From Propionibacteriaceae bacterium (GTDB lineage Bacteria > Actinomycetota > Actinomycetes > Propionibacteriales > Propionibacteriaceae): a stretch of DNA of 64,000 nucleotides. The notes beneath the pieces were generated by a model. That model was not told where the DNA came from and ran no database searches. It saw only the letters and a program-made list of their open reading frames with translations. The position numbers and the translations under genes were made by a program. Location: the NCBI GenBank assembly GCA_009780915.1, contig WQZD01000007.1, positions 1-64,000 on the forward strand, in the 5' to 3' direction. Numbering within the stretch: position 1 is the stretch's first letter; the number at the start of each line of letters is the position of its first letter. Shown here one piece after another: positions 1 to 64,000 of the stretch.

Positions 1-52
1 TCTCACTCCGCGCCAGATACCTGATCTGCGCCCAATCATCCACTGTGATCAC
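1..52 (-). CDS. istA: IstA-type transposase, first codons only
   Basis: The reading frame starts at GTG (52-50), after a GGATAGG ribosome site, and reads ITVDDWAQIRYLARSE before running off the left edge of the window. This matches the usual N-terminus of IS21-family IstA transposases, which precede an IstB helper ATPase. Only about 17 codons are visible, so integrity and catalytic residues cannot be assessed. The position just inside the terminal repeats supports the call. Confidence 0.65.
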   Translation of the reverse strand, partial: MITVDDWAQIRYLARSE

Positions 53-123
53 CTATCCAATCATGGTCAGGTGGCTCACTTTTCGACCGTCGCCACTGGC
101 TCACTATTCGACCGTCGTCGACA
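1..123 (-). mobile_element. End of an IS21-family insertion sequence
   Basis: The window starts inside an IS21-like element that continues to the left. On the minus strand the end appears to begin at 123 with TGTCGACGACGG. It carries two close copies of a CGACGGTCGAAnAGTGAGCC unit (about 102-118 and 75-96), the multiple terminal repeats typical of IS21 elements, followed by the start of the transposase gene. The other end and the target-site duplication lie outside the window, so whether the element is complete cannot be judged. Confidence 0.75.
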
Positions 124-747
124 CCAGGACACCTGACGTTTTCAGATGTGCGCCAGCATCGCCCAGACATGGTTCGCCAGGACGTCGACCGGTGAAGCGA
201 CCGAACTCGTGAAAGCCTGGAGGACCTATCCCAACGATGCCGAGCATAACAAACCCACAAGTTATGCCCACCGGCATCCCATAGGAGCCAACCAAGACGA
301 CCTTGCAGGTTGACGAAAGGCCCACCACCCGATCGTCCAATACCCCCGCACCCACGAGACTCACACTACCAAGCCATTGTTCTGAATCTACGTCGCACCT
401 CACCTCGTCTTCGAGATGATAGTTCCGATTCCATAAGGTATTATGAAATCCTATACATGTCAGGATTGACATATTATTCTCAATAACACAAGACCGGCCG
501 GCCATCCCTCCACCAAGGATCACACCTGGTAATGGAGGGGAACCACAAACAGCCCCATGCTGTCCCATCGTCGACAACAGATCATCGTCGCCATGTGTGC
601 GACCTCCAGAATTGTCGGCAAGATGACATCCCACACAGTCCCAACCGTAGTGTCGGTCCACATTGGCGCCCACCATGGACGCTGGGCCAACCACCACAAA
701 CCCGCATTCCCCAAAGTCGTCGCCGCTGAGCGAGAAAGGATCCCATC
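124..747. other. Intergenic stretch without a convincing gene
   Basis: Between the IS21 end and the first secreted-protein gene there is AT-richer DNA with several open frames on the minus strand. None has a plausible start, codon bias or family resemblance. The last bases hold the GAAAGGA ribosome site of the gene at 748. I see no RNA gene here. Confidence 0.5.
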
Positions 748-1458
748 ATGAAAAGACTTTCCATCACACTGCTGTCGCTTATTGTCGTATCGATGAGCAT
801 GACGCCCTATGCCCAAGCAGATGACTCACCCACAGATGGCAGCAACCTTCCACAGTACTCCGAACAAGAAGTGGAGCTCTACAAGCAGGTCTACCGTGAT
901 GACCAGAAACTGATTGCGGCCATCAACGCCAATATGGACTCACTGGTCACCGAGGGAAAACTCGTGATCAGCATTCCAGAAAAGGAAGACGTCACACCCC
1001 ACAGGGGGAGCATGGGGTCCTGGGGCGACATCCTCGTCAGCCTGATTACCGACTCGGGAAGCGTGGCCTTCGCAGGACATGCCGCCATCGTATCTATGGA
1101 TAACCACATAACTGTCGAGTCATTCGCCGAGTCATTCAGCCCCATCGGGCTGGATGGCGTTCAGTACTACACAAACTCATGGAATAAGTCTGGCGCCCTC
1201 CTGGTCAGGCCATATGACGCAACCGCTACCATGTACACAACCGCTGCCACATTCGCCCAGGATAAAGTAGGCCTTCCCTATAACTGGAACTTTTTCAACA
1301 AGTCGACGACAAGCAAATACTATTGCAGCCAACTCGTCTGGCAGGCATGGCTGGCAGCCGGGATCGACACCGAGGCAGGCTCCATTCCCAACGGCGTGAT
1401 CGCCCCCGCAGATCTGGTCAATTCCAGCAATACTTATATTGCCAAGAAGATCGACTAG
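748..1458 (+). CDS. Secreted YiiX/C92-like permuted papain-fold hydrolase
   Basis: This 236-residue protein has an N-terminal signal peptide (about residues 1-25, cleavage after AQA). The core shows a histidine in FAGHAAIVSM and a later cysteine in KYYCSQLVWQAWLAAGID. That His-then-Cys order is typical of the permuted NlpC/P60-like amidases of the YiiX/YaeF (MEROPS C92) group. The substrate is probably a peptide or lipid amide in the envelope, which is inference. GAAAGGA lies 7 bases before the ATG. The next gene, a lipoprotein, starts 6 bases after the stop, so the two form an operon. The start and export are well supported; the exact enzymatic role is not. Confidence 0.7.
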   Translation: MKRLSITLLSLIVVSMSMTPYAQADDSPTDGSNLPQYSEQEVELYKQVYRDDQKLIAAINANMDSLVTEGKLVISIPEKEDVTPHRGSMGSWGDILVSLITDSGSVAFAGHAAIVSMDNHITVESFAESFSPIGLDGVQYYTNSWNKSGALLVRPYDATATMYTTAATFAQDKVGLPYNWNFFNKSTTSKYYCSQLVWQAWLAAGIDTEAGSIPNGVIAPADLVNSSNTYIAKKID

Positions 1459-1464
1459 ACGACC

Positions 1465-2550
1465 ATGATCCACAAGTCATCCATCATCGCCGTGCTCATC
1501 TGCCTCGTCTTGTCGGGCTGCTCCGCAGACACGACCGGACGGGTGCCGACCTCTGATGCCGACATATTCGTCTACTCCCATATGTTCACCACGCGCGGTG
1601 GCATCGTCTCCAGCACGACCGACGGGCTTCCGTCCGTACAGGCCAGTCTGTCCGTCCAAGACCTCTTCTATGCGGCACACGACGCGGACTATTACGTCAT
1701 GGCGGGGGCACGGAAGAACAACGTCCTCACGATCTCGAAGGATGGGACCTGGACTCAGTCCTTCCTCCTCGACAACCCCCGCTACACAGGCGTCCTGGCA
1801 GTGGAACTGACCGACGACGCCATGATCGCCCTCATGAACGGCGGAGTCAAGAACAACGTCTACACATCGCTGCTCGTCAACCAGAAAATCGGGGACAGCG
1901 CCTTCAGCCGGTGCGAGGTCGACATCTGGGCTGAAGCTTTGATCGTCAAGGACGGTGTGGCCTACATACTGGGCACGACCATACATCCGCGCAGGTACGC
2001 CGCGATCATCACAGTCGACATCGAGCAGAACATCGTGATTCAACAGCAGGTGTTTCCATACTATTCGCAGTTCACCCGAGCGGTGTGGAGGGACGGGAGC
2101 GTGTACGCGATCGCACAGAAGGGCACATCCCACGCGAGCATCCTGTCCAGGATCGACCCCGACACGCTGACCATCACCCACACGCAGGCCACACCGGACG
2201 AGTACCTGGACCTCGTCCAGGTCGACGGGCGCCTGTACGCCATCTCCGAGAGGAGCATCGACGCCGTGGACGAGACTCTGGATATCCACGACTCCACCCC
2301 CCTGACGCTTGGCATCCACCCGCACGAGGATGGCTACATCGACGCCATCGACGTGTTCGGCCACACCCTCGTCATCACGTACAGGTTCGACGCCCGGCAG
2401 AAAGGATCCCCGAACACCCTGTATGGGTACGTGATACGCGTGGACCTCCCGTCAGGCGTGGAGCGATCCCGTACCCCCATCCTGCTGCCGGCCTCGACCG
2501 ACAATGTCGTCCAGCACATCCACGTCGTCCCACGCGAGTTCTTCGAGTAG
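1465..2550 (+). CDS. Lipoprotein of unknown function, possible beta-propeller
   Basis: This 361-residue protein begins with a lipoprotein signal peptide whose lipobox is LVLSGC (about residues 14-19), so it should be anchored on the outer face of the membrane. After the lipobox there is a run of short repeated beta-strand-like segments (for example VAYILGTTIH, VYAIAQKGTS, LYAISERS) with the look of a beta-propeller. No catalytic motif was recognised. It starts 6 bases after the secreted hydrolase and is probably co-transcribed with it, so the pair may act together at the cell surface. The family is unknown to me. Confidence 0.65.
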   Translation: MIHKSSIIAVLICLVLSGCSADTTGRVPTSDADIFVYSHMFTTRGGIVSSTTDGLPSVQASLSVQDLFYAAHDADYYVMAGARKNNVLTISKDGTWTQSFLLDNPRYTGVLAVELTDDAMIALMNGGVKNNVYTSLLVNQKIGDSAFSRCEVDIWAEALIVKDGVAYILGTTIHPRRYAAIITVDIEQNIVIQQQVFPYYSQFTRAVWRDGSVYAIAQKGTSHASILSRIDPDTLTITHTQATPDEYLDLVQVDGRLYAISERSIDAVDETLDIHDSTPLTLGIHPHEDGYIDAIDVFGHTLVITYRFDARQKGSPNTLYGYVIRVDLPSGVERSRTPILLPASTDNVVQHIHVVPREFFE

Positions 2551-2727
2551 GCGCGGGATGTCCCACGGAAGCGGGAACCAGCGTCAGTCCCTGGGATTCC
2601 GGGGGTTGATGAATAGGTGTTCATCCTGCTAACATCCCTATCATGTGGGGATCACGTCATTTCAGGTAGTCACCATGACGGTACATGAGAAGTCGAACTC
2701 CGCATATCGTGAAAGGAGCAGAGATGC

Positions 2728-2876
2728 TTAGCCACAGTAATCCTGGAAGTCCTTCACGTTTCGGGTGGCCACTACTGTGATCGTCACGTTTGAAGCATGA
2801 CCAGTCAGCCAGCGCATGACCTGTTCACCGGGCACAGGCTTAGAGCATCAGAGGCAACGTTAGCATCGAGGACCAT
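2728..2876 (-). pseudogene. fitB: Remnant of a FitB/VapC PIN-domain toxin
   Basis: The frame opens with ATG at 2876, overlapping the antitoxin stop as TGATG, and reads MVLDANVASDAL, the expected N-terminus of a PIN toxin with its first aspartate. It then breaks. After a frame change only a C-terminal piece remains, TITVVATRNVKDF followed by QDYCG and a stop (2728-2730), which resembles the ATRNxxDF end of FitB toxins. Most of the roughly 140-residue domain and its other acidic residues are missing, so no nuclease can be made. The antitoxin is intact. Confidence 0.7.
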
Positions 2877-3127
2877 CACAAGTCCCCGCCTGTCAGATCA
2901 GGGACCCTGGGCACCGACGCTCGCGACACATCAAGATCAACACCCCCAGTGGAGCGCCTGAATCGTTCAGCGGCTTGCAACAACGCACTCCCAAAGGGCA
3001 CTTCACAGTACACCTGGGACAGGGTCGCACGCACCTCCGCCTCCATGGAACGTCCATTGTGAGCCGCTTGCTCCCGGATTCGTTGGTACGTGGACTCATC
3101 CACCCCATGTATGGTCAAGACAGGCAT
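2876..3127 (-). CDS. fitA: FitA/VapB-type ribbon-helix-helix antitoxin
   Basis: This 83-residue protein starts MPVLTIHGVDESTYQRIREQ and continues with NGRSMEAEVRATL. This is the characteristic ribbon-helix-helix N-terminus of FitA-like antitoxins, which dimerise, bind their own operator and mask a PIN-domain RNase with their C-terminus. GAGAGGAG precedes the ATG. An 18-bp inverted repeat (3153-3170) upstream is a plausible operator. The toxin gene that overlaps its stop codon is degraded, so the antitoxin now has no cognate toxin here and may only autorepress. Confidence 0.8.
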   Translation of the reverse strand: MPVLTIHGVDESTYQRIREQAAHNGRSMEAEVRATLSQVYCEVPFGSALLQAAERFRRSTGGVDLDVSRASVPRVPDLTGGDL

Positions 3128-3152
3128 GGCACTCCTCTCTTTCTGTCTGCGA

Positions 3153-3170
3153 TGCTAACAGGTGCTAGCA
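3153..3170. promoter_or_regulatory. Probable FitA operator
   Basis: TGCTAACAGGTGCTAGCA is an inverted repeat with one mismatched pair, 25 bases upstream of the fitA start. The GTTAGCATC half-site also recurs inside the broken toxin gene near 2859. Autoregulation through such dyads is usual for FitAB/VapBC loci; binding here is inferred. Confidence 0.45.
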
Positions 3171-3225
3171 GTCATGGATGCCATCACGTACTTTCCATAC
3201 CGCACATCCTCGCCCCCAGTGCCAA

Positions 3226-3254
3226 CCGCCTTGTGGATAACTCCCTCCCGGGTG
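3226..3254 (+). repeat. 29-bp direct repeat, copy 1
   Basis: This copy matches 4721-4749 in 28 of 29 positions and the same orientation. The core CCGCCTTGTGGATAAC contains TGTGGATAA, the complement of the consensus DnaA box TTATCCACA. The two copies bracket the AAA+/DUF4143 gene: this one lies 21 bases beyond its stop, the other about 130 bases before its start. Confidence 0.8.
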
Positions 3255-3274
3255 AGCACGACTCGCATAGCCCC

Positions 3275-4591
3275 CTACTGTCGAGTCAGCACGCCCGCCA
3301 TGTACGCCGGGAGATAGGTCACGGAGCCGACCTGTTCGACGTTGGTCTCGCCGAGGACCAGGGCTCGGTCGACGTCCCAGCCTGGGGTCGTGAGAACTTT
3401 GTCCAGCGCGGCATGGGTCTTGTACGACCGACCTGACTTCACCTCGATGGCGGTGATGCGTCCTTGCCCGTCCTCGATCATGAAGTCGACCTCACCGACA
3501 TGTTTGTTGGAGAAATACCGCAATGAATGTCCATGCGCGATGAGCTCCTGCGCAACGAAGTTCTCGTACACCCCACCACAGTTCATGGCAGGAGATCCGT
3601 CGAGGATTCCGAGTAGCGCGTCCTTGGGATACTGGCTGCACAGGAGACCGACGTCCGCGAGGAACAACTTGAACAGCCGCCGGGACTCGCTCGCGAGCAA
3701 GGGGCTCACAGGCGCCGTGACATTGTATGCGGCCAGGGCGATATTCGCCATAGTCAGCCACAGGAACTCGTCCGCCACTTGCGAGTAGCGTTTCACGTCC
3801 GGGATCGACGACAGCGTGAACCGTCGGTTCTGGGTCGTGAGCTGGGACGGGATCAGCGAGAAGATGTCTTTGATGACCAATCGGCGGTCTTTGGGCGCGA
3901 ACTTTCCGAGGTCGCTGGCGTAGAAGGTGAGAATCCCGTCCTGCACCGTGCGAACCTGATCGATGCCCACTTTGTTCTGATACAAAGACACGGCGTCGGG
4001 CATGCCGCCGACCAAGAGGTACGCATGGACAAGCTCCGACAGCCTGGCGTGCAGGTAGTCAGGAACTTCCGTGCCGGCCTGAAAACAGTCGCCCACCATG
4101 GACCACGCCTTGGAGGGGATCCCCTGAGCCCAACAGAATTCTTCGAAATCCAGGGGGTACATGCGCAGTTCCGTCAGATACCCCACCGGCGGCGAGCGTA
4201 TCCCCTCAAGCTCGACGCCCAACAAAGAACCAGAGAGGACGTACTCGTAGTCGCCCCGATCCACCAGGAACTTGATGAAGGTGACAATCTCTGGGCATTC
4301 CTGGACTTCATCGATGAAGATCAGCGTCTCGTGGGGCACGAGCCTGGTGCCCGCCGCCACCGAGAGCCGCCAGAACAGGTCATCCGCGCTTGTCGCCCGA
4401 CGAAGGGATTCGCGAGTGGAGGCGTTCTCCACGAGATTGAACTCCGCCACGACAGGATACGCCTGCGCGGCGAACTCTCGAATCAGGAAAGTCTTCCCCA
4501 CTTGCCTCGCCCCGGTGACGAGCAGCGCCTGGCGACTGGCGCTCTGCTTCCATTGCTGAAAGCGCGCCATGGCTTTACGTTCCAGCATCAT
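3275..4591 (-). CDS. AAA+ ATPase with C-terminal DUF4143 domain
   Basis: This 438-residue protein has the standard two-part layout. The N-terminal AAA+ (AAA_14) domain carries Walker A GARQVGKT (about residues 27-34), Walker B TLIFIDEVQE (about 89-98) and a sensor-like YVLSGSLLG. The C-terminal DUF4143 domain has a restriction-nuclease-like EVDFMIEDGQGRITAIEVKS segment. Families of this type are common in accessory DNA and their cellular role is poorly defined. The gene stands alone between 29-bp direct repeats and is preceded by three 33-bp tandem repeats. A broken relative lies at 16526-16858. Confidence 0.85.
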   Translation of the reverse strand: MMLERKAMARFQQWKQSASRQALLVTGARQVGKTFLIREFAAQAYPVVAEFNLVENASTRESLRRATSADDLFWRLSVAAGTRLVPHETLIFIDEVQECPEIVTFIKFLVDRGDYEYVLSGSLLGVELEGIRSPPVGYLTELRMYPLDFEEFCWAQGIPSKAWSMVGDCFQAGTEVPDYLHARLSELVHAYLLVGGMPDAVSLYQNKVGIDQVRTVQDGILTFYASDLGKFAPKDRRLVIKDIFSLIPSQLTTQNRRFTLSSIPDVKRYSQVADEFLWLTMANIALAAYNVTAPVSPLLASESRRLFKLFLADVGLLCSQYPKDALLGILDGSPAMNCGGVYENFVAQELIAHGHSLRYFSNKHVGEVDFMIEDGQGRITAIEVKSGRSYKTHAALDKVLTTPGWDVDRALVLGETNVEQVGSVTYLPAYMAGVLTRQ

Positions 4592-4599
4592 CCCGCCTC

Positions 4600-4698
4600 A
4601 CACTTATCCGTACTTTTAAAACCCATCTTAGGACATTTATTCGTATTTTCATCTTTGTGATTCGGACACTTTTCGGCATTTTGCGGTTGCCAACCATA
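4600..4698 (-). repeat. Three 33-bp tandem repeats before the ATPase gene
   Basis: The 13-mers acacttatccgta (4600), acatttattcgta (4633) and acacttttcggca (4666) recur at exactly 33-bp spacing, with further weak matches in each unit. Read on the minus strand, each unit is 11 codons ending in AEKC, TNKC or TDKC. That frame stops in an overlap with the ATPase ATG. The repeats may be regulator-binding sites three helical turns apart or the relic of a repeat peptide. Confidence 0.55.
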
Positions 4699-4720
4699 GG
4701 GGCCACCGTGCCACGTCGCG

Positions 4721-4749
4721 CCGCCTTGTGGATAACCCCCTCCCGGGTG
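4721..4749 (+). repeat. 29-bp direct repeat, copy 2
   Basis: This is the second copy of the repeat at 3226-3254, differing by a single T-to-C change. It lies between the upstream region of the AAA+/DUF4143 gene and the ribosome site of the lipoprotein gene at 4803. Confidence 0.8.
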
Positions 4750-4802
4750 CGGAAATGGTATGGAATATGTGTGAGAGGTCTTCGCATGACAAGGGAGGAA
4801 GC

Positions 4803-5351
4803 ATGAAGAGGTGGGCGTACGTTGTGGCCGCCGTGGTCCTGGGGTACGGATTGACGGGGTGCACCGGGCACGTGGACGATCCTCCCGCCAGCGACCCTCC
4901 CCCGACACCGACCATCGCCCCCACGCCCGAGTGGAACGCCGAGGAACAAGGGGCCATCGACGCGGTGCAGACGTACCTGGCGACCTGGGCGTACATCGGA
5001 CAGAACCTCGTGGAGGCGGATTGGAACTCGATACGTGATGTCTCAAGCGACCCTGAGAGCAACCACGACCTCATGGTGTGGACCCATTGGGCCGAAAATG
5101 AGTGGCACCTGGTCGGAAAGCCAGAATTCACTCCCCTGTACCTCACATGGGGAGCAGTGGATTACCAAGGCCAGCGATATCACGTGTATGGCTGCTTCGT
5201 CATTGAGGATTCCTACATCGCCGACGACGCGGGAAATTCAGTGGGAGACAGCGGGCGTGTCGAACGAGGAGTCAACAGCTACACAGTCATACAGACCCCG
5301 GACGACCTCTTTCTGATTCTCGACAGCAAAGCAGAGGACGACACATGCTGA
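4803..5351 (+). CDS. Actinobacterial lipoprotein of unknown function
   Basis: This 182-residue protein starts at the ATG preceded by GGGAGG. Its lipoprotein signal ends in the lipobox LTGC (about residues 17-20), followed by a proline/threonine-rich linker (about 21-40). The remainder, with AVQTYLATWAYIG near residue 52, resembles the small NTF2-like outer lipoproteins often seen in actinobacteria. It overlaps the following secreted-protein gene by 7 bases (ATGCTGA), so the two should be translated together. No enzymatic motif is visible. Confidence 0.7.
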   Translation: MKRWAYVVAAVVLGYGLTGCTGHVDDPPASDPPPTPTIAPTPEWNAEEQGAIDAVQTYLATWAYIGQNLVEADWNSIRDVSSDPESNHDLMVWTHWAENEWHLVGKPEFTPLYLTWGAVDYQGQRYHVYGCFVIEDSYIADDAGNSVGDSGRVERGVNSYTVIQTPDDLFLILDSKAEDDTC

Positions 5352-6346
5352 CCCGCCGATCACTCGCCATAGCTTGCTCCATGATCCTCGTTTTCGCCAC
5401 AGTCGACCTCGCTACCGCTGCCAGCATGGCAGCCGGTTGCACCACCCATGTCGGTGATGGCCGTTACGGCGAGAGCACGATCAACATCGGCGTCTCTTGC
5501 GAGAGCTCCAACCCAGGCTCACCCACCACCGACCCATCCCCAGACAGCCGGGATCCGGCCCCCGAGTGCGTTCGCCCAGACGGCATGCCCACCGCATGCT
5601 GGTACGGCGACTATTGGTGGAGCCCGGCGTTCAACCTCTACTGCCAAGTGGCGACCATCCCCCAGGACAGCCCTATCTGGAACACGCACCGCGACTCGGC
5701 CGGCAACCCCACCGGCACCGCCTACCAATGCCTCGTCTCCGTCAACGGAACCCTCAAAAACACCCTCTACTGGCAGACCATCCAACAATCCACCCCCATA
5801 CGCCCGGGCACCGACCCGGTCACCCTCGTACGATCCGCCCTGGCCTCACTCGACCTCCACCCACCCACCGTCGGCGTGGGCGCCTACATCTACCCCCACT
5901 ACGAGAACTGGGGCCTCAGCTGGTGGGTCGGAGCGCCCATGTGGCTCTGGGTCGACGCCACCGACGACCTCCAATGGGGAACCCACACCCTCACCGCCAC
6001 CCAAGACGGCACCACCGTCACCGCCACCGTCACACCCACCACCGCCACCTTCGACCCCGGAGACGGCACCACCCCCATCACCTGCCCCACCCCCGGCACA
6101 CCACGCCCCTGGAACCCCGACGACCTCCTCAGCCACCACTCCCCCACAGGATGCGAACACACCTACACCACCACCAACCAACTCGGATCCATCGACTCCC
6201 GCTACACCATCACCGCCACCGTCACCTGGACCATCGACTGGACCACCACCGACCACCAACACGGCACCTTCACCACCACAACCACCTCCACCGACCACAC
6301 CACCATCCACGTCGGAGAACTCCGCATCGTCCGCCCCGCCAGCTGA
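5345..6346 (+). CDS. Secreted Thr/Pro/His-rich protein
   Basis: This 333-residue protein has a signal peptide (about residues 1-30). A Cys- and Pro-rich segment follows, with WYGDYWWSPAFNLYC near residue 86, and then a threonine-rich beta-sandwich-like C-terminal half with many TxTxT strands (about 210-325). It is exported and probably binds a surface partner. It overlaps the upstream lipoprotein gene and is likely its functional partner. The strong codon bias for ACC and CAC creates long false reading frames in the other phases. I do not recognise a named family. Confidence 0.65.
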   Translation: MLTRRSLAIACSMILVFATVDLATAASMAAGCTTHVGDGRYGESTINIGVSCESSNPGSPTTDPSPDSRDPAPECVRPDGMPTACWYGDYWWSPAFNLYCQVATIPQDSPIWNTHRDSAGNPTGTAYQCLVSVNGTLKNTLYWQTIQQSTPIRPGTDPVTLVRSALASLDLHPPTVGVGAYIYPHYENWGLSWWVGAPMWLWVDATDDLQWGTHTLTATQDGTTVTATVTPTTATFDPGDGTTPITCPTPGTPRPWNPDDLLSHHSPTGCEHTYTTTNQLGSIDSRYTITATVTWTIDWTTTDHQHGTFTTTTTSTDHTTIHVGELRIVRPAS

Positions 6347-6533
6347 CACCCCCACCACCACACCCACACCGAACCCACAGGCCTGCGACAACAGCCATCC
6401 GCACGCCCACGTACCGTCCACTTTTCCATGTCACTTGTCCACATTTCGAGACAAATGCCCAGATCCAAAGTCCCTCTCAGCGGCCCATTACGCCGCTCCA
6501 CGCGGGAATTAATCCAATATCATTCCAAAACCC

Positions 6534-6563
6534 TTGCATGCATCAGAAAACACATGCTAAAGT
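6534..6563 (+). promoter_or_regulatory. Candidate promoter upstream of the actP operon
   Basis: TTGCAT at 6534-6539 and TAAAGT at 6558-6563 are separated by 18 bases, a good sigma-70-type arrangement. It points toward the DUF485-actP pair, although it is some 370 bases away. Confidence 0.4.
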
Positions 6564-6731
6564 CTCCGCAAGAGATCGCGAGAGACAACGATTGCACCGA
6601 TGTAATACTGATACTGAGACTGAAAATACCGAATCACCACCGCGTTTCTCTCCCGTACGGGCATTTTCTGGTGAAGAATCCAGTCAATGGGGCAACTCCG
6701 GCGACACCGGAGGTACGGGGGTCTCTTACCT

Positions 6732-6746
6732 GGTCATGACATGACC
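6732..6746. promoter_or_regulatory. Perfect 15-bp dyad, possible operator
   Basis: GGTCATGACATGACC is a perfect inverted repeat of 7-bp arms around one base. It lies about 200 bases upstream of the DUF485 start and may bind a regulator of acetate uptake. The identity of any regulator is unknown. Confidence 0.35.
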
Positions 6747-6942
6747 GCCATGAGGACGGATCGACATCGGCCTAGCATCTCTGAGGGGAGAGATTGGGGC
6801 AGTAACCGGTGTTGCCTCATGGTTGGCGATCCTTTCGCGTCCGAACCGTGGGACGGGTGGGGTCTTTGTCATCCGATCAGGAAACCAACAATGGTACAAC
6901 TCTACTACGAGCCTCTTAGACAGGGGAGAGGGAGACAACACT

Positions 6943-7263
6943 GTGGCTAAAGAACCTGATTATCTGGCCATCGCCCAGCTGACATCATTCAAGAAGTTTC
7001 AGTCCGCCCGCAAGGCATTCACCATTCCAATCACGCTGCTGTTCTTCGCCTTCTACTTGGGACTGCCCATCCTGGCAGGTTTCACGAAGGTTCTGACACA
7101 TCCGGTCATCGGAGACATCTCGTGGGCCTGGATCTACGCCTTCGCTCAATTCATCATGACCTGGGGTCTGGGTCTGCTCTACTTGGCCAAGGCCAAGACG
7201 TTCGACAAGATGAATGACGACGTGCTCGCCGACATCGACCAACTCGACGCAGTCAAGGTCTGA
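6943..7263 (+). CDS. DUF485 membrane protein, acetate permease partner
   Basis: This 106-residue protein starts at GTG after GGAGAGGGAG. It has two hydrophobic segments (about residues 25-47 and 60-82), with the short loop and LGLLYLAKAKTFDKMND tail typical of DUF485 proteins such as YjcH. These small inner-membrane proteins are encoded next to ActP-type solute:sodium symporters and are thought to assist them. The actP gene follows 125 bases downstream on the same strand. Confidence 0.85.
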   Translation: MAKEPDYLAIAQLTSFKKFQSARKAFTIPITLLFFAFYLGLPILAGFTKVLTHPVIGDISWAWIYAFAQFIMTWGLGLLYLAKAKTFDKMNDDVLADIDQLDAVKV

Positions 7264-7388
7264 TCTAACAACAACGACATCAGGGCGGTGACGAACACCC
7301 CGGATCGTATGTCGAACCAGCGTGATCCCGATCACGCCATGGCTGACCTCGTCCGCGTACCCCCGTCCTGGAAAGAAAGGTAAACAAC

Positions 7389-8990
7389 ATGAACTGGACT
7401 GCAATTACGCTGTTCATCGTGATCGTGGCCATCACACTGGGCATCACCTGGTGGGCGTCGCGCCGTACGAAGAACGCCAGCGACTTCTACACCGCCGGTG
7501 GCGGACTCAACAGCACCCAGAACGCCCTGGCGATCTCCGGCGACTACATGTCGGCAGCGTCCTTCCTGGGTATCGCCGGCATGATCGCCATCAACGGGTT
7601 CGACGGATTCTTCTACTCCGTCGGCTTCCTCGTGGGCTATATCGTGGTGCTCTTCCTGGTGGCCGAGCCCATGCGCAACCTGGGCAAGTTCACCGTGGCC
7701 GATATGATCACGGCTCGCTACGCCGATCCCAAGGTGCGTGGCGTGGCGGCGCTCAACACGATCGCCATCTCGGTGTTCTACATGATCGCCCAGCTCGTCG
7801 GGGCCGGCGCCCTGATCAAGCTGCTGCTCGGCCTGAACTTCACCACAGCCGTGCTGATCGTCGGCGTCCTGATGACCGTCTACGTCCTCTTCGGCGGCAT
7901 GACCGCGACGAGCTGGGTGCAGATCGTCAAGGCCGTCCTGCTGATCGGCGGCACCCTGGTGATCACGTTCATGGTCTTCCAGAAGTTCGGCTTCAGCATC
8001 GGTGGCATGTTCGACACGATGGCCAACATGGCGAAGGACACAGAGAACACCGGCGTGGCCGGCGGCTTCCTCAACCCCGGCGTCAAGTACAAGAACGGCT
8101 GGGACACCCTGTCCCTGTGCCTGGGCCTCGTCCTCGGCACCGCTGGCCTGCCGCACATCCTGATCCGCTTCTTCACCGTCAAGAACGGCGTCGAGGCCCG
8201 TAAGTCCGTGGTCAAATCGACCTGGATCATCGGCATCTTCTACGTCATGACGATGTTCCTCGGATTCGGCGCTGCCGCGTTCGTCGGCAAGGCTGCGATC
8301 ACGAAGCAGGACGCGGCTGGCAACATGGCCGCTCCCCTGCTGGCCAAGGCCCTCGGCGGCGACTTCCTGTTCGCCTTCATCTGCGCCGTGGCGTTCGCCA
8401 CGATCCTGGCGGTCGTGGCCGGCCTCGTGCTGACCGGCGCCGGCGCCTTCGCCCACGATTTCTACAACGAAATCCTGCGCAAGGGCAAGGCCACTCAGAA
8501 GGATCAGATGCGGATGGCTCGTATCGCCGCCATCGGCGTGGCCGTCGTGTCCATCCTCCTGTCCCTCGGGGCGGAGAAGATGAACGTGGCCTTCCTGGTC
8601 TCCCTGGCCTTCGCGGTCGGCGCCAGCGCCAACCTGCCGGTCATCGTCCTGACCATCTTCTGGAAGAAGTTCACCCGCGGCGGCGCGATCACCGGCATGC
8701 TCGTCGGTCTGATCACCTCCCTGGGGTTGGTGGCTCTCAGCCCCAACATCTGGAACCCGGACGGCAAGGCCATCCTCACGGGCACGGCTCTGTACCCGCT
8801 GACCACGCCTGGCCTGTTCTCCATCCCGATCGGCTTCGCAGCGGCCATCATCGGCTCGCTCATCTTCCGCGAGAAGAAGGATCGGGCCCTGGCCGAGGAG
8901 AAGAAGTTCGACGAGATCCTGGTCCGCGCATCCACCGGCATCGCGGTGCGCACCGGCGAAGATCACGAAGAGGCCCCTCTGGGCGCCTGA
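7389..8990 (+). CDS. actP: Cation/acetate symporter
   Basis: This 533-residue protein of the solute:sodium symporter family takes up acetate and possibly other short-chain monocarboxylates with a cation. It is shorter than Escherichia coli ActP and of normal length for actinobacteria. Thirteen or so membrane segments are visible. The N-terminal signature DFYTAGGGLNSTQNALAISG and the following YMSAASFLG agree closely with the ActP subgroup. The DUF485 partner is encoded immediately upstream and a strong hairpin terminator follows, so the two genes form a closed operon. Substrate is inferred from family and context. Confidence 0.88.
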   Translation: MNWTAITLFIVIVAITLGITWWASRRTKNASDFYTAGGGLNSTQNALAISGDYMSAASFLGIAGMIAINGFDGFFYSVGFLVGYIVVLFLVAEPMRNLGKFTVADMITARYADPKVRGVAALNTIAISVFYMIAQLVGAGALIKLLLGLNFTTAVLIVGVLMTVYVLFGGMTATSWVQIVKAVLLIGGTLVITFMVFQKFGFSIGGMFDTMANMAKDTENTGVAGGFLNPGVKYKNGWDTLSLCLGLVLGTAGLPHILIRFFTVKNGVEARKSVVKSTWIIGIFYVMTMFLGFGAAAFVGKAAITKQDAAGNMAAPLLAKALGGDFLFAFICAVAFATILAVVAGLVLTGAGAFAHDFYNEILRKGKATQKDQMRMARIAAIGVAVVSILLSLGAEKMNVAFLVSLAFAVGASANLPVIVLTIFWKKFTRGGAITGMLVGLITSLGLVALSPNIWNPDGKAILTGTALYPLTTPGLFSIPIGFAAAIIGSLIFREKKDRALAEEKKFDEILVRASTGIAVRTGEDHEEAPLGA

Positions 8991-9010
8991 TCACCTCGTG
9001 AGCCTGAAGC

Positions 9011-9040
9011 GGCCCGAGTCCTGTTCGCAGGGCTCGGGCC
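9011..9040 (+). terminator. Terminator after actP
   Basis: GGCCCGAG pairs with CTCGGGCC around a CCtgttcgcaGG-type loop, directly followed by GTTTCGG. It starts 20 bases after the actP stop codon. Confidence 0.75.
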
Positions 9041-9112
9041 GTTTCGGTTGCCGTGGGAGGGGTACGGGCGACTCCCCCGTACCGTTCACGCGCGGCTGAT
9101 CCACGTGCGTAC

Positions 9113-9142
9113 GAATGAGGTCATACCGAGTTATACTCATTC
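9113..9142 (+). promoter_or_regulatory. mazEF promoter and operator
   Basis: An extended -10 element TTATACT (9131-9137) sits 6 bases before the mazE ATG, so the mRNA is probably leaderless. GAATGAG (9113-9119) and CTCATTC (9136-9142) form a perfect inverted repeat across this promoter, the expected place for antitoxin autorepression. Confidence 0.5.
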
Positions 9143-9143
9143 C

Positions 9144-9401
9144 ATGAAGACCGCAATTTCCGTGCCGGATCACGTATCCGCTGAGGTGGAAGCGAAAGTG
9201 AGGGAACTGGGGATGTCCCGCTCCCATTTCTATGCCACAGCCGCCGCGCGCTATCTTCGCGAGTTGAGCCACGACAACCTGGTGGCCCGAGTCAATGAAG
9301 CGTACGACCTGGAGACGACCGAATCCCGTGCTCAGACCCGTGATGTCGTGAATGTTGGAATGGCGTCGTCGCAGACTCGACTGGGCGCCGAGCAGTGGTG
9401 A
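9144..9401 (+). CDS. mazE: MazE-like antitoxin
   Basis: This 85-residue protein begins MKTAISVPDHVSAEVEAKVR and has the ribbon-helix-helix layout (SVPDHV strand, then RELGMSRSHFYATAAARYL helices). The C-terminal tail would wrap the toxin. An earlier start in the same frame lies upstream of the -10 element and is unlikely. The stop TGA overlaps the GTG start of the toxin, so the two are translationally coupled. It should neutralise the MazF-type RNase and repress its own promoter through the flanking dyad. Confidence 0.82.
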   Translation: MKTAISVPDHVSAEVEAKVRELGMSRSHFYATAAARYLRELSHDNLVARVNEAYDLETTESRAQTRDVVNVGMASSQTRLGAEQW

Positions 9402-9748
9402 CTCGGCCCAAGCGGGGACGCCTGTACTGGTTCGAGTTCCCGCCACCCGACGTCAGTCACTCGCCAGCCGGACGTCGTCCCGTGATCGTCGTCCAGTCAG
9501 ACATCATGAACGACAGTCGCCTCCCGACCGTCATCGTCGCATCCCTCACGTCGAACCTCGCCGCCGCACGCTACCCCGGCGCCGTCTTCATCCCGGCTGG
9601 CGTGGCGGGCCTCCCCAAGGACTCCGTGGTGAAGCTCACCGAACTGATGACCATCGACTCCTGCCTGCTCGTCGACGAACTCGGTGACCTGCCCACAGAC
9701 CTCATGGCCGAGGTCGATGCGGGAATACGCATCAGCTTGGGTGTGTGA
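9398..9748 (+). CDS. mazF: MazF/PemK-type mRNA interferase toxin
   Basis: This 116-residue toxin has the MazF core: RGRLYWFEFPPP near residue 6, GRRPVIVVQSD near 25, TVIVASLTSN with the catalytic threonine/serine region, and GLPKDSVVKLTELMTID near 70-86. The family cuts single-stranded mRNA at short sequence motifs. Two GTG codons (9395 and 9398) could start it; the second gives the usual 4-base overlap with mazE. The domain is complete and no disabling change was seen, so this looks like an active toxin-antitoxin pair. Confidence 0.85.
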   Translation: MTRPKRGRLYWFEFPPPDVSHSPAGRRPVIVVQSDIMNDSRLPTVIVASLTSNLAAARYPGAVFIPAGVAGLPKDSVVKLTELMTIDSCLLVDELGDLPTDLMAEVDAGIRISLGV

Positions 9749-9749
9749 G

Positions 9750-10065
9750 AGCTGGCTAGCGAGAACGTCATCCTCCTCTGGCACTTTGACCCCGAGCGTG
9801 AACACCCGGGACTCACCCACCATGTGTTGAGCCCAATCCAGCGCCCGCACAACGTCGGCGCCGTACAAGTCGAGGTCTCGACCGCATGGGACCCCGGAGG
9901 GCTCGACGCAGCCTCATAGAACATGACCCGGAAAACCGGGTCGACACCCTCCGATGTCGTCGATGCCTCATCAGCGCGCACAGCTTTCATGGGAGGCCAC
10001 TCGTGTGGACTGTGATCCCCATGGGCCAGCAACAGGAAGCCGGTTGTGCGATGTCGCAGTGGCAT
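9750..10065 (-). pseudogene. Degraded gene fragment of unknown family
   Basis: On the minus strand one frame reads VDPVFRVMFYEAASSPPGSH (about 9900-9960). A second frame, shifted near 9870, reads YGADVVRALDWAQHMVGESR and VFTLGVKVPEED (about 9775-9865). Both pieces have natural protein character and join into one sequence if a single frameshift is allowed. The 3' end runs into mazF. I do not recognise the family. The rest of the interval up to 10259 shows no gene. Confidence 0.35.
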
Positions 10066-10289
10066 GCATCACATTCTCTTCTCCTCTCATCATCCGCTCC
10101 TCGTAGTACGACCATGTCATCCACGCGACTCACCCTCAACTTCCAAGCGACATTCATCTCCTGACAAGCGTATATAGAAACGTCAGCACCGCCAACACCC
10201 ACGACCCCAGGCAGTCCTCGTCAGCCATTCGACACACGACACCCAGCCCCAACGACGTCTTGCGCGAGAATGTGTCGTACCTGCTGTCT

Positions 10290-13200
10290 ATGATGGAGCC
10301 TGTGATCTCGACCGTCGAAGCCCTCCTGGCCCAACTGACCGCTTCAGCCTCATCTGAGCGCGACAAGGGCGACCGTTTCGAGCGCCTGGTGCGCAAGTTC
10401 CTCACCCTCGACACGGCGTGGGCCTCGCGGTTCTCCGAGGTGTTCATGTGGACCGACTGGCCGGGACGGGGCGACAGGCCCGACCACGGCATCGACCTAG
10501 TGGCCATCGACGCAGAGACCGGTGAGCCATGGGCTGTGCAGTGCAAGTTCTACGCGCGGGACCATTACCTGACCAAGCCCGACGTGGACACCTTCTTATC
10601 CGAGTCCGGCAAGCACCCCTTCGTGGGCCGCTTGATTGTGTCCACCACCGACCGCTGGAACTCTGCGGCCGAGGATGCCATCAAAGACCAACAAATCCCC
10701 GTGGTCAGAATGGGACTGACCGACTTGATCGACTCCTCCATCGACTGGGGGCAGTTCTCGTTCACTAATCCCGACACCCTGACCCGCAAGCCGAAGAAGC
10801 AGCTTCGTCCCCACCAGGAGAAAGCCCTCGCCGCCGTCCGCGCCGGTTTGGCCGTCCATGATCGAGGCAAGTTGATCATGGCCTGTGGGACGGGCAAGAC
10901 CTTCACGAGTCTGCGCATCGCCGAGACCGAGGCTGGGGCGGGGCGTACGGTCTTGTTCCTCGTGCCCTCCATCGCCCTGCTCTCCCAATCGTTGAAGGAA
11001 TGGTCCCAGGAGGCGACCATCCCCCTGCGGACGTTCGCGGTGTGCTCCGATTCCAAGGTAGGCAAGGACAAGGGCGGCGAGGGCGAGGACATCTCGGTGG
11101 TCGACCTGGAGATCCCCGCCACGACGGACCCCGCCCGTCTGATCCAGGAGGTACGAGGCGGCCACTCGGGCGATCACTCGCAGATGACCGTGGTCTTCTC
11201 CACATACCAGTCCATCGACGTGATCCACCAGGCCCAAGCCCTGGGCCTGCCCCGCTTCGATGTGATTATCTGCGACGAGGCCCACCGCACCACCGGGGCG
11301 ACACTGATCGGCCAGGACGAGTCTGCCTTCGTCCGCGTCCACGACGACACGTATATCCAGGGAGCCAAAAGGCTCTACATGACGGCCACCCCCAGGATCT
11401 ACGACGACGCCACCAAGGCCAAAGCCGGCGAGGCCGACGCCCTGCTGGCATCCATGGACGACGAGGGCGTGTACGGCCCCGAGTTCCACCGACTGGACTT
11501 CGGCGAGGCAGTCGGGTTAGGCCTGCTCTCGGACTACCGCGTCCTGATCCTCACGATTCCGGTGGCGGTGGTCTCACGGGTCATGCAGTCAGCTCTCGCA
11601 CGCAACTCGGAACTGGACCTGCCGAACGCAGCCAGGATCATCGGCTGCTGGAACGGATTGGCCAAACGCGGTGGCGATGACGACTTCCCTATCGATCCCG
11701 AGCCGATGAAGCGGGCCGTCGCCTTCTGCTCTGACATCAAAGCGTCGAAACTCATCGCGACGGAGTTCACCGAGGTCGTCGACCACTACACCGACCTCAT
11801 CGAGGAGACGACCGCGACCGTCGAGGCCGACGGCATGGTCGTCACCGAGGATCTGGGCTTATTGACCACCGAGGTGCGTCACGTCGATGGAACGATGAAC
11901 ATCCTCACCCGCAACACTGCCCTGGACTGGCTGCGCTCTGAGCCGCCTGAGGGACACTGCCAGATCCTCACCAACGCTCGATGCCTGGCCGAAGGCGTGG
12001 ACGTTCCCGCCCTGGATGCCGTCCTCTTCCTCAGCGCGCGCAAGTCCCAGGTCGATGTCGTCCAAGCCGTGGGCAGAGTCATGCGCAAGGCCCCCGGAAA
12101 GAAGTACGGCTACATCATCCTCCCCGTCGTCATCCCCGCCGGGGTCGAGCCCGAGGAGGCCCTGCGGGACAACACCAAGTACAAGGTCATCTGGGATGTG
12201 CTCCAAGCCTTGAGAGCCCACGACCACCGTTTCAACGCGATGATCAACCAGATCGAGTTGAACGCCACCCTCCCCGACCAGATCCGCGTCATCGGCATGG
12301 ACGATCTGGGCGAGGGTGAGGGCTCAGGGAAGTCGGATGGAGCCGGGCTCGACGTCCAGGGGATGCTCCCCCTAGATTGGGACAAGTGGCGCGACGCCAT
12401 CTTCGTGAAGATAGTCGCCAAGGTCGGGTCGAGGCGCTACTGGGAGGACTGGGCGAAGGACGTCGCCGACATCGTCTCCTCCCACACCACGCGCCTGACA
12501 TCCCTGATATCCACCGGGGATTGGCGGATCAGGTCGGCCTTCGACTCCTTCCTGTCGGCGTTGCGCGCGAACCTCAACGACTCGATCGACGCCGCCCAAG
12601 CGATCGACATGCTCTCCCAACACATGATCACCAAACCCGTCTTCGACGCCCTCTTCGAGGACTACTCCTTCTCCCAGCACAACCCCGTCGCCCGCGTCAT
12701 GCAGACCATGCTCGACGCTTTGGAGGGTGAGAACCTCGAATCGGAGACAGCCAGCCTGGACGCCTTCTACGCTTCGGTGCGTGACCGGATCACGGGCATC
12801 GACAACGCTCACGGCAAACAGCAGGTCTTGATGGAGTTGTACGAGAAGTTCTTCCGGCTCGCCTTCAAGAAGACATCCGAGTCCTTGGGAATCGTCTACA
12901 CCCCCGTCGAGGTCGTGGACTTCATCCTCCGCAGCGTCGATGACCTCCTGCGCGAACACTTCGGTCAGGGTCTCACCGACGAGGGGGTTCACGTGTTGGA
13001 TCCCTTCACCGGAACGGGAACGTTCATCGTGCGGCTCCTGGAGTCAGGGTTGATCCGCCCGGAGGATCTGACGAGGAAGTACGCCTCCGAACTCCACGCC
13101 AACGAGATCCTGCTCTTGGCGTACTACATCGCCGCCGCCAATATCGAGGTGACCTACCATTCGATGGTGGATCAGGCCGAGGGCGACTACACCCCCTTCG

Positions 13201-15161
13201 ACGGGATCGTCCTGGCGGACACCTTCCAGATGACCGAGGCCGGCGACACCCTGGACGACCAGGTCTTCGTAGACAACAACGACCGCGCGGCTGTGCAGTT
13301 GAGACTGCCGATCCGGGTGGTCGTGGGGAATCCGCCGTATAGCGTCGGCCAGTCGTCAGGCAACGACGACAACGCCAACCTCAAGTACCCCACCCTGGAC
13401 TCCAGGATCGAGGCGACCTACGCGGCCCGGTCGTCGGCCACTAATAAGAACAGTCTGTACGACTCGTACATCCGGGCAATTCGATGGGCGTCGGATCGTA
13501 TCGAGGACCAAGGGATCGTCGCATACGTCTCCAACGGCGGGTACATCGACGGCAACACGGCCGACGGCCTGAGGAAGTCCTTGGTGGACGAGTTCAGTGC
13601 GCTCTATGTGTACAACCTGCGGGGGAACGCGAGAACAGCCGGAGACCAGCGCAAGAAGGAGGCAGGCAACGTCTTCGGCTCCGGCTCCCGCAACACCGTG
13701 GCGATCATGCTGGCCGTGAAGAAACCCGGCCACATCGGCCCCGCGACACTGCATTACCGCGACATCGGGGACTACCTGAGCAGGGATCAGAAGCTCGGGC
13801 TAGTGGCCTCGGCTAGCATCGAGTCGATTGCCTGGGACGTGATCACCCCAAATGACGCAGGCGACTGGGTGAATCAGCGTAACGATACCTTTGAACGCTT
13901 CCCCACACTGGCAGGTGACACGTTTTCCGTTTGGGGTAGAGGACTCGAGACCGGTAGAGACTCCTGGGTGTACAGCTTCTCTAGTGAACGCGTGGCGGCC
14001 CAAGTGACAGCCATGATCAATGCATACAACCAATGCGTGGACAATGTGACCCATGCCACATCTAAACAATCAAGCACGCCCGTTGATCCCCAAGACTTCA
14101 TGGACGACGACCCAACACGAATCAGCTGGGCGCGCTCCCTGCGCCAGGCTCTTGTGCGAGGTCGAAGAGCCAATTTCGACAGCACCAAGATCACAGTGGG
14201 GGCCTACCGACCCTTCTGTAAGGAGCATATTTACGTTGACCCATCTCGCATGCTCAACCACGAGCCGGGCAAGACTCCAATCTTCTTCCCAACCCCGAAT
14301 CATCCGAACTTCGGTTTCTACCAGGTGGGCGCAGGCTCAGCTGTCCCCTTCTCAGTATTAGCTCTGCATTCTCTGCCCGACCTACACGTGACAGGCGCTG
14401 GTAGTGGCGGCCAATTCTTCCCCCGCTGGCGCTACGAACCCGCGGACAGGCCTGACGCCACCCAGACCGCCTTCTCTTTCAACCAGTCGGACGATGTCGT
14501 CATTGACGGCTACCGCCGCATCGACAACATCACCGACGCAGCCCTGGAGGACTACCGCTCCACATACGGCCCAGAGGTCACCAAGGACGACATCTTCTAT
14601 TACATCTACGGCCTCCTCCACAGCCCCGGCTACCGTGCAACCTTCGCCGCCGACCTGAAGAAGATGCTCCCCCGCATCCCTCAGGTAGACACCCGGGCAA
14701 CTTTCGACACCTTCGTCGCCGCTGGCCGCGTCCTCTTCGACCTCCACGTCAACTACGAGCAGGCCGACCCATACCCCAGCCTGACCATCGCGGGCGACAC
14801 CCCCGGTTCCGACCCCTACGCCTGGTACCGAGTCGAGAAGATGCGCTACGGCGGCAAGTCCACCGCCAAGGACAAGACGACGATCGTCTACAACCCCCAC
14901 ATCACCATTAGCAGCATCCCCTTGGCCGCCCAGGACTACATGCTAGGCGCGAGAAGCGCCCTCGACTGGATCCTAGAGCGCTACCAGATCAAGACGGACA
15001 AACCCTCCGGCATCACCAACGACCCGAACGACTGGTCCAGAGAACACGAACACCCCAGATACATCCTCGACCTGCTGACCAAGATCGTGACAGTGAGCAT
15101 GAGGACGGTGGCGATTGTCGACGCTTTGCCTCCCCTGACATTTAGCCAATCCGAGAATTGA
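10290..15161 (+). CDS. Single-chain Type ISP restriction-modification enzyme
   Basis: This protein of about 1,620 residues combines restriction, translocation and methylation, as in LlaGI and LlaBIII. An Mrr-like nuclease comes first, with GIDLVAID and WAVQCKF (about residues 67-86). A superfamily 2 helicase follows, with Walker A MACGTGKT, the DEAH box ICDEAH and MTATP (about 195-365). After a linker comes an N6-adenine methyltransferase, with motif I DPFTGTGTF (about 904) and motif IV NPPYS (about 1013), then a C-terminal target-recognition region. All motifs are intact. Starts at 10260 (TTG) or 10302 (GTG, with TATGAT just upstream) are alternatives. Such enzymes need no separate subunits, so the system is complete. 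Confidence 0.88.
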   Translation: MMEPVISTVEALLAQLTASASSERDKGDRFERLVRKFLTLDTAWASRFSEVFMWTDWPGRGDRPDHGIDLVAIDAETGEPWAVQCKFYARDHYLTKPDVDTFLSESGKHPFVGRLIVSTTDRWNSAAEDAIKDQQIPVVRMGLTDLIDSSIDWGQFSFTNPDTLTRKPKKQLRPHQEKALAAVRAGLAVHDRGKLIMACGTGKTFTSLRIAETEAGAGRTVLFLVPSIALLSQSLKEWSQEATIPLRTFAVCSDSKVGKDKGGEGEDISVVDLEIPATTDPARLIQEVRGGHSGDHSQMTVVFSTYQSIDVIHQAQALGLPRFDVIICDEAHRTTGATLIGQDESAFVRVHDDTYIQGAKRLYMTATPRIYDDATKAKAGEADALLASMDDEGVYGPEFHRLDFGEAVGLGLLSDYRVLILTIPVAVVSRVMQSALARNSELDLPNAARIIGCWNGLAKRGGDDDFPIDPEPMKRAVAFCSDIKASKLIATEFTEVVDHYTDLIEETTATVEADGMVVTEDLGLLTTEVRHVDGTMNILTRNTALDWLRSEPPEGHCQILTNARCLAEGVDVPALDAVLFLSARKSQVDVVQAVGRVMRKAPGKKYGYIILPVVIPAGVEPEEALRDNTKYKVIWDVLQALRAHDHRFNAMINQIELNATLPDQIRVIGMDDLGEGEGSGKSDGAGLDVQGMLPLDWDKWRDAIFVKIVAKVGSRRYWEDWAKDVADIVSSHTTRLTSLISTGDWRIRSAFDSFLSALRANLNDSIDAAQAIDMLSQHMITKPVFDALFEDYSFSQHNPVARVMQTMLDALEGENLESETASLDAFYASVRDRITGIDNAHGKQQVLMELYEKFFRLAFKKTSESLGIVYTPVEVVDFILRSVDDLLREHFGQGLTDEGVHVLDPFTGTGTFIVRLLESGLIRPEDLTRKYASELHANEILLLAYYIAAANIEVTYHSMVDQAEGDYTPFDGIVLADTFQMTEAGDTLDDQVFVDNNDRAAVQLRLPIRVVVGNPPYSVGQSSGNDDNANLKYPTLDSRIEATYAARSSATNKNSLYDSYIRAIRWASDRIEDQGIVAYVSNGGYIDGNTADGLRKSLVDEFSALYVYNLRGNARTAGDQRKKEAGNVFGSGSRNTVAIMLAVKKPGHIGPATLHYRDIGDYLSRDQKLGLVASASIESIAWDVITPNDAGDWVNQRNDTFERFPTLAGDTFSVWGRGLETGRDSWVYSFSSERVAAQVTAMINAYNQCVDNVTHATSKQSSTPVDPQDFMDDDPTRISWARSLRQALVRGRRANFDSTKITVGAYRPFCKEHIYVDPSRMLNHEPGKTPIFFPTPNHPNFGFYQVGAGSAVPFSVLALHSLPDLHVTGAGSGGQFFPRWRYEPADRPDATQTAFSFNQSDDVVIDGYRRIDNITDAALEDYRSTYGPEVTKDDIFYYIYGLLHSPGYRATFAADLKKMLPRIPQVDTRATFDTFVAAGRVLFDLHVNYEQADPYPSLTIAGDTPGSDPYAWYRVEKMRYGGKSTAKDKTTIVYNPHITISSIPLAAQDYMLGARSALDWILERYQIKTDKPSGITNDPNDWSREHEHPRYILDLLTKIVTVSMRTVAIVDALPPLTFSQSEN

Positions 15162-15292
15162 CTACCGTCTGCATAGATTGCAAGAATGCTGGACCAATTG
15201 GCATCACACTGCATTGAATCCCAACATACCCAGACGTGTCACCCATAATCCACCAACAGGAGAGCACCATCATTGTACAACCAAAGCCGAGC

Positions 15293-15595
15293 ATGCAGTC
15301 CGACATACCGGAGAACAATCTCCAGATCCTAGCGACCAACAGTACTCATCAAGATCTCGTCGAGCGCCGATGCGACTTTAACTACGGCTATCGCATGATA
15401 TGCCAATGCGGCAAGTTAACCTTTCTCTCAGCAATCGACTATGTTTCCAACGAGCGCTCCGGGTCAAGATTTCCATGTGAACACTGCGGACATCCCATCC
15501 ACTATGGCCCAATAACAGCAAGCATCCGCAGTGACGATGATCCAGCTCTCAATCACTCATCCGTGGGAGGCATAGGCGACGTTCTGATGATGTAG
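15293..15595 (+). CDS. Small zinc-ribbon-like protein of unknown function
   Basis: This frame of about 100 residues contains MICQCGKLTFLSAID and, 20 residues later, FPCEHCGHPIHYGP. The CxC and CxxC pairs suit a one-zinc ribbon. The ATG at 15293 is chosen because the longer frame from GTG 15236 has no better support; an AGGAGAG at 15258-15264 precedes a non-standard start. It lies 130 bases after the restriction enzyme and is richer in A+T. Role unknown; it could be a cargo gene of the same island. Confidence 0.4.
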   Translation: MQSDIPENNLQILATNSTHQDLVERRCDFNYGYRMICQCGKLTFLSAIDYVSNERSGSRFPCEHCGHPIHYGPITASIRSDDDPALNHSSVGGIGDVLMM

Positions 15596-15771
15596 TCAAC
15601 TGTGCACGCATCCTCGCGTACCTTGGCACCCATCTTGACCGGATTGCCATCCCACCAGGCATCCATTTCCGCCTTGAGAGCGATCGCGAGGTTACGGGAA
15701 TGGCATAACTTGTCTATCGCGCCTTTTCGCAGAGCAGCCCATTCAATACGAGCATTGGACCTTTGGCTCAC
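15553..15771 (-). pseudogene. 5' remnant of a hypothetical-protein gene
   Basis: The frame reads IEWAALRKGAIDKLCHSRNL, then DAWWDGNPVKMG and DYIIRTSPMPPTDE before a TGA. It looks like the first 70 residues of a longer family that normally continues after a PPxxxW motif. The stop appears at the expected tryptophan codon, and no continuation is visible in any frame. It overlaps the convergent small-protein gene by 43 bases. Probably a truncated relic. Confidence 0.4.
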
Positions 15772-15923
15772 TGCCTGCTAGGACACTGCCCCCTCCCAGT
15801 CCGTCCGAGTCGTTCAGCCACAGCACCTGAGTCCACCTGTCATGGATAAAGAAAGAAACGTGGAAAGGAAGGCGTTCTGCGTCGAGTAAGCCCATTCGTT
15901 GTGGCTTCACGAAAGGAGACGAC

Positions 15924-16355
15924 GTGCCCCGGAAACCACGAGTCCGTCAGAACGACCCACGCTTCATGCCGATGGTCGTCCTTCCCGCCGACGCACCCAT
16001 GCTCCCCGAGCAGCACGAGATCGAAGCCGCGTGGATACTCGCCCGCCACTTCTCCACGGTCGTCGAATTCCTACGACCAGTGCGAGGCTTTGAGATCAAA
16101 ACAGCAGACCTAGTCATGAACGGTGTGATCTGGGAGCTCAAGACACCAACCGGAGGAAGCCGAACCACGGTATCCAACCAGTTCAAACGTGCCTCAAAAC
16201 AATCCAGTCATGTCGTCTTCGACGCCCGTAGGATTCACCTCAGCGAAGAAGAAGCCCTGCATCAGATCCACAGGGAGATGAAAAAGAGAAAAGCCATCAA
16301 GTCCGTCCTCTTCATAGGCAAGGACGGAGGAATCATAGACGTTCAGCCATCCTGA
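15924..16355 (+). CDS. Free-standing CdiA C-terminal-type tRNA nuclease
   Basis: This 143-residue protein starts at GTG after GAAAGGAG. The segment NGVIWELKTPTGGSRTTVSN followed by QFKRASKQSSHVVFDARR closely resembles the CdiA C-terminal tRNase domain (PD-(D/E)xK-like), where the ExK of WELK is catalytic. It continues KSVLFIGKDGGIIDV to the stop. There is no signal peptide or delivery domain and no immunity gene next to it, only a terminator 70 bases downstream. It may act inside the cell, be exported by another route, or be the remnant tip of a larger toxin. Domain recognition is good; function is inference. Confidence 0.65.
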   Translation: MPRKPRVRQNDPRFMPMVVLPADAPMLPEQHEIEAAWILARHFSTVVEFLRPVRGFEIKTADLVMNGVIWELKTPTGGSRTTVSNQFKRASKQSSHVVFDARRIHLSEEEALHQIHREMKKRKAIKSVLFIGKDGGIIDVQPS

Positions 16356-16422
16356 TGGTATCCTCGACAATGAGGAGGCCGGGCAGTCCAGTAGGGCAGT
16401 CAAAGGAGCACCTCACCATTCA

Positions 16423-16447
16423 CAGCACCCGGCACAGTCGGGTGCTG
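16423..16447 (+). terminator. Terminator after the tRNA nuclease gene
   Basis: CAGCACCCG pairs perfectly with CGGGTGCTG around a 7-base loop, followed by TTGGTTTTCC. It lies 68 bases after the nuclease stop codon. Confidence 0.65.
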
Positions 16448-16525
16448 TTGGTTTTCCCGTTGCCACGAGGGCATTCCCGGATGATTCCCCACTTGTCATC
16501 TGAGCCATTGACATCACCCCTGCCC

Positions 16526-16858
16526 TCAGAAGAATCGGCCGAGGGGAATTCCCCAGACGTTGTCTGCCAGGTGTACGCATCGGTCGCCGCCAAACACCAC
16601 GTACCCGGCGACCATCTGGCGCCTGGCGGCGAACGCGGTGATGCCGGAGATGTCGCCCAAGGACACGCTCGTCGAAGCCTTGACCTCCACTGCGACGGCT
16701 CGGTCTTCGGAATCGACCAAGACAAGGTCCACCTCGGCGCCGGACTTCGCGTCGCGCCAGAAGTACGCCTGGACGGGTGAAGCGCAGAAGGGGACGGCGG
16801 GGAGGATCTGGTTGACCACGAAGGAGGTTGTCCATGAGCAGGCCCACCACAGTGCCAC
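16526..16858 (-). pseudogene. C-terminal remnant of an AAA+/DUF4143 ATPase
   Basis: The frame reads FVVNQILPAVPFCASPVQAY and FWRDAKSGAEVDLVLVDSED, then AVAVEVKASTSVSLGD, the unmistakable end of a DUF4143 domain (compare the intact gene at 3275). No AAA+ domain, Walker motif or start is found upstream; the DNA between 16859 and 17270 shows only short unrelated frames. The gene has lost roughly its first three quarters. Confidence 0.7.
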
Positions 16859-17276
16859 TCACCCATCTCACGGCAATGGCCGCGGACATCCTCCTCAGCG
16901 TGAGGACAGGGACACCACCCCTGACGATACCCGGAACAACATCGGACACTACGTCGCCACAATGGGCTGCCTACCGAACCATGCCGTCGTCGAACAGGCT
17001 GTCTACCAGCGATTCCATGCGAGGCAGATCACCCCCTCACCTCGGTTTGCGTCAACGGCGACAATCTTCAACGGCTAGGAAGCCCCGCCAACGGATCAGT
17101 TCACCCGGCCCCGCCCGGCCGGTTCGGGCAGCAGAGCCTCATCGATACTCATGAGATGACACGATCATGATCAGAATTTTCCTACATCGGATGTAAGAAT
17201 ATTCCTACATTGAGTGCTGATATTTCCAACGGTAAGCCACACTGGATCTGGACAGTTGTGAACCCTCGCCTCAGGT
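16859..17276. other. Degenerate intergenic DNA
   Basis: No gene is supported here. A short minus-strand stretch (about 16990-17060) reads LPRMESLVDSLFDDGMVR before a stop and may be another scrap of the decayed ATPase or of an antitoxin. The rest leads into an insertion-sequence end. Confidence 0.4.
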
Positions 17277-17344
17277 GTCTACTGGTCCATTTCGCTGGTC
17301 TCTACTGGTCCATTTCGCAGTGTCCTACCATACCGTTTCGCAGG
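17277..17344. mobile_element. Remnant end of a second IS21-family element
   Basis: CTACTGGTCCATTTCGC occurs at 17279-17295 and again at 17302-17318, with a degenerate third copy near 17325-17341. Tandem terminal repeats of this kind mark IS21-type ends. They differ from those at the left edge of the window, so this is a different element. No transposase gene follows, so only the end is left. Confidence 0.55.
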
Positions 17345-17426
17345 CACCAGGCCATGCCGACTACGCATGCCAGACGTTCGTCACGGCTCACAGGTCGATC
17401 TGTCAGGGGACAGCGGAATCCTTCAC

Positions 17427-17654
17427 CTACTCAGACTCGGTGGCCAGCACATGCATCAGACGTTGCATCTGCGCGTCCCAGCGCTCCTTGGTGGCTGTGA
17501 GCGCCTGGAACCAGGCCCCCTGCCCGTCACCCATCGCGGCCATGTCAGCGACTAACGTGTCGAGGCGATCTTGGATATGCAACGACCCCTGCATGAGCGT
17601 GTGACGAGTCTCGTCGACGAGTTCCAACTCCAGTCGATCAATTGTCGCTGTCAT
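17427..17654 (-). CDS. ESAT-6/WXG100-like small protein
   Basis: This 75-residue protein starts at the ATG preceded by GGAAGGAG. It is predicted to be almost entirely helical and carries a WF segment and KERWDAQMQRLMHVL, in the helical-hairpin style of Esx proteins. A second similar gene ends 25 bases upstream, giving the usual esx pair arrangement. No ESX/T7SS membrane or ATPase gene is in the window. The similarity is by size, helicity and pairing rather than by a clean WxG, so the call is tentative. Confidence 0.5.
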   Translation of the reverse strand: MTATIDRLELELVDETRHTLMQGSLHIQDRLDTLVADMAAMGDGQGAWFQALTATKERWDAQMQRLMHVLATESE

Positions 17655-17679
17655 GATCCAACTCCTTCCGTCTTCTGAC

Positions 17680-17997
17680 TCAGCCAAGCCGGGCCGCATG
17701 GGCATCGGTGGCGGTGATCTTCTGCGACTCGGCGTCCACCGTGTCAGGCGTCCGGGCCCCGCTGGCCACCATGGATTCCGAGAACTCGGCGAGCATCGCC
17801 ACGACCTGATTGACCTCTGCGGTCCACGTCGTCACCAACTCCGTGCACGCCAGATTCGTCTCGCCGCCAATGGCGTCGTTCAAGCGGGTGACCGCCTCCG
17901 TCCTTGTGGCGTCAATGAGACTGGTCACATCATTGTGAGCAGACCCCAGGTGGCCCTCGGCGGCTTGGACGATGTCCTCAGGTATCTCGAAATTCAT
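17680..17997 (-). CDS. ESAT-6/WXG100-like small protein
   Basis: This 105-residue protein starts at ATG 17997 after GGGAGGGAC. It begins MNFEIPEDIVQAAEGHLG and has a central W in TTWTAEVNQVVAMLAEFSES, between two predicted amphipathic helices, and an acidic disordered tail. It precedes the other Esx-like gene and is probably its dimer partner. Secretion by a type VII system encoded elsewhere is an inference. Upstream of it no further gene of the pathway is found. Confidence 0.5.
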   Translation of the reverse strand: MNFEIPEDIVQAAEGHLGSAHNDVTSLIDATRTEAVTRLNDAIGGETNLACTELVTTWTAEVNQVVAMLAEFSESMVASGARTPDTVDAESQKITATDAHAARLG

Positions 17998-18121
17998 AAT
18001 GTCCCTCCCAGGGCAAATCGTGAAGCGTCCTCAATCGAACAATGCCACCATAGACCCCGCCACCGTTCTCACAGATCACGTTCACGATGTGACGTGTATA
18101 TCCGGTTCTCGGCTAGGATGA

Positions 18122-18469
18122 TGTCGGAAGTCGCATTGCGGCCTTCGGCTTGGAAAGGGAGGAAGATTTCGGCTCGACCATCGAGAACACCACCCACTCT
18201 TCGGGAACCGGTGGGACGGCACGAAAGTCCGTGGATCCCCTGCGCAGCCCTGCGATGACCTGCCATCGGACTGGCTCACGGCCTACGACCAGTACGCGTC
18301 GGGAGTCTGTGGCGCCCACGTGGCCTCACCCGGTCCGTGCGACCAACTCACCGGCGCTCCTCTGCCCTTCTCCGACACGACGCCCGTCGACGTCTGGGTC
18401 GACCGCAACCTCCTTCGCGCCGCCGTGATCGACGGGGACGACCAGTACGAAGTGACGTACGACACCTGA
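18122..18469 (+). pseudogene. 5'-truncated gene, probably a secreted protein
   Basis: An open frame from 18122 to the TGA at 18467-18469 contains DDLPSDWLTAYDQYASGVCG near 18253 and TPVDVWVDRNLLRAAVIDGD near 18380, with clear protein character and strong third-position GC. It has no ATG, GTG or TTG codon in its first half, so the N-terminal part and start are missing. The two cysteines suggest an exported protein. I do not know the family. Confidence 0.45.
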
Positions 18470-18539
18470 TCGGCGCTGGTCGCCCCGGGCGGGACGCGTC
18501 AGATCGCCACGGGCGGGACTCGTCAGGCCGCCACGACGC

Positions 18540-19322
18540 TCAGCCGAGCAGGTCGGGCCGTCGCTCCTGGGTCAGTTCCTCGGCACGGTCGCGCCGCCAA
18601 GCGGCGATCTTCGCATGGTGACCGGACAGCAGGACCTCTGGGACGTCCATGCCGCGCCAAGTGGCGGGCTTGGTGTAGACGGGATACTCCAGAAGGCGGT
18701 CCATCGAGTCGGAATGCGACTCCTCCTGCAACGACTCGGGGTTGCCGATGACGCCAGGGAGCAGGCGGACCACCGCCTCGGTGATGGCCAGTGCGGCGAC
18801 CTCGCCGCCATTGAGCACGTAGTCGCCCAAGGACACTTCGCGCACTTCAGCCAGCGAGCGGGCGTACGCCGGGACGCGCGCGTCGATGCCCTCGTACCTC
18901 CCGCACGCGAAGACGAGGTGGTCGTAGCCAGCCAAGTCGGCGGCCATGGGTTGGGTGAACGGGTGGCCGCTGGGCGAGGGGACGATCACACAGGTACGGG
19001 CCTCGCTCCGGGAAGGAGCATCGGATGTCGGGCCCCCCACCGGAGTCGCCTCCGGAGCCACCTCCGGAGCCACCACCGAGGTCGTCATCGGCCGCGTACC
19101 CACAACCTCATCGAGGGCTTGCCCCCAGGGCTCGGGCTTCATCACCATGCCGGCGCCCCCGCCGAAAGGGGTGTCGTCCACGCTGCGATGGACGTCGAAA
19201 GCCCAGGAGCGCAGGTCGTGCACACCCACCGTCAGCAGTCCCGACGCGACGGCCTTGCCCACCAGGGACAGGCTCAGCGGCGCGAAGTAGTCGGGGAAGA
19301 TCGTGATGTAGTCAAGCCTCAT
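18540..19322 (-). CDS. trmD: tRNA (guanine37-N1)-methyltransferase
   Basis: This 260-residue SPOUT-class enzyme methylates G37 of tRNAs that read CNN codons, using S-adenosylmethionine, and so prevents frameshifting. Family motifs are present: [13 protein letters not shown] at the start, [17 protein letters not shown] (about residues 49-65), [12 protein letters not shown], and the knot [17 protein letters not shown]. Residues of roughly 90-130 form an unusual Ala/Pro/Val-rich insertion encoded by a 12-bp tandem repeat. The ATG overlaps the rimM stop (ATGA), completing the rpsP-khpA-rimM-trmD order. Confidence 0.95.
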
Positions 19323-19834
19323 TCCGCGTCCTCCAGGAGCCCGGGGATGGCGTGGACGACCACGCGGGCGTTGACCAGATCGACCTCGGGGACGAGGTCG
19401 TCGACGAAGGGGACGAGCCTGTCGCCGGTGGCTGTCGCCACCACGAGCATGTCCTGGAACCCCATGTGGTCGATGCGGGCCACTGTGCCGACCTCGATGC
19501 CGGCGGTCGTGACCACCGTGAGACCCATGAGCTGATGGTCGAAGTACACCCCGTCCTCGTCGGCGTTCTCATCGAGCGGGACGTGCGCCACGAGCCGCGC
19601 ACCCGTCAGCGCTTCCGCGTGGGTACGGTCGGACACGTCGGCGAACCGTACCAGGCCGCGTCCTGACTGGATGCGGAAACTGACCACCTCGAGCGGGTGG
19701 GACTCCCCCGCCCACAGGACCGCCCCCGGACGGAATCGCTCCTGAGGGGAGTCGGTGCGAAGGTCGACGAATATTTCCCCCGAAAGACCGTGGGCACGCC
19801 CCAGCGTGCCCACGATGACGTCTACAGTAGACAT
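19319..19834 (-). CDS. rimM: Ribosome maturation factor RimM
   Basis: This 171-residue protein assists late assembly of the 30S head. It opens with [20 protein letters not shown], the RimM N-domain signature, and ends in a PRC-barrel domain (about residues 95-165) with [11 protein letters not shown] and [14 protein letters not shown]. The ATG at 19834 is taken because it gives the family N-terminus; upstream in-frame codons would add an unrelated extension. The stop overlaps the trmD start. Confidence 0.93.
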
Positions 19835-19937
19835 AGTCTCATTCCTGCCAACGAACCTGATCCTGGCCCCGGGTCCTCGCCGGACGGGGGCATGGCCGGT
19901 GGGCACGCTCACGGCGCGCCCACCTGACCAGCATGGA

Positions 19938-20198
19938 TCAGTAGCGCCTCGGCTTGGCGGCCCTACGGTCGACGTCGAGGAAGTCCACCCGGACCTGCTC
20001 GTGTCCGGCCAGAGCGGCCACGACCGTGCGCAGAGCCTGAGCGGTTCTGCCCTGACGACCGATCACTTTGCCGATGTCGTCAGGGTTCACGCGTACTTCG
20101 AGCATCCGGCCGCGCCGAAGGTCCAAGTCGCGGACCCTCACGTCGTCGGGATGACCGACGATGCCGCGCACCAAGTGCTCCAAAGCATCGGCTAGCAT
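19938..20198 (-). CDS. khpA: KH-domain RNA-binding protein
   Basis: This 86-residue protein is one type II KH domain with the nucleic-acid-binding GxxG loop in IGKVIGRQGRTAQALR (about residues 42-57). KhpA proteins bind structured RNAs and, in Gram-positive bacteria, affect cell division and small-RNA function. It lies between rpsP and rimM, its standard place in actinobacteria, with a 1-base gap from rpsP. Confidence 0.92.
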   Translation of the reverse strand: MLADALEHLVRGIVGHPDDVRVRDLDLRRGRMLEVRVNPDDIGKVIGRQGRTAQALRTVVAALAGHEQVRVDFLDVDRRAAKPRRY

Positions 20199-20199
20199 G

Positions 20200-20694
20200 T
20201 CAGTCCTCTGTCTTCTCTGCGTCGGCGACCGGCTCCGTCGCGACGGCCTCGTCGGCCTGGACGGCTTCGGTTTCCACCACGGCTTCAGCGACCGGCTCGG
20301 CCTCTTCCGCCTTCTTCTTGGCCGTGCGCTTCACCTTGATGGCTTCGCCAGCCTCAGGGGCGGCGTCAGCGGCTGCGGTGTAACGCGCCAGACGGTCGGG
20401 ACGGGGCTTCTGCGGCTCGATGCCCGAGGGAGTCGTGTCGCCGCTGAACTTCTGCCAGTCACCGGAACGCTTGAACAGCGCCACGACAGCCTCGGTGGGC
20501 TGCGCGCCGACACCCAGCCAGTACTGGGCGCGCTCCGAGTTGACCTGAATCAACGACGGGTCGTTCTTGGGATGGTAGAGGCCGATCTCTTCAATTGCAC
20601 GGCCATCGCGCTTCTGACGAGCGTCCATGACCACGATACGATAGTGAGGCGCGCGGATCTTGCCGAGCCTCTTGAGACGAATCTTGACAGCCAC
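20200..20694 (-). CDS. rpsP: 30S ribosomal protein bS16 with long tail
   Basis: The first 85 residues are a normal bS16 ([20 protein letters not shown] at the start, then [15 protein letters not shown]). An actinobacterial extension of about 80 residues follows, rich in lysine and then Glu/Ala/Val (about 95-164). The start is GTG at 20694 behind AGGAG; a longer frame upstream lacks family similarity. It heads the rpsP-khpA-rimM-trmD transcription unit. Confidence 0.94.
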
Positions 20695-21018
20695 TAGTGT
20701 GTGATCTCCTGTTGTGAAAGTGCCCGGGATGGGCGGTGTAGAGGAGCATGGCCGAAGGTGGGGTACCTCGATTCCCATGTCCCAAGGGGACCTATGCCAG
20801 GCGGAGATAGAGGGCACCATCCGACATAGATACGCGGCCTATATTTTGCCAGAAAACGGCTCATTCCGCCATTCCTGCTTCTCCCGTGAGAGCCAGGTAC
20901 GGGTGAGCCGCGGCGCTGGGCTAAACTTGCCTTCGCTGGTTCAAGGAAGATTCCACCAGTTGGACGGTCCGATGGAAGGGTGACATGGCAGCGACACGAC
21001 TCGAACGGCGAGGGCGCC
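20695..21018. other. Divergent intergenic region rpsP / trpY
   Basis: The interval separates rpsP (minus) from the transporter operon (plus). On the minus strand TATCTA near 20827-20836 may serve rpsP. On the plus strand TAAACT at 20922-20927 is a candidate -10 for the transporter. No gene is supported; the GTG at 20980 could instead start the permease. Confidence 0.4.
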
Positions 21019-21990
21019 ATGCTGGCAGCCGTTGACCTCGGGCTCATCTACGCCCTGATGGCCCTGGGCGTCTTCCTGACCTTCCGCATCCTCAACTTCG
21101 CCGACCTCACCGTCGACGGCTCCCTGGTCACCGGGGCCGCCGTGTCCGCGTCGGCCATCCTGGCGGGGTGGTCCCCCCTGGCGAGCACCGCCCTCGGCTT
21201 CGTCGCCGGATGCGCGGCCGGCGCGATCACGGGCGTGCTCAACACCTTCGGCAAGGTCAACCCCCTCTTGGCGGGCATCTTGACCCAGATCTCTTTGTAC
21301 TCCATCAACCTGCGGATCATGGGGAAAGCCAACCTGAGCTTGTTGCGCGCCCCCACGTTGCTGTCCGGTATGCACGACGCCCAGTGGTTCGCCACCTGGA
21401 AATCCATCGCCGTGTTCGCCGTCATGGTGGCGATCTTCGGGGTGGCCCTCACCTGGTTCCTGACCACCAACCTCGGACTCGGCATCCAAGCGGCGGGCAA
21501 CAACGTCCAGATGGCCCGCGCGCAGGGGGTCCACACCTCCGGCATGGTCATCCTGGGACTGGCCCTGTCCAACGGGTTGGTGGCGGTGTCGGGCGCCTTG
21601 CTGGCGCAGTACCAGGGCTTCGCGGACATCTCCATGGGCATCGGAACCATCGTCGTGGGGCTGGCCTCTGTGATCATCGGGCAGGCGATCTTCGGGTCCC
21701 GTCCCATCTGGCGGGCGGTGCTCGCCGTGGTCGCGGGATCCGTGATCTACCGTGTCGTGATCCAACTGGCGCTGGGGCTCAACATCGGGCTCCAGCCCAC
21801 GGACATGAAGATCATCTCGGCCGTGCTCGTGATCGCGGCGCTGCTCCTGCCCAAACTGGCCGTCTTCCAGCAGATGGCACGCAATCGCCGGGAGAAGGAA
21901 ATGGCCAAACAAGTGCTGGCTGCCGACATGGCCGCCGTGGAGAAAACGGTGCATGGGGACGCCTCCCCCGCCACAGGAGGGATCGAATGA
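21019..21990 (+). CDS. trpY: ABC transporter permease, tryptophan type
   Basis: This 323-residue permease starts LAAVDLGLIYALMALGVFLT followed by FRILNFADLTVDGS, the family hallmark of the TrpXYZ-type permeases (COG4120). About nine membrane segments are visible. The start at 21019 matches the family N-terminus; GTG 20980 is an alternative. The ATP-binding gene overlaps its stop (ATGA) and the binding-protein gene lies convergently just downstream. Substrate is inferred from the Trp-codon attenuator upstream of that binding-protein gene. Confidence 0.85.
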   Translation: MLAAVDLGLIYALMALGVFLTFRILNFADLTVDGSLVTGAAVSASAILAGWSPLASTALGFVAGCAAGAITGVLNTFGKVNPLLAGILTQISLYSINLRIMGKANLSLLRAPTLLSGMHDAQWFATWKSIAVFAVMVAIFGVALTWFLTTNLGLGIQAAGNNVQMARAQGVHTSGMVILGLALSNGLVAVSGALLAQYQGFADISMGIGTIVVGLASVIIGQAIFGSRPIWRAVLAVVAGSVIYRVVIQLALGLNIGLQPTDMKIISAVLVIAALLLPKLAVFQQMARNRREKEMAKQVLAADMAAVEKTVHGDASPATGGIE

Positions 21991-22835
21991 CGACCACCAC
22001 TGCCACGTCGACGCCGGGCGCTCCCTCCGGTGGGGCCGCGCCGAAGCTTGAGTTGCGCCACGTCACGAAGACCTTCTTCCCGTACTCAGTCAACGAGCGG
22101 ACGGCCCTGGACGACGTGTCCTTGACGATGGCCGACGGTGATTTCGTCACCGTGATCGGCTCGAACGGCGCCGGGAAGTCCACCTTGCTGTCCGTCGTCG
22201 CCGGCGTCTTCCGTCCCGAGCGCGGCCAGGTGTTCATCGACGGGCGCGACGTGACCCATCTGCCGGAGCACTCCATGGCTCGCCTGGTGGGCAGGGTCTT
22301 CCAGGACCCCATGGCCGGGACGGCGCCCGACCTGACCATCGAGGAGAACATGGCCCTGGCCTGGCACCGAGGCAGGCGACGCGGCTTGGGACGCGGGGTG
22401 ACCGCGGCGAAACGGGCCCGCTTCCGCGACGAGTTGGCCGTGATGGGCTTGGGCTTGGAGAACAGGCTGACCACCCAGGTCGGGTACCTGTCAGGCGGTC
22501 AGCGCCAAGCCCTGTCCCTGATCATGGCCGTGTTCTCACGCCCGTCGATCCTTCTCTTGGACGAGCACACCGCCGCCCTGGACCCCGCACGCGCCGAGTT
22601 GATCACGCGGATCACGGAGCAAGAGGTCGCCTCCCACCGGCTGACCACCCTCATGGTGACGCACAACATGGACCAGGCCCTGCGTCTGGGTAACCGCCTG
22701 ATCCTCATGCACGAGGGCACGATCCACCTGGAGCTGACCGGTCAAGAGAAGCAGACGACGACGGTCGACGGCCTTCTCGACCAGTTCGCTCGACGAACTG
22801 GCGATCTGGCCGCCGACCGTACACTGCTGGGCTGA
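21987..22835 (+). CDS. trpZ: ABC transporter ATP-binding protein, tryptophan type
   Basis: This 282-residue ATPase has Walker A IGSNGAGKS (about residues 63-71), the signature YLSGGQRQALSL (about 167-178), Walker B SILLLDEHTAALD (about 187-199) and the H-loop MVTHN. The Glu-His in LDEHTAALD is typical of this subfamily. It energises the permease encoded just upstream, overlapping by 4 bases. A short Thr/Pro-rich N-terminal extension precedes the domain. Confidence 0.88.
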   Translation: MTTTTATSTPGAPSGGAAPKLELRHVTKTFFPYSVNERTALDDVSLTMADGDFVTVIGSNGAGKSTLLSVVAGVFRPERGQVFIDGRDVTHLPEHSMARLVGRVFQDPMAGTAPDLTIEENMALAWHRGRRRGLGRGVTAAKRARFRDELAVMGLGLENRLTTQVGYLSGGQRQALSLIMAVFSRPSILLLDEHTAALDPARAELITRITEQEVASHRLTTLMVTHNMDQALRLGNRLILMHEGTIHLELTGQEKQTTTVDGLLDQFARRTGDLAADRTLLG

Positions 22836-22840
22836 CGTCC

Positions 22841-22857
22841 ACGCCCCGCGAGGGCGT
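22841..22857. terminator. Bidirectional hairpin between convergent genes
   Basis: ACGCCC pairs with GGGCGT around a small CG-rich loop in the 26 bases that separate the convergent ends of the ATP-binding and binding-protein genes. It has no T-run, so efficiency is uncertain. Confidence 0.4.
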
Positions 22858-22861
22858 CGAC

Positions 22862-23869
22862 TCAGCTGGGGACGACCACCGTGCCCGGACGAGAGCTGAC
22901 CGAATCCGGGATCGTCACGCCCTGGAGGGCCGCGGCGGAGGGATTAATCGTGAGGACGAGGGAGTCTGTCAGATCGGCCATTTTGACCACGGGCAGGGTC
23001 GCGGGGCTGGCGCCCTTGAGGACCTTGTCAGCCAGAGTCGCCGCCTGGCAGCCCATGTCGTGCTGGTTGATGGCGTACGACGCCGTGGCGCCACGGGTGA
23101 CCGAGTCGGGGTCGGCGGCGATGACAGGTACCTGCTGCTGCTCGGCGACCTGGACTAGGGCTTCGACGGCGGACACCACTGTGTTGTCATTGCCGACGTA
23201 GAACGCGTCCACGCCTTTCAGGGACGCCGCCGCCTGTGCCACTTCGGCGGAGGTGGTCACCGCGGCCGCTTTGAGGTCGATGCCGAGCTTCGCCGCGGCG
23301 TCCTTGGCCAGGTTCATCTGCACTTCGGCGTTCACCTCGGACGAGGCGTAGACGACGCCGATGGTCTTCACATCGGGCTTGATGTCCTTGATCAACTGGA
23401 TCTGCGCGTCGATGGGCGGGTAGTCGGAGGTGCCGGTGAGGTTCCCGCCGGGCGCCTCGAAGGAGTTCACCAGTCCGGCGGAGACTGGGTCCGTCACACC
23501 GGCGAAGATGATGGAGCGGTCGGGGATGGCCTGGGCCATCGCTTGGGCCACAGGCGTGGTGATCGCCACGACGAGGTCGAGCTTGGCGGCCTTGAAGTTG
23601 TTGGCGATGCTCGTCAGGGCGGCCTGATCGCCTTGGGGGTTCTGCTCGTCGTACGCCACATCGGTGTAGCCGAGGGTCCCCATGCAATCCTCGAAGCCCG
23701 CTCGGATGGCGTCCAGGGAGGGGTGGGACACGATCTGGGCGATGCCGATGTGCAAGGTGGTGCTGCTCGGGTTCGTTCCCGGGGTGCCGGTCGAGCACGA
23801 TGCCAGCGAGGCGAGGACGATCATCGAGGCGCCTGCCGCCGCGATCCGTGTCATCCGTGAGTGGGTCAT
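22862..23869 (-). CDS. trpX: Substrate-binding lipoprotein, probably for tryptophan
   Basis: This 335-residue lipoprotein has lipobox LASC (about residues 22-25) and the ABC_sub_bind fold of TrpX proteins: HIGIAQIVSHPSLDAIRAGF near residue 41, IFAGVTDPVSAGLV near 122 and IGVVYASSEVNAEVQ near 169. It should deliver the ligand to the permease encoded convergently. It is transcribed alone behind a leader peptide with two adjacent Trp codons and an intrinsic terminator. This regulation is the best evidence for the substrate. Confidence 0.85.
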   Translation of the reverse strand: MTHSRMTRIAAAGASMIVLASLASCSTGTPGTNPSSTTLHIGIAQIVSHPSLDAIRAGFEDCMGTLGYTDVAYDEQNPQGDQAALTSIANNFKAAKLDLVVAITTPVAQAMAQAIPDRSIIFAGVTDPVSAGLVNSFEAPGGNLTGTSDYPPIDAQIQLIKDIKPDVKTIGVVYASSEVNAEVQMNLAKDAAAKLGIDLKAAAVTTSAEVAQAAASLKGVDAFYVGNDNTVVSAVEALVQVAEQQQVPVIAADPDSVTRGATASYAINQHDMGCQAATLADKVLKGASPATLPVVKMADLTDSLVLTINPSAAALQGVTIPDSVSSRPGTVVVPS

Positions 23870-23907
23870 GGTCTTTCTCCTTGTGGTGGTCGCCTGGTGC
23901 AGGATAC

Positions 23908-23994
23908 AAAAAAACCGCCTGCGTCAGGCGGTGGTTGTGGGCACAACTGTCGGACCGCCTGTCAGGCGAGCCACCAGCTGTACATGTTCTGCAT
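23908..23994 (-). promoter_or_regulatory. Tryptophan-codon ribosome-mediated attenuator
   Basis: The leader contains a 10-codon peptide with tandem TGG codons. A perfect terminator stem, CCGCCTG with CAGGCGG (23915-23931), follows and ends in seven U. The segment CAGGCGGT just after the leader stop can pair instead with ACCGCCTG of the terminator, giving a classic antiterminator. A -10-like TACAGT lies 6 bases before the leader ATG, so the leader mRNA may be leaderless. Confidence 0.8.
23962..23994 (-). CDS. Trp leader peptide
   Basis: This 10-codon open frame reads MQNMYSWWLA and stops within the first strand of the attenuator. The two consecutive Trp codons are improbable by chance. Ribosome stalling there when charged tRNA-Trp is scarce would free the antiterminator and allow expression of the binding protein. 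Confidence 0.78.
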   Translation of the reverse strand: MQNMYSWWLA

Positions 23995-24138
23995 GTGGCA
24001 ACTGTACCCGTACCATGCCCCCTGTCTTCAACTCGCGTCCACGATATGAGACTATCCGTGTTCCATCGTGTGATGGACGAGCGGCGCCACGGGATCCCGA
24101 GGGGGCGCCTGCGGGAGGGACGACTCAGCGCCCAGGTC

Positions 24139-25233
24139 TCACACGCGGGGACGATGGATCGCGCCGGCGACCATCACGAGGGCGAGGTCGGCCAGGGCGG
24201 ACACGTCTTTTCGGGGGTCCTCCCTGGCGATCACGATGTCCGCGGGGGCGCCGTCCTCCAGATCGCCCGCCCCGAGCCACTGCCTCGCACGCCACGACGC
24301 GGCGCCGAGGGCGAACATGGGCCCGCCCACGCGGGACAACGCCGTGATCTCGCCCAGCACCGCCCCATGAGGACGGATCCCCCCGGCGTCGCTTCCGCAA
24401 TATATGTTCACACCGGCGTCCAGGGCGGCAGCGTACACCCGGTCGCGACAGGCGTACAGGTCGCGCATGTGGGCCGCGTACGTGGGGAACTTGTCCTGCG
24501 CCTGGTCGGCCAGATCGGGGAAGATCTCCAGATTGTCCAGTGTCGGGACGAGCGCCACGTCGTTCGCGGCCATGATCGCCATGGTCTCCTCGTCCAGCCC
24601 GCAGCCGTGCTCGACGCAGTCGATACCCGCCCTGACCAGGTGGTGGACCGACTCTTCCCCGAAGCAGTGCGCCGTGACGCGAGCCCCCTCGTCGTGGGCC
24701 GCCCGGATGGCCTCGGCCATGACCTCCTCGGGCCAGGACGGGGCCAGGTCGCCGACCGCGCGGTCGATCCAGTCCCCCACGATTTTCACCCACCCGTCTC
24801 CGGCACGAGCCTGACGGCGCACCTCGGCGACGAGATCCTCGGGTTCGACCTCCACGGCGTAGTCGCGCAGGTACCGGCGGGTACGGGCCACATGCCGACC
24901 CGCGCGGATGATCCGGGGCATGTCGGCGCGGGCGTCCAACCAATGGGTGTCGATGGGGGAACCGGCGTCACGGATGAGGGTGACCCCGGCGTCCAGGTCG
25001 GTGAGGGCCTGTCGCTCCGCGGTCTGCGCGTCGACACCGCCCTGCGCGGACAGACCCACATGGCAGTGCGCGTCCACGAGACCCGGGAGGATCCAGCCCG
25101 CCGACGCGATGGTGGTGGCGCCCTCCACTTTCGTGTGGGTCACCGTCGAGCCCTGGACCCACAGGTCCAGTTCCTCGCCGGTCTGGCACATCACGCCATG
25201 GATGTGCCACGCGGGGCTCGTGGGGGTGCTCAT
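24139..25233 (-). CDS. Amidohydrolase-family metal-dependent hydrolase
   Basis: This 364-residue enzyme shows the amidohydrolase beta/alpha-barrel metal sites: ILPGLVDAHCHVGL (HxH near residue 57), the lysine in GWVKIVGDW (about 148), TAHCFGEESVHHLV (about 188) and the catalytic Asp in IYCGSDAGG (about 280). Relatives include imidazolonepropionase-like and prolidase-like hydrolases; the substrate is unknown. The ATG overlaps the ffh stop (ATGA), an unusual partner for ffh. Confidence 0.8.
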   Translation of the reverse strand: MSTPTSPAWHIHGVMCQTGEELDLWVQGSTVTHTKVEGATTIASAGWILPGLVDAHCHVGLSAQGGVDAQTAERQALTDLDAGVTLIRDAGSPIDTHWLDARADMPRIIRAGRHVARTRRYLRDYAVEVEPEDLVAEVRRQARAGDGWVKIVGDWIDRAVGDLAPSWPEEVMAEAIRAAHDEGARVTAHCFGEESVHHLVRAGIDCVEHGCGLDEETMAIMAANDVALVPTLDNLEIFPDLADQAQDKFPTYAAHMRDLYACRDRVYAAALDAGVNIYCGSDAGGIRPHGAVLGEITALSRVGGPMFALGAASWRARQWLGAGDLEDGAPADIVIAREDPRKDVSALADLALVMVAGAIHRPRV

Positions 25234-26798
25234 CCGTTCCCCAGCATCTTGGCGATGTCGGGGGGAAGCTGGAAGTCGGCCATGGCCTTCTCCACCTCCT
25301 GCGGGGTACGCGGCACTCCGAACGCCGCGCCCGACGTGTCGGCCTGGGTGGTCTCGACCACCGTGCCGGCACGCTTGGCGGGGTTCCCGGAGACCTTGGA
25401 GCCCGTCTTCTTCTTCTTGGGCGCCTGCTTGGGTTTGCGCATCGCCGGCATCCCACCGGGCATGCCTGGCATCCCCGGCATCCCGCCCATCATGCCGGAC
25501 CCGAGTTGCTGCATCATCTTGCGCGCCTCGACGAAACGGTTGACCAGGCCGTTGACCTCTTGGACGGTGACCCCGGCGCCCCGGGCGATCCTCGCGCGGC
25601 GCGACCCATTGAGGATCGCCACGTCGGCCCGTTCAGCGGGGGTCATGGAGTAGATGATCGCCTCGATGTGATCGATCTGCTTGTCGTCGATGGCGTTCAG
25701 TTGGTCGGCCATGGCGCCGGCGCCAGGCAGCATACCCATCAGCTTGCCGATGGGTCCCATGCGCCGTACCGCCTGCATCTGCATGAGGAAGTCCTGGAGC
25801 GTGAAGCCCTTGCCGCCGCCCAGCAGTTTACCTGCGGCCTCGGCGGCTTGTTTCTGGTCGAAGTGACGCTCGGCCTGCTCGATGAGGGTGAGGACGTCGC
25901 CCATGTCGAGGATCCGTCCGGCCATCCTGTCGGGGTGGAAGACCTCGAAGTCGGACAGTTTCTCGCCTGTGGAGGCGAACATGATGGGCGCCCCCGTGAC
26001 GGTGGCGACGGACAGGGCCGCGCCGCCTCGGGCGTCGCCGTCCAGCTTGGTCAGCACCACCCCGTCGAAGCCGACCTTCTCAGCGAAGGAGCGCGCGGTG
26101 GTGACGGCGTCCTGGCCGATCATCGCGTCGACGACGAACAGCGTCTCATCGGGGTTGATGGCGTCGCGGATGTCAGCCGCCTGTCGCAGCATCTCCTCGT
26201 CCACGCCCAATCGTCCGGCCGTGTCGACGATGACCACGTCGTGGAGGTGCCGCGTGGCGATCTCCATGGACTGGCGGGCCACGGCCACCGGGTCGCCCAC
26301 GCCGTTGCCCGGCTCGGGGGCGAACACCGCGACTTTCGCCTGGTGGCCCACGACCTGCAACTGGGTGACCGCGTTGGGCCTCTGCAGGTCCGCGGCGACC
26401 AGGAGCGGGGAGTTGCCCTTCTCCCGCAGCCAGTGGGCCAGCTTGCCAGCCAAAGTGGTCTTGCCAGCCCCTTGCAGGCCGGCCAGCATGATGACGGTCG
26501 GGGGGGTCTTGGCGAAGCGCAGGTTGCGTGTGTGGCCGCCCAGGATGTCGACCAGTTCCTGGTGGACGATCTTGACGATCTGCTGGGCCGGGTTGATGGC
26601 CTTGGACAGTTCGACCTCGTGCGCTTGGCTGCGCACGTTCTCCACGAAGAGCTTGACGACGTCGAGGTTGACGTCCGCCTCCAGCAGGGCCACCCGGATC
26701 TCGCCCAGAGTCGCCTCGATGTCGGCGTCCGACAGACGACCTTTGCCCCGCAAGGTGCGGAAAGCCTTGGACAGACGATCTTGGAGAGTGTCGAACAT
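25230..26798 (-). CDS. ffh: Signal recognition particle GTPase Ffh
   Basis: This 522-residue SRP54 protein targets membrane and secreted proteins to the translocon with 4.5S RNA. The N and G domains show GLQGAGKTTLAGKLA (G1, about residues 106-120), DTAGRL (G3, about 190) and TKLDGDARGG. The C-terminal M domain is methionine-rich, with a Gly-Met-Pro run near 445-470, and ends in a basic then acidic tail. Length is normal for actinobacteria. It is followed by an overlapping amidohydrolase gene. Confidence 0.95.
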   Translation of the reverse strand: MFDTLQDRLSKAFRTLRGKGRLSDADIEATLGEIRVALLEADVNLDVVKLFVENVRSQAHEVELSKAINPAQQIVKIVHQELVDILGGHTRNLRFAKTPPTVIMLAGLQGAGKTTLAGKLAHWLREKGNSPLLVAADLQRPNAVTQLQVVGHQAKVAVFAPEPGNGVGDPVAVARQSMEIATRHLHDVVIVDTAGRLGVDEEMLRQAADIRDAINPDETLFVVDAMIGQDAVTTARSFAEKVGFDGVVLTKLDGDARGGAALSVATVTGAPIMFASTGEKLSDFEVFHPDRMAGRILDMGDVLTLIEQAERHFDQKQAAEAAGKLLGGGKGFTLQDFLMQMQAVRRMGPIGKLMGMLPGAGAMADQLNAIDDKQIDHIEAIIYSMTPAERADVAILNGSRRARIARGAGVTVQEVNGLVNRFVEARKMMQQLGSGMMGGMPGMPGMPGGMPAMRKPKQAPKKKKTGSKVSGNPAKRAGTVVETTQADTSGAAFGVPRTPQEVEKAMADFQLPPDIAKMLGNG

Positions 26799-26911
26799 GA
26801 TCTGGACCCTTTCTTACATCAGCTAAGGGTACTAGATGTCCCCCACGCGCGTTCCGTCCTCAGATCAGACGCCCCGACCTGTCGGTGACGAATGACGCTA
26901 GGGTTGTGCCT

Positions 26912-27757
26912 ATGTCCCATCACTGCGTCATCACCTTCCGTTGCCCGGACCGGCCGGGAATCGTGCACGCCATCACCGGCGCCATCGTGGCCATGAACGG
27001 CAACATCACCGAGCTGCAGCAGTACTCCTCGCCGGACACCGGCATGTTCTTCACGCGGGTGCAGGTGGAGTCCACCGCCCTCCCCGCCGATTTCGCCGCC
27101 AGCCTGGCCCCTGTCGCCGACCAGTTCGCGGGGACGGTACGTGTGGACGCGGTGGGTCGCCCGGTGCGTACCCTCATCCTGGCGTCCACGGCAGGCCACT
27201 GTCTGGACGCCTTGCTGTCCCATGTCCGGACGGGGGCGCTGCCCGTCACCGTGCCCTTGGTGATGTCCAACCACCCGGACCTGGCCGACCTCGCCGCCTT
27301 CTACTCCACCCCCTTCGAGCACAGGGAGGTCACCGCCGCGACCAAACCCGCCTTCGAGTCGCGTGTACGGGAAGCGGTACGAGAGTTGGACATCGAACTG
27401 GTGGTGCTCGCGCGCTACATGCAGATCCTCTCCCCCGACCTGTGCCGCGACCTGGCGACGAGGGTCATCAACATCCATCACTCGTTCCTTCCCGGCTTCA
27501 AAGGCGCCAACCCGTACCGTCAGGCCCACGCCCGCGGGGTCAAACTGATCGGCGCCACCGCCCATTTCGTGACCCCCGACCTCGACGAGGGGCCCATCAT
27601 CGAGCAGTCGGTGGTCAGGGTGGACCATTCCAAATCCGTCGGGGACCTGCGCGAGCTGGGCAAGGACATCGAGTCGGTGACGCTCACCCATGCGGTCAAG
27701 ATGTTCGCCGAGCACCGGATCTTGCTCGATGGCGTGCGCACGGTCGTCTTCGACTAG
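26912..27757 (+). CDS. purU: Formyltetrahydrofolate deformylase
   Basis: This 281-residue enzyme hydrolyses 10-formyl-tetrahydrofolate to formate and tetrahydrofolate, balancing one-carbon pools. The N-terminal ACT domain starts CVITFRCPDRPGIVHAITG. The formyltransferase-like domain has VINIHHSFLPGFKGANPY and GATAHFVTPDLDEGPII, with the catalytic Asn, His and Asp. The start at 26912 follows a TAGGGT -10-like element by 7 bases, so the transcript may be leaderless. It is divergent from ffh. Confidence 0.93.
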   Translation: MSHHCVITFRCPDRPGIVHAITGAIVAMNGNITELQQYSSPDTGMFFTRVQVESTALPADFAASLAPVADQFAGTVRVDAVGRPVRTLILASTAGHCLDALLSHVRTGALPVTVPLVMSNHPDLADLAAFYSTPFEHREVTAATKPAFESRVREAVRELDIELVVLARYMQILSPDLCRDLATRVINIHHSFLPGFKGANPYRQAHARGVKLIGATAHFVTPDLDEGPIIEQSVVRVDHSKSVGDLRELGKDIESVTLTHAVKMFAEHRILLDGVRTVVFD

Positions 27758-27791
27758 GCGACCCCGGGATGGGGGCCTCCTGCGACTGATG

Positions 27792-27797
27792 TATACT
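27792..27797 (+). promoter_or_regulatory. Promoter -10 of the riboswitch transcript
   Basis: TATACT lies 15 bases before the first paired base of the FMN aptamer, placing the expected start of transcription just before the riboswitch. Confidence 0.5.
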
Positions 27798-27811
27798 TGA
27801 CGATAACCAAT

Positions 27812-27946
27812 TCCGGGGTCGGTGCAAGTCCGAACCGGCGGTGATGGGACCCTGTCAAGGGGCCCGAGTCCGCGAACCTCGATGTGAGAGCGCCGAGGCC
27901 GATCTGGTGAGAATCCAGAACCGACAGTCATAGTCTGGATGGGAGG
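27812..27946 (+). ncRNA. FMN riboswitch (RFN element)
   Basis: The conserved RFN blocks are all present: GGGGTCGGTGCAAGTCCGAA, then CCGGCGGTGATGGG, AGTCCGCGA, and TGGTGAGAATCCAGAACCGA followed by CAGTCATAGTCTGGATGGGAG. Binding of flavin mononucleotide closes the aptamer. A downstream CTCCTCCCCCC tract can pair with the GGGAGG edge, so control may act on termination or on the ribosome site. It precedes ribXY. Confidence 0.92.
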
Positions 27947-28091
27947 AATGGGTTAGGCCGATGTCCGCCATGCCTGTGCGGGTGTCGGTGCTTGCGCGTC
28001 TCCTCCCCCCCCCGCCCCGTGATCGGTAGGACCAGGTTCCCGTGAAGCAAGGAATCTAAAGTCTTTCCTATCGGGCTTCGCAGGAGGGATG

Positions 28092-28880
28092 ATGGCACGA
28101 CGCCCAACCGTCTGGCTCAATCTTGTCGCGCCCTTGTGCCTGGGCGTGGTCCTGCTGCTGGCGTGGACCGTCGCCACTGCTCCCGCCACCGTCGTCCGCT
28201 ACTTCCTCCCGACCCCCGGCGCGGTCGCCCGCGAACTCTTCTGGGGCCTCGTCGACCCCGGCGACATGTGGCCGTACATCGGCGTCACCCTGACCGAGGC
28301 CCTGCTCGGCTGTCTCGTGGGCCTCGTGGTCGCCCTGCCGCTGGCAGTGCTCATCCACCGCTCGCGGGTCGCGTCGGCCGCGGTCCTGCCCTTCCTCGGC
28401 GCCACGCAGGCCATTCCGGCGGTCGCCCTCGCCCCCCTCCTCTCCCTGTGGGTCGGGTACGGGCTGAGCTCCATCGTGGCGTTGTGCGCCCTCATGGTCT
28501 TCTTCCCCATCCTGGTCAGCTCCGTGGTGGGCTTCCGCCATCTCGACAAAGACGTCCTCGCCGCCGCCCAGTGCGATGGCGCCAACACGTTCTGGCTGCT
28601 CGTCGAGATCGAGGTCCCCCTGGCCCTCCACGCGATCCTGGCCGGCGTGCGCAATGGTTTCACCTTGTCGATCACCGGCGCCGTCGTCGGCGAGATGGTC
28701 ATCGGGGGCTCAGGACTGGGCACCTTGGTGTTCACCCAGCACGCCTCGTTCAACGTCGCCGGGATGTTCGCCACCATCATCGTGCTCGCCTTGCTGGCCA
28801 CCATCGCCTACTCTCTCGTGTCGATCGCCGAACGCCGGTGGTCCGACCTCGCCGCACCTCTACCCCAAGGAGCATCATGA
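28092..28880 (+). CDS. ribX: ABC permease RibX for a riboflavin precursor
   Basis: This 262-residue permease has six membrane segments and the EAA loop around AAQCDGANTFWLLVEIEVPL (about residues 160-179), as in nitrate/taurine/HMP-type importers. GGAGGG lies directly before two adjacent ATG codons; the second is used here. It is the first gene after the FMN riboswitch and overlaps the binding-protein gene, so it is assigned to the RibXY riboflavin-precursor uptake group. No ATP-binding gene is present nearby. Confidence 0.82.
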   Translation: MARRPTVWLNLVAPLCLGVVLLLAWTVATAPATVVRYFLPTPGAVARELFWGLVDPGDMWPYIGVTLTEALLGCLVGLVVALPLAVLIHRSRVASAAVLPFLGATQAIPAVALAPLLSLWVGYGLSSIVALCALMVFFPILVSSVVGFRHLDKDVLAAAQCDGANTFWLLVEIEVPLALHAILAGVRNGFTLSITGAVVGEMVIGGSGLGTLVFTQHASFNVAGMFATIIVLALLATIAYSLVSIAERRWSDLAAPLPQGAS

Positions 28881-29956
28881 CCCACCGTCCAGCCATGTCA
28901 GGCCCTTCGGCAGGCTCAGCCGCCTCGGCAGTCTCGACCACGTCGGCAGCCCCCACCAGGTTTCGCCGATGGCGTGTCGGCGCCGCCGCCGCGGCTCTGG
29001 CCGTCGTGACGGCCCTGACCGGGTGCTCCACCCCCACGCCCCACCCCTCGGCGGCCCCCGGCCAGTCCACCATCGTGGGGCTGACGTACATCCCCAACAT
29101 CCAGTTCGCCCCGTTCTATGTGGCGGACCACAACGCGTTCTACACATCCGACGTGTCCGTGTCCTTGCGGCATCACGGCGCGTCGGAGGGGCTGTTCAAC
29201 GCGCTCGCCGCCGACCAGGAGCAGTTCGTCGTCGCCGGAGGGGACGAGATCCTGCAGGCCCGGTCCCAGGGGATCGACATCGTCGCCGTGGCGTCGTACT
29301 ACGGTCAGTACCCGGCCCGCTTCATCGTCCCCGCGGACTCCCCCATCACATCGGTGGCGGATCTCGCGGGCCGTACCGTAGGGATCCCCGGCAAGTTCGG
29401 CGAGAACTGGTTCGCGCTGCTGATCGCCCTGAAGCAGGCGGGCCTGTCCGAGTCGGACGTGACCATCGCCGAGATCGGCTACACCCAACAGGCGGCCCTG
29501 ACCACCGGCAAGGTCGACGCCGTGATCGGTTTCGCCAACTCCGACGTCATCAGCTTCACCAGCGCGGGGTTCCCTGTACGGGTCATCGATCCCCAGGTTC
29601 CCCTGGTGAGCATCTGCCTGGCCACGACGACGACGTACGCCCAGGACCACCCGGACATCGTCGCCGCCGTGGTGGCCGGCATGAAACAGGGCATGACCAC
29701 ATCGTTGGACGACCCGGACCAGACACTCACCATCGCAGCCGACTACATCCCGAGCTTCCGCGGTGACACGCTCGCCACCGCCAAGCTCGTCCTCCCCGCG
29801 ACCACCGCCCTGTTCCTGGGCCCCGACCAGACGGTGTCTCCCCCCTTCGACCCCGCCCAGTGGACCCAGATGGCCGACGCCATGGCCGCAGTGGGACTCA
29901 TCCCCGAGGGCACAGATCCCGTGGCGGCGTACACCAACCAGTACACCGGCGCCTGA
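28877..29956 (+). CDS. ribY: Substrate-binding lipoprotein RibY
   Basis: This 359-residue lipoprotein starts in an ATGA overlap with ribX. A Ser/Ala-rich N-terminus precedes the lipobox LTGC (about residues 47-50). The body is an NMT1/THI5-like binding fold: GLTYIPNIQFAPFYVADHNA near 68 and GRTVGIPGKFGENW near 169. RibY proteins of this type capture riboflavin or a precursor for RibX. Control by the FMN riboswitch supports that ligand over thiamine precursors or alkanesulfonates. Confidence 0.82.
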   Translation: MTHRPAMSGPSAGSAASAVSTTSAAPTRFRRWRVGAAAAALAVVTALTGCSTPTPHPSAAPGQSTIVGLTYIPNIQFAPFYVADHNAFYTSDVSVSLRHHGASEGLFNALAADQEQFVVAGGDEILQARSQGIDIVAVASYYGQYPARFIVPADSPITSVADLAGRTVGIPGKFGENWFALLIALKQAGLSESDVTIAEIGYTQQAALTTGKVDAVIGFANSDVISFTSAGFPVRVIDPQVPLVSICLATTTTYAQDHPDIVAAVVAGMKQGMTTSLDDPDQTLTIAADYIPSFRGDTLATAKLVLPATTALFLGPDQTVSPPFDPAQWTQMADAMAAVGLIPEGTDPVAAYTNQYTGA

Positions 29957-30000
29957 CGAGACCCGAGGCGGCGACCGGGTGGCGACCGTGAGGTCCGAGC

Positions 30001-31356
30001 TCACTCCTCGATCCACCCGGGGCCCGAGGGATCCTCGTCGGGCACGCGCACGGGGGTGGAGCTCAACTCGGGGTCGTCGACCTGGAAGGTGCGGATGGGG
30101 CCCGGCCCCGTCTCGGCGGTCTCGAATCGGACGGTGACCAGGCCCATACCCGTGCCCCATACCCATCCGGGACCGTGCACCGCGTGCGTGACGTCGTCGC
30201 CGGGACGGTAATTCAGGGCGCCATGCCGCACCGTGACCGGGGGCAGGTCGATCCTCGACTCGTCGAGACGGGACGCGCTGATCTCGAACAGCGCCTCCTG
30301 CGCCTCGTTGGTGAATCCGGACACCCCCACCCCGAGCAGGCGGATCCCTTGCGGAAGCAGGTGTCGTTGCTGTCCCAGGAGCTCGATGGCGACGGCGGCG
30401 ATGGTCTCGTTGGAGTCCACCGCTCCCAGCAGGGTCCGTGATCGGGTGTGCGTGGTGAAGTCGGCGAGCTTCAGCTTCAGGGTGATGGTCCGGGCGAACA
30501 TCCCGGACTTGCGCAGCCGTGCGGCCACCTCGTGGGCGTCGCGGGCCGTGATGGGCTCGAGATCCTCCATGCGCGTGTGGTCCTGGGCGAAGGTGTCCTC
30601 GATGGAGATCGACTTCACCTCTCGCGAGCCGGAGATCCCCCGATCGTCGCGGGCGTAGGCGAGGTCGGTCAGCCATGCGGCGGTGGTCCCTCCGAGCTCA
30701 CGGCGCAACTCATTCGCCGTGGCCGCCCGCAGATCGGTCACGGTGAGGATCCCCAATCGATAGAGCCGCTCAGCCGTGGCCGGGCCGACGCCGGGGATCG
30801 CCCGCACTCCGAGCTGGGCGATCCGGTCGACCTCCGTGCCGACGGGGACGATCACCAATCCGTCGGGTTTCGCCTGCTCGGAGGCCAGTTTGGCGATGAA
30901 CTTGCTCGATCCGATGCCGACCGACGCGGTCAGCCCGCCCGTCGCTGTGCGCACCTGTTCGCGGACCTCCTGCCCCAACCGGGTGAGCGCGTCGAGGGAG
31001 AAGTCGGTGTGCCCTCCGGCGGCGAGGTCCACGAAAGCCTCGTCGAGGCTGAGGGGCTCCACCAGCGGTGACAGGGATCGCAGGATGGCCATGACCTGCC
31101 GGGAGGCGACCCGATACGCCCCGAAACGACCCGACAAGTACGCCGCGTTGGGGCACAACCGGCGTGCCTCGTGGGTGGGCATCGCGGAGTGGACCCCGAA
31201 CTTCCTCGCCTCGTAGGAGGCCGTGGACACGACCCCCCGGCCCAGGATCCCGCCCACGACCACAGGCTTGCCGCGAAGACTGGGCTTGTCCCTCTGCTCG
31301 ACCGCCGCGAAGAAGGCGTCGAGGTCCAAGTGCAGGATGGACGCCTCAGCGCGCAT
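30001..31356 (-). CDS. dinB: DNA polymerase IV
   Basis: This 451-residue Y-family polymerase copies past damaged bases. The catalytic acids are in ILHLDLDAFFAAVEQRD (about residues 7-23) and PLSLDEAFVDLA (about 98-109). A helix-hairpin-helix (VRAIPGVGPATAERLYRLGI) and a little-finger domain follow. It has an extra C-terminal region (about 370-451). The start overlaps the folA stop by 11 bases, so it belongs to the murI-to-dinB gene string. Confidence 0.93.
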   Translation of the reverse strand: MRAEASILHLDLDAFFAAVEQRDKPSLRGKPVVVGGILGRGVVSTASYEARKFGVHSAMPTHEARRLCPNAAYLSGRFGAYRVASRQVMAILRSLSPLVEPLSLDEAFVDLAAGGHTDFSLDALTRLGQEVREQVRTATGGLTASVGIGSSKFIAKLASEQAKPDGLVIVPVGTEVDRIAQLGVRAIPGVGPATAERLYRLGILTVTDLRAATANELRRELGGTTAAWLTDLAYARDDRGISGSREVKSISIEDTFAQDHTRMEDLEPITARDAHEVAARLRKSGMFARTITLKLKLADFTTHTRSRTLLGAVDSNETIAAVAIELLGQQRHLLPQGIRLLGVGVSGFTNEAQEALFEISASRLDESRIDLPPVTVRHGALNYRPGDDVTHAVHGPGWVWGTGMGLVTVRFETAETGPGPIRTFQVDDPELSSTPVRVPDEDPSGPGWIEE

Positions 31357-31909
31357 CAGCGATCAGTGCCCCCAGAGCGTCGGCCGCCGATGTGGTGACA
31401 CGGGCATAGGTGACGAAGTCGAATTGCTCCCTGGGGTCGCGACTGGTCTCGACCCAGGTCTCGTCGTCCACCGTCGGGAACCGGGTCGCCCCCTCAGGGG
31501 TCATCTTCACCTCGGTGAGGTCCAGCAAGGTCGTGTAGCCCCACAAGGCACGATAGATCTCTCCCCCGCCGGCCGACCACCATCGCTGGTCAGGGCGGGC
31601 CGCCAGGAGTCGCGCGAGCCCGGGCATGTCGGACGCGGTCAGCACCTCGCACCCCCGGGTGTCGCTGGGAGTCCAGTCGGGGTTGCGGGTCAGCACGATG
31701 GACGTGCGCCCCCGCAGCGCCGCGCCCAGGGACTCGTACGTCCGGCGACCCATGACGAGCACACCGCCCATGGTGACGCTCTTGAACCGGGCGAAATCCT
31801 CCGGAAGGTGCCAGGGCATGCCCGTTCCGTCGCCGATGACGCCGTTGGCCGCCACCGCCGCGATGGCCGTCAGCGAGGGGTACGGGAGGTCGGCGTGGAA
31901 CTCGCTCAT
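31346..31909 (-). CDS. folA: Dihydrofolate reductase
   Basis: This 187-residue enzyme reduces dihydrofolate with NADPH, regenerating the cofactor oxidised by ThyA. Typical motifs are IAAVAANGVIGDGTGMPWHL (about residues 15-34), VLVMGRRTYESLG (about 50) and the late GGGEIYRALW. It is slightly longer than the family mean. It starts one base after the thyA stop and overlaps dinB at its end. Confidence 0.93.
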   Translation of the reverse strand: MSEFHADLPYPSLTAIAAVAANGVIGDGTGMPWHLPEDFARFKSVTMGGVLVMGRRTYESLGAALRGRTSIVLTRNPDWTPSDTRGCEVLTASDMPGLARLLAARPDQRWWSAGGGEIYRALWGYTTLLDLTEVKMTPEGATRFPTVDDETWVETSRDPREQFDFVTYARVTTSAADALGALIADAR

Positions 31910-31910
31910 G

Positions 31911-32705
31911 TCACACCGCGATCGGGGCTTTGATGACCGGGTACGGGTCGTACCCCTCCACGCGGATGTCGTCCAACTCGAACGCGTCGATGTCCGTGAC
32001 CTCGGGGTTCACCCACAAGCGGGGCAGCGGACGAGGCGTCCGCGACAGTTGGAGATGAGCCTGGTCGAGGTGGTTGAGGTAGAGGTGGGCGTCGCCGAAC
32101 GTGTGGACGAAGTCCCCCACGCCGAGCCCTGTGACCTGGGCGACGAGGTGTGTCAACAGGGCATAGGACGCGATGTTGAAGGGGACGCCGAGGAAGACGT
32201 CCGCGGAACGCTGATACAACTGGCAGGAGAGCTTGCCCTCGGCCACGTAGAACTGGAACATGGTGTGGCACGGGGGAAGCGCCATCTCGTCCACGTCGGC
32301 GACGTTCCACGCCGACACGATGTGGCGGCGCGAGTCCGGTTTCGTCCGGATCTGGTCGATCACGTGGGCGATCTGGTCCACATGACGCCCGTCGGGCGTC
32401 GGCCAACTGCGCCACTGGTATCCGTACACGGGCCCCAGGTCGCCCTTCTCGTCGGCCCACTCGTCCCAGATGGTGATCCCGTTGCGATGCAACCACCCGA
32501 TGTTGGTGTCCCCGCGCAGGAACCACAGCAACTCGCCGAAGACCGACCTGGTGTGTATCTTCTTCGTCGTCACCAGAGGGAACCCCTGGGTCAGATCGAA
32601 GCGCATCTGGTGGCCGAACACCGACAGCGTGCCCGTACCCGTCCTGTCAGTCTTCCGCACCCCCTCGTCGAGGATGCGCTGGACCAAGTCGAGGTACTGC
32701 TTCAT
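31911..32705 (-). CDS. thyA: Thymidylate synthase
   Basis: This 264-residue enzyme converts dUMP to dTMP with methylene-tetrahydrofolate. It starts [15 protein letters not shown], carries the catalytic cysteine in [12 protein letters not shown] (about residue 146) and the conserved [20 protein letters not shown]. It ends with the family motif IKAPIAV. The ATG at 32705 gives the standard N-terminus and lies 1 base after the rdgB stop. Confidence 0.96.
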
Positions 32706-32706
32706 G

Positions 32707-33369
32707 TCAACGCCCCTGCGGTTCTGACGAAGCGCGGGGCGCCTCGCCGTCGGCCCCCGCAGAGCACTCCGACTGCGCCGCCAAGGCCTCGATATGGGGC
32801 GCCATCGCCCGCAGAGCGCGCCCACGATGGCTGATCGCGTCCTTCGCGTCGTCGCTCAGCTGGGCGGTCGTCCTGGTCTCGCCGTCGGGGAGGAAGAGCG
32901 GATCGTACCCGAAACCGCGCTCACCCCTGGGCTCTTCGGCCAACGAGCCCTCGACCACACCACGCACCACGGTCTCGCCGCCGGCCCACACCAGGGCCAT
33001 GGCGCACACGAACCGCGCGGTGCGCCGAGCGGGCTCCACGTCCGCGATCTGCCGGATGAGCAAGGCGAGGTTGTCGCCGTCCTGAGCGTGGACGCCCGCC
33101 CACCGGGCCGACCGCACCCCCGGCATCTTGTTGAGCACGTCCACCTCGATGCCCGAGTCGTCGGCCAGGGTGGGGATCCCCGTCACCGCGAACCCGGCCC
33201 GGGCTTTGATCAGGGCGTTCTCCTCGAAGGTCGCGCCGTTCTCGACGGGCTCGGGGTACGCGTCCACATCCGTGAGGCCCAGGACCTCGACAGACACCTT
33301 CTCCGCGTGGAGGATACGCCGCAGCTCGACCACCTTGTGGGCCGATCCACTGGCCAAGAGCAGTCTCAC
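32707..33369 (-). CDS. rdgB: XTP/dITP diphosphatase (RdgB/HAM1)
   Basis: This 220-residue house-cleaning enzyme hydrolyses ITP, dITP and XTP so that they are not built into nucleic acids. Motifs are [19 protein letters not shown] (N-terminus), NALIKARAG, and [18 protein letters not shown] with catalytic Asp. The GTG start overlaps the rph stop by 4 bases. This pair, rph-rdgB, is typical of bacteria. The C-terminal 20 residues are an unconserved tail. Confidence 0.93.
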
Positions 33370-34088
33370 CCTCGCTCCAGACTCTCGGCTTGGATGGTGG
33401 ACAACTGCGCGCACCCGGCCAGCCCCAAGTCGAGCATCTGGTCGAGTTCGGCGCGTGTGAAGGGGTTGCCCTCCGCCGTCCCTTGGACCTCGATCAGCCG
33501 CCCGTCGCCGGTGGCCACCACGTTCAAGTCGACCTGCGCGCGAGAATCCTCCTCGTAGGGCAGGTCGAGCATCGCCACACCGTCGATGATGCCCACCGAC
33601 ACGGCCGCCACCGACCCCGTCAGCGGCTCGCCCACGAGCAGCTTGCGTTGCCGCAGCCAGGAGACGGCGTCCTGGAGGGCGACGTACGCCCCGGTGATCG
33701 ACGCCGTCCGCGTCCCGCCGTCGGCTTGGAGGACGTCGCAGTCGATCTGGATCGTGTTCTCGCCCAGCGCTTTGTAGTCGATGACCGCCCGCAGACTGCG
33801 CCCGATCAGACGGGAGATCTCATGAGTGCGCCCCCCGATGCGGCCCCTGACGGACTCGCGGTCGGTGCGTTCCTGAGTGGCCCGCGGGAGCATGGCGTAC
33901 TCGGCCGTCACCCAGCCCAAGCCAGAATCCTTGCGCCACCGGGGAACACCCCGGCTCACGGACGCGGCCACCAGCACCTTGGTCTTGCCGAACTCCACCA
34001 ACACTGACCCCTCGGCGGTGTCGAGCCAGTTGCGCGTGATGCGCACTGGTCGTAGCTCGTCGGGTCGTCTTCCGTCTTTTCTGATCAC
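33366..34088 (-). CDS. rph: Ribonuclease PH
   Basis: This 240-residue phosphorolytic exoribonuclease trims tRNA 3' ends. Sequence features include [20 protein letters not shown] at the start, [20 protein letters not shown] (about residues 85-104) and [20 protein letters not shown] (about 115-135) with the phosphate-binding residues. It starts at GTG 34088, overlapping the murI stop. Confidence 0.95.
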
Positions 34089-34915
34089 ATCTCCACCTTA
34101 ACTTGCTCCAACGACATTTTCCCGCAGGCCTCAACCGAGGTGACGAACTCCCCCAGCAGGCGGGCGCCGATCATGGCGAACTTCTCCGGACTCCCCGTGG
34201 TCAGGAAGCGCCGATTCCCGTGCGCCCCAGCGCGCAACAGCCCATGAGACGCCAGCATGGCGTAGGTCGCGTTGGCGCACTCGTCGGCCGACGACACCAG
34301 GGTCACCTCGTCGCCGAGGTGGTAGGAAATCACGCCTGACAAGAGGGGATAGTGAGTACATCCCAAAATGACGGTGTCGGCGCCGCTGGCTTTGATCGGC
34401 GCCAGATACTCCTCCGCCGCCGCCGACAGTTCCGGCCCCCCGGTGATCCCCGCTTCCACGAAGTCCACGAACCGCGGGCACACCGCCGTCGTCACCTCCA
34501 CGCCGACTGCTGCCGCCATGGCGTCGTCGTACGCTTTCGACGTGGCGGTCGCTTGCGTGCACAGCACACCGACCCGACCCGTGCGCGACACCCGTGTGGC
34601 TCGTCGCGCAGCCGGGAGGACGACCTCGATCACGGGTACGTCGTACCGCTCCCGCGCGTCGGCGAGCACCGCCGCTGACGCCGTGTTGCATGCGATGACC
34701 AGGGCTTTCACACCCATCCCCACCAACGCGTCCAGACAGGTCAGCGCGTAATGACGAACCTCGGCGATGGGTCGGGGCCCGTACGGCGCCCGAGCGGTGT
34801 CGCCCAGATAGATGATGTCCTCGCCCGGCAACTGGTCCACGACCGCCCGGGCGACGGTCAACCCTCCGAACCCAGAGTCGAAGATGCCGACGGGGGCGTT
34901 CTGGTCAACATTCAC
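34085..34915 (-). CDS. murI: Glutamate racemase
   Basis: This 276-residue enzyme makes D-glutamate for peptidoglycan. It shows [16 protein letters not shown] (about residues 9-24) and the two catalytic cysteines, in [12 protein letters not shown] (about 74) and [11 protein letters not shown] (about 186). Length and motifs are normal. It heads the compact murI-rph-rdgB-thyA-folA-dinB string in which every junction overlaps or is 1 base apart. Confidence 0.95.
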
Positions 34916-34973
34916 CCCTCTATCGTAGACGGTGCGCCCCGTGAGGAGTCAGATTCATTGTCGATGGCGCATG

Positions 34974-35246
34974 TCAGCAGGCCCCGCGCAGGGAGCATCC
35001 GCCACATCCTTGTGCGGGGCACGCCTGGGTGAGCCGGGTGGCGCGTACGTCATCTGTACGGAAGAGGTGGTCCACCACCGCGGACACGAGTCCACGGTCG
35101 AGACCGGTGTGAGATGCGATGTCTGGCACGGTCCGTGCCCCCTGGGCGATGGCGTCGCGGACGAGCGCCAACGGGCCACGCGCCTCGACCGTGGGCAGCG
35201 GAACACGCGAGCCTCGACCCACGCCAGCACCAGACACTCTGCTCAC
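34974..35246 (-). CDS. feoC: FeoC-like winged-helix protein with iron-sulfur motif
   Basis: This 90-codon frame starts at GTG overlapping the feoB stop (GTGA). It contains a winged-helix-like segment (LALVRDAIAQGARTVPDIAS followed by HTGLDRGLVSAVVDHLF) and ends with the cysteine cluster ACPAQGCGGCSLRGAC, as expected for FeoC proteins that bind an Fe-S cluster or metal. FeoC acts on FeoB stability or as a regulator. It is easily missed because its frame continues upstream as a very long false frame inside feoB. Position and motif together make it convincing. Confidence 0.72.
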   Translation of the reverse strand: MSRVSGAGVGRGSRVPLPTVEARGPLALVRDAIAQGARTVPDIASHTGLDRGLVSAVVDHLFRTDDVRATRLTQACPAQGCGGCSLRGAC

Positions 35247-37258
35247 AGGATCAGACTCCCGACCTGGAAGACGAGCACGGCCATCACGAAGGCCACGCAC
35301 ACTTGCAGCAGCATCCCGAATCCCGTCCAGCGCCAGCCGACCTCGCGCACTTGGGCGGACACGGTGGCCACGCACGGGGTGTACGCCACGAGGAAGACCA
35401 TGAAGGCGGCGACACCCGCGAGGACATGGCCATGGGAGGACGCCTCGAACGCGACGCGCAGATGGTCGCCCAGCGCCGTGACCCCGTCCGAGGAGGACAG
35501 ACCGTACGTCTGCCCCCAACTGGAGATGATCGCCTCTTTGGCGACGAACCCGACCACGAGGGCGGACACGGTCTGCCAGGCGCCGAAGCCAGCCGGCGCG
35601 AACACCGGTGCGATCACACGGGCCAGCCAGGCGTACGCGCTGTCCTGGACCTCCACATGGCCGAAGGCGCCCGGGCCGACGGGGATGGCCTGAAGCAGCC
35701 ACACCACCACGACGGTGGCCACGATGATCCCGGACGCCGTGCGCAGGAACCCCTGCAGGCGTACCCAGGCGACCGACCAGGTCAGCCGCCAGGTGGGGAC
35801 CTGGTACGGGGGGAGGTCGATGACGAGAGGCTCCGCGAGCGTGGATCGCCACAGGGTCGAGCGCAGCACGAGCCCCCCGGCGACGACGAGCAGGATGGAG
35901 ACCAGGTACATGGCGAACACCGCCGTGCCGGCCCACGTCCCGAAGAAGACGGTGCCGAGCATCACGAAGACGGTGAGCCGGGCGGTGCACGCCGTGAAGG
36001 GGATCAGGAGCACGGTCATGAGCCGGTGCCTCGGGGAGGACAGGACGCGCGTCGCGGCGACGGCGGGGACGTTGCAGCCGAAACCCACCACGAGCGGCAG
36101 GAAGGCGCGGCCGGGAAGGCCCAGGACTCCCATGACCCGGTCGGTCAGGACCGCGGCACGCGCCAGGTACCCGGAGTCCTCCAGCAGGGCGAGGAGGAGG
36201 AACATGCAGGTCATGAGGGGGATGAAGGTCAAGAGCATGCCGACCCCGCCGATGAGCCCGTGGACGATGAGTCCCTCGGCCCACGTGCCGCCCAGACCGA
36301 TGAGGCCGAGCAGCCACGACGCCAGGTCGGAGACGGGTCCCGCGAACAGGCCGGCGAGCAGGTCTTGGAGGGGCGCGGCGACTGTGGTGGTGAGTTGGAA
36401 GACGACCCACATGACACCCAGGAAGATCAGAGGACCGGTGACGCGGCCCAAGACCACGCGATCCACCTTGTCAGAGAACTGTTGGCCAGGCGTGGGACGG
36501 GTCGCCACGCTCGCCGCGACCACCTGTGATATCCAGGCGAAGCGCTCGTCCTGCTCGTCCACGACGGCGTCGATCCGTCCACGCGGGGCGGGCACAGGGG
36601 CGGACTGGCAGGATCGGATCTTCTCGCCCAAGGCGTCCAGCCCGACTCGATGGCGAGGGTCGACCTCGACCACGGGCGCCCCGATGGCGTCACTGAGCGC
36701 GTGGATGTCGATGTCGACCCCGTGCTGACGGGCGACGTCCGACATGGTCACCGCCACCACCATGCGCCGGGCGTGCTCACGCAGCTCCGACACCAGGTAG
36801 AGGGACCGGGCCAGGTGGGCGGCGTCCACCACGACGACGATCGACGCCCGCGCCAGAGCCGGGTCGTCCAGCACGTCGGCGGTCAACTGCTCGTCCGGGG
36901 ACGAGGAGTCCAGGGAGTACGCCCCGGGGAAATCAATCATGGCGGCCGGTCGGTCATGGCCCGTCGCGCCCCGGTGATCGTCGTGAGTGGGCGTGCAGTC
37001 GCACCGAGCGTCCGCCTGTGCCAGAGCGTGCGGCTCAGAGGGCGCCGTGTGGTGCCGCCACACCCCTCGGGAGACCTCGACCGTGGTCCCCGGCCAGTTG
37101 CCCATGGTGACCTTGGACCCCGTCAGCGCGTTGAACAAGGTGGACTTCCCCACATTGGGGGCGCCCACCAGCACGATAGTGGACTCGTCGTCGCTCACCT
37201 CGATGCCGCGGGAGGAGGGGGCCTGGTGGCAGGTCGGGGATGTCGATCCCCGGCTCAT
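35243..37258 (-). CDS. feoB: Ferrous iron transporter FeoB
   Basis: This 671-residue protein has a cytosolic G domain (VGAPNVGKSTLFNALTG near residue 31; DFPGAYSLD) and a C-terminal membrane domain with Gate motifs, including LPLVVGFGCNVPAVAATRVL. Between the G2 and G3 motifs there is an insert of about 35 residues rich in His, Asp and Cys, absent from standard FeoB. The start overlaps feoA (ATGA) and the stop overlaps feoC. The operon lies behind a DtxR/IdeR box, so it should be induced by iron lack. Confidence 0.93.
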   Translation of the reverse strand: MSRGSTSPTCHQAPSSRGIEVSDDESTIVLVGAPNVGKSTLFNALTGSKVTMGNWPGTTVEVSRGVWRHHTAPSEPHALAQADARCDCTPTHDDHRGATGHDRPAAMIDFPGAYSLDSSSPDEQLTADVLDDPALARASIVVVVDAAHLARSLYLVSELREHARRMVVAVTMSDVARQHGVDIDIHALSDAIGAPVVEVDPRHRVGLDALGEKIRSCQSAPVPAPRGRIDAVVDEQDERFAWISQVVAASVATRPTPGQQFSDKVDRVVLGRVTGPLIFLGVMWVVFQLTTTVAAPLQDLLAGLFAGPVSDLASWLLGLIGLGGTWAEGLIVHGLIGGVGMLLTFIPLMTCMFLLLALLEDSGYLARAAVLTDRVMGVLGLPGRAFLPLVVGFGCNVPAVAATRVLSSPRHRLMTVLLIPFTACTARLTVFVMLGTVFFGTWAGTAVFAMYLVSILLVVAGGLVLRSTLWRSTLAEPLVIDLPPYQVPTWRLTWSVAWVRLQGFLRTASGIIVATVVVVWLLQAIPVGPGAFGHVEVQDSAYAWLARVIAPVFAPAGFGAWQTVSALVVGFVAKEAIISSWGQTYGLSSSDGVTALGDHLRVAFEASSHGHVLAGVAAFMVFLVAYTPCVATVSAQVREVGWRWTGFGMLLQVCVAFVMAVLVFQVGSLIL

Positions 37259-37503
37259 GCGCGGGGCTCCACGGTCAGAGTCCGGGCCAGCGTGCCGCCC
37301 ACCGCGATCCGGGCCCCGTCGAGGTCGAGCACCAGCGCTCCCCCGACAGCCCTTCTCACGACGCGCACCTGCTCGCCCACGCGCCATCCGAGTGTCATCA
37401 TCCTCCGTGCGACGACCGGATCGGTCGGTGAACTGGCGACGACGAGGGGCTGTCCCACGTCCACCCGGTTCAGGGGAACGGTCGAGCAGGAAGGAGGATT
37501 CAT
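37255..37503 (-). CDS. feoA: FeoA SH3-like domain protein
   Basis: This 82-residue protein has the FeoA SH3-like fold: residues DPVVARRMMTLGWRVGEQVR and VGGALVLDLDGARIAVGG. FeoA is needed for FeoB-mediated Fe2+ uptake and probably binds its G domain. The ATG directly abuts an iron box, so translation may start from a nearly leaderless mRNA. Confidence 0.9.
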   Translation of the reverse strand: MNPPSCSTVPLNRVDVGQPLVVASSPTDPVVARRMMTLGWRVGEQVRVVRRAVGGALVLDLDGARIAVGGTLARTLTVEPRA

Positions 37504-37522
37504 GTAGGTTAGGCTAACCTAA
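37504..37522. promoter_or_regulatory. DtxR/IdeR iron box at feoABC
   Basis: GTAGGTTAGGCTAACCTAA differs from the 19-bp consensus TTAGGTTAGGCTAACCTAA at one end position. It lies immediately upstream of the feoA ATG and overlaps the expected promoter, so Fe2+-loaded DtxR/IdeR would block transcription of feoABC. Confidence 0.88.
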
Positions 37523-37648
37523 CTTCCTTGGATGGCGCAAGTCATCCAGCTCGAATATGGCTCTGACAAGGACCGGCGGAATCGACCATGTGCAGCGAGA
37601 CGGGACGCGCGGTCCCCAGCGCCCCGCGCACGCGAGGAACCACACGCA

Positions 37649-38413
37649 TCAGCGCAGGTGGTAGACGTCCCCGCTGGCGAAGGCCCGTACCCGCCCATCG
37701 ACGCTGACGAGCAACTGGCCATCGGGAGCGACGTCGACCGCCTGGCCCTCGACCACGTCCTCCTCGGTGAGATAGACCCGGACGGTGTTCCCCAGGGTGA
37801 AGCAGAGCGGGCGATAGGCGTCGATGAGGCGATCTCCCCCGCCCTCGGCCGTCAGGTCGTCGAGGACCTGGTCCATCTGGTTCAGCACGCTGGCGACCAC
37901 CAGTTCTCGGGTGACGTCCGCCCCGGACATGGCCAGCGAGGTGGCCGTGGGAAACCTGATCTGTTCGTGCGTCTGGGTCACGTTGATCCCCACCCCGACG
38001 ACGACCTGCGATCCCGCGACCTCGGCGAGGATCCCGCACACCTTGCGGGCGCCGATGTACACGTCGTTGGGCCATTTCAGACGGGCGTCGACTCCCATGT
38101 GCCCCAGAGCCCGCGCCACCGCCACCCCGGTGGCGACCGGCAGGAGCCCCCAGGGGCGCCCCTGGCGCGGGACGGCCATCGACATGGCCACGGACGTCCC
38201 CGGTTCGGTGGTCCACGTGCGGGCCAGCCGTCCGCGTCCCGTGCCCTGGTCCAGCGCGATCAGGACCGTATGGTCGTCGCAGTCTCCCCCGCGCGCCCGG
38301 GCCGCGAGGTCGGTGTTCGTGGAGCCGGTGCGCTCGACCACCTCCACCCTCCATGGCGACCCCGGCCTCAGCATGCGCGACACCGAGTCACGGAAGTGTA
38401 GAAGCGTGTCCAT
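37649..38413 (-). CDS. birA: Biotin--[acetyl-CoA-carboxylase] ligase
   Basis: This 254-residue enzyme attaches biotin to carboxylase carrier domains. It has VVERTGSTNTDLAARA (about residue 28), the biotinyl-AMP loop ALDQGTGRGRLARTW (about 56-70) and LKWPNDVYIGARKVCGILAE (about 113-132). There is no N-terminal DNA-binding domain, so it is a class I, non-repressor ligase. It is divergent from maf with only 19 bases between start codons. Confidence 0.92.
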   Translation of the reverse strand: MDTLLHFRDSVSRMLRPGSPWRVEVVERTGSTNTDLAARARGGDCDDHTVLIALDQGTGRGRLARTWTTEPGTSVAMSMAVPRQGRPWGLLPVATGVAVARALGHMGVDARLKWPNDVYIGARKVCGILAEVAGSQVVVGVGINVTQTHEQIRFPTATSLAMSGADVTRELVVASVLNQMDQVLDDLTAEGGGDRLIDAYRPLCFTLGNTVRVYLTEEDVVEGQAVDVAPDGQLLVSVDGRVRAFASGDVYHLR

Positions 38414-38432
38414 GCCTGCTACCGTAACACCC

Positions 38433-39029
38433 ATGAGGCTCATTCTCGCGTCCGCGTCCCCGGCCCGGCTGCAAACCCTCGCCTCAGCGGGGCTCAGCGT
38501 CGAGGTCCACGTGTCCGACGTCGACGAGACCCTGTTCGACGCCCCGACCCCCGCCGAGTTGGCCAGTCTGTTGGCTGAGAAGAAGGCCGAGGCGGTCTTC
38601 GAGGCCCTGGGACGCCCAGCAGAGTGCATCGTCATCGGATGCGACTCCATCTTGGACTTCGAGGGCAAACCCGTCGGCAAACCCGGCACCCCCGACGCGG
38701 CACGGGCCCTCCTGCGCCGCACACGCTCGAACTCGGGCGTGCTCGTGACCGGCCATCACGTCATCGTCTCCGACGGCGACGTCCAGCGGGTCACCCGACT
38801 GGGCAGCACCATCGTCCACATCGCTGACCTCACCGACGAGGAGATCGACGCCTACGTCGCCACCGGCGAGCCCGAGCACGTCGCCGGCGGCTTCACCATC
38901 GACGGCCTGGGCGGCGCCTTCATCTCGGCGATCGAAGGAGATCCCCACAACGTCGTCGGCCTGTCCCTGCCCCTGGTACGGATGATGCTCGCCGACTGCG
39001 GCGTGTCATGGACCACCCTGTGGTCCTGA
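38433..39029 (+). CDS. maf: Maf-type nucleoside triphosphate pyrophosphatase
   Basis: This 198-residue protein begins RLILASASPARLQTLASAGL, the Maf signature, and continues with ECIVIGCDSILDFEGKPVGK and GGFTIDGLGGAFISAIEGDP. The family removes modified or m7GTP/dTTP-type nucleotides. The start is placed at 38433, where the family motif begins; a TACCGT 8 bases upstream suggests a leaderless mRNA. It is followed by a hairpin inside a 61-bp repeat. Confidence 0.92.
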   Translation: MRLILASASPARLQTLASAGLSVEVHVSDVDETLFDAPTPAELASLLAEKKAEAVFEALGRPAECIVIGCDSILDFEGKPVGKPGTPDAARALLRRTRSNSGVLVTGHHVIVSDGDVQRVTRLGSTIVHIADLTDEEIDAYVATGEPEHVAGGFTIDGLGGAFISAIEGDPHNVVGLSLPLVRMMLADCGVSWTTLWS

Positions 39030-39030
39030 C

Positions 39031-39091
39031 GCCACAGGGCGTGATCCCCGGCCATGACGACCGGAAACCACGCCCTGGGAGCGATTCGACG
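39031..39091. repeat. 61-bp perfect direct repeat, copy 1, with terminator
   Basis: Identical over 61 bases to 39907-39967. Each copy contains a hairpin with CAGGGCGTG pairing with CACGCCCTG and an inner CCGG/CCGG stem. This copy starts 2 bases after maf and ends 12 bases from the stop of the convergent secreted-protein gene, so it can terminate both. Confidence 0.88.
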
Positions 39092-39102
39092 ACAGTACGA
39101 GT

Positions 39103-39564
39103 TCAGCCCTGCACAGTGAAGGTCCCGATCGGGTTGCCCTCCTCGTCCGTGGCGACCAGCGTGCGGGAGACATCCACTCCGGCCCGAACGGCGGCGTCCC
39201 GCTCCTGCATCATCTTCACGGCTTCCTCCGGATTGGCGGGCATGGGACCCTGGAGCTCAGAGGAGTATACGTATCCCTCCTGGCCATCATCCATAATCAC
39301 CCCAACCAAATCTGGCATCTTCCCATCTTGGATCTCAGCGACCAGGCCCGACCCATAGGTCAAACCCGCGCTGTTCGTCCTCACTTCAAGTGCCTCGGAT
39401 GGCAGACCTGTCTCTTCCGCCAGTTGCGCAACTGCTTGTTGTTGCGCGGAAGCCTGATCCCTGACCACAGGAGTCTCCGCGTGTGCGGTCAGCCCGGCGA
39501 CGCCCGCAACTGCCCCGACCGCGACGCCTACAGCAACACTTACAATACCCTTACCCTTGCCCAT
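39103..39564 (-). CDS. Secreted protein of unknown function
   Basis: This 153-residue protein starts MGKGKGIVSVAVGVAVGAVA and has a signal or anchor segment to about residue 28. The mature part has DQASAQQQAVAQLAEETGLP and a C-terminal VSRTLVATDEEGNPIGTFTV. A GGAG lies 8 bases before the ATG. It overlaps the end of a smaller secreted-protein gene by 14 bases, forming a two-gene unit inside a segment bounded by 61-bp direct repeats. No family was recognised. Confidence 0.6.
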   Translation of the reverse strand: MGKGKGIVSVAVGVAVGAVAGVAGLTAHAETPVVRDQASAQQQAVAQLAEETGLPSEALEVRTNSAGLTYGSGLVAEIQDGKMPDLVGVIMDDGQEGYVYSSELQGPMPANPEEAVKMMQERDAAVRAGVDVSRTLVATDEEGNPIGTFTVQG

Positions 39565-39769
39565 GATCGGCTCCATAGGGAGTTCCACTGGTGTCCACAA
39601 AGGAATTCCCTTGATAGGTGATCCCATTGAACGCGCCAAAGTTAGTCCAGCCCGAGTATGCGACAGCGAACGCCGCTGGAGCGATCCCGAAGGCCACCAC
39701 ACCGGCGACAAAGCCGACGATGGCATTTCTCACATAACCCTTCACCCCCATCATCCCCTTTCTTGCCAT
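39551..39769 (-). CDS. Small secreted peptide of unknown function
   Basis: This frame of up to 72 residues encodes a signal peptide (GYVRNAIVGFVAGVVAFGIA, cleavage after AFA) and a mature peptide of about 38 residues, rich in Gly, Tyr and Thr (YSGWTNFGAFNGITYQGNSF). The start is uncertain: ATG codons at 39769, 39754 and 39751 are possible, with GAAAGGGG best placed for the later ones. A TATAGT -10 lies at 39803-39808. The size and export suggest a signalling or bacteriocin-like peptide; this is inference. Confidence 0.55.
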   Translation of the reverse strand: MARKGMMGVKGYVRNAIVGFVAGVVAFGIAPAAFAVAYSGWTNFGAFNGITYQGNSFVDTSGTPYGADHGQG

Positions 39770-39802
39770 GTGATCACAATATGCAACTATGCATCTGAAA
39801 TC

Positions 39803-39808
39803 ACTATA
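39803..39808 (-). promoter_or_regulatory. Candidate promoter of the secreted-peptide pair
   Basis: TATAGT, preceded by TAC, lies 34 to 57 bases before the possible starts of the peptide gene in a markedly AT-rich stretch. No clear -35 box is seen. Confidence 0.35.
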
Positions 39809-39906
39809 GTAAATAATACCTCAATGCTACATACATGAAACACGGAATGCAAGAGCGTTTCATCTTTTCCACATCACGGTTTGAGCACCTACCACACCCC
39901 AAACAT

Positions 39907-39967
39907 GCCACAGGGCGTGATCCCCGGCCATGACGACCGGAAACCACGCCCTGGGAGCGATTCGACG
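39907..39967. repeat. 61-bp perfect direct repeat, copy 2, with terminator
   Basis: Second copy of 39031-39091. It begins 2 bases beyond the ilvC stop on the minus strand and serves as the ilvC terminator. Confidence 0.88.
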
Positions 39968-39969
39968 GA

Positions 39970-40998
39970 TCAGCGAGCGGCTGTGCCCTCGGTGTAGTCG
40001 GTGTCTTGGGTCCGCACCCAGCTCATGAGCTTGCGCAACTCACGGCCGACTCCCTCGATGGGGTGCTGCTCCTCCTTGGCCCGCAACGCCTTGAACTCAG
40101 GAGCGCCCGCGTCCTGGTCGGCGATGAAGCGCGCCGCGAAGGAGCCGTCGCGGATGTCGGACAGGACGGCGCGCATGGACGCCTTCACATGGTCGTCGAT
40201 CACGCGGGGCCCGGAGATGTAATCCCCGTACTCGGCGGTGTCGGACACGCTCCAGCGCTGCTTGGCGATGCCGCCCTCGTACATCAGGTCGACGATCAGC
40301 TTGACCTCGTGGAGGCACTCGAAGTACGCGACCTCGGGCTGGTACCCGGCCTCGACCAGGGTCTCCCAGCCGGCCTCGATCAGGTGGGACAACCCGCCGC
40401 ACAGCACAGCCTGCTCGCCGAAGAGATCCGTCTCGGTCTCCTCGGTGAAGGTGGTGGCGATGCCGCCGGCCCTCAGCCCGCCGATGCCCCTGGCGTACGC
40501 CAAGGCCAGCGGCCAGGCGTTGCCCGTCTCGTCCTTCTCGACGGCGACCACGACCGGCACGCCGCGCCCGGCGACGTACTCCCTGCGCACCAGGTGGCCG
40601 GGCCCCTTGGGGGCGACCATGCACACGTCCACGCCGGGAGGCGTCTGGATGTAGCCGTACCGGATGTTGAAGCCGTGCGCGAAGAAGACCGCGTCGCCAG
40701 GCTTCAGGTGCGGGGCGATCTCGGCGGCGTACAGCCCGCGCTGAACGGCGTCGGGCGCCAGGATCATGATGAGGTCGGCCTCTTCGCACGCGATCTCGGT
40801 GGGGACGACGCGAAGCCCTTCAGCCTCGGCCTTGTCGCGGGAGGAGGAGCCCGGACGCAGACCTACCCGGACGTCCACCCCCGAATCGCGCAGCGACAGC
40901 GCGTGTGCGTGGCCCTGCGAGCCGTAGCCGATCACGGCCACTTTCCGGTTCTGGATGACGGAAAGATCCGCGTCGTCCTCGTAGAACATTTTTGCCAT
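39970..40998 (-). CDS. ilvC: Ketol-acid reductoisomerase
   Basis: This 342-residue class I enzyme makes the dihydroxy acids of valine and isoleucine synthesis from acetolactate, using NADPH and Mg2+. It has [20 protein letters not shown] (Rossmann, about residues 19-38), [13 protein letters not shown] (about 130) and the Mg2+-binding [11 protein letters not shown] with Asp and Glu. It follows ilvN by 165 bases that contain two short GGGAG/CTCCC palindromes, and ends at the 61-bp repeat. Confidence 0.96.
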
Positions 40999-41163
40999 TA
41001 TTTCTCCTTGGTTGGTGATGGTGGGTCTGGGCGGTCCCGTGATGTGAGATCACGAAGCCGGATAGGTTGGTGGGCGGGCGTGGGCCCGCGTCGATCATGT
41101 CGTGTGGGAAGCTCCCGCACCCGAGGGTAGCGCGTGGGAGCCTCCCGACACAACAGATCGGTT

Positions 41164-41697
41164 CTAATCGTGCGGATGGCGGTCGTGCTTGGACCTGTCG
41201 GTGATCGCGCGCGATCCTCGGGCCAGGGCCACCGATCCGGACTGGACCAGTTCCTTGATCCCGTAGGGCGCGACCATGTCCAGGAACGCGTGCACCTTGC
41301 CGTACTTGCCGGTGAGCTCGACGATGATCGTGTCGGACGCCACGTCGACCACCTTGCCCCGGAAGGCTTCGACCAGGGCCAGCACGTCGGTACGAGTGGT
41401 GGCGTCGGCGTGGATCTTCACCAGGATCAACTCCCGACGGACGGTCTTGCCCTTCTCCATCTCGGTGATCTTGATGACCTCGATCAGCTTGTTCAACTGC
41501 TTGGTGATCTGCTCGACGGTGGCCTCGTCCGGGGTCAGGGCGACGATCGTCATCCGAGAGGTGTCCTCCCTCTCCGTCGGGCCGACCGACAAGGACTCGA
41601 TGTTGTACCCTCGCCGGGCGAACAGGCTCGCGATACGCGCCAAGACGCCAGGTTTGTTCTGGACGAGAACCGACAGTGTCGTGATACAGGTGCTCAT
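41164..41697 (-). CDS. ilvN: Acetolactate synthase small subunit
   Basis: This 177-residue regulatory subunit carries an N-terminal ACT domain ([20 protein letters not shown], then [15 protein letters not shown]) that senses valine, and a second ACT-like half. It activates and feedback-controls IlvB. The ATG overlaps the ilvB stop (ATGA). The start at 41697 gives the family N-terminus. Confidence 0.95.
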
Positions 41698-43424
41698 AGT
41701 TCTTCCTCTTCCCATTCAGGCGCCATGTCCCGCGCGTACTTGATGTCGTCATTGCTGGTGCCAGCCGGGACCATCGGCCACACCAGTGCCTCCTTGGCCA
41801 CCACGAACTCCACGACCACCGGACGATCGTTGATCTGGTTCGCCTTGATGATCACGTCGTCCACCTCGTCGGGGCGGGTCGCCCGGAAGGCGGCGCAGCC
41901 CATGGCCTCGGCCAGTTTGACGAAGTCGGGGTAACGGTCGGTGTGCAGGTCGGTGTTGGAGTACCGGGCGCCGAAGAACAGCGTCTGCCATTGGCGCACC
42001 ATCCCCAGGACCTGGTTGTTGATGATCGCGATCTTGATCGGGATCCCGTTCAGGGCGCAGGTGGTCAGTTCCTGGTTGGTCATCTGGAAGCAGCCGTCGC
42101 CGTCGATCCCCCAGACCACCGAATCGGGACATCCAGCCTTGGCGCCCATGGCCGCCGGGACGCAGAAGCCCATGGTCCCCGCGCCGCCGGAGGTCAGGAA
42201 ATGGTACGGCTTCTCATGCGGCAGGAAGTGCGCGGACCACATCTGGTGCTGGCCGACCCCTGTGACGAAGATGGTGTCCGGGTCGGAGAGTTCCCCGATG
42301 CGACGGATGACCTCCTGGGGTTGCAGGACGTCGTCGTCGGGATCGCCGCCCCACGTCGGGTACCGGCGCTCCAGTCCGTCGAGGTAGTCGACCCACTTGC
42401 CCCAGTCGGGCAGGTCCACGTCGGCCAGGTGGTGCTCCAACTCGGTGAGCATCAACTTGCAGTCGCCCACGATGGGCAGGTCGACGATGGCGTTCTTGCC
42501 GATCTCAGCCGGGTCGATGTCGCAGTGGATGACCTTGGCCCGCGTGGCGAAGGAGCCGGCTTTGCCGGTGACGCGGTCGTCGAAGCGGACCCCCACGGCC
42601 ACGATGAGGTCGGCCCTCTGGAGGGCGCCCACGGCGGCCACGGAGCCGTGCATGCCGGGCATGCCGTACGCCAAGGGGTGGGAGTCGGGGAAGGCGCCCC
42701 GCGCCATCAGCGTGGTGACCACCGGCATGGGCGCCCGCTCGACCACGGCCGCTGCCGCTTCGGCGGCCCGGGCCTTCGTCACGCCGCCACCGAGGAAGAG
42801 GACGGGCCTCTTGGCCGCCGCGATCATCGAGGCCGCCTCACGCACCTGCCTGAAGTGCGGGGTGATCGTCGGCTTGTAGCCGGGCAGGTCCATCTCGATC
42901 GGCCACTCCCAGTGGGTGGTGCCGGTCAGCGCGTCCCTCGCCACGTCGACCAGGACCGGGCCAGGTCGGCCGGTCGAGGCGATATGGAAGGCCTCCACGA
43001 CGGCCTGGGCCACGTCGTCCGGATTCTTGATCAAGAAATTGTGCTTGGTGATGGGGAAGGTGATGCCTCGGATGTCGGCCTCCTGGAAGGCGTCCTTGCC
43101 GATGAGGAAGGAGTTCACCTGCCCCGTGATGGCCACGATCGGCACCGAGTCCATGTACGCGTCGGCGAGCCCTGTCACCAGGTTCGCGGCACCCGGACCC
43201 GACGTGGCGATACAGACGCCCACTCGTCCCGTGGCGTCGGCATACCCCTCCGCCGCATGGGCGGCGCCCTGCTCGTGGCGGACGAGGATATGTCGGATCG
43301 ACGAGTCCATCAGCGGATCGTACAGGGGCAGGATCGCGCCCCCGGGAATGCCGAAGGCCGTGTCGACCCCCAGTTGCTCCAGCGTTTTCACCAGCGCTTG
43401 GGCACCTGTCACTTCGATGCTCAT
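41694..43424 (-). CDS. ilvB: Acetolactate synthase large subunit
   Basis: This 576-residue thiamine-diphosphate enzyme condenses pyruvate with pyruvate or 2-ketobutyrate. It has [16 protein letters not shown] and the catalytic Glu in [16 protein letters not shown] (about residue 53), and the cofactor motif [15 protein letters not shown] ending in INNQ (about 443-480). GGAG lies 8 bases before the ATG at 43424. An attenuator with a VLVL leader peptide precedes it. Confidence 0.96.
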
Positions 43425-43453
43425 CAGCGTCTCCTTTCTCATGCGTCCCTAAT

Positions 43454-43539
43454 AAAAAACCCTCGTTGCCGCCAGGCATACGAGGGTGCGCGTACATTGC
43501 TATACGCGCTGATTAGAGTACGAGGACCTTCCTTGACAT
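43454..43539 (-). promoter_or_regulatory. Branched-chain amino acid attenuator of ilvBN
   Basis: After a short leader peptide the leader RNA can form GCGCGTA/TACGCGC (43488-43509) and then a terminator, CCCTCGT pairing with ACGAGGG (43460-43486) followed by six U. Stalling at the Val/Leu codons would favour read-through. TTGACA at 43570-43575 is a likely -35 box upstream. Confidence 0.75.
43513..43539 (-). CDS. ilv leader peptide
   Basis: The 8-codon frame reads MSRKVLVL and then stops. Four consecutive branched-chain codons directly before the attenuator stems match the expected sensor for valine and leucine supply. Confidence 0.72.
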   Translation of the reverse strand: MSRKVLVL

Positions 43540-43595
43540 GACCGTTACTTTTCCTTACCCCGTCCACCATGTCAACTCTGTTCGCATGCTGGACA

Positions 43596-44003
43596 CTAAC
43601 CCGATGTCAGCAGAGCGTGGAGCCCGTCCAGATCCTCCGCGGCACCGGGGTCGCGGTGGGACAGGGCGCCCATGCCCGGGTTGTCCGCGTATCGAGGGAT
43701 GATATGGACGTGGAAGTGGAAGACGGCCTGCCCGGAGTCGGCCCCCGCATTGGACAAGATGTTGACCCCCGTGGCACCCAACCTGCTCTTGACAAGGTCC
43801 GATATGGCGACGATCCCCGGGGCCACCTCGGTCCACACGCTCGGGTCGACCGTGCCGTCGACGACATGGCGACGGGGGATGACCAAGGTGTGCCCCCGGT
43901 GGAAGGGGGAGATGTCGAGGAACCCGATGGACGACTCGTCCTCGTACACCATCCTCGACGGCACCTCGCCATCGACGATCGAGCAAAACAGGCATGGGCT
44001 CAT
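43596..44003 (-). CDS. HIT-family hydrolase
   Basis: This 135-residue protein has CLFCSIVDGEVPSRMVYEDE at the start and the histidine triad in VFHFHVHIIPRY (about residues 96-107). HIT proteins hydrolyse nucleotide phosphoramidates or AMP conjugates. The start overlaps the end of the dehydrogenase gene upstream (ATGA). Two CxxC-type cysteines may bind zinc, as in many bacterial HIT proteins. Confidence 0.9.
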   Translation of the reverse strand: MSPCLFCSIVDGEVPSRMVYEDESSIGFLDISPFHRGHTLVIPRRHVVDGTVDPSVWTEVAPGIVAISDLVKSRLGATGVNILSNAGADSGQAVFHFHVHIIPRYADNPGMGALSHRDPGAAEDLDGLHALLTSG

Positions 44004-44935
44004 CTGGGACTCCTCACGACGTTGAGCAGGGCTTCTCCTCGCACCAGCCTACCCAGTTGCTGCGCGATCAGGGCGTCGTATCGCGGCAAGGACGCCCGCG
44101 ACTGTCCGCCCTCGTGGGGGGACCATGTGACGAAGTCGGCCGCCCACAGGGGATGGTCGGGCGGAAGCGGCTCGGGATCGGTGACGTCGAGGGCGGCGCG
44201 GATGCGTCCCTTCTCGGCCAGGAGCGCGTCCAGGTCCAGGAGGACGCCCCGCCCGATGTTGACGATGAGCGTGCCATCGGCCATGCGCGCCATCAGGTCC
44301 GCGTCAACGATGTGGCGGGTGTCCTCGCCGCCAGGCAGGCACAAGAAGATCACGTCCGCGTCGGCCGCCAGATCCGGCAGGTCGCCCACGGGATGGACCT
44401 CGGGGTCGGTACGCGCCGTCCTGGCCACCCGCGTCACACTGGCGACCTCGAACCCGGCGAGCCGACGCTCGACGGCCGATCCGAGATGACCGTAGCCGAC
44501 GATGAGGATCCTGCGGTCGGCCAGGGAGTCGGTGTCGACCGGGGCGAACCGTGAGGTGAGACGGTCCACCGCGAAGCGGTCGAGGCGGTGCAGAGCCGTC
44601 AACGCCAGCCCGATGGCGAGTTCCGAGGCCCCCGCGTCGTGGACACCGGCAGCGTTGCACAGACCCACATCGTCGGGCACACGGTCGATGACGTGCTCGT
44701 ACCCGGCTGTGGCCAGTTGTATCCATCTGAGGTCGGGCACGGGTTGGTCGGCCACCAGCTTCAGCACACGGTTGGCGCCGTAGATGGGCAACCCCATCAG
44801 AACCATGCCCTGTGTTCCAGTGGTCGGCAGGCCGTCGTCGGTGATGACCTCGATCTCGATCTCATCGGCCACGGGGCCGAGACGATGACGAGCCTCCTCG
44901 ATGGACGCGTACGGCAGCCATGCTTTCATCACCAC
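44000..44935 (-). CDS. D-isomer-specific 2-hydroxyacid dehydrogenase
   Basis: This 311-residue NAD-dependent enzyme has the Rossmann motif [17 protein letters not shown] (about residues 143-159), [18 protein letters not shown] with the Arg of the active site, an acidic residue in DVTDPEPLP and the catalytic His in TWSPHEGGQ. Relatives include glyoxylate/hydroxypyruvate and phosphoglycerate dehydrogenases; the exact substrate is unknown. It overlaps hisF upstream and the HIT gene downstream. Confidence 0.88.
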
Positions 44936-45699
44936 TCCTCGCGCACGGGGAAGCCCGCCTCGCGCAGGGCCGCCTTCACGTCGGCCACCGAGAGCGTCCC
45001 GAAGTGGAAGACGCTGGCCGCCAAGACCGCGTCGGCGCCGGCGCGCACCGCGTCCACGAAATGGGCGGCCGTCCCCGCGCCCCCGGACGCGATCAGCGGC
45101 AGATCCACGGCCTCGCGCACGGCAGAGATCATCTCGATGTCGAAACCCGCCTCGGTGCCGTCGGCGTCCATGGAGTTCAGCAGGATCTCGCCCACTCCTC
45201 GGTCGGCGGCCTCCCGTACCCAGGCCAGGGCGTCCAGGCCCGCCGAGCGGCGGCCCCCATGGGTGGTGACCCCGAAGCCGGAGGGCATCCCCTCTTCGCG
45301 ACGGGCGTCCACGCTCAGCACGAGCACCTGGTTGCCGAAGCGGGCCGTGATCTCGTCGATGATACGGGGGGAGGCGATCGCGGCCGTGTTGATGCCGACC
45401 TTGTCGGCCCCAGCGCGCAGAAGGGCGTCCACGTCCTCGACGCTGCGTACCCCTCCCCCGACGGTCAGGGGGATGAAGACGCTCTCAGCTGTGGCGGTCA
45501 CGACCTGCAGCGTGGTGGCCCGGCCCTCGACGGAGGCCGAGATGTCGAGGAAGGTCAGCTCGTCCGCGCCCTGCTCGTAGTAGGCGCGTCCCAACTCGAC
45601 CGGATCCCCGGCGTCGCGCAGGTCTTGGAAGTTGACCCCTTTGACCACGCGACCGGCGTCCACGTCCAAACAGGGGATGACTCGAATGGCGACTGACAT
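44929..45699 (-). CDS. hisF: Imidazole glycerol phosphate synthase subunit HisF
   Basis: This 256-residue TIM barrel takes ammonia from HisH and makes imidazole glycerol phosphate and AICAR. It has the catalytic Asp in [20 protein letters not shown] (about residue 13) and in [15 protein letters not shown] (about 130), plus phosphate loops GGGVRSVED and [10 protein letters not shown]. No other his gene is in the window. It overlaps the dehydrogenase by 7 bases. Confidence 0.95.
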
Positions 45700-45771
45700 G
45701 CCCCCTATGCTAGCCGAGGCAGGGGCGGCGTGAACATGATCATCCCATCCACGGCCGGCATCGGCCCGACG

Positions 45772-47889
45772 TCACTCCTCGTCCATGTCGGTTCCGACCA
45801 CGCCTCGGCGCAGGGCGGAGACCAGGTCGCGGCATCTGTGGGCCAGGGGGGTGCCGCGTGTGGAGTCGGAGATCTGGCCGGCGCAGTCCACGCATTGACG
45901 GATCCAGCGCACGAAGTCGCCGGCCGCCATGCCGGTGACGTCCACGATCTCCCCCAGGGTGGCGCCGGAGGCCCAGGCGTACGCCGAGCGGGCGAAGCCG
46001 AGGTCCAGCGGGGGCGAGGACTCCAGGCGGCGGTCGCGTTCCACGAGATGGAGCTGCCGCCAGATCTTGCGCAGGGACTCCACCGCGCGCGCCGACGACT
46101 GGTCGGGCATCCGCACGTCCATGCGTCGATCGGCGAGCCGGGCCTCGTACACGAGGGTGGACAGGGTGGCCGCCAGGGAGGGCAGGCTGAGACCGTCGAA
46201 GATCCCGGCTCGGATCGCCTCGGCGATCAGCAGGTCGTGGGTCCCGTACAGCCGCGTCAGCATCCGCCCGGCGTCGGTGACCCGAGGCGGGTCGGACTCC
46301 ACGTACCCGAAGGACTCCAAAACCAGGCAGATCGACTCGAACTTGGTCACCAGAGTCTGCGAGCGGCCCTTGGTGGATCCGGCGGGGCGCATGTAGTCGG
46401 AATGGAATTGGGCGAAACTGTCCTGGAGGATCTGGGTCGCCCGTTCGATCCCCATGGACGCGATCAGGTTGACCGCCATGTTGTAGGTCGGCGTGAAAGC
46501 CGACCTGAGGGGGTAGGTACGTCGGGAGGCCAGTCCGGCGAGCCCCCTGGGGTCCAATCCCGCCTGCCAGGCGACCACGGCATGGCCTTCGACGTCGATC
46601 CCACGACGCCCGGCCCGGCCCGTCAACTGCGTGTACTCCCCCGGGGTGATGTCCGCGTGGGAGGCGCCGTTGTACTTCACGAGCTTGTCGAGGACGACCG
46701 TGCGGGCCGGCATGTTGATCCCCAGGGCCAGGGTCTCTGTGGCGAACACCACCTTGACCAGCCCGAGGGTGAACGCCTCCTCGACGGCGAGCTTGAACAT
46801 GGGAAGCAGGCCCGCGTGGTGGGCGGCGATCCCCCGCGTGAACGCCTCCAACCACGAGCGGTACTTCAGCGCGTCTAGGTCGTCCGCGGACAAGCCGGTG
46901 ATGTGGCGTTCGGCGATCTCGGTCAGGGCGTCACGTTCCGAGGCGCGGGTCAACCACACCCCGTCGTCGACGAGACGGTGGACGGCTTGGTCGCAGCCCT
47001 GGCGGGAGAAGATGAAGTAGATGGCCGGGAGCAGGTCGAGCCTGTCCAGTTCGGACACCAGGGTCGTCCGCCGAGGCACGAGGCGGGAGCGGGAGGCCCA
47101 GCGCCCGCCCGTGCCGCCCACCTGGGACTGGGTTCCGCGTTTCCCCTTGCCGGAGCGCCCTCGCAGGCGTCGGGAGTCGTCCCTGATCACCTTGGTCTCG
47201 GTGGAGGCCATGCGAGCCAGTTCGGGGTTGACCGTCGCGACCCCGCGTCCCCCCGCCGTGGGCGCGTCGCCCTGGAAGAGGTCCAGGAGGCGCTTGCCCG
47301 CGAAGACATGTTGGTACAGGGGCACGGGACGCCGCTCGGAGACCACGGTGGCCATGTCCCCCCGGACGTGCACCAACCAGGCGCCGAACTCCTCCACATT
47401 GCTCACCGTCGCCGACAGGGCGACGATCTTCACCTGCGGGTCCAATCCGAGGATGACCTCCTCCCAGACCGGGCCCCGGAAGGGGTCCGACAGGTAGTGG
47501 ACCTCGTCCATGACGACGAACTCCAGGCCGCGAAGCGACGACGAGCCCGCGTAGATCATGTTGCGCAGCACCTCGGTGGTCATCACCACGATGTCGGCGT
47601 CGCCGTTGATCACCTGGTCCCCGGTCAGCAGCCCGACCTTCGCCGGGCCGTACGCCTCGACCAGGTCGTGGTACTTCTGATTGGACAGCGCCTTGATCGG
47701 GGTGGTGTAGAAGCACTTCGTGCCGTGCTCGACCGCCAGGTGGATGGCGTACTCCCCCACCACCGTCTTGCCCGCGCCCGTCGGCGCGGCGACCAGGACG
47801 CCCGACCCGTCGTCGAGGCGAGCACAGGCGTCAACCTGGTAGTCGTCGAGCGTGAACCCGTGCCGAGACGAGAACTGCGCAAATGACAC
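45772..47889 (-). CDS. helY: Ski2/Mtr4-like DEVH-box helicase (HelY type)
   Basis: This 705-residue helicase shows Walker A VAAPTGAGKTVVGEYA (about residues 33-48), the DEVH box EFVVMDEVHYLSDP (about 124) and ALSATVSN, followed by the second RecA domain with TETLALGINMPARTVVLDKL and the QxxGRAGRRG motif. Actinobacterial HelY proteins are usually about 900 residues, so this one is short in its middle and C-terminal parts. It starts at GTG 47889, 1 base overlapping the kinase stop. Confidence 0.88.
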   Translation of the reverse strand: MSFAQFSSRHGFTLDDYQVDACARLDDGSGVLVAAPTGAGKTVVGEYAIHLAVEHGTKCFYTTPIKALSNQKYHDLVEAYGPAKVGLLTGDQVINGDADIVVMTTEVLRNMIYAGSSSLRGLEFVVMDEVHYLSDPFRGPVWEEVILGLDPQVKIVALSATVSNVEEFGAWLVHVRGDMATVVSERRPVPLYQHVFAGKRLLDLFQGDAPTAGGRGVATVNPELARMASTETKVIRDDSRRLRGRSGKGKRGTQSQVGGTGGRWASRSRLVPRRTTLVSELDRLDLLPAIYFIFSRQGCDQAVHRLVDDGVWLTRASERDALTEIAERHITGLSADDLDALKYRSWLEAFTRGIAAHHAGLLPMFKLAVEEAFTLGLVKVVFATETLALGINMPARTVVLDKLVKYNGASHADITPGEYTQLTGRAGRRGIDVEGHAVVAWQAGLDPRGLAGLASRRTYPLRSAFTPTYNMAVNLIASMGIERATQILQDSFAQFHSDYMRPAGSTKGRSQTLVTKFESICLVLESFGYVESDPPRVTDAGRMLTRLYGTHDLLIAEAIRAGIFDGLSLPSLAATLSTLVYEARLADRRMDVRMPDQSSARAVESLRKIWRQLHLVERDRRLESSPPLDLGFARSAYAWASGATLGEIVDVTGMAAGDFVRWIRQCVDCAGQISDSTRGTPLAHRCRDLVSALRRGVVGTDMDEE

Positions 47890-48851
47890 TATTTCTTCCT
47901 TCGACGGGTCAAGGGGTCGGGATTGGGCTGGAAGACCGACAGCGCGGCCGGCTCGCAGGTCAGTCCCAAGGGCGGCTGGCCCAGCGCCTCGCCGTCGGCG
48001 ATGCCGATCAGGCCCTCACCGTCGATGACCACCTCGTGGGCTGTGTGGCGTTCCACGGCGGGATCGTTCACGAAGGCGCCGGAGAAAGTTTTCGGCAACA
48101 GGCGCAGCAGCGTCATGGCCGAGACCGGGTGGATGATGGTCACGTCGAGCAGACCGTCGGTCACCGACGCGGTGGGGGCGATGTGCATCCCTCCCCCGCA
48201 GTAGCCGCCGTTGGCCACGGTGACGAACATGGCGGGGAGGACGCGCTCCTCGCCGTCGATGCGGATGCGGTAGGTCACAGGCTCGAAGGACCGCAGTTCC
48301 GCCAGGGCGGCCACAGCGTACGCCAGGCTCCCCCAGCCCTTCGCCATGGAGGCGCCGCGCACGGCCACGCGGGCGTCGTACCCGGTGTTGACCACGGTTC
48401 CGACATAGCGTTGCGTGCCGCCGTGGGCGAGTTTGCCCACGACGGACATCAGGTCGATGCGGGCGATGTTGCCGCCGACCACGACCTGTGCGGCCTTGAC
48501 CGGGTCCAGGGGGATGCCCACGCTACGGCACAGGTCGTTGCCGGTGCCGGCGGGGATCATGCCCAAGGGTACTTGGGTGCCGCCCGCGGCGTTGATGCCG
48601 AGGTGCATGATGCCGTCCCCGCCCATGACGACGAGGCAGTCGCGGGCGTCGGCTGTGATCCGCGCCGACTCGACCGCTTCCTGACAGAAGAGCTTGGCCT
48701 CCTCGTACGTGGTGGCCTGGCGCACCCTCAGACTGCCTTCAGGCAGGCCTCGCAGCAGTTCGTTCAAGACTTTGGGAAGAATCTTCAGGGCACGGCCCCG
48801 ACCGGCCGTGGGGTTGACCACCAATGTCGTGGTGGCATTCTCGACGCTCAT
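47889..48851 (-). CDS. Diacylglycerol kinase-family lipid kinase
   Basis: This 320-residue protein has the DAGK catalytic motifs TLVVNPTAGRGRALKILP (about residues 9-26), LVVMGGDGIMHLGINA (about 70-85) and MIPAGTGNDLCRSVG (about 96-110). It phosphorylates a membrane lipid such as diacylglycerol; the exact substrate is not deducible. The start at 48851 follows AAGGAG and gives the family N-terminus. Confidence 0.9.
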   Translation of the reverse strand: MSVENATTTLVVNPTAGRGRALKILPKVLNELLRGLPEGSLRVRQATTYEEAKLFCQEAVESARITADARDCLVVMGGDGIMHLGINAAGGTQVPLGMIPAGTGNDLCRSVGIPLDPVKAAQVVVGGNIARIDLMSVVGKLAHGGTQRYVGTVVNTGYDARVAVRGASMAKGWGSLAYAVAALAELRSFEPVTYRIRIDGEERVLPAMFVTVANGGYCGGGMHIAPTASVTDGLLDVTIIHPVSAMTLLRLLPKTFSGAFVNDPAVERHTAHEVVIDGEGLIGIADGEALGQPPLGLTCEPAALSVFQPNPDPLTRRRKK

Positions 48852-49159
48852 ACATTCTCCTTGGCCCATGGCGGATCTCGACGTAACACAGACCGAACCC
48901 CTGTACCCCTTGGCCCTTCACCCAGTCGCGCCCGCTGACCACCCACGACCGGATGGCGGCGATGAACACTGAGCCGCATCACGGGTTGATCGTACTACAA
49001 CACTGTCCGCCCATGATAGCTGCCCCACGCTGGGTCGTGGGCCCTACCCGTGACGAGTTTCCGCTGGGCGACCTTCAGCCGCGGCTTTAAGCAATCGTGG
49101 AGTTGACCCCCTGAAATCATTGGTTGCCGCTTTGCCTTAGATAATCGACTGAGGCTTAG
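48852..49159. other. Intergenic stretch at the core/accessory boundary
   Basis: No gene or RNA is supported. A possible -10 for the lipid kinase lies near 48988 on the minus strand (TAGTACGAT). Composition shifts to more A+T toward 49160, where the accessory block begins. Confidence 0.4.
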
Positions 49160-49637
49160 TTACCACGTTCCCTGCATCCATCGCAGGTCAAGAGTTCCTG
49201 CTGCATTTTCAACGTCTACCCGAATAGTGAAGGTGATGTCCGGTTGTAGGGAGTACGTGAATGCACCACTTTGCCCGACCTGGAACGCTTTGAGGACCGT
49301 ATCGCCAGCCCGAAGGCTTACTGTCACCTCGCCGTGGTTCACCACAGCTGTGTAGACGATGGGCACTTGTCCCGTGTCATCCGCTGTGACAGCATAGGTT
49401 TTTACTGGAGGAGTTATTGACATCAAATGTCAGGACACTGGCGATTGGCTCAGTCCGTGCCTGATCAGAGTAAGTGACATCGTCGCTTAATGTGTCCAGC
49501 ATGCCGTTACCAGGATGGGCGACCAAGACGACCACGGCCGCGACCACGACGGCCACGGCAACGATGACGACCGCAAATTTCAAACCCTTCTTCAATGTGA
49601 TTCTCCTTCTTTGCTTCACGGTCACGACATCCACCAT
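49160..49637 (-). pseudogene. Frameshifted membrane-anchored secreted protein
   Basis: An N-terminal frame from ATG 49637 has a basic start, one membrane segment (FAVVIVAVAVVVAAVVVLVA) and then YSDQARTEPIASVLTFDV before stopping at 49377. A second frame, offset by +1, carries the rest: VKTYAVTADDTGQVPIVYTA near 49405 to a TRP-rich end at 49160. Together they make one anchored extracellular beta-rich protein of about 150 residues. A single-base change near the A-run at about 49403 would explain the break. It ends the second ABC cassette. Confidence 0.5.
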
Positions 49638-49712
49638 ACGATGGGCTGACCGATGCCCGTGAACCTCCTCGGTCCTGGCTCTGCTACTGCCCCCTTGTGA
49701 CGCCACCATAGA

Positions 49713-50489
49713 TCAGCCACCACTCCTGCGGCTTGTCAGGTTACTTAGGACGAGGGCGACGCCCAGGTAGCCCATGAACACTGTCACTGAACTGACGCTG
49801 CTTCCACTGGTCGGCAGAATAACCGCCATCGCCCCGTCCTGGGCCGGGAAAAGCGACTTCAGAACGATGTTGATATTCCAGACTGGGAGGGCAGCAGCAA
49901 CCTGAGAAGGAAGATAGAAGTCAGCAAGATGCCCCAGGACGATCCAGACGATTGGGATGATCGCCCCCCACATGAACGAACGCAACCACGTACTGATGAT
50001 AAAGCCAACCAATCCCCAAAACACCATCACCGCCCCCACGTAAGCGATCTGCGTGACAAGCATGCCTGCGCTCTGCGAACCAAAGCCACCTAGCATGTCG
50101 AGAAGCCCACCAAGCAAGCCGCCGCTAATGACACTGGTAAACGCCAACGCAATAAGGATGACCATGCGTGCCAGCCACAACGCACCACGTCCGTCCATGG
50201 CGAGCCGCCACGGACGCGTCCGCCAGTCGTACTCCTTCCCGCCGAGGTACGCTCCGACAATACATGGAAACAATGTGCCATACGTGCCAAGCAGAATGAA
50301 CGCCTGATTGACATAAAACCCTGAACTGGCATCCCCCCCAACAGACGTTCCAGACGAGTAGAAGTCGAGCATGATCAGGAACAGCAACACTGTGGCGGTC
50401 ATCCGAATAGCCGTCGAGCCAGCCAACACCACCACCTCGGCACGAATGCCGCCCCACAGCCCCCTCACCTCCATCCGTCGCGACACCAT
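49713..50489 (-). CDS. ABC-2-type transporter permease
   Basis: This 258-residue protein has six membrane segments without a large extracellular domain, as in ABC-2 permeases of bacteriocin-immunity and antibiotic-resistance exporters (FILLGTYGTLFPCIVGAYLG near residue 66). The start may be ATG 50489 or 50474. It is the second permease after an ABC ATPase and another permease and lies 8 bases after the latter, so the three should assemble as one exporter. Confidence 0.75.
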   Translation of the reverse strand: MVSRRMEVRGLWGGIRAEVVVLAGSTAIRMTATVLLFLIMLDFYSSGTSVGGDASSGFYVNQAFILLGTYGTLFPCIVGAYLGGKEYDWRTRPWRLAMDGRGALWLARMVILIALAFTSVISGGLLGGLLDMLGGFGSQSAGMLVTQIAYVGAVMVFWGLVGFIISTWLRSFMWGAIIPIVWIVLGHLADFYLPSQVAAALPVWNINIVLKSLFPAQDGAMAVILPTSGSSVSSVTVFMGYLGVALVLSNLTSRRSGG

Positions 50490-50497
50490 CCCATGCC

Positions 50498-51277
50498 CTA
50501 CCTATACTCACGAAAACGCGCGACAACCCCAAGAACGACCAGACAACACGTGAGGTATACCCCCAATCCAATTACTGACCTCCCTGCCGTAATATCACTG
50601 TCGAAGGCCAACACCACATTGACCAGAGTGTTCATGTTCGAGAACGCTGGGCCAGCGAAAACGCCCAGCAAGGTGAGCGGGTTGACGAAGCCAAGCGCCC
50701 GCCCAGCTGCGCCCGGCACAAACATCTGCCCGAGGAGCACGACCAGGCAGATCACGTTCCCCAGTGCAACACTGCGCACCAGCATAGCGACAGTCAAGGC
50801 CAGCACACCGAGCATGGCCGTGGCGAGAAAGACGATTCCCGTCTGTGCCATAAGTCGGGTGAAGTCGACCCGGGCCACCGAGGTGTCGTAAACCAAGCCT
50901 AGGACGAAGCCGAGTAACGCCGTCGCCATCACCACAATACCGAGAACGAACACCGTCACCACCACCTTGGCTACGAGCGGTCGGTACCGTCCACCCCAAT
51001 GTGCGACACTGCCAGCCGTGCGGCTCCCGTAATCACGTCCACCAATAGAGCAACCAATCAAAACTGCTGGAATGACGTTGACGGTCGCCAGCATAACACC
51101 AAGAAACAAGGAAGCGACCTGCCCCAGTGGCAGCAGAGAAGGCTCAAACACGCTACTATCGCGGCTCGTGAAATCGACGAACAGAAATGCATCGACCAGC
51201 ACCAGAAAGCTGCCAAGGACCCAGGGCAACAGGGAACGGCCAACCTTGACCAACTCGGCGTGCACCAGTTTCCCCAT
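50498..51277 (-). CDS. ABC-2-type transporter permease
   Basis: This 259-residue protein also has six membrane segments. It starts MGKLVHAELVKVGRSLLPWV, the usual amphipathic entry of ABC-2 permeases, 5 bases after the ATPase stop. An in-frame ATG at 51304 inside the ATPase gene is less likely. It pairs with the permease encoded next, probably as a heterodimer. Substrate is unknown. Confidence 0.75.
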   Translation of the reverse strand: MGKLVHAELVKVGRSLLPWVLGSFLVLVDAFLFVDFTSRDSSVFEPSLLPLGQVASLFLGVMLATVNVIPAVLIGCSIGGRDYGSRTAGSVAHWGGRYRPLVAKVVVTVFVLGIVVMATALLGFVLGLVYDTSVARVDFTRLMAQTGIVFLATAMLGVLALTVAMLVRSVALGNVICLVVLLGQMFVPGAAGRALGFVNPLTLLGVFAGPAFSNMNTLVNVVLAFDSDITAGRSVIGLGVYLTCCLVVLGVVARFREYR

Positions 51278-51281
51278 CACT

Positions 51282-52160
51282 TCACACGCCCTCAATGGCA
51301 TCAAGGTACACCTGGCTCAAGGAATGACGAATAGAGTCAATGCCTAGGGGAATGATCTCGTTCAGGGCTAGCAGGCGGTAAAGCTCAGCCAAAGTGACTC
51401 CCGTTATCGACGCGGACGTTCCTGACATCGCAGCTTGCGGAAAAACACGCCTCAGCCGCTCAACATCCGCCGCTGCGACTGTTACATGAATCTCACTCGG
51501 CAATGCCTGCCTCGCCGAAACGGCCTGTCGACTCACAACACGACCATCCCGAAGAACGGCAAAACTAGTGACCGCGTCTTCCAGAACATCAAGTGCATGC
51601 GTGGCGATCAGCACGCAAGCACCCCTGCCCTTGAGGTCGCTCAACAGTCGCTTAAACCACAATAACCCATTGATATCCAGGCCGTTGGTCGGCTCATCGA
51701 GGATGTACAGGTCGGCTTTGTGCACCAGCGAAGTCATAGCAAGCTGCAGGCGTCTCTTCATCCCCAAGGAAAACTTGCCTGCCGACTGCCGACCTGCATG
51801 GCTTAGTGCCACCGAGTCAAGAATCGTATAGATCGCGTCCTTTGTTGGCGCAGGTTCTCCCCGTGCCAACACTGAGACCCGGATGTTATCCGCCGCGCTC
51901 AAATGCGGATAGATGGCCTCATCCTCAGACAGGTAGTTGATTCGCCGACGAGCCAACCCCGGGTCAACCCCCAGCACCTTCAAAGTTCCTCCGGTCGGTC
52001 GTGCCAACCCGAGTGCCAGGCGTAGGAATGTCGTCTTCCCTGCACCATTTGGGCCAGCCAAAGCACACACATCACCAGCATCAACCTGAAATGAAAAACC
52101 ACTCAAAACAGTCTTGCGTCCGTAACGCTTGACCACATCGGAGCTATCAATGACTGGCAT
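51282..52160 (-). CDS. ABC transporter ATP-binding protein
   Basis: This 292-residue ATPase has Walker A LAGPNGAGKTTFLRLALGLA (about residues 34-53), a FSLGMKRRLQLAM signature with M instead of the usual Q, Walker B LYILDEPTNGLD (about 151-162) and the H-loop LIATH. A C-terminal region of about 90 residues suits the exporter type (DrrA/BcrA-like). AAAGGGGA precedes ATG 52160. It follows a secreted-protein gene and precedes two permease genes. Confidence 0.85.
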   Translation of the reverse strand: MPVIDSSDVVKRYGRKTVLSGFSFQVDAGDVCALAGPNGAGKTTFLRLALGLARPTGGTLKVLGVDPGLARRRINYLSEDEAIYPHLSAADNIRVSVLARGEPAPTKDAIYTILDSVALSHAGRQSAGKFSLGMKRRLQLAMTSLVHKADLYILDEPTNGLDINGLLWFKRLLSDLKGRGACVLIATHALDVLEDAVTSFAVLRDGRVVSRQAVSARQALPSEIHVTVAAADVERLRRVFPQAAMSGTSASITGVTLAELYRLLALNEIIPLGIDSIRHSLSQVYLDAIEGV

Positions 52161-52267
52161 AGATCCCCTTTCTGGTAATCGAATATCTTGGGGCGGCGGT
52201 CCCAACTACTCGAGCCGCCGCCCCATCTCTGCTGTGCTACACGGACTTACCCGCGTATTGATGCTGG

Positions 52268-52675
52268 CTATCTGGTGGCGAGGCCATAGACGGTCATTGC
52301 TTCGGACTCCAACGTCAACGTAATCCACTGAGTCTTATAACCAGTGTTGAGGGTGTCATGGGCATAGGCGTCACCGTAGGTTGAGGTTTGATACGTCCAC
52401 CCCTTTGAAAGACCAGACCAGTAGATGGTTGGCCAGTAGGTGTTCGGATAGGCTCTAGTGGCACCCCAACTAGTAATCCTGCTTCCGTCTGTATAATAGT
52501 CGCCCTGCACACTCAAACTTGCGTCATGGATGCCGAGCCAGCTGTATATCTGAGTGGTGCCACTCGCAGTTTTCCATCCGGCGGCCTGGGCTGTCGAACA
52601 CACCCCGAGAGTAACACTGGCTGCCAACAGGAGCACTGCAAGCGCCTTCGGGATCGCCTTAGTTATTTTGGACAT
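52268..52675 (-). CDS. Small secreted protein heading the second cassette
   Basis: This 135-residue protein has a signal peptide of about 31 residues (AVLLLAASVTLGVCSTAQAA) and a mature part of roughly 104 residues rich in Trp, Tyr, Thr and Ser (GWKTASGTTQIYSWLGIHDA; YPNTYWPTIYWSGLSKGW). It lacks cysteines in the mature region. It is the first gene of a unit with an ABC ATPase and two permeases, 107 bases upstream of the ATPase. The layout recalls lactococcin-972-like secreted peptides with their ABC immunity/export genes, but no clear family match was recognised. Confidence 0.6.
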   Translation of the reverse strand: MSKITKAIPKALAVLLLAASVTLGVCSTAQAAGWKTASGTTQIYSWLGIHDASLSVQGDYYTDGSRITSWGATRAYPNTYWPTIYWSGLSKGWTYQTSTYGDAYAHDTLNTGYKTQWITLTLESEAMTVYGLATR

Positions 52676-52741
52676 GATGAGCCTTCTTTCTCTGCTGTGA
52701 TCAATGAAGGGTTGGAGGCGATCGGCCCTCTTCATAACTCA

Positions 52742-52771
52742 GCTCTATCATGTGATATCTTTTAATTGCAA
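52742..52771 (-). promoter_or_regulatory. Candidate promoter of the second cassette
   Basis: TTGCAA (52766-52771) and ATAGAG near 52744-52749 are spaced about 17 bases on the minus strand. The expected start of transcription lies about 60 bases upstream of the secreted-protein gene. Confidence 0.35.
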
Positions 52772-52798
52772 ATGTGTCCGCATACTGGACTATCGATC

Positions 52799-53005
52799 TC
52801 ACGGGAGTGTCGGCAACGGCCCTACCTCAACACAGAGGTAACACGAGACTGCGTCACCGTGTTCCGGCAAGTGGTATGTCATCCATTCGTCTCGACAGTG
52901 CGGCCACCAACCTTCCAGACCAGACCATCTCCCAAGAAGCCCTAGCTGCCCCACGCGCTGACTATGGACGTCAATGCCACGACATCGCGCCAGGATCGGG
53001 GTCAT
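52799..53005 (-). pseudogene. Stub of an ABC ATPase gene
   Basis: A frame starts at ATG 53005 in an ATGA overlap with the permease stop and reads MTPILARCRGIDVHSQRVG, close to the N-terminal strand of MacB-type ATPases. After about 17 codons the similarity ends and the frame runs through unrelated DNA to a stop at 52799. No Walker motif exists. The ATPase expected after an FtsX-type permease has therefore been cut off, probably by a deletion joining the two cassettes. Confidence 0.5.
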
Positions 53006-54171
53006 CGGTTCTTGAACAGGGCGAACAGTCGCGACTCGCGTACTGTCCACACACCCAGGGCCGTGCCGATCATGACACCGGCGAATCCAGTCACCATCGA
53101 CCTGGCTCCGAGCAGTGCTATCTGCGTGTGATCGGCGACGGCCTTCGCGGCGACGAACAGGAGGAGGGGCGTCGCCACCACGAGCCCGGACATCGCCCAT
53201 ATCGCGGCCTCGACCACACCCTCCAGAAGGAGGAAGGATTTCGGCAGCCCGGCGTGCAGGGCGCTGGCGTGTTCCAGCCGACGCGACCAGTAGGCCGCGA
53301 ACCCCAGCGCGATGGAGAAGACGAGCGCGGCCCAGGGGGCGAAGCGACTCAGTCGGTCCTGGAAATCGGCGAGCCCGGTGAATGCGGCGCCCAGGGAGGA
53401 GTTGAGCTGGTGGAATCGAATCTGGGACGCCTGGGACGGGTCGCGGGTCGGCACGAGCGCGGTACGGGCCAGCGCCACAGCCGAGTCGCTCATCGGCCAC
53501 ACGGTGAACCAACACTCGTCGAAGACGCGATCCCGCGCAGGCGTGGGTGACAGCGCGGCGAAGCCCAGCGCCGTGTCCCGCCCATCGTCGGGAAAGTCGT
53601 AGACCCCGTCGACACGCACAATCCCGTCCGGCGTCGCCAGCTGGTCGCCCCACCCGGTCCCATATCGGGCCGCCACATCGGCTGACACCCATACCCCCAG
53701 ACCCGGTTCCGGCGTGCGGACCTGAAGGACCTCCGACAATCCCGGCGTCACCGCGAACTGCGGAATGGGAGTACGCGGCAGGACGGTCGTGGCCACGCCA
53801 TCCCTCTCCTGGCTCACCGCGCCAGCCGCGCGGATCTCCCGCACCCCCGCCAAGGCGTCGCAGGCGGCCCCGTCGACCATCCCGGGAGCGTCGAGCACCC
53901 ACGTCGCCGCCCCCTTCTCGCGAAAAGCGATCCCGTCCGCGACGATCGTCCTCACCGCGTTCGCGTCCACACCGCCGAGCACCACCGTCAGAACGACGAG
54001 TACGCCAGCCCACACCGTGGCGTGGGCAGCGCCCGTGACCACGTTCCGCCAGGCTTCCCGGACAGCCTCGTACCAGACCACGACGGGTCGGCTGTGGACG
54101 GATGGACGGCCCCGCCCAGCATCCGTGCCATCCGTGCCATCCGTGCCCGACGAGGGTGACCCTACCCGCAT
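53002..54171 (-). CDS. FtsX/MacB-like ABC permease
   Basis: This 389-residue protein has one N-terminal membrane segment (about residues 43-63), a large extracellular domain (about 65-270) and three C-terminal segments, the MacB/FtsX arrangement of export and immunity ABC systems. The ATG overlaps the adaptor gene by 10 bases. A triple ATCCGTGCC repeat near its start encodes TDGTDG. Its own ATPase gene is reduced to a stub, so activity depends on an ATPase from elsewhere. Confidence 0.7.
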   Translation of the reverse strand: MRVGSPSSGTDGTDGTDAGRGRPSVHSRPVVVWYEAVREAWRNVVTGAAHATVWAGVLVVLTVVLGGVDANAVRTIVADGIAFREKGAATWVLDAPGMVDGAACDALAGVREIRAAGAVSQERDGVATTVLPRTPIPQFAVTPGLSEVLQVRTPEPGLGVWVSADVAARYGTGWGDQLATPDGIVRVDGVYDFPDDGRDTALGFAALSPTPARDRVFDECWFTVWPMSDSAVALARTALVPTRDPSQASQIRFHQLNSSLGAAFTGLADFQDRLSRFAPWAALVFSIALGFAAYWSRRLEHASALHAGLPKSFLLLEGVVEAAIWAMSGLVVATPLLLFVAAKAVADHTQIALLGARSMVTGFAGVMIGTALGVWTVRESRLFALFKNR

Positions 54172-55244
54172 GTCAACGCCGTCGGGGGGTCGAGAGACAC
54201 GGCCTGAGGGGGCGGCCCGCCGTCCTCGAACAGCACGAGGGACTGCCCCAGCTGACTGGCCACGACCGTGACCTGTCTCGACTCGCCGTCGGCGATCACG
54301 CAACCCGTCGTCCCCCCTGAGCTGACGATCGCCAGAGGAGGCACGACGCTCACCTGGATCGGAGTCGCCAAGGAGTATCGCCCGGTCAGGGAGTCGAGGA
54401 CGCCCAAGGCTTGTGACGTGCGCACAGTCGGAGACGAAGCCAGGGCCGACAAAGACGCCGGATCGTCGATCATGCCGTCGGCGTTCACTGTCAGCGTCGT
54501 CTGGTCGTCGATCGCGAGAATCCTGTCGCCGGGCGTCAGCTGGGAGGGTCGCGTGGGCACGTACGCCGCTGTGACGGGCGCGGAGAAGGTCGCGAGCGGC
54601 TGTCCGGGGCTGACGAGACCACCCACCAGAACATCGCACTGGGACACGACGGCGCCGCTCGATGGAAGCCACGCGATCAACGACTGCGGGATCCCGTCAC
54701 GGGGCACAGCCGACGACGGCGCTCCCAGCGCGATCGCCATGTCCCGCCATGCCGTGATCACCTCCTGGCTCAGGCCGGTGGACCCATTCCCGCTCAAAAC
54801 TCCTAATCGGGCCAACTCTGCGGTGAACGCTGAGACATCCGCACCCGTGTCCCCCCTGGCCATGTCACGCCAGAGCGGAACCGATGTCGCGAGGTTCACC
54901 ACGGGGACCCCGTCGATCGCGAAGGTGGACGATCCCGACACGACCTCGGCGCCCGCGTCGCACGTCGAGGACGTGACCCGTCCCGTCACCGGACTGGCCA
55001 GAGTCTGCGCCGCGCCGAGCGTCACCGTGACAGACACCATACGACTGTCGTCGAAAGACTGGTTCGTGACCTGGAAACTGTCGCCACCCGAGGAGGGGTT
55101 GATGGACGCGGGGGCAGGGTCCCAGAACAACAGGCCGCCCGCGACTACTCCCACGGCGACGAGCACCACAGCCATGGAAGCGATCACGACACCAGGCATC
55201 CTCGATCGCCCCTGGCGTCCATGCTCGTTCTTCGTCGCTGTCAT
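54162..55244 (-). CDS. Membrane-fusion adaptor with peptidoglycan-binding-like domain
   Basis: This 360-residue protein has an N-terminal membrane anchor (about residues 16-42), a split barrel/lipoyl-like region (LASPVTGRVTSSTCDAGAEV) and an internal PG_binding_1-like segment, ARGDTGADVSAFTAELARLG (about 128-147). A second lipoyl half follows. Proteins of this build work with FtsX/MacB permeases in actinobacterial and firmicute export operons. It overlaps the permease gene and is preceded by a lipoprotein gene. Confidence 0.72.
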   Translation of the reverse strand: MTATKNEHGRQGRSRMPGVVIASMAVVLVAVGVVAGGLLFWDPAPASINPSSGGDSFQVTNQSFDDSRMVSVTVTLGAAQTLASPVTGRVTSSTCDAGAEVVSGSSTFAIDGVPVVNLATSVPLWRDMARGDTGADVSAFTAELARLGVLSGNGSTGLSQEVITAWRDMAIALGAPSSAVPRDGIPQSLIAWLPSSGAVVSQCDVLVGGLVSPGQPLATFSAPVTAAYVPTRPSQLTPGDRILAIDDQTTLTVNADGMIDDPASLSALASSPTVRTSQALGVLDSLTGRYSLATPIQVSVVPPLAIVSSGGTTGCVIADGESRQVTVVASQLGQSLVLFEDGGPPPQAVSLDPPTALTCG

Positions 55245-55260
55245 AGGCCACCCGCCGTCC

Positions 55261-55926
55261 TCAGGGAATGCTCAAGGGGTTGTACCAACAGGGCATGAAC
55301 AAGGGGCTGCTCGAAATATCCGAGAGCCCAGCCCCGCCATCCGAGAACTGCGCCTTCACATCCGCGCCGTCGAACCCGGCGGGTTCCAAACCCACGCGAA
55401 CAAGACAGTCCGCGATCATCTGGTCCAGGTCTCCTTTGTTCGGATTCTGACGCATGTTGTAGTACAGGGATGCCACGGGATACCAGCCCGTCCCATCTTC
55501 ACAGGAGCCCTTCGCCGCGTCCACAGCCTGGTCTGAGACACTAGATGGCACAGTGATTCTCATCGTGCCATAGTCGCCAAACTCGACATCCGTGATGCCC
55601 ACATCCGCCAGACAGGATGTGAACGCCGCTTTCAACTCCGCCACATCCTCTGGAGTGAGCCCACCGTCACAGAGCATCTGCTTCACCACGTCACTGGTTG
55701 TCGTCGCATAGGCATGTTGCAGGTCGTCCTTCCACGGCCCTGAGAACTGTGGAACGCCGTCGGACATGACGCACAGGGAGGGGATGACACTGACATCCGG
55801 TGGAGCGGGAGGAGACGGCGAACACCCGGCGAAGAGCAATCCGACGCATACGATCATACTTGAGAGCAAGATACGAAGAGGCCGCGCGTGAGGCGAGCAA
55901 CAAATGCTAATCTCTGGCTCACACAT
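55261..55926 (-). CDS. Lipoprotein of unknown function in the export cassette
   Basis: This 221-residue protein has a lipobox LFAGC (about residues 31-35) after a positively charged, hydrophobic segment. The mature part has several cysteines and a segment GLTPEDVAELKAAFTSCLAD. It starts inside the end of the secreted-protein gene (8-base overlap) and ends 16 bases before the adaptor gene. A role in recognising or protecting against the secreted protein is inferred from position only. Confidence 0.6.
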   Translation of the reverse strand: MCEPEISICCSPHARPLRILLSSMIVCVGLLFAGCSPSPPAPPDVSVIPSLCVMSDGVPQFSGPWKDDLQHAYATTTSDVVKQMLCDGGLTPEDVAELKAAFTSCLADVGITDVEFGDYGTMRITVPSSVSDQAVDAAKGSCEDGTGWYPVASLYYNMRQNPNKGDLDQMIADCLVRVGLEPAGFDGADVKAQFSDGGAGLSDISSSPLFMPCWYNPLSIP

Positions 55927-56236
55927 CTGACTTAGTTGAGTACGTGTCAGTCAGTGATGTATACGAACTGAACACCTTCATCGAATCTGCCGATACCGAC
56001 GTTCCTCCGGCAACCCAGGCTCCATAGTAATGGCTAGTGGTCGCCATGAGATTGTCATAGGCAATGAGATGCGCCTGAACCATATAACATGTGCTGCTCG
56101 TGCTGCTATCTGTCGCGTAATGCGCTCCAAACGGGCCGCATGTCCCATATGCAGCAGAAGCAGAAGATGCACCACCGATCAACATGCCAGAGAACACCAT
56201 CACACCTGCTAGAACAACGACCAATTTTCGTCTCAT
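55919..56236 (-). CDS. Small secreted protein heading the first cassette
   Basis: This 105-residue protein has a signal peptide (KLVVVLAGVMVFSGMLIGGA, cleavage after ASA) and a mature part of about 75 residues rich in Ser, Thr, Tyr and Ala, with two cysteines spaced to form a disulfide (YGTCGPFGAHYATD and STCYMVQAHL). GAAGGGA precedes the ATG. It is the first gene behind a strong promoter with an operator-like dyad, and its stop overlaps the lipoprotein start. It looks like a secreted effector of the cassette. No family recognised. Confidence 0.6.
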   Translation of the reverse strand: MRRKLVVVLAGVMVFSGMLIGGASSASAAYGTCGPFGAHYATDSSTSSTCYMVQAHLIAYDNLMATTSHYYGAWVAGGTSVSADSMKVFSSYTSLTDTYSTKSDV

Positions 56237-56341
56237 CTCGATTTCCCTTCGATCCTTTTGAGCTACCCCCCCATCATCGATGATGAGCGGAACAAAGAAG
56301 CGCATTAGCCATCTTCTTGATGAGAGTAGTTTCTTTTCCTT

Positions 56342-56380
56342 AGGATATTTCCCCTCCGGAGCCGTGTCAAGATATTGACA
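56342..56380 (-). promoter_or_regulatory. Promoter with operator dyad for the first cassette
   Basis: TTGACA (56365-56370) and TATCCT (56342-56347) are separated by exactly 17 bases. TGTCAAGATATTGACA (56365-56380) is a perfect inverted repeat of 6-bp arms that includes the -35 box, so a repressor there would block RNA polymerase. The mRNA leader would be about 100 nt. Confidence 0.6.
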
Positions 56381-56411
56381 ATACCCCCACTTCCCCACTC
56401 CAGTGGAACCA

Positions 56412-57356
56412 TCACGCCAAAGGGTCGTACAGGTCCAGGGCCTGACGCGCCAGGCCCTGGGCGATGGTCCAGCACGTGTCGGGGGCCACGGCCATCACGT
56501 CTGGGCCCAGGGTCAGCAGGAGGCGTACGAGCCAGGCCGGGTCCACGATCCGCAGGGTGACGCGCGTGGCGCCGTCGGGCAGGCGCTCCACGCCGGTGAC
56601 GGGATAGTACTCAGCAATCCAGGCGGCACGATCGGCCACGACCACCTGCACCTCGTGGCCCTCGGCGAGGCTCTTCCGCCAGGAGTCGTCGCCCGGGCGT
56701 CCCTCGTGGCACCGAGCCGCCTCCCCCGTCGGGCGGGCGTCGGCGATCCTGTCCAGGCGGTAGGTGCGCCAAGCGAGCGAGGACACGTCGTACGCCGTCA
56801 GGTACCCCGCCCCGTCACGTACGGCTATCTCCGCCGGGTCGACGACCGGGTGGGTCGTCTTGCCCCGCGCCAGGCCGTCGTAGGTCAACTCGACCTGCTG
56901 CGCGGCTCGGATCGCATGGGACAACACGGCGCGTACACGCTCGTCCCCCGTGGCCAGGCGCACGTCCACGGCCTGGGGCATGTGGCGACCGATCTTCGCC
57001 GTCAACGAGTCGATGGCCGCCACAGTCTCCTCGTCGGCCACCGCCCGCACGGCCATCAGCGCGACCTGGAGGCTGGCCGCCTCCGCGCCGGACAGCCTCA
57101 CGGGCCGGCCCAACGGCGTGGGGTTGTTCAAGTACAGCGACTTCTCATCGTCCATGACGTCCAGGTCGACGTCGATCAACTCACCGGGGAATCCGCCGGG
57201 AAGACCGCAGTAGATGGCCACCCGCACGTCGTCGACGACCTCCGCCTCGCTGACGCCGAAGACGGCGGCGACGTCCTTGACGCTGACGCCTGGATGCGCC
57301 TGGATGTACGGGATCTCTGACAGCATCCGCGCCACTTGTTCGATCGAGCGGCTCAT
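56412..57356 (-). CDS. pafC: PafC WYL-domain regulator subunit
   Basis: This 314-residue protein has an N-terminal helix-turn-helix (SVKDVAAVFGVSEAEVVDDV) and a central WYL domain (GAGYLTAYDVSSLAWRTYRL near residue 181) that senses a ligand, probably single-stranded nucleic acid. With PafB it forms PafBC, which activates the LexA-independent DNA-damage response of actinobacteria. The ATG overlaps the pafB stop. Confidence 0.88.
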   Translation of the reverse strand: MSRSIEQVARMLSEIPYIQAHPGVSVKDVAAVFGVSEAEVVDDVRVAIYCGLPGGFPGELIDVDLDVMDDEKSLYLNNPTPLGRPVRLSGAEAASLQVALMAVRAVADEETVAAIDSLTAKIGRHMPQAVDVRLATGDERVRAVLSHAIRAAQQVELTYDGLARGKTTHPVVDPAEIAVRDGAGYLTAYDVSSLAWRTYRLDRIADARPTGEAARCHEGRPGDDSWRKSLAEGHEVQVVVADRAAWIAEYYPVTGVERLPDGATRVTLRIVDPAWLVRLLLTLGPDVMAVAPDTCWTIAQGLARQALDLYDPLA

Positions 57357-58303
57357 CGGCCCACCTCGACCATGGCCCGCAGGTGCGCGATCACCTGGTC
57401 GCGGATGTCGCCTGGGCTGACCACGACGGCGTCGGGCCCGGCCGCGCAGATGGCGGACACGATCTCGTCGGGGCGTTGGTACGCCACGTCGAACAGCTCG
57501 AACCCGTCCGGGGCGTCACCGTCCACGGGCGTCCCTCGGCGACGCAGACTCCCGGCGGCCGCGTCGCGGATGGCCACCCGCACACTCCCGGTCGACAGAT
57601 CGGGCTCCAGGGCCGACGCCAACTCGGCGATCTGCTCCGCGGGCGGCAGGTCGTACGCCCCGGGGGACCCGACCCGGACGGGCTGGTCCTCGATCCGGGA
57701 GAGTCGGAACACTCGTGGACTGTCGACGGTCTCGTCCAACCCGAGGACGTACCACGCCCCCGAGCGCGAGATCATCTTCCAGGGCTGGACCTCGCGACGA
57801 CGTCCGTGGTACGTGAACCGCACGACGCTGCGGGCGAGCAGGGCGTCCCACACCACGCCGAACCCGGCCTCCCGCGCGGCCAATCGTGGGGCCAAGAACG
57901 AGAAGCCCGAACCGGAGATCTCCGCCCCCGAGGCGCGCAGTTTCGCGGTCGCTCTGCTCACCTCGTCGGCGAGGACGGACTCGTCCCACACGGAGGACGC
58001 CAACCCGATCAGGGTCGACTCGGCGGCGGTGAGCTGGATCTCGGGCAGATAGAAGTCGTCGGCGAGGATGCGGTACCCGTCCTTGTCGTCGGTGTACGGG
58101 TCGACCGGGCCGGTGAGGATCTCGACGCCGAGCGTGCGAAGCTCCTCCTTGTCACGCTCGAACATCCGCGCGAAGGAGGCCTCGGAGGTCGCGTCGGAGT
58201 AGCCCGCCACCAGGTCGCGAATCTCCTCGCGCGACAAGTACCGGGTGGCCACCAACAAGGCGATCACCAGGTTGATCATGCGCTCTGTGTTCCGTTTTGC
58301 CAT
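57353..58303 (-). CDS. pafB: PafB WYL-domain regulator subunit
   Basis: This 316-residue protein has the PafB entry ERMINLVIALLVATRYLSRE, a winged helix (about residues 10-65) and a WYL domain with SRSGAWYVLGLDETVDSPRV (about 183-202). It pairs with PafC to turn on DNA-repair genes after damage. The two genes overlap by 4 bases. Upstream lies the divergent gluQ gene, not proteasome genes as in mycobacteria. Confidence 0.88.
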   Translation of the reverse strand: MAKRNTERMINLVIALLVATRYLSREEIRDLVAGYSDATSEASFARMFERDKEELRTLGVEILTGPVDPYTDDKDGYRILADDFYLPEIQLTAAESTLIGLASSVWDESVLADEVSRATAKLRASGAEISGSGFSFLAPRLAAREAGFGVVWDALLARSVVRFTYHGRRREVQPWKMISRSGAWYVLGLDETVDSPRVFRLSRIEDQPVRVGSPGAYDLPPAEQIAELASALEPDLSTGSVRVAIRDAAAGSLRRRGTPVDGDAPDGFELFDVAYQRPDEIVSAICAAGPDAVVVSPGDIRDQVIAHLRAMVEVGR

Positions 58304-58414
58304 GGGTCCTCGGGGTTGGGTACGGTGGTGTCACGCGGCCCGCGCCGCCTCGGCGCTCGCCATCAGGACTAGTAAACCACCTCCACCGCCCACCAGAGGG
58401 GACCACACTCCCAC

Positions 58415-59326
58415 ATGTTCGGACGTTTCGCCCCCACACCCAGCTCCGAGTTCCACATCGGCAACCTGCGCACGGCCATGGTGGCGTGGCTGGCCGCCCG
58501 GTCCACGGGTCGGGGGTTCCTGGTCCGGGTGGAGGACCTCGACCTGCCACGCCTGTCCGACGCGCAGCGGATCACAGAAGGCCAGCTGACGGATCTCGCT
58601 CGCATCGGGATGACCTGGGATGGGCCGGTCGTCCATCAGCGGGACCGCCAGGATGTGTACGAGCAGGCGCTGGCCCGGCTGGGCGACCGGGTGTACGAGT
58701 GCTTCTGCTCACGCAAGGACGTGGCTGAGGCGACCCGCGCCCCCCACGGGACGACCCCGGTGTATCCGGGGACCTGCCGGGGTCTCAGCTCGGCGGAGAA
58801 GGATCGCTTGCGGGCGGTGCGCCCGCCGTGCTTGCGCGTCGACGCCCAGGCGGCCCACCAATCGGTCACCGATCTGCTGAGCGGACCGCACACGGGTGTC
58901 GTCGACGACTTCGTGGTGCGCCGCGCGGACGGCGTCTTCGCGTACAACTTCGCCGTCGTGGTGGACGATTGTGCCCAGGGGGTCGACCAGGTGGTCCGGG
59001 GCGACGACCTGCTGGACTCCTCGCCGCGCCAAGCGTGGCTGGCCACGCTCCTGGGATTCACGCCGCCGACCTACCTGCACGTCCCCTTGGTCCACTCCCC
59101 CGACGGATCACGGCTGGCCAAGCGCGACCACGCCCTGTCCTTGAGCCGGTTGCGCGCCGCCGGGATCAGCACCGCCCAGGTGCTCTCACACCTGGCGGCG
59201 TCCTTGAACCTGGCCGAGGAGGGCGACCAGGTTGCCCTGGCTGATCTGGTGGACAGGTTCGATCCGGCCCTGCTTCCGCGGGACCCGTGGTTGGTGGACC
59301 CGATGGAGTGGGCCGACGCCGCCTGA
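58415..59326 (+). CDS. gluQ: Glutamyl-Q tRNA(Asp) synthetase
   Basis: This 303-residue enzyme is a shortened glutamyl-tRNA synthetase that attaches glutamate to queuosine of tRNA(Asp). It has the HIGH-like motif FAPTPSSEFHIGNLRTAM (about residues 5-22), zinc ligands in YECFCSRKDV and YPGTCR, and a KMSKS-like SRLAKRDHALSL (about 231-242). It lacks the anticodon-binding domain, as expected. It is divergent from pafB. Confidence 0.9.
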   Translation: MFGRFAPTPSSEFHIGNLRTAMVAWLAARSTGRGFLVRVEDLDLPRLSDAQRITEGQLTDLARIGMTWDGPVVHQRDRQDVYEQALARLGDRVYECFCSRKDVAEATRAPHGTTPVYPGTCRGLSSAEKDRLRAVRPPCLRVDAQAAHQSVTDLLSGPHTGVVDDFVVRRADGVFAYNFAVVVDDCAQGVDQVVRGDDLLDSSPRQAWLATLLGFTPPTYLHVPLVHSPDGSRLAKRDHALSLSRLRAAGISTAQVLSHLAASLNLAEEGDQVALADLVDRFDPALLPRDPWLVDPMEWADAA

Positions 59327-59342
59327 CCACCCCCACGAATGC

Positions 59343-59383
59343 CGATGGGCGCCCCCGGCGGTGAAGCCGTGGAGCGCCCATCG
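59343..59383. terminator. Bidirectional terminator between gluQ and the FKBP gene
   Basis: CGATGGGCGC pairs perfectly with GCGCCCATCG, with an inner CCCCGGCGG/CCGTGG part. It lies between two convergent genes and can end both transcripts. Confidence 0.65.
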
Positions 59384-59403
59384 ACGATGAGAGGGTGGGT
59401 GGC

Positions 59404-60462
59404 TCAGCTGCCCGAGCTGTAGGAGTACAGGACGTCGATCACGTAGACCATCGTCGACCCCGACGGGATGCCCAGCTTGGGATAACCCTGCGGGTAGGAC
59501 AAGGCGGGGGGGACGACGAGCAGGAGGCGAGACCCCAGGGGCTGGCCGACAAGGGCCTGCTGCCACCCGGGGAGGGTGGACGACAGGGCGCCCGTGAGCG
59601 GCGAGAATCCGTAGGTCTGGCGGATCATGGTGCCGGAGCTCCAGACGTACTCCGCGTAGTTGACGACGACGACGTCGCCCGCTTGGACGGCGACCGACGC
59701 GTCGGGGCCGGTGATCAGGGGCTGGACGACCAAGTTCGTGGGCGCCGTCCCCGACGGGATGGTGACCGTGGGGGCGCTGAGGTCGCCGGAGACCGTGGGC
59801 AGGGTCGCGTCCGTGACGGTCTGGTCGGTTCCGGTGGGCTCGTCGTACGAGGTGCGAAGGATGTCGACCACGAAGACCAGTGTGTCGCCGATCTGGATGT
59901 TGGCGTCGGTCTGGCCGCCTTGGGCGTCGTACCCGTCCGCGCCGGGGATGGCGATGATCAGGCGCGTGCCGACCTTCTGACCGGCCAGGCCCTTCTGGAA
60001 CCCGGGGATCACGCCCTGGAGCGGGAAGTTCGCCGGAGTGCCCGAGGAGTAGGACTCGTCGAAGACGTCGCCGGTGCGCGCGTTCTCACCGTAGTAATTG
60101 ACCTGGACCCATCCGTCGGACGGCACGGTCGCGCCCGTTCCGGTGATCATGACCAGAGTCTGCGTGGAGGAGATCGTCCATGGCCAGGGCACGGTCAGAT
60201 CCGGGGAGTCCCCGATGCCGCCCGTGGCGGACACGCCGTCCATGGTCGAGGAGGGCGGGGGGTTGGTGATGTCCGGGGCGCTGGGCAGATCGGTCGCCGA
60301 ATCGGTGGGCGTGGCCGTCGACTCGATCGTCGACCCATCGGTCGCCGTGGGCGACGCGGAGGGACTGGTCGAGTCCGAGGGGCTCGAACACGAAGCCATG
60401 GTCGCGGTCATTCCCACGACCAGGAGGGAACCAAGAATCCAGCTCAGCCGCTTTCGCGTCAT
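59404..60462 (-). CDS. Lipoprotein FKBP-type peptidyl-prolyl isomerase
   Basis: This 352-residue protein has lipobox MASC (about residues 21-24) and a Ser/Thr/Pro-rich linker. It carries two FKBP domains: the first with PSDGWVQVNYYGENARTGDV (about 127-215) and the second with SAVQAGDVVVVNYAEYVW-like sequence (about 255-350). It should help fold exported proteins outside the membrane. The second domain is more divergent. Start 60462 is the ATG before TRKRL, behind AGGTGG. Confidence 0.87.
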   Translation of the reverse strand: MTRKRLSWILGSLLVVGMTATMASCSSPSDSTSPSASPTATDGSTIESTATPTDSATDLPSAPDITNPPPSSTMDGVSATGGIGDSPDLTVPWPWTISSTQTLVMITGTGATVPSDGWVQVNYYGENARTGDVFDESYSSGTPANFPLQGVIPGFQKGLAGQKVGTRLIIAIPGADGYDAQGGQTDANIQIGDTLVFVVDILRTSYDEPTGTDQTVTDATLPTVSGDLSAPTVTIPSGTAPTNLVVQPLITGPDASVAVQAGDVVVVNYAEYVWSSGTMIRQTYGFSPLTGALSSTLPGWQQALVGQPLGSRLLLVVPPALSYPQGYPKLGIPSGSTMVYVIDVLYSYSSGS

Positions 60463-60571
60463 GACACCACCTGACTTTCCTGACAGCCCGCAATGGGCGC
60501 ACTTCGTCACAGTCTACAAGGAGGGCCGACTAGAAAGGAAAAACGAGACGACTCGTGGTCGTTTTGATCCC

Positions 60572-61339
60572 CTACAACCCGGCCTTGTCGTACAAGGCCC
60601 CGATCTCGAAGGTGGTCAACTCCCGGGTCTGGCCGGTGGGCAGATTCCCCAGACGGATCGGTCCGACCCGCAGACGGGCCAGCCTCTGGACGGGGTACCC
60701 GCAGGCTTCCAGCATCCGGCGGACCACGCGGTTGCGCCCGGAGTGCAAGGTGATCTCCACCAGGGTCTTCGCCCCGGTGCGGCTGACGAGTTTGACCTTG
60801 TCAGGCTTGATGAAACCATCGTCGAGGGTGACGCCCTTGGTCAGCCTCTTCAGGTCGGCGTTGTCCATCGACCCTTCGACCTCGGCCATGTACACCTTGT
60901 CGATCTCGAACGAGGGGTGGCTGAGGCGCTGGGCGAAGTCCCCGTCGTTGGTCAGGATGATCAGCCCCTCGGTCTCGAAGTCCAACCGTCCCACATGGAA
61001 CAGCCGTCCCGCCTTGCGGGGCATGTAGTCCTTCAGCGTGGGACGCCCCTCGGGGTCGTCGAGGCTGGACACCACTCCGCGCGGCTTGTTGAGGGCCAGG
61101 TAGACATGGTGGCGTTGCGGGGGGATGCGCGACCCGTCGACTCGCACCACGTCCGAGGTCGGATCGACACGGGTGCCCAACTCGGTCACGAGCTGTCCGT
61201 TCACCTCGACACGTCCCGAGGCGATCATCTCCTCGGCCACCCGACGGGACGCCAGTCCGGCTGCGGCGATGACCTTCTGGAGGCGTACGCCCTGCTCGTC
61301 TGCAGGTGCGTCGCCTGGCGTGGGATTGTCAGTTCTCAT
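60572..61339 (-). CDS. rluB: 23S rRNA pseudouridine synthase RluB type
   Basis: This 255-residue enzyme has an N-terminal S4 domain (GVRLQKVIAAAGLASRRVAE) and the catalytic Asp in LFHVGRLDFETEGLIILTND (about residues 112-131). RluB modifies a uridine in the peptidyl-transferase region of 23S rRNA. It overlaps scpB by about 11 bases, the usual scpA-scpB-rluB neighbourhood. ATG 61357 is another possible start. Confidence 0.92.
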   Translation of the reverse strand: MRTDNPTPGDAPADEQGVRLQKVIAAAGLASRRVAEEMIASGRVEVNGQLVTELGTRVDPTSDVVRVDGSRIPPQRHHVYLALNKPRGVVSSLDDPEGRPTLKDYMPRKAGRLFHVGRLDFETEGLIILTNDGDFAQRLSHPSFEIDKVYMAEVEGSMDNADLKRLTKGVTLDDGFIKPDKVKLVSRTGAKTLVEITLHSGRNRVVRRMLEACGYPVQRLARLRVGPIRLGNLPTGQTRELTTFEIGALYDKAGL

Positions 61340-61958
61340 CGGTTGGTCCTTCTGCATCGTCGGTGGTCGCGGCGAGGTCGGGTGTCGCCTCAGGATCGGG
61401 GGTGGCCCGTCTCTTCAACTCCTCGTCCAAGACCGAGGCGTCCGGCAAATGGGGCGCCAGGGGTGGGAGGTCGGTCAGGCTGGTCAGACCCATCCTCTCT
61501 AAGAAGTATGCCGTGGTGCCCAACAGCCCCGCCCCGCTGGACTCCTCCTTGTCCACTTCGGCGACAAGGTTGCGGGCGACGAGGGTACGCACGACCCCGT
61601 CCACGTTGACCCCTCTCACCGAGGAGATGCGTGACCGGGAGATGGGCTGGAGGTACGCGATGACCGCCAGCGTCTCCAAGCTGGCCTGCGACAGCTTGCC
61701 CTGTTGCCCTTCCAGGACGGACCGGGCGATGGTGTCGGCGTGCTCGGGGCGGGTGTAGTACCTCCACCCCTGGCCCACCTGACGCAACTCGAACCCTCTG
61801 CCGGTCTCGTCGTAATGGGCTGCGAGGCGGCGCAAGGCCGTCAGAGTCTCCTCGACGGGCGCCTGGAGGGTCTGGGCGAGGTCGACCTCGCTGACGGGCT
61901 CGGTCGCCAGGATCAACAGCGCCTCGATCTCGGCGTCGATCCAGGGGGCGTCGCTCAT
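61329..61958 (-). CDS. scpB: Segregation and condensation protein B
   Basis: This 209-residue protein consists of two winged helices, typical of ScpB (EIEALLILATEPVSEVDLAQ at the start; LETLAVIAYLQPISRSRISS near residue 94). It dimerises and binds ScpA in the SMC condensin complex. The ATG overlaps the scpA stop (ATGA). The C-terminal tail is acidic and unconserved. Confidence 0.93.
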   Translation of the reverse strand: MSDAPWIDAEIEALLILATEPVSEVDLAQTLQAPVEETLTALRRLAAHYDETGRGFELRQVGQGWRYYTRPEHADTIARSVLEGQQGKLSQASLETLAVIAYLQPISRSRISSVRGVNVDGVVRTLVARNLVAEVDKEESSGAGLLGTTAYFLERMGLTSLTDLPPLAPHLPDASVLDEELKRRATPDPEATPDLAATTDDAEGPTDEN

Positions 61959-62776
61959 GGGGTCTCCTCGTCCAACTCGGTTTTATCGTACTCGTCTGAT
62001 ATGTCGACTTCCTCGACGGCGGCCCCCACCCAGCGGATCACCAACTCGGAGAGGGGGTCCAACTGCTCGAAGACGACCAGGTCGGCCCGGAAGAGCTCCA
62101 GGATGGCGAGGAAGCGCGCCACCGTCACCAAGGTGGACTCAGCGTCGGCCACCAGGGCTCGGAAGCTTGTCGCGGCCGTGTGTTGGAGCCGGTCGGCGAC
62201 CAGGTTGGCCTGCTCGGCCACCGACACCTGCGGCGCGTAGATGTGCTCGACGAAGACCTCGTCCTGAGCGGCCGGAGTCATGGCCGTCAACGCCAACTGG
62301 GCGAACTGGTCGGGCGTGATGGTGATGGTCACCTCGGGCAGCAAGACGGCGAACTGCTCCTCCAACCCGCCCGGACGGGGGACGCGCCGGGCCTCCGACT
62401 CGAGCACGGACTGGATCCACGCGGCCACCTGGCGGAAGGCCCTGTACTGCAGGAGGCGGGCGAACAGCAGGTCGCGGGCCTCCAGGATGCTCAGGTCCTC
62501 TTCGTCGTCGACCTGGCCGTCCGGGAGCAGGCGGGCCGTCTTCAGATCCAGCAGGGTCGCCGCCACGACGAGGAAACTGCTGGCCTGGTCGAGGTCCCAC
62601 TGGGGGCCCTGCTGCTTGATATGGAAGATGAACTCGTCCGTGACTTGGGACAACGCGATCTCGGTGATGTCGAGCTTGTGCTTGGAGATCAGCGAGAGCA
62701 GCAAGTCGAAGGGGCCCTCGAAATTATCCAGGGTCACCGAGAAGCCCGGGGTCCCCGAGCCCGGTTGTTCGGTCAC
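61955..62776 (-). CDS. scpA: Segregation and condensation protein A
   Basis: This 273-residue kleisin has the conserved N-terminus FSVTLDNFEGPFDLLLSLIS and KHKLDITEIALSQVTDEF, and a C-terminal winged helix. It closes the SMC ring for chromosome segregation. The start is GTG 62776, overlapping the stop of the upstream gene by 4 bases. Confidence 0.94.
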   Translation of the reverse strand: MTEQPGSGTPGFSVTLDNFEGPFDLLLSLISKHKLDITEIALSQVTDEFIFHIKQQGPQWDLDQASSFLVVAATLLDLKTARLLPDGQVDDEEDLSILEARDLLFARLLQYRAFRQVAAWIQSVLESEARRVPRPGGLEEQFAVLLPEVTITITPDQFAQLALTAMTPAAQDEVFVEHIYAPQVSVAEQANLVADRLQHTAATSFRALVADAESTLVTVARFLAILELFRADLVVFEQLDPLSELVIRWVGAAVEEVDISDEYDKTELDEETP

Positions 62777-63078
62777 AAGGCGCCCAATCGGGCCACGAGG
62801 TCGGCCCCGGCGCCCTTGGCCTCCAGGTCGGCCAGCCCCACGGCGATGGCGGCTCTCACGAGTCGCCCGCGGTCCACGGTAATCCCCGCTTTCCGCAACG
62901 CGAGACGGGCGTCTTCCAGCCCGATGAGCTCGTCGGAGGAGACGTACACGGTGATCTTCTCGTCGTGGCGCACGCGGCCTGACGCCGTCCCCTCGTGGGA
63001 CTCCAGGGGTTTGGCCCCTGTGGAGCGGAAGAGCTCTTCGGCGCCGGGCAGGTTGGCTCGACTCACGCGGCTGGGCAT
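62773..63078 (-). CDS. Conserved actinobacterial protein between parA and scpA
   Basis: This 101-residue protein carries a ribbon-helix-helix-like segment, KITVYVSSDELIGLEDARLA followed by GITVDRGRLVRAAIAVGLAD (about residues 41-85), after a disordered N-terminus. A gene of this kind lies between parA and scpA in many actinobacteria and may bind DNA or modulate ParA; its function is not established. It overlaps both neighbours. Confidence 0.75.
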   Translation of the reverse strand: MPSRVSRANLPGAEELFRSTGAKPLESHEGTASGRVRHDEKITVYVSSDELIGLEDARLALRKAGITVDRGRLVRAAIAVGLADLEAKGAGADLVARLGAL

Positions 63079-63929
63079 CGGGCGAGCACCTCCTTGGCGA
63101 GGTCGCGATACTGGGCGGCCGCCGGGGAACTGGACGCGTACGTCGTGATGGGCTCACCCGCGACGGTGGTCTCGGGGAACTTGACGGTGCGACGGATCTT
63201 CGTGAGGAAGACGGTGTCGCCGAAGGCCTCTTGGACCCGGTCGAGGACCTCGCGGTTGTGGAGGGTACGGGGGTCGTACATGGTCCCCAGGATGCCGATC
63301 AGTTGCAGCTTGTTGTTCAAGCGCTCCTGGACTTTGGAGATGGTGTCGGTCAGCAACGCCACCCCGCGCAGGGCGAAGAACTCGGACTCCAGGGGGATCA
63401 ACACCCCGTCGGCCCCTGTGAGGGCGTTGACGGTGAGCAACCCGAGCGAGGGTGCGCAGTCGATCAGGATGATGTCGTAGTCCCTCTTCAGGGGCTGGAT
63501 GACGCGGCTCAGCGTGTGCTCCCTGGCCACTTCGGACACCAGTTGGACCTCGGCCGCCGACAAGTCGATGTTGGCGGGCAGCAGGTCGAGACGGGCGACC
63601 TTGGTGTGCTGGATGAGGTGGTACGGGTCGGTCCCGCGGACCATCAGCAGGTCGTACACCGAGGACTCCAGGGTGTGCGGGTTGATCCCCAGGCCCACCG
63701 ACAGGGACCCCTGGGGGTCGAAGTCGATCAGGAGGACTCGGCGTCCCAATTCCGCCAGCGCCGCCCCGAGGTTGATGGTGGTGGTCGTCTTGCCGACGCC
63801 GCCCTTTTGATTGCACATGGCAATAACGAATGCCTCAGTCTGATCAGGGTCGCGGGGACCCGGTTCCGGAACACCGATCAATCGGTCAGCGTCGTCAGCC
63901 ACAGCGGTCCTTCCCGAAATTATTGACAT
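63063..63929 (-). CDS. parA: ParA-family partition ATPase (Soj-like)
   Basis: This 288-residue ATPase has the deviant Walker A CNQKGGVGKTTTTINLGAAL (about residues 34-53), the switch LLIDFDPQGSLSVGLG and YDIILIDCAPSLGLLTVNAL. It is the scp-linked ParA paralogue of actinobacteria, distinct from the parAB pair near oriC. It probably acts with ScpAB or the neighbouring small protein. The start at 63929 lies 70 bases from the window edge. Confidence 0.9.
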   Translation of the reverse strand: MSIISGRTAVADDADRLIGVPEPGPRDPDQTEAFVIAMCNQKGGVGKTTTTINLGAALAELGRRVLLIDFDPQGSLSVGLGINPHTLESSVYDLLMVRGTDPYHLIQHTKVARLDLLPANIDLSAAEVQLVSEVAREHTLSRVIQPLKRDYDIILIDCAPSLGLLTVNALTGADGVLIPLESEFFALRGVALLTDTISKVQERLNNKLQLIGILGTMYDPRTLHNREVLDRVQEAFGDTVFLTKIRRTVKFPETTVAGEPITTYASSSPAAAQYRDLAKEVLARCPAA

Positions 63930-64000
63930 ATCGCCCTAAGTGTAGTGCCCCAAGCAAGGAAAAACATACTCTCGACCCGACCATGGTCCTTGCACATGAC

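What the first reader, a model, noticed from the sequence alone, without database searches (positions are those of the whole stretch)
23908..23994. Trp leader peptide and attenuator before an ABC binding-protein gene
MQNMYSWWLA with tandem Trp codons precedes a terminator stem and seven U, with an alternative 8-bp antiterminator pairing. It regulates only the binding lipoprotein, while permease and ATPase genes lie convergently on the other strand, so ligand capture would be tuned separately from translocation.
Basis: partly seen in the sequence, partly recalled or inferred. Interest (0 to 1): 0.6.

Follow-up and report, generated by a model that had tools for sequence, protein, structure and literature searches.

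The report
Tryptophan attenuator before transporter lipoprotein gene
A tiny leader peptide with two tryptophan codons and a switchable transcription terminator sits in front of a gene for a probable tryptophan-catching lipoprotein, so the cell would make the catcher mainly when it runs short of tryptophan.

Summary
Minus strand 23994-23908 encodes MQNMYSWWLA*, overlapping a four-segment attenuator and ending in a terminator with seven U. It is conserved: two congeneric genomes carry it before the orthologous gene (MHTTRTWWPA*, MQNRRNWWPAS*). A covariance model of the three leaders recovers the same leader type across Actinomycetes. For 37 such leaders not before this gene, 27 downstream proteins were scanned; all 27 match tryptophan families (trpB, trpB-like, trpD, trpS, trpE-like). 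In 22 of 25 family/order leaders a TANNNT -10 box ends 6-7 nt before the start codon, so the mRNA is probably leaderless. The target is a TrpX-like binding lipoprotein. All three leader-bearing copies have Gln at the position reported to admit tryptophan; all 32 other distinct homologues with a letter there have Tyr (PMC6816091). Permease and ATPase genes are convergent here and in G001. None of 18 other TrpX-family genes of the class sample has a tandem-Trp leader. Best reading: classical ribosome-mediated Trp attenuation, recruited to the binding protein. The mechanism is known; target and split control look new. No expression data exist.

The parts
24001..24006 (-). Likely -10 box TACAGT, ending 6 nt before the leader AUG; implies a leaderless transcript
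   Evidence: TANNNT ends 6-7 nt before the start in 22 of 25 related leaders; sequence
23962..23994 (-). Leader ORF MQNMYSWWLA* with tandem Trp codons at 23976-23971
23965..23969 (-). Segment 1 (leader nt 26-30), pairs with segment 2
   Evidence: 15 of 15 cells paired in three orthologues
23954..23961 (-). Segment 2 (nt 34-41), antiterminator 5' arm
   Evidence: 23 of 24 cells paired with segment 3
23925..23932 (-). Segment 3 (nt 63-70), shared by antiterminator and terminator
23908..23921 (-). Segment 4 (nt 74-81) and the U7 tract (nt 81-87): terminator 3' arm and tail
   Evidence: 24 of 24 cells paired
22862..23869 (-). TrpX-like ABC substrate-binding lipoprotein (PF04392), regulated gene; Gln269 at the specificity position
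21019..21990 (+). ABC permease (BPD_transp_2), convergent with the lipoprotein gene
21987..22835 (+). ABC ATPase, start overlapping the permease stop, ends 26 nt from the lipoprotein stop

Best explanation
This is a classical ribosome-mediated transcription attenuator that responds to charged tRNA-Trp. Transcription probably starts at or next to the AUG of the leader ORF (leaderless mRNA). When Trp-tRNA is scarce the ribosome stalls at the tandem UGG codons and covers segment 1; segment 2 is free and pairs with segment 3 before segment 4 is made, so RNA polymerase reads on into the lipoprotein gene. When Trp is ample the ribosome reaches the stop and covers segment 2, and segments 3 and 4 form the terminator. 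Without translation segments 1 and 2 pair and the terminator also forms. The product is most likely a tryptophan-binding lipoprotein feeding the neighbouring permease/ATPase, so uptake capacity rises in Trp shortage. Shown by sequence and comparison: leader, segments, conservation, association of the leader type with Trp genes, specificity residue. Inferred: stalling, read-through, ligand, transcription start, partnership with the convergent transporter genes.
For: Leader, stop region, segments 1-4 and U7 conserved in 3 of 3 orthologous loci while the codons between start and Trp codons vary. The model of these three finds the same leader type before Trp genes: 27 of 27 downstream proteins scanned. 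-10 box at 6-7 nt from the start in 22 of 25 and 14 of 15 leaders. Gln at the Trp-specificity position in 3 of 3 leader-bearing proteins against Tyr in 32 of 32 others (structural basis from PMC6816091). Co-transcriptional folds: nt 34-70 give the antiterminator in all three; with nt 1-43 masked the terminator forms.
Against: No expression data. With nt 1-35 masked and the whole leader present the terminator is the minimum-energy fold in all three, so read-through depends on timing. Only three orthologues, and no two-sided compensatory change. G001 loses one of the eight antiterminator pairs. The lipoprotein scores below the TrpX equivalog cut-off (265.5 against 390) and has Asp253 where the Trp binder SP1069 has Ala268 and the Tyr binder CD0873 has Glu263.
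Confidence: 0.9

Rival explanations
1. An ordinary terminator of the upstream amidohydrolase gene plus a chance ORF with two Trp codons.
For: The upstream amidohydrolase gene lies on the same strand and ends at 24139, about 200 nt before the terminator.
Against: Trp codons, three-way pairing and -10 spacing are conserved in orthologues and shared with leaders of trp genes.
Confidence: 0.02
2. A Trp attenuator as described, but the lipoprotein catches another ligand (tyrosine, phenylalanine or an indole compound) whose uptake is useful in Trp shortage.
For: The family binds Tyr, Phe or Trp (PMC6816091); Asp253 lies at the position where CD0873 uses Glu263 for the Tyr hydroxyl; the TrpX cut-off is not reached.
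Against: Gln269 matches the Trp binder and is absent from the 32 other distinct homologues with a letter there; leaders of this type otherwise precede only Trp genes among those scanned.
Confidence: 0.12
3. The terminated leaderless RNA or the leader peptide also acts in trans, as reported for rnTrpL and peTrpL of Sinorhizobium meliloti, for example on the permease/ATPase or trp mRNA.
For: The leader is probably leaderless and ends in a strong terminator like rnTrpL (PMC7298713).
Against: Complementarity of the leader RNA to permease, ATPase and trpE starts is no better than shuffles in the window, and likewise for permease and ATPase in G001.
Confidence: 0.04

Closest known systems
Classical Trp attenuators of trp operons and trpS in Corynebacterium and Streptomyces
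   Same: Leader peptide with two or three Trp codons, GC-rich terminator with U tract, complementary triple of segments (PMC1262725, part 1 of 3 read)
   Different: Those precede biosynthetic genes or trpS; this one precedes an ABC binding-lipoprotein gene. The segment motif here is GCC/GGC with GGCGG and CCGCC.
T-box control of trpXYZ in Streptococcus suis
   Same: Trp-shortage control, by transcription termination, of a related Trp-binding lipoprotein (PMC9382623, passages read)
   Different: T-box RNA reads uncharged tRNA directly and controls the whole trpXYZ transcript; here a translated leader is used and only the lipoprotein gene lies downstream.
Leaderless leader peptides of Streptomyces lividans, for example metL before metN
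   Same: Leaderless leader ORFs before amino-acid genes, one of them an import system (PMC8079986, passages read)
   Different: metL lacks a clear intrinsic terminator; here terminator and antiterminator are complete.
trpL of Sinorhizobium meliloti
   Same: Leaderless Trp leader ORF starting at the RNA 5' end, with attenuation (PMC7298713, passages read)
   Different: Controls trpE(G) and has trans roles; no trans target found here.

Membership tests
Ribosome-mediated (classical) Trp attenuator | Short leader ORF with tandem Trp codons just before the pairing segments | tested here: met
   3 of 3 orthologous loci
Ribosome-mediated (classical) Trp attenuator | Mutually exclusive antiterminator and intrinsic terminator with U tract | tested here: met
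Ribosome-mediated (classical) Trp attenuator | Segment 1 pairing with segment 2 (default to termination without translation) | tested here: met
Ribosome-mediated (classical) Trp attenuator | Read-through responds to Trp-tRNA charging through the Trp codons | not testable with these tools
   needs reporter experiments
T-box riboswitch (Trp) | Match to a T-box model of Rfam | tested here: not met
   Only an FMN riboswitch reaches its gathering score in the window; no match up to E = 1 in the three leader loci
TrpX (NCBIfam NF041285 equivalog) | Score above the curated cut-off of 390 bits | tested here: not met
   265.5 bits; no gene of the 394-genome class sample reached it either
TrpX-like Trp-binding proteins | Gln at the position of SP1069 Gln284 that admits Trp | tested here: met
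   Gln269
TrpX-like Trp-binding proteins | Ala at the position of SP1069 Ala268 | tested here: not met
   Asp253 by the alignment
TrpX-like Trp-binding proteins | Binds tryptophan | not testable with these tools
   needs a binding assay

The most novel reading that the evidence does not exclude
The binding protein alone is the starvation-tuned part of a split ABC importer. In this clade the permease/ATPase unit lies inverted to the binding-protein gene, the lipoprotein acquired Trp specificity (Tyr to Gln) together with a leaderless Trp attenuator of the trp-gene type, and Trp uptake is set by the amount of captor over a steadily made translocator.
Probability: 0.4. Interest if true: 0.55.

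Novelty: new member of a known kind. Interest (0 to 1): 0.42.

Why it matters
Two independent sequence signals, the codons of the leader and a pocket residue of the protein it controls, name the same amino acid, which gives a likely ligand to a protein of uncertain specificity. The same leader type marks Trp genes across Actinomycetes (trpE-like, trpD, trpB, trpB-like, trpS) and here extends to uptake. If only the captor is regulated, it is a clean case for asking which part limits an ABC importer.

Tried and rejected
Trans action of the leader RNA on permease, ATPase or trpE mRNA: complementarity no better than shuffles. A leader before the own trp operon: none seen upstream of trpE, where a tRNA-Trp gene lies on the other strand. 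A tandem-Trp leader before the paralogous gene of this genome or the other TrpX-family genes of the class sample: 0 of 18 within about 600-700 nt. For the paralogues of other genus members I rely (those shown in gene orientation) and on the absence of model matches there; one search prints L001, L004, L006, L008, L014 and L017 in the wrong orientation and L016 has no upstream sequence. A second leader of this type in G000, such as before the permease: none. T-box or other known riboswitch: none.

Rows left out of counts: 6 of 31 inspected loci (L061-L063, L076-L078) have no credible Trp leader, 12 of 27 class loci likewise. Weaker matches (E about 0.001-0.05) beyond its 20 fetched loci were mostly not inspected. 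In one search, L089 and L090 gave no alignment and L018 has no letter at the position; L025/L026 duplicate L002/L003 and L099 duplicates L017. For 10 of the 37 other leaders the downstream protein was not scanned; by eye they look like the trpE-like set. L047 is a 119-residue contig-edge fragment below its cut-off, and the three trpE-like proteins are below theirs. The filter requires a -10 box, so its list is not used for the -10 count; one search is.

Full report
What is there. A third pairing, nt 26-30 (within the last two sense codons) with nt 36-40, completes the usual 1:2 / 2:3 / 3:4 set. The start codon of the lipoprotein gene lies 125 nt after the leader start.

Is it more than chance. 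Two genomes of the same genus carry the orthologous lipoprotein (71-74% identity) with the same leader: MHTTRTWWPA* in G001 and MQNRRNWWPAS* in G014. Their records in the named collection are MAGs called Propionibacteriaceae bacterium isolate TD116_bin43 and Ast373_bin3. Leader codons between the start and the Trp codons vary between the three; the Trp codons, segments and T7 do not, apart from one antiterminator pair. Terminator cells are paired 24 of 24, antiterminator cells 23 of 24, segment 1:2 cells 15 of 15; partners slid by 1-3 columns give at most 60%. No two-sided compensatory change is seen; three sequences could hardly show one.

The leader belongs to a wider type. A covariance model of the three was run over 198 family genomes, 391 order genomes and 394 class genomes; these sets overlap. 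Of 31 loci inspected from the first two searches, 25 have a tandem-Trp leader and 6 do not. Of 27 class loci, 15 have one. Three of these 40 leaders precede the lipoprotein. Of the other 37, 27 downstream proteins were scanned with NCBIfam: 9 trpB, 2 TrpB-like, 7 trpD, 6 trpS and 3 anthranilate-synthase-like below their cut-offs, so 27 of 27 are tryptophan genes. Most genus members show a similar distance to the gene start and similar sequence after the U tract, which fits duplication of a whole trp-gene leader in front of the lipoprotein gene; that origin is inferred.

Probably leaderless. In 22 of 25 family/order leaders a TANNNT hexamer ends 6 or 7 nt before a possible start codon of the leader; among all 2067 ATG/GTG codons on that strand of the same loci 31 have this, leaders included. 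In the class set it is 14 of 15. A -10 box there puts +1 at or next to the start codon. Leaderless leader ORFs are on record in Streptomyces lividans (PMC8079986, passages) and for trpL of Sinorhizobium meliloti (PMC7298713, passages).

The target. The lipoprotein is PF04392; its only NCBIfam match is TrpX, at 265.5 bits against a cut-off of 390. Its close solved relatives are 6hni, 3lft and 3lkv. PMC6816091 (passages) reports that these have Tyr, Trp and Phe bound, and that Gln284 of SP1069 (3lft) contacts the indole where the other two have Tyr. In the HMMER alignment that Gln falls on Gln269 here (the residue numbers were matched by counting back from the named residues). Across homologues Gln stands in 3 of 3 distinct leader-bearing proteins and Tyr in 32 of 32 other distinct proteins with a letter there. 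The leader-bearing proteins form one clade (100/99, with duplicate rows). So the codons of the leader and the pocket of the protein point to the same amino acid. A caveat is Asp253, at the position of Ala268 in SP1069 and Glu263 in CD0873.

The layout. Permease and ATPase are on + and the lipoprotein on -, tail to tail with 26 nt between. G001 has the same layout and neighbours (permease 76%, ATPase 80%); G014 ends at a contig edge. In Zhihengliuella, Kocuria and Neobacillus, and in the four paralogous clusters of this genus that I read (L021-L024, one of them from this genome), the three genes run in one direction. None of 18 other TrpX-family genes from the class sample has a tandem-Trp ORF upstream. 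So the leader and the convergent layout are so far confined to one clade.

Physiology. The own genome has a trp operon whose trpE has no such leader, so here the attenuator governs uptake and not synthesis. G001 has no match for trpA, the trpE domain or indole-glycerol-phosphate synthase, yet keeps a trpB behind a leader of this type: by gene content a Trp auxotroph that may live on uptake and indole salvage, both behind Trp attenuators. It is a draft genome of 98% estimated completeness, so absence is not proof.

How it works. Stalling at the tandem UGG covers segment 1; segment 2 then meets segment 3 before segment 4 exists. Folding nt 34-70 alone gives the antiterminator in all three (-15.1, -11.8, -16.4 kcal/mol), while masking nt 1-43, as a ribosome at the stop would, gives the terminator. 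With nt 1-35 masked and the whole leader present the terminator also wins, so read-through has to be a matter of timing. How far a stalled ribosome reaches is recalled knowledge, not a call.

Known or new. Trp attenuators in Actinobacteria are known (PMC1262725, part 1 of 3 read), and Trp-shortage control of trpX by a T-box is known (PMC9382623, passages). My searches (listings) showed no paper on a leader-peptide attenuator before a trpX-type gene. A 2015 paper by Korolev and colleagues on Trp attenuators in Actinobacteria is cited in PMC4833913 (passages) and was not seen. I therefore file this as a new member of a known kind with a new target.

Noticed in passing
window 27805-27954 (+), with genes from 28089 (+): An FMN riboswitch (RF00050, 93.8 bits) precedes an ABC permease ORF and a following lipoprotein-like ORF: a candidate flavin importer.
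   Followed up: no
L021 (G000:C30): A paralogous binding protein-permease-ATPase cluster, all on one strand, with Asp and Tyr at the two specificity positions and no Trp leader: probably for another aromatic compound.
   Followed up: partly
L080 / L065 (G001:C15): A trpB behind a Trp leader in a genome without matches for trpA, the trpE domain or IGPS: possible indole salvage.
   Followed up: partly
window about 23908-23885 (-) and the same place in related leaders: A CAGGC-containing stretch after the U tract recurs in several leaders of the genus; it could pair with the terminator or segment 1 sequence in read-through RNA.
   Followed up: no
L043 1506-1579 (-): A tRNA-Trp gene lies just upstream of trpE in the own genome, on the other strand.
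   Followed up: no

Follow-up and report, generated by a model that had tools for sequence, protein, structure and literature searches.

At the junction between maf and ilvC, the window analysed here (a 64-kb stretch of a draft Propionibacteriaceae genome of 2.78 Mb in 45 contigs, 99.4% complete, which we call G000; other genomes carry similar numbers) contains an exact 61-nt direct repeat in two copies, 39031-39091 and 39907-39967, that are 100% identical and spaced 876 bp apart. The two identical copies, and the length of 815 bp between them (39092-39906), are as the original prediction had described them. The segment holds two genes for secreted proteins, A and B, and is bordered by the following features.

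38433-39029, plus strand: maf, intact, the left host neighbour; an open reading frame with orthologues 73-81% identical beside ilvC in G006, G010, G016 and G018
39031-39091, no strand: copy 1 of the direct repeat, a duplicate of the spacer and its hairpin terminator, lying 3' of both maf and gene B; identical to copy 2
39092-39906, minus strand: inserted segment with the A-B operon; missing at the maf-ilvC junctions of four genomes of the same genus
39103-39564, minus strand: gene B, encoding a secreted protein of ~153 aa from a sporadic actinobacterial family; homologues in G011, G105 and G119, paralogue on contig G000:C22
39551-39769, minus strand: gene A, a signal-peptide open reading frame of 72 aa (147-163 aa in the G011 homologue), delimited from the family alignment and by reading the junction directly
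39770-39906, minus strand: AT-rich region of 137 bp upstream of the operon, presumed to be the promoter region
39907-39967, no strand: copy 2 of the direct repeat, a duplicated spacer with hairpin terminator, serving ilvC on the minus strand
39970-40998, minus strand: ilvC, intact, the right host neighbour; an open reading frame with orthologues in the genus 81-93% identical

The 61-nt unit begins 1 nt past the maf stop codon (TGA C/GCC..., with the slash marking the boundary) and finishes 2 nt short of that of ilvC (...ACG/GA TCA), so that each copy is essentially the entire maf-ilvC spacer. It is the sole direct repeat of at least 35 bp (within 8 kb) across the 64-kb window. When we searched the genome for the 61-mer, as had been proposed, with a 76-bp query, only these two copies were found, the next-best match being 80% identical over 41 bp (E 0.008). 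The unit folds into a long hairpin of -39.2 kcal/mol on the minus strand, the direction of ilvC (z -5.6), and of -27 on the plus strand, and it has no U tract. Copy 1 is predicted to terminate both maf and the A-B operon and copy 2 to terminate ilvC. With a terminator copy for each transcription unit, the insertion would be insulated and probably neutral for its neighbours. This gene gain, specific to the lineage, thus appears to have cost neither neighbour its transcription stop, because the stop signal was duplicated along with the insertion.

The insert is AT-richer than its surroundings, as predicted (56.4% GC; the window has 64.3%, and maf and ilvC have 68.3%). However, its composition by itself is not striking, since 8.6% of equal-size windows in the 64 kb are equally AT-rich. 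The original prediction also gave the operon its own promoter. The 137 bp upstream of gene A have a GC content of 39%, but a consensus scan of this region found no promoter. Gene B was assigned a start at 39564, which agrees with its homologue; an alternative ATG lies at 39576. The G011 homologue of B is 42% identical over residues 8-156, and a B-like paralogue at G000:C22:1134-1757 has no gene A alongside. Relative to the G011 homologue, gene A lacks everything beyond '...DTSGTPYG', and the reading there runs into the start region of B. Approximately 240 bp of the gene appear to have been deleted, with loss of the C-terminal half, and gene A is therefore probably a pseudogene here. The prediction of two overlapping secreted-protein genes consequently holds for the two genes, but A is a shortened copy and the overlap with B arose through that loss. 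Neither gene matched Pfam, NCBIfam or PHROGs, and six homologues likewise matched no Pfam family. Predicted structures of B (from 2 sequences, pLDDT 43) and of a full-length A homologue (from a single sequence, pLDDT 31) were too poor for a fold search. An alignment of five sequences likewise proved too divergent to scan a collection with.

We then compared the neighbourhood of ilvC within the genus, where 18 genomes have this gene, the window genome among them. In four others, maf adjoins ilvC, and none of the four carries the insert: their spacers measure 91 bp in G018, 87 bp in G016, 218 bp in G006 and 14 bp in G010. A tree of IlvC groups the window genome with its nearest relatives, G016 and G018 (support 100/97), and the gene order ilvC-maf-birA-feoA-feoB is kept in both. 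Each has one strong hairpin in its spacer, which matches the window's in place and structure although it has diverged in sequence. These insert-free, single-hairpin junctions support the predicted insertion at the terminator, and the two-copy arrangement in all relatives that would have pointed to an old local duplication was not found in G006, G010, G016 or G018. Spacer sequence is strongly diverged between species whereas the window's two copies are identical, suggesting that the duplication is young or has been homogenised. Collectively, these comparisons show that the insert is a lineage-specific insertion and not an old shared duplication.

To what family do A and B belong? A profile built from five B proteins matched sporadically, in 30 of 393 genomes of the order, and a second B profile did so in 18 of 395 genomes of the class. 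Gene A precedes B in eleven further genomes, where it encodes a divergent secreted protein of 77 to 164 aa (mostly 115-164). The A+B operons are sporadic and lie in unrelated genomic contexts. Both A and B belong to sporadic actinobacterial families of secreted proteins that are absent from the family libraries searched. Actinobacterial plasmids carry B-domain proteins; no near homologue of the window's B was present in the plasmid or viral collections, and the phage collection gave a single weak partial match (E 3e-3). The hairpin core was on no viral contig searched. In the collection of genome contigs, the sole close match was a Propionibacteriaceae metagenome-assembled (MAG) contig, with the match positioned as in the G011 contig.

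Twelve A-B loci were compared for flanking direct repeats at a cut-off score of at least 60: eleven plus G722, for which the flanks covered 1.5 kb only; the flanks of G011 and G105 end at contig ends. Three of the twelve are flanked by direct repeats of host sequence, which measure 61 bp here, 52 bp in G394 and 34 bp in G350, and nine have no flanking repeat. In the control, 600 random positions taken from non-repetitive stretches gave no such repeats, where the null is random positions rather than other accessory genes and repetitive stretches were excluded by hand. When those stretches were kept in, 26 of 587 positions passed; the ones listed were all in repetitive stretches. In G394, A and B lie between 52-bp repeats (47 of 52 positions identical) copied from the region upstream of marC and its first codons, and in its relatives G302 and G418, which lack the operon, the left gene is the same and is separated from marC by no more than ~100 bp. 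In G350, the two genes are bracketed by exact 34-bp copies of the rnpB 3' end (rnpB being the RNase P RNA gene; Rfam match). The repeats at the maf-ilvC, marC and rnpB loci are unrelated in sequence to one another. The terminator proposed as landing site did receive an insertion here but is not a general site for the cassette.

Further features surround several of these loci. Just inside the rnpB-derived repeats of G350 is a second pair of ~37 bp (276-312 and 2497-2533; TACTGTGCCC..TGTGCCC..CGATTTTCACT). These are possibly recombinase arm sites or remnants of the end of an integrase gene; paired internal repeats of this kind were absent at five of the recombinase loci of G350. In G380, a tyrosine recombinase lies ~2.3 kb from A and B. 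The stretch directly upstream of A-B in that genome (5935-8890) is possibly a mobile module, with genes in a row for a tyrosine recombinase, a short HTH-like protein and a 501-aa zinc-ribbon-like protein. In G011, the A-B operon was not seen between repeats, its flank ending at the contig end, and the adjacent tricorn-like gene was: a degenerate direct repeat of ~105 bp (G011:C29, 1591-1695 and 5063-5171), copied from an aldo-keto reductase gene at its 3' end, flanks this tricorn-protease-like gene, which is thus a further accessory gene set between duplicated gene ends.

We compared the insert with three known kinds of insertion. Like insertion sequences and transposons, it has a target duplication around foreign DNA. 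Target duplications of these elements are usually 2-15 bp, and the one here is far longer; moreover, the insert contains no transposase open reading frame and no inverted repeat at its ends, which were read directly. Like integrative elements bounded by attL and attR (actinomycete AICEs and islands at the 3' ends of tRNA, tmRNA or rnpB genes), it is flanked by identical direct repeats of a host site that relatives have in one copy. The likeness extends to other loci, with the repeat from the rnpB 3' end in G350 and the tyrosine recombinase near A-B in G380. Unlike such elements, the window segment has no gene for a recombinase or other element function (there is no recombinase open reading frame in 39092-39906), and its target is an unconserved terminator spacer. 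Like the microdiversity islets of Touzain et al. (2010), it is a short stretch of accessory DNA that sits at a conserved junction, is present in some related genomes and absent from others, is flanked by direct repeats and is free of known mobile-element genes. Such small variable segments are frequent in bacteria and mostly ascribed to illegitimate recombination, and 10-18% are flanked by direct repeats, mostly <30 bp (PMC2884548). The present case belongs to this kind and differs from most of it in that the exact repeat is unusually long, 61 bp spanning the whole intergenic terminator, and that the cargo, missing from family libraries, recurs in other repeat-flanked insertions.

How did the repeats arise? 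The original prediction offered two causes, homologous recombination and an unknown element that duplicates its target. The former is not supported, as the genome has no further copy of the 61-mer and the sequences used by the other insertions are unrelated to it; the latter gains support from the independent marC and rnpB insertions between host-sequence repeats. We tentatively favor the idea that the segment is a horizontally acquired islet and that A-B is cargo of small integrative elements, put into the maf-ilvC spacer. According to this model, the two-gene operon would be accessory cargo of such elements in Propionibacteriales and would have integrated on the branch leading to the window genome. 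Integration would have duplicated the target, placing the 61-bp spacer with its terminator on either side as att-like repeats, such that maf, ilvC and the new operon each retained a terminator; gene A would have dropped its C-terminal half in later decay. The repeats would then stem from a recombinase rather than from errors of replication or repair, and A-B would be mobile now or have been so formerly. The sporadic A+B operons in unrelated contexts, the tyrosine recombinase near A-B in G380 and the B-domain proteins of actinobacterial plasmids also speak for this model. The 815-bp insert contains no recombinase, arm-type sites or terminal repeats, so the recombinase would have been provided in trans or lost. 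Five tyrosine-recombinase hits were found in G000, all on contigs other than the window's; these resident genes have no comparable flanking repeats, and their neighborhoods do not explain the 61-mer. Also against integration, a non-conserved spacer of 61 bp would make a long attachment core. The unrelated repeats of the three loci, the nine A-B loci lacking a flanking repeat and the viral contigs, none of which carries the hairpin core or a near homologue of B, weigh against it as well, and the control drew on random positions rather than other accessory genes. It is a possible but rather doubtful alternative that the insertion was a one-off illegitimate event, in which, in the course of replication or break repair, a fork passed through the spacer, moved over to a foreign A-B fragment, rejoined upstream of the spacer and recopied it, leaving the 61-bp repeat as a by-product and an immobile operon. 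Illegitimate recombination is considered to underlie a large part of the diversity in small variable segments among bacteria (PMC2884548), and the lack of a recombinase or element ends in the insert, together with repeats unrelated in sequence and length at the three loci, keeps this explanation alive. However, it does not predict the same operon family between repeats at three unrelated sites, and 61 bp exceeds the typical repeat length. Its end-joining version, by Ku-type joining of staggered ends, is unlikely given that no Ku gene was found in the 99.4% complete genome. That the same cargo is found again in other repeat-flanked insertions favors att-like integration over illegitimate insertion of the replication type.

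The remaining explanations fare less well. Integration by a single RecA crossover of a circle carrying a spacer copy beside A-B, for example one excised from a conspecific strain, would yield exactly the observed structure with perfect repeats, and 61 bp is longer than the threshold of ~30 bp given for RecA in E. coli (PMC2884548). Yet it merely shifts the question to the donor, the genome holds no other copy of the 61-mer, and the marC and rnpB loci would each need the same explanation separately; we consider it improbable. The draft state of the genome and the possibility that a 61-bp repeat is a graph junction raise the prospect of an assembly artefact. This is very improbable: both junctions demand that the reads contain spacer on either side of the insert, for which the linear order would be the simplest path through the graph, and similar structures are present in G394 and G350, both single-contig genomes. 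Least credible is that the terminator was duplicated locally long ago and that A-B is its ancestral neighbor. Two copies do exist, but the relatives with the maf-ilvC pair are insert-free, the hairpin-bearing ones have one hairpin, and the window's copies are identical despite the strong divergence of the spacer between species.

Integration of A-B as cargo could also take a more specific form, which we regard as unlikely: A-B operons would be mobile cassettes without a recombinase of their own, moved in trans into varied sites (bidirectional terminators, gene ends, rnpB) with target duplications of 34-61 bp, and here the duplicated terminator would insulate both the cassette and its neighbors. 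If the cassette is mobile in this way, it would provide a small test system for the spread of very small islets. The locus also reveals a two-gene family of actinobacterial secreted proteins that is found repeatedly in repeat-flanked insertions.

Finally, a 455-kb sample of the same genome, the window included, contained no other islet like the maf-ilvC insert. The remaining repeats in the sample lay in repetitive coding genes, short-unit arrays or one 211-bp duplication. The last is a tandem duplication of apparently non-coding DNA with hairpin-forming sequence (G000:C25:5001-25000, 2796-3143). An array on G000:C5 (138-880), with a period of ~64 bp and a conserved stretch of ~36 bp (CAAGTCTACAGGGGGAAATAGGAACTGATTCCCAGC), resembles a CRISPR array. 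Large genes with tandem repeat units of ~1140 bp on G000:C2 and of approximately 2787 bp on G000:C16 probably encode repetitive surface proteins.
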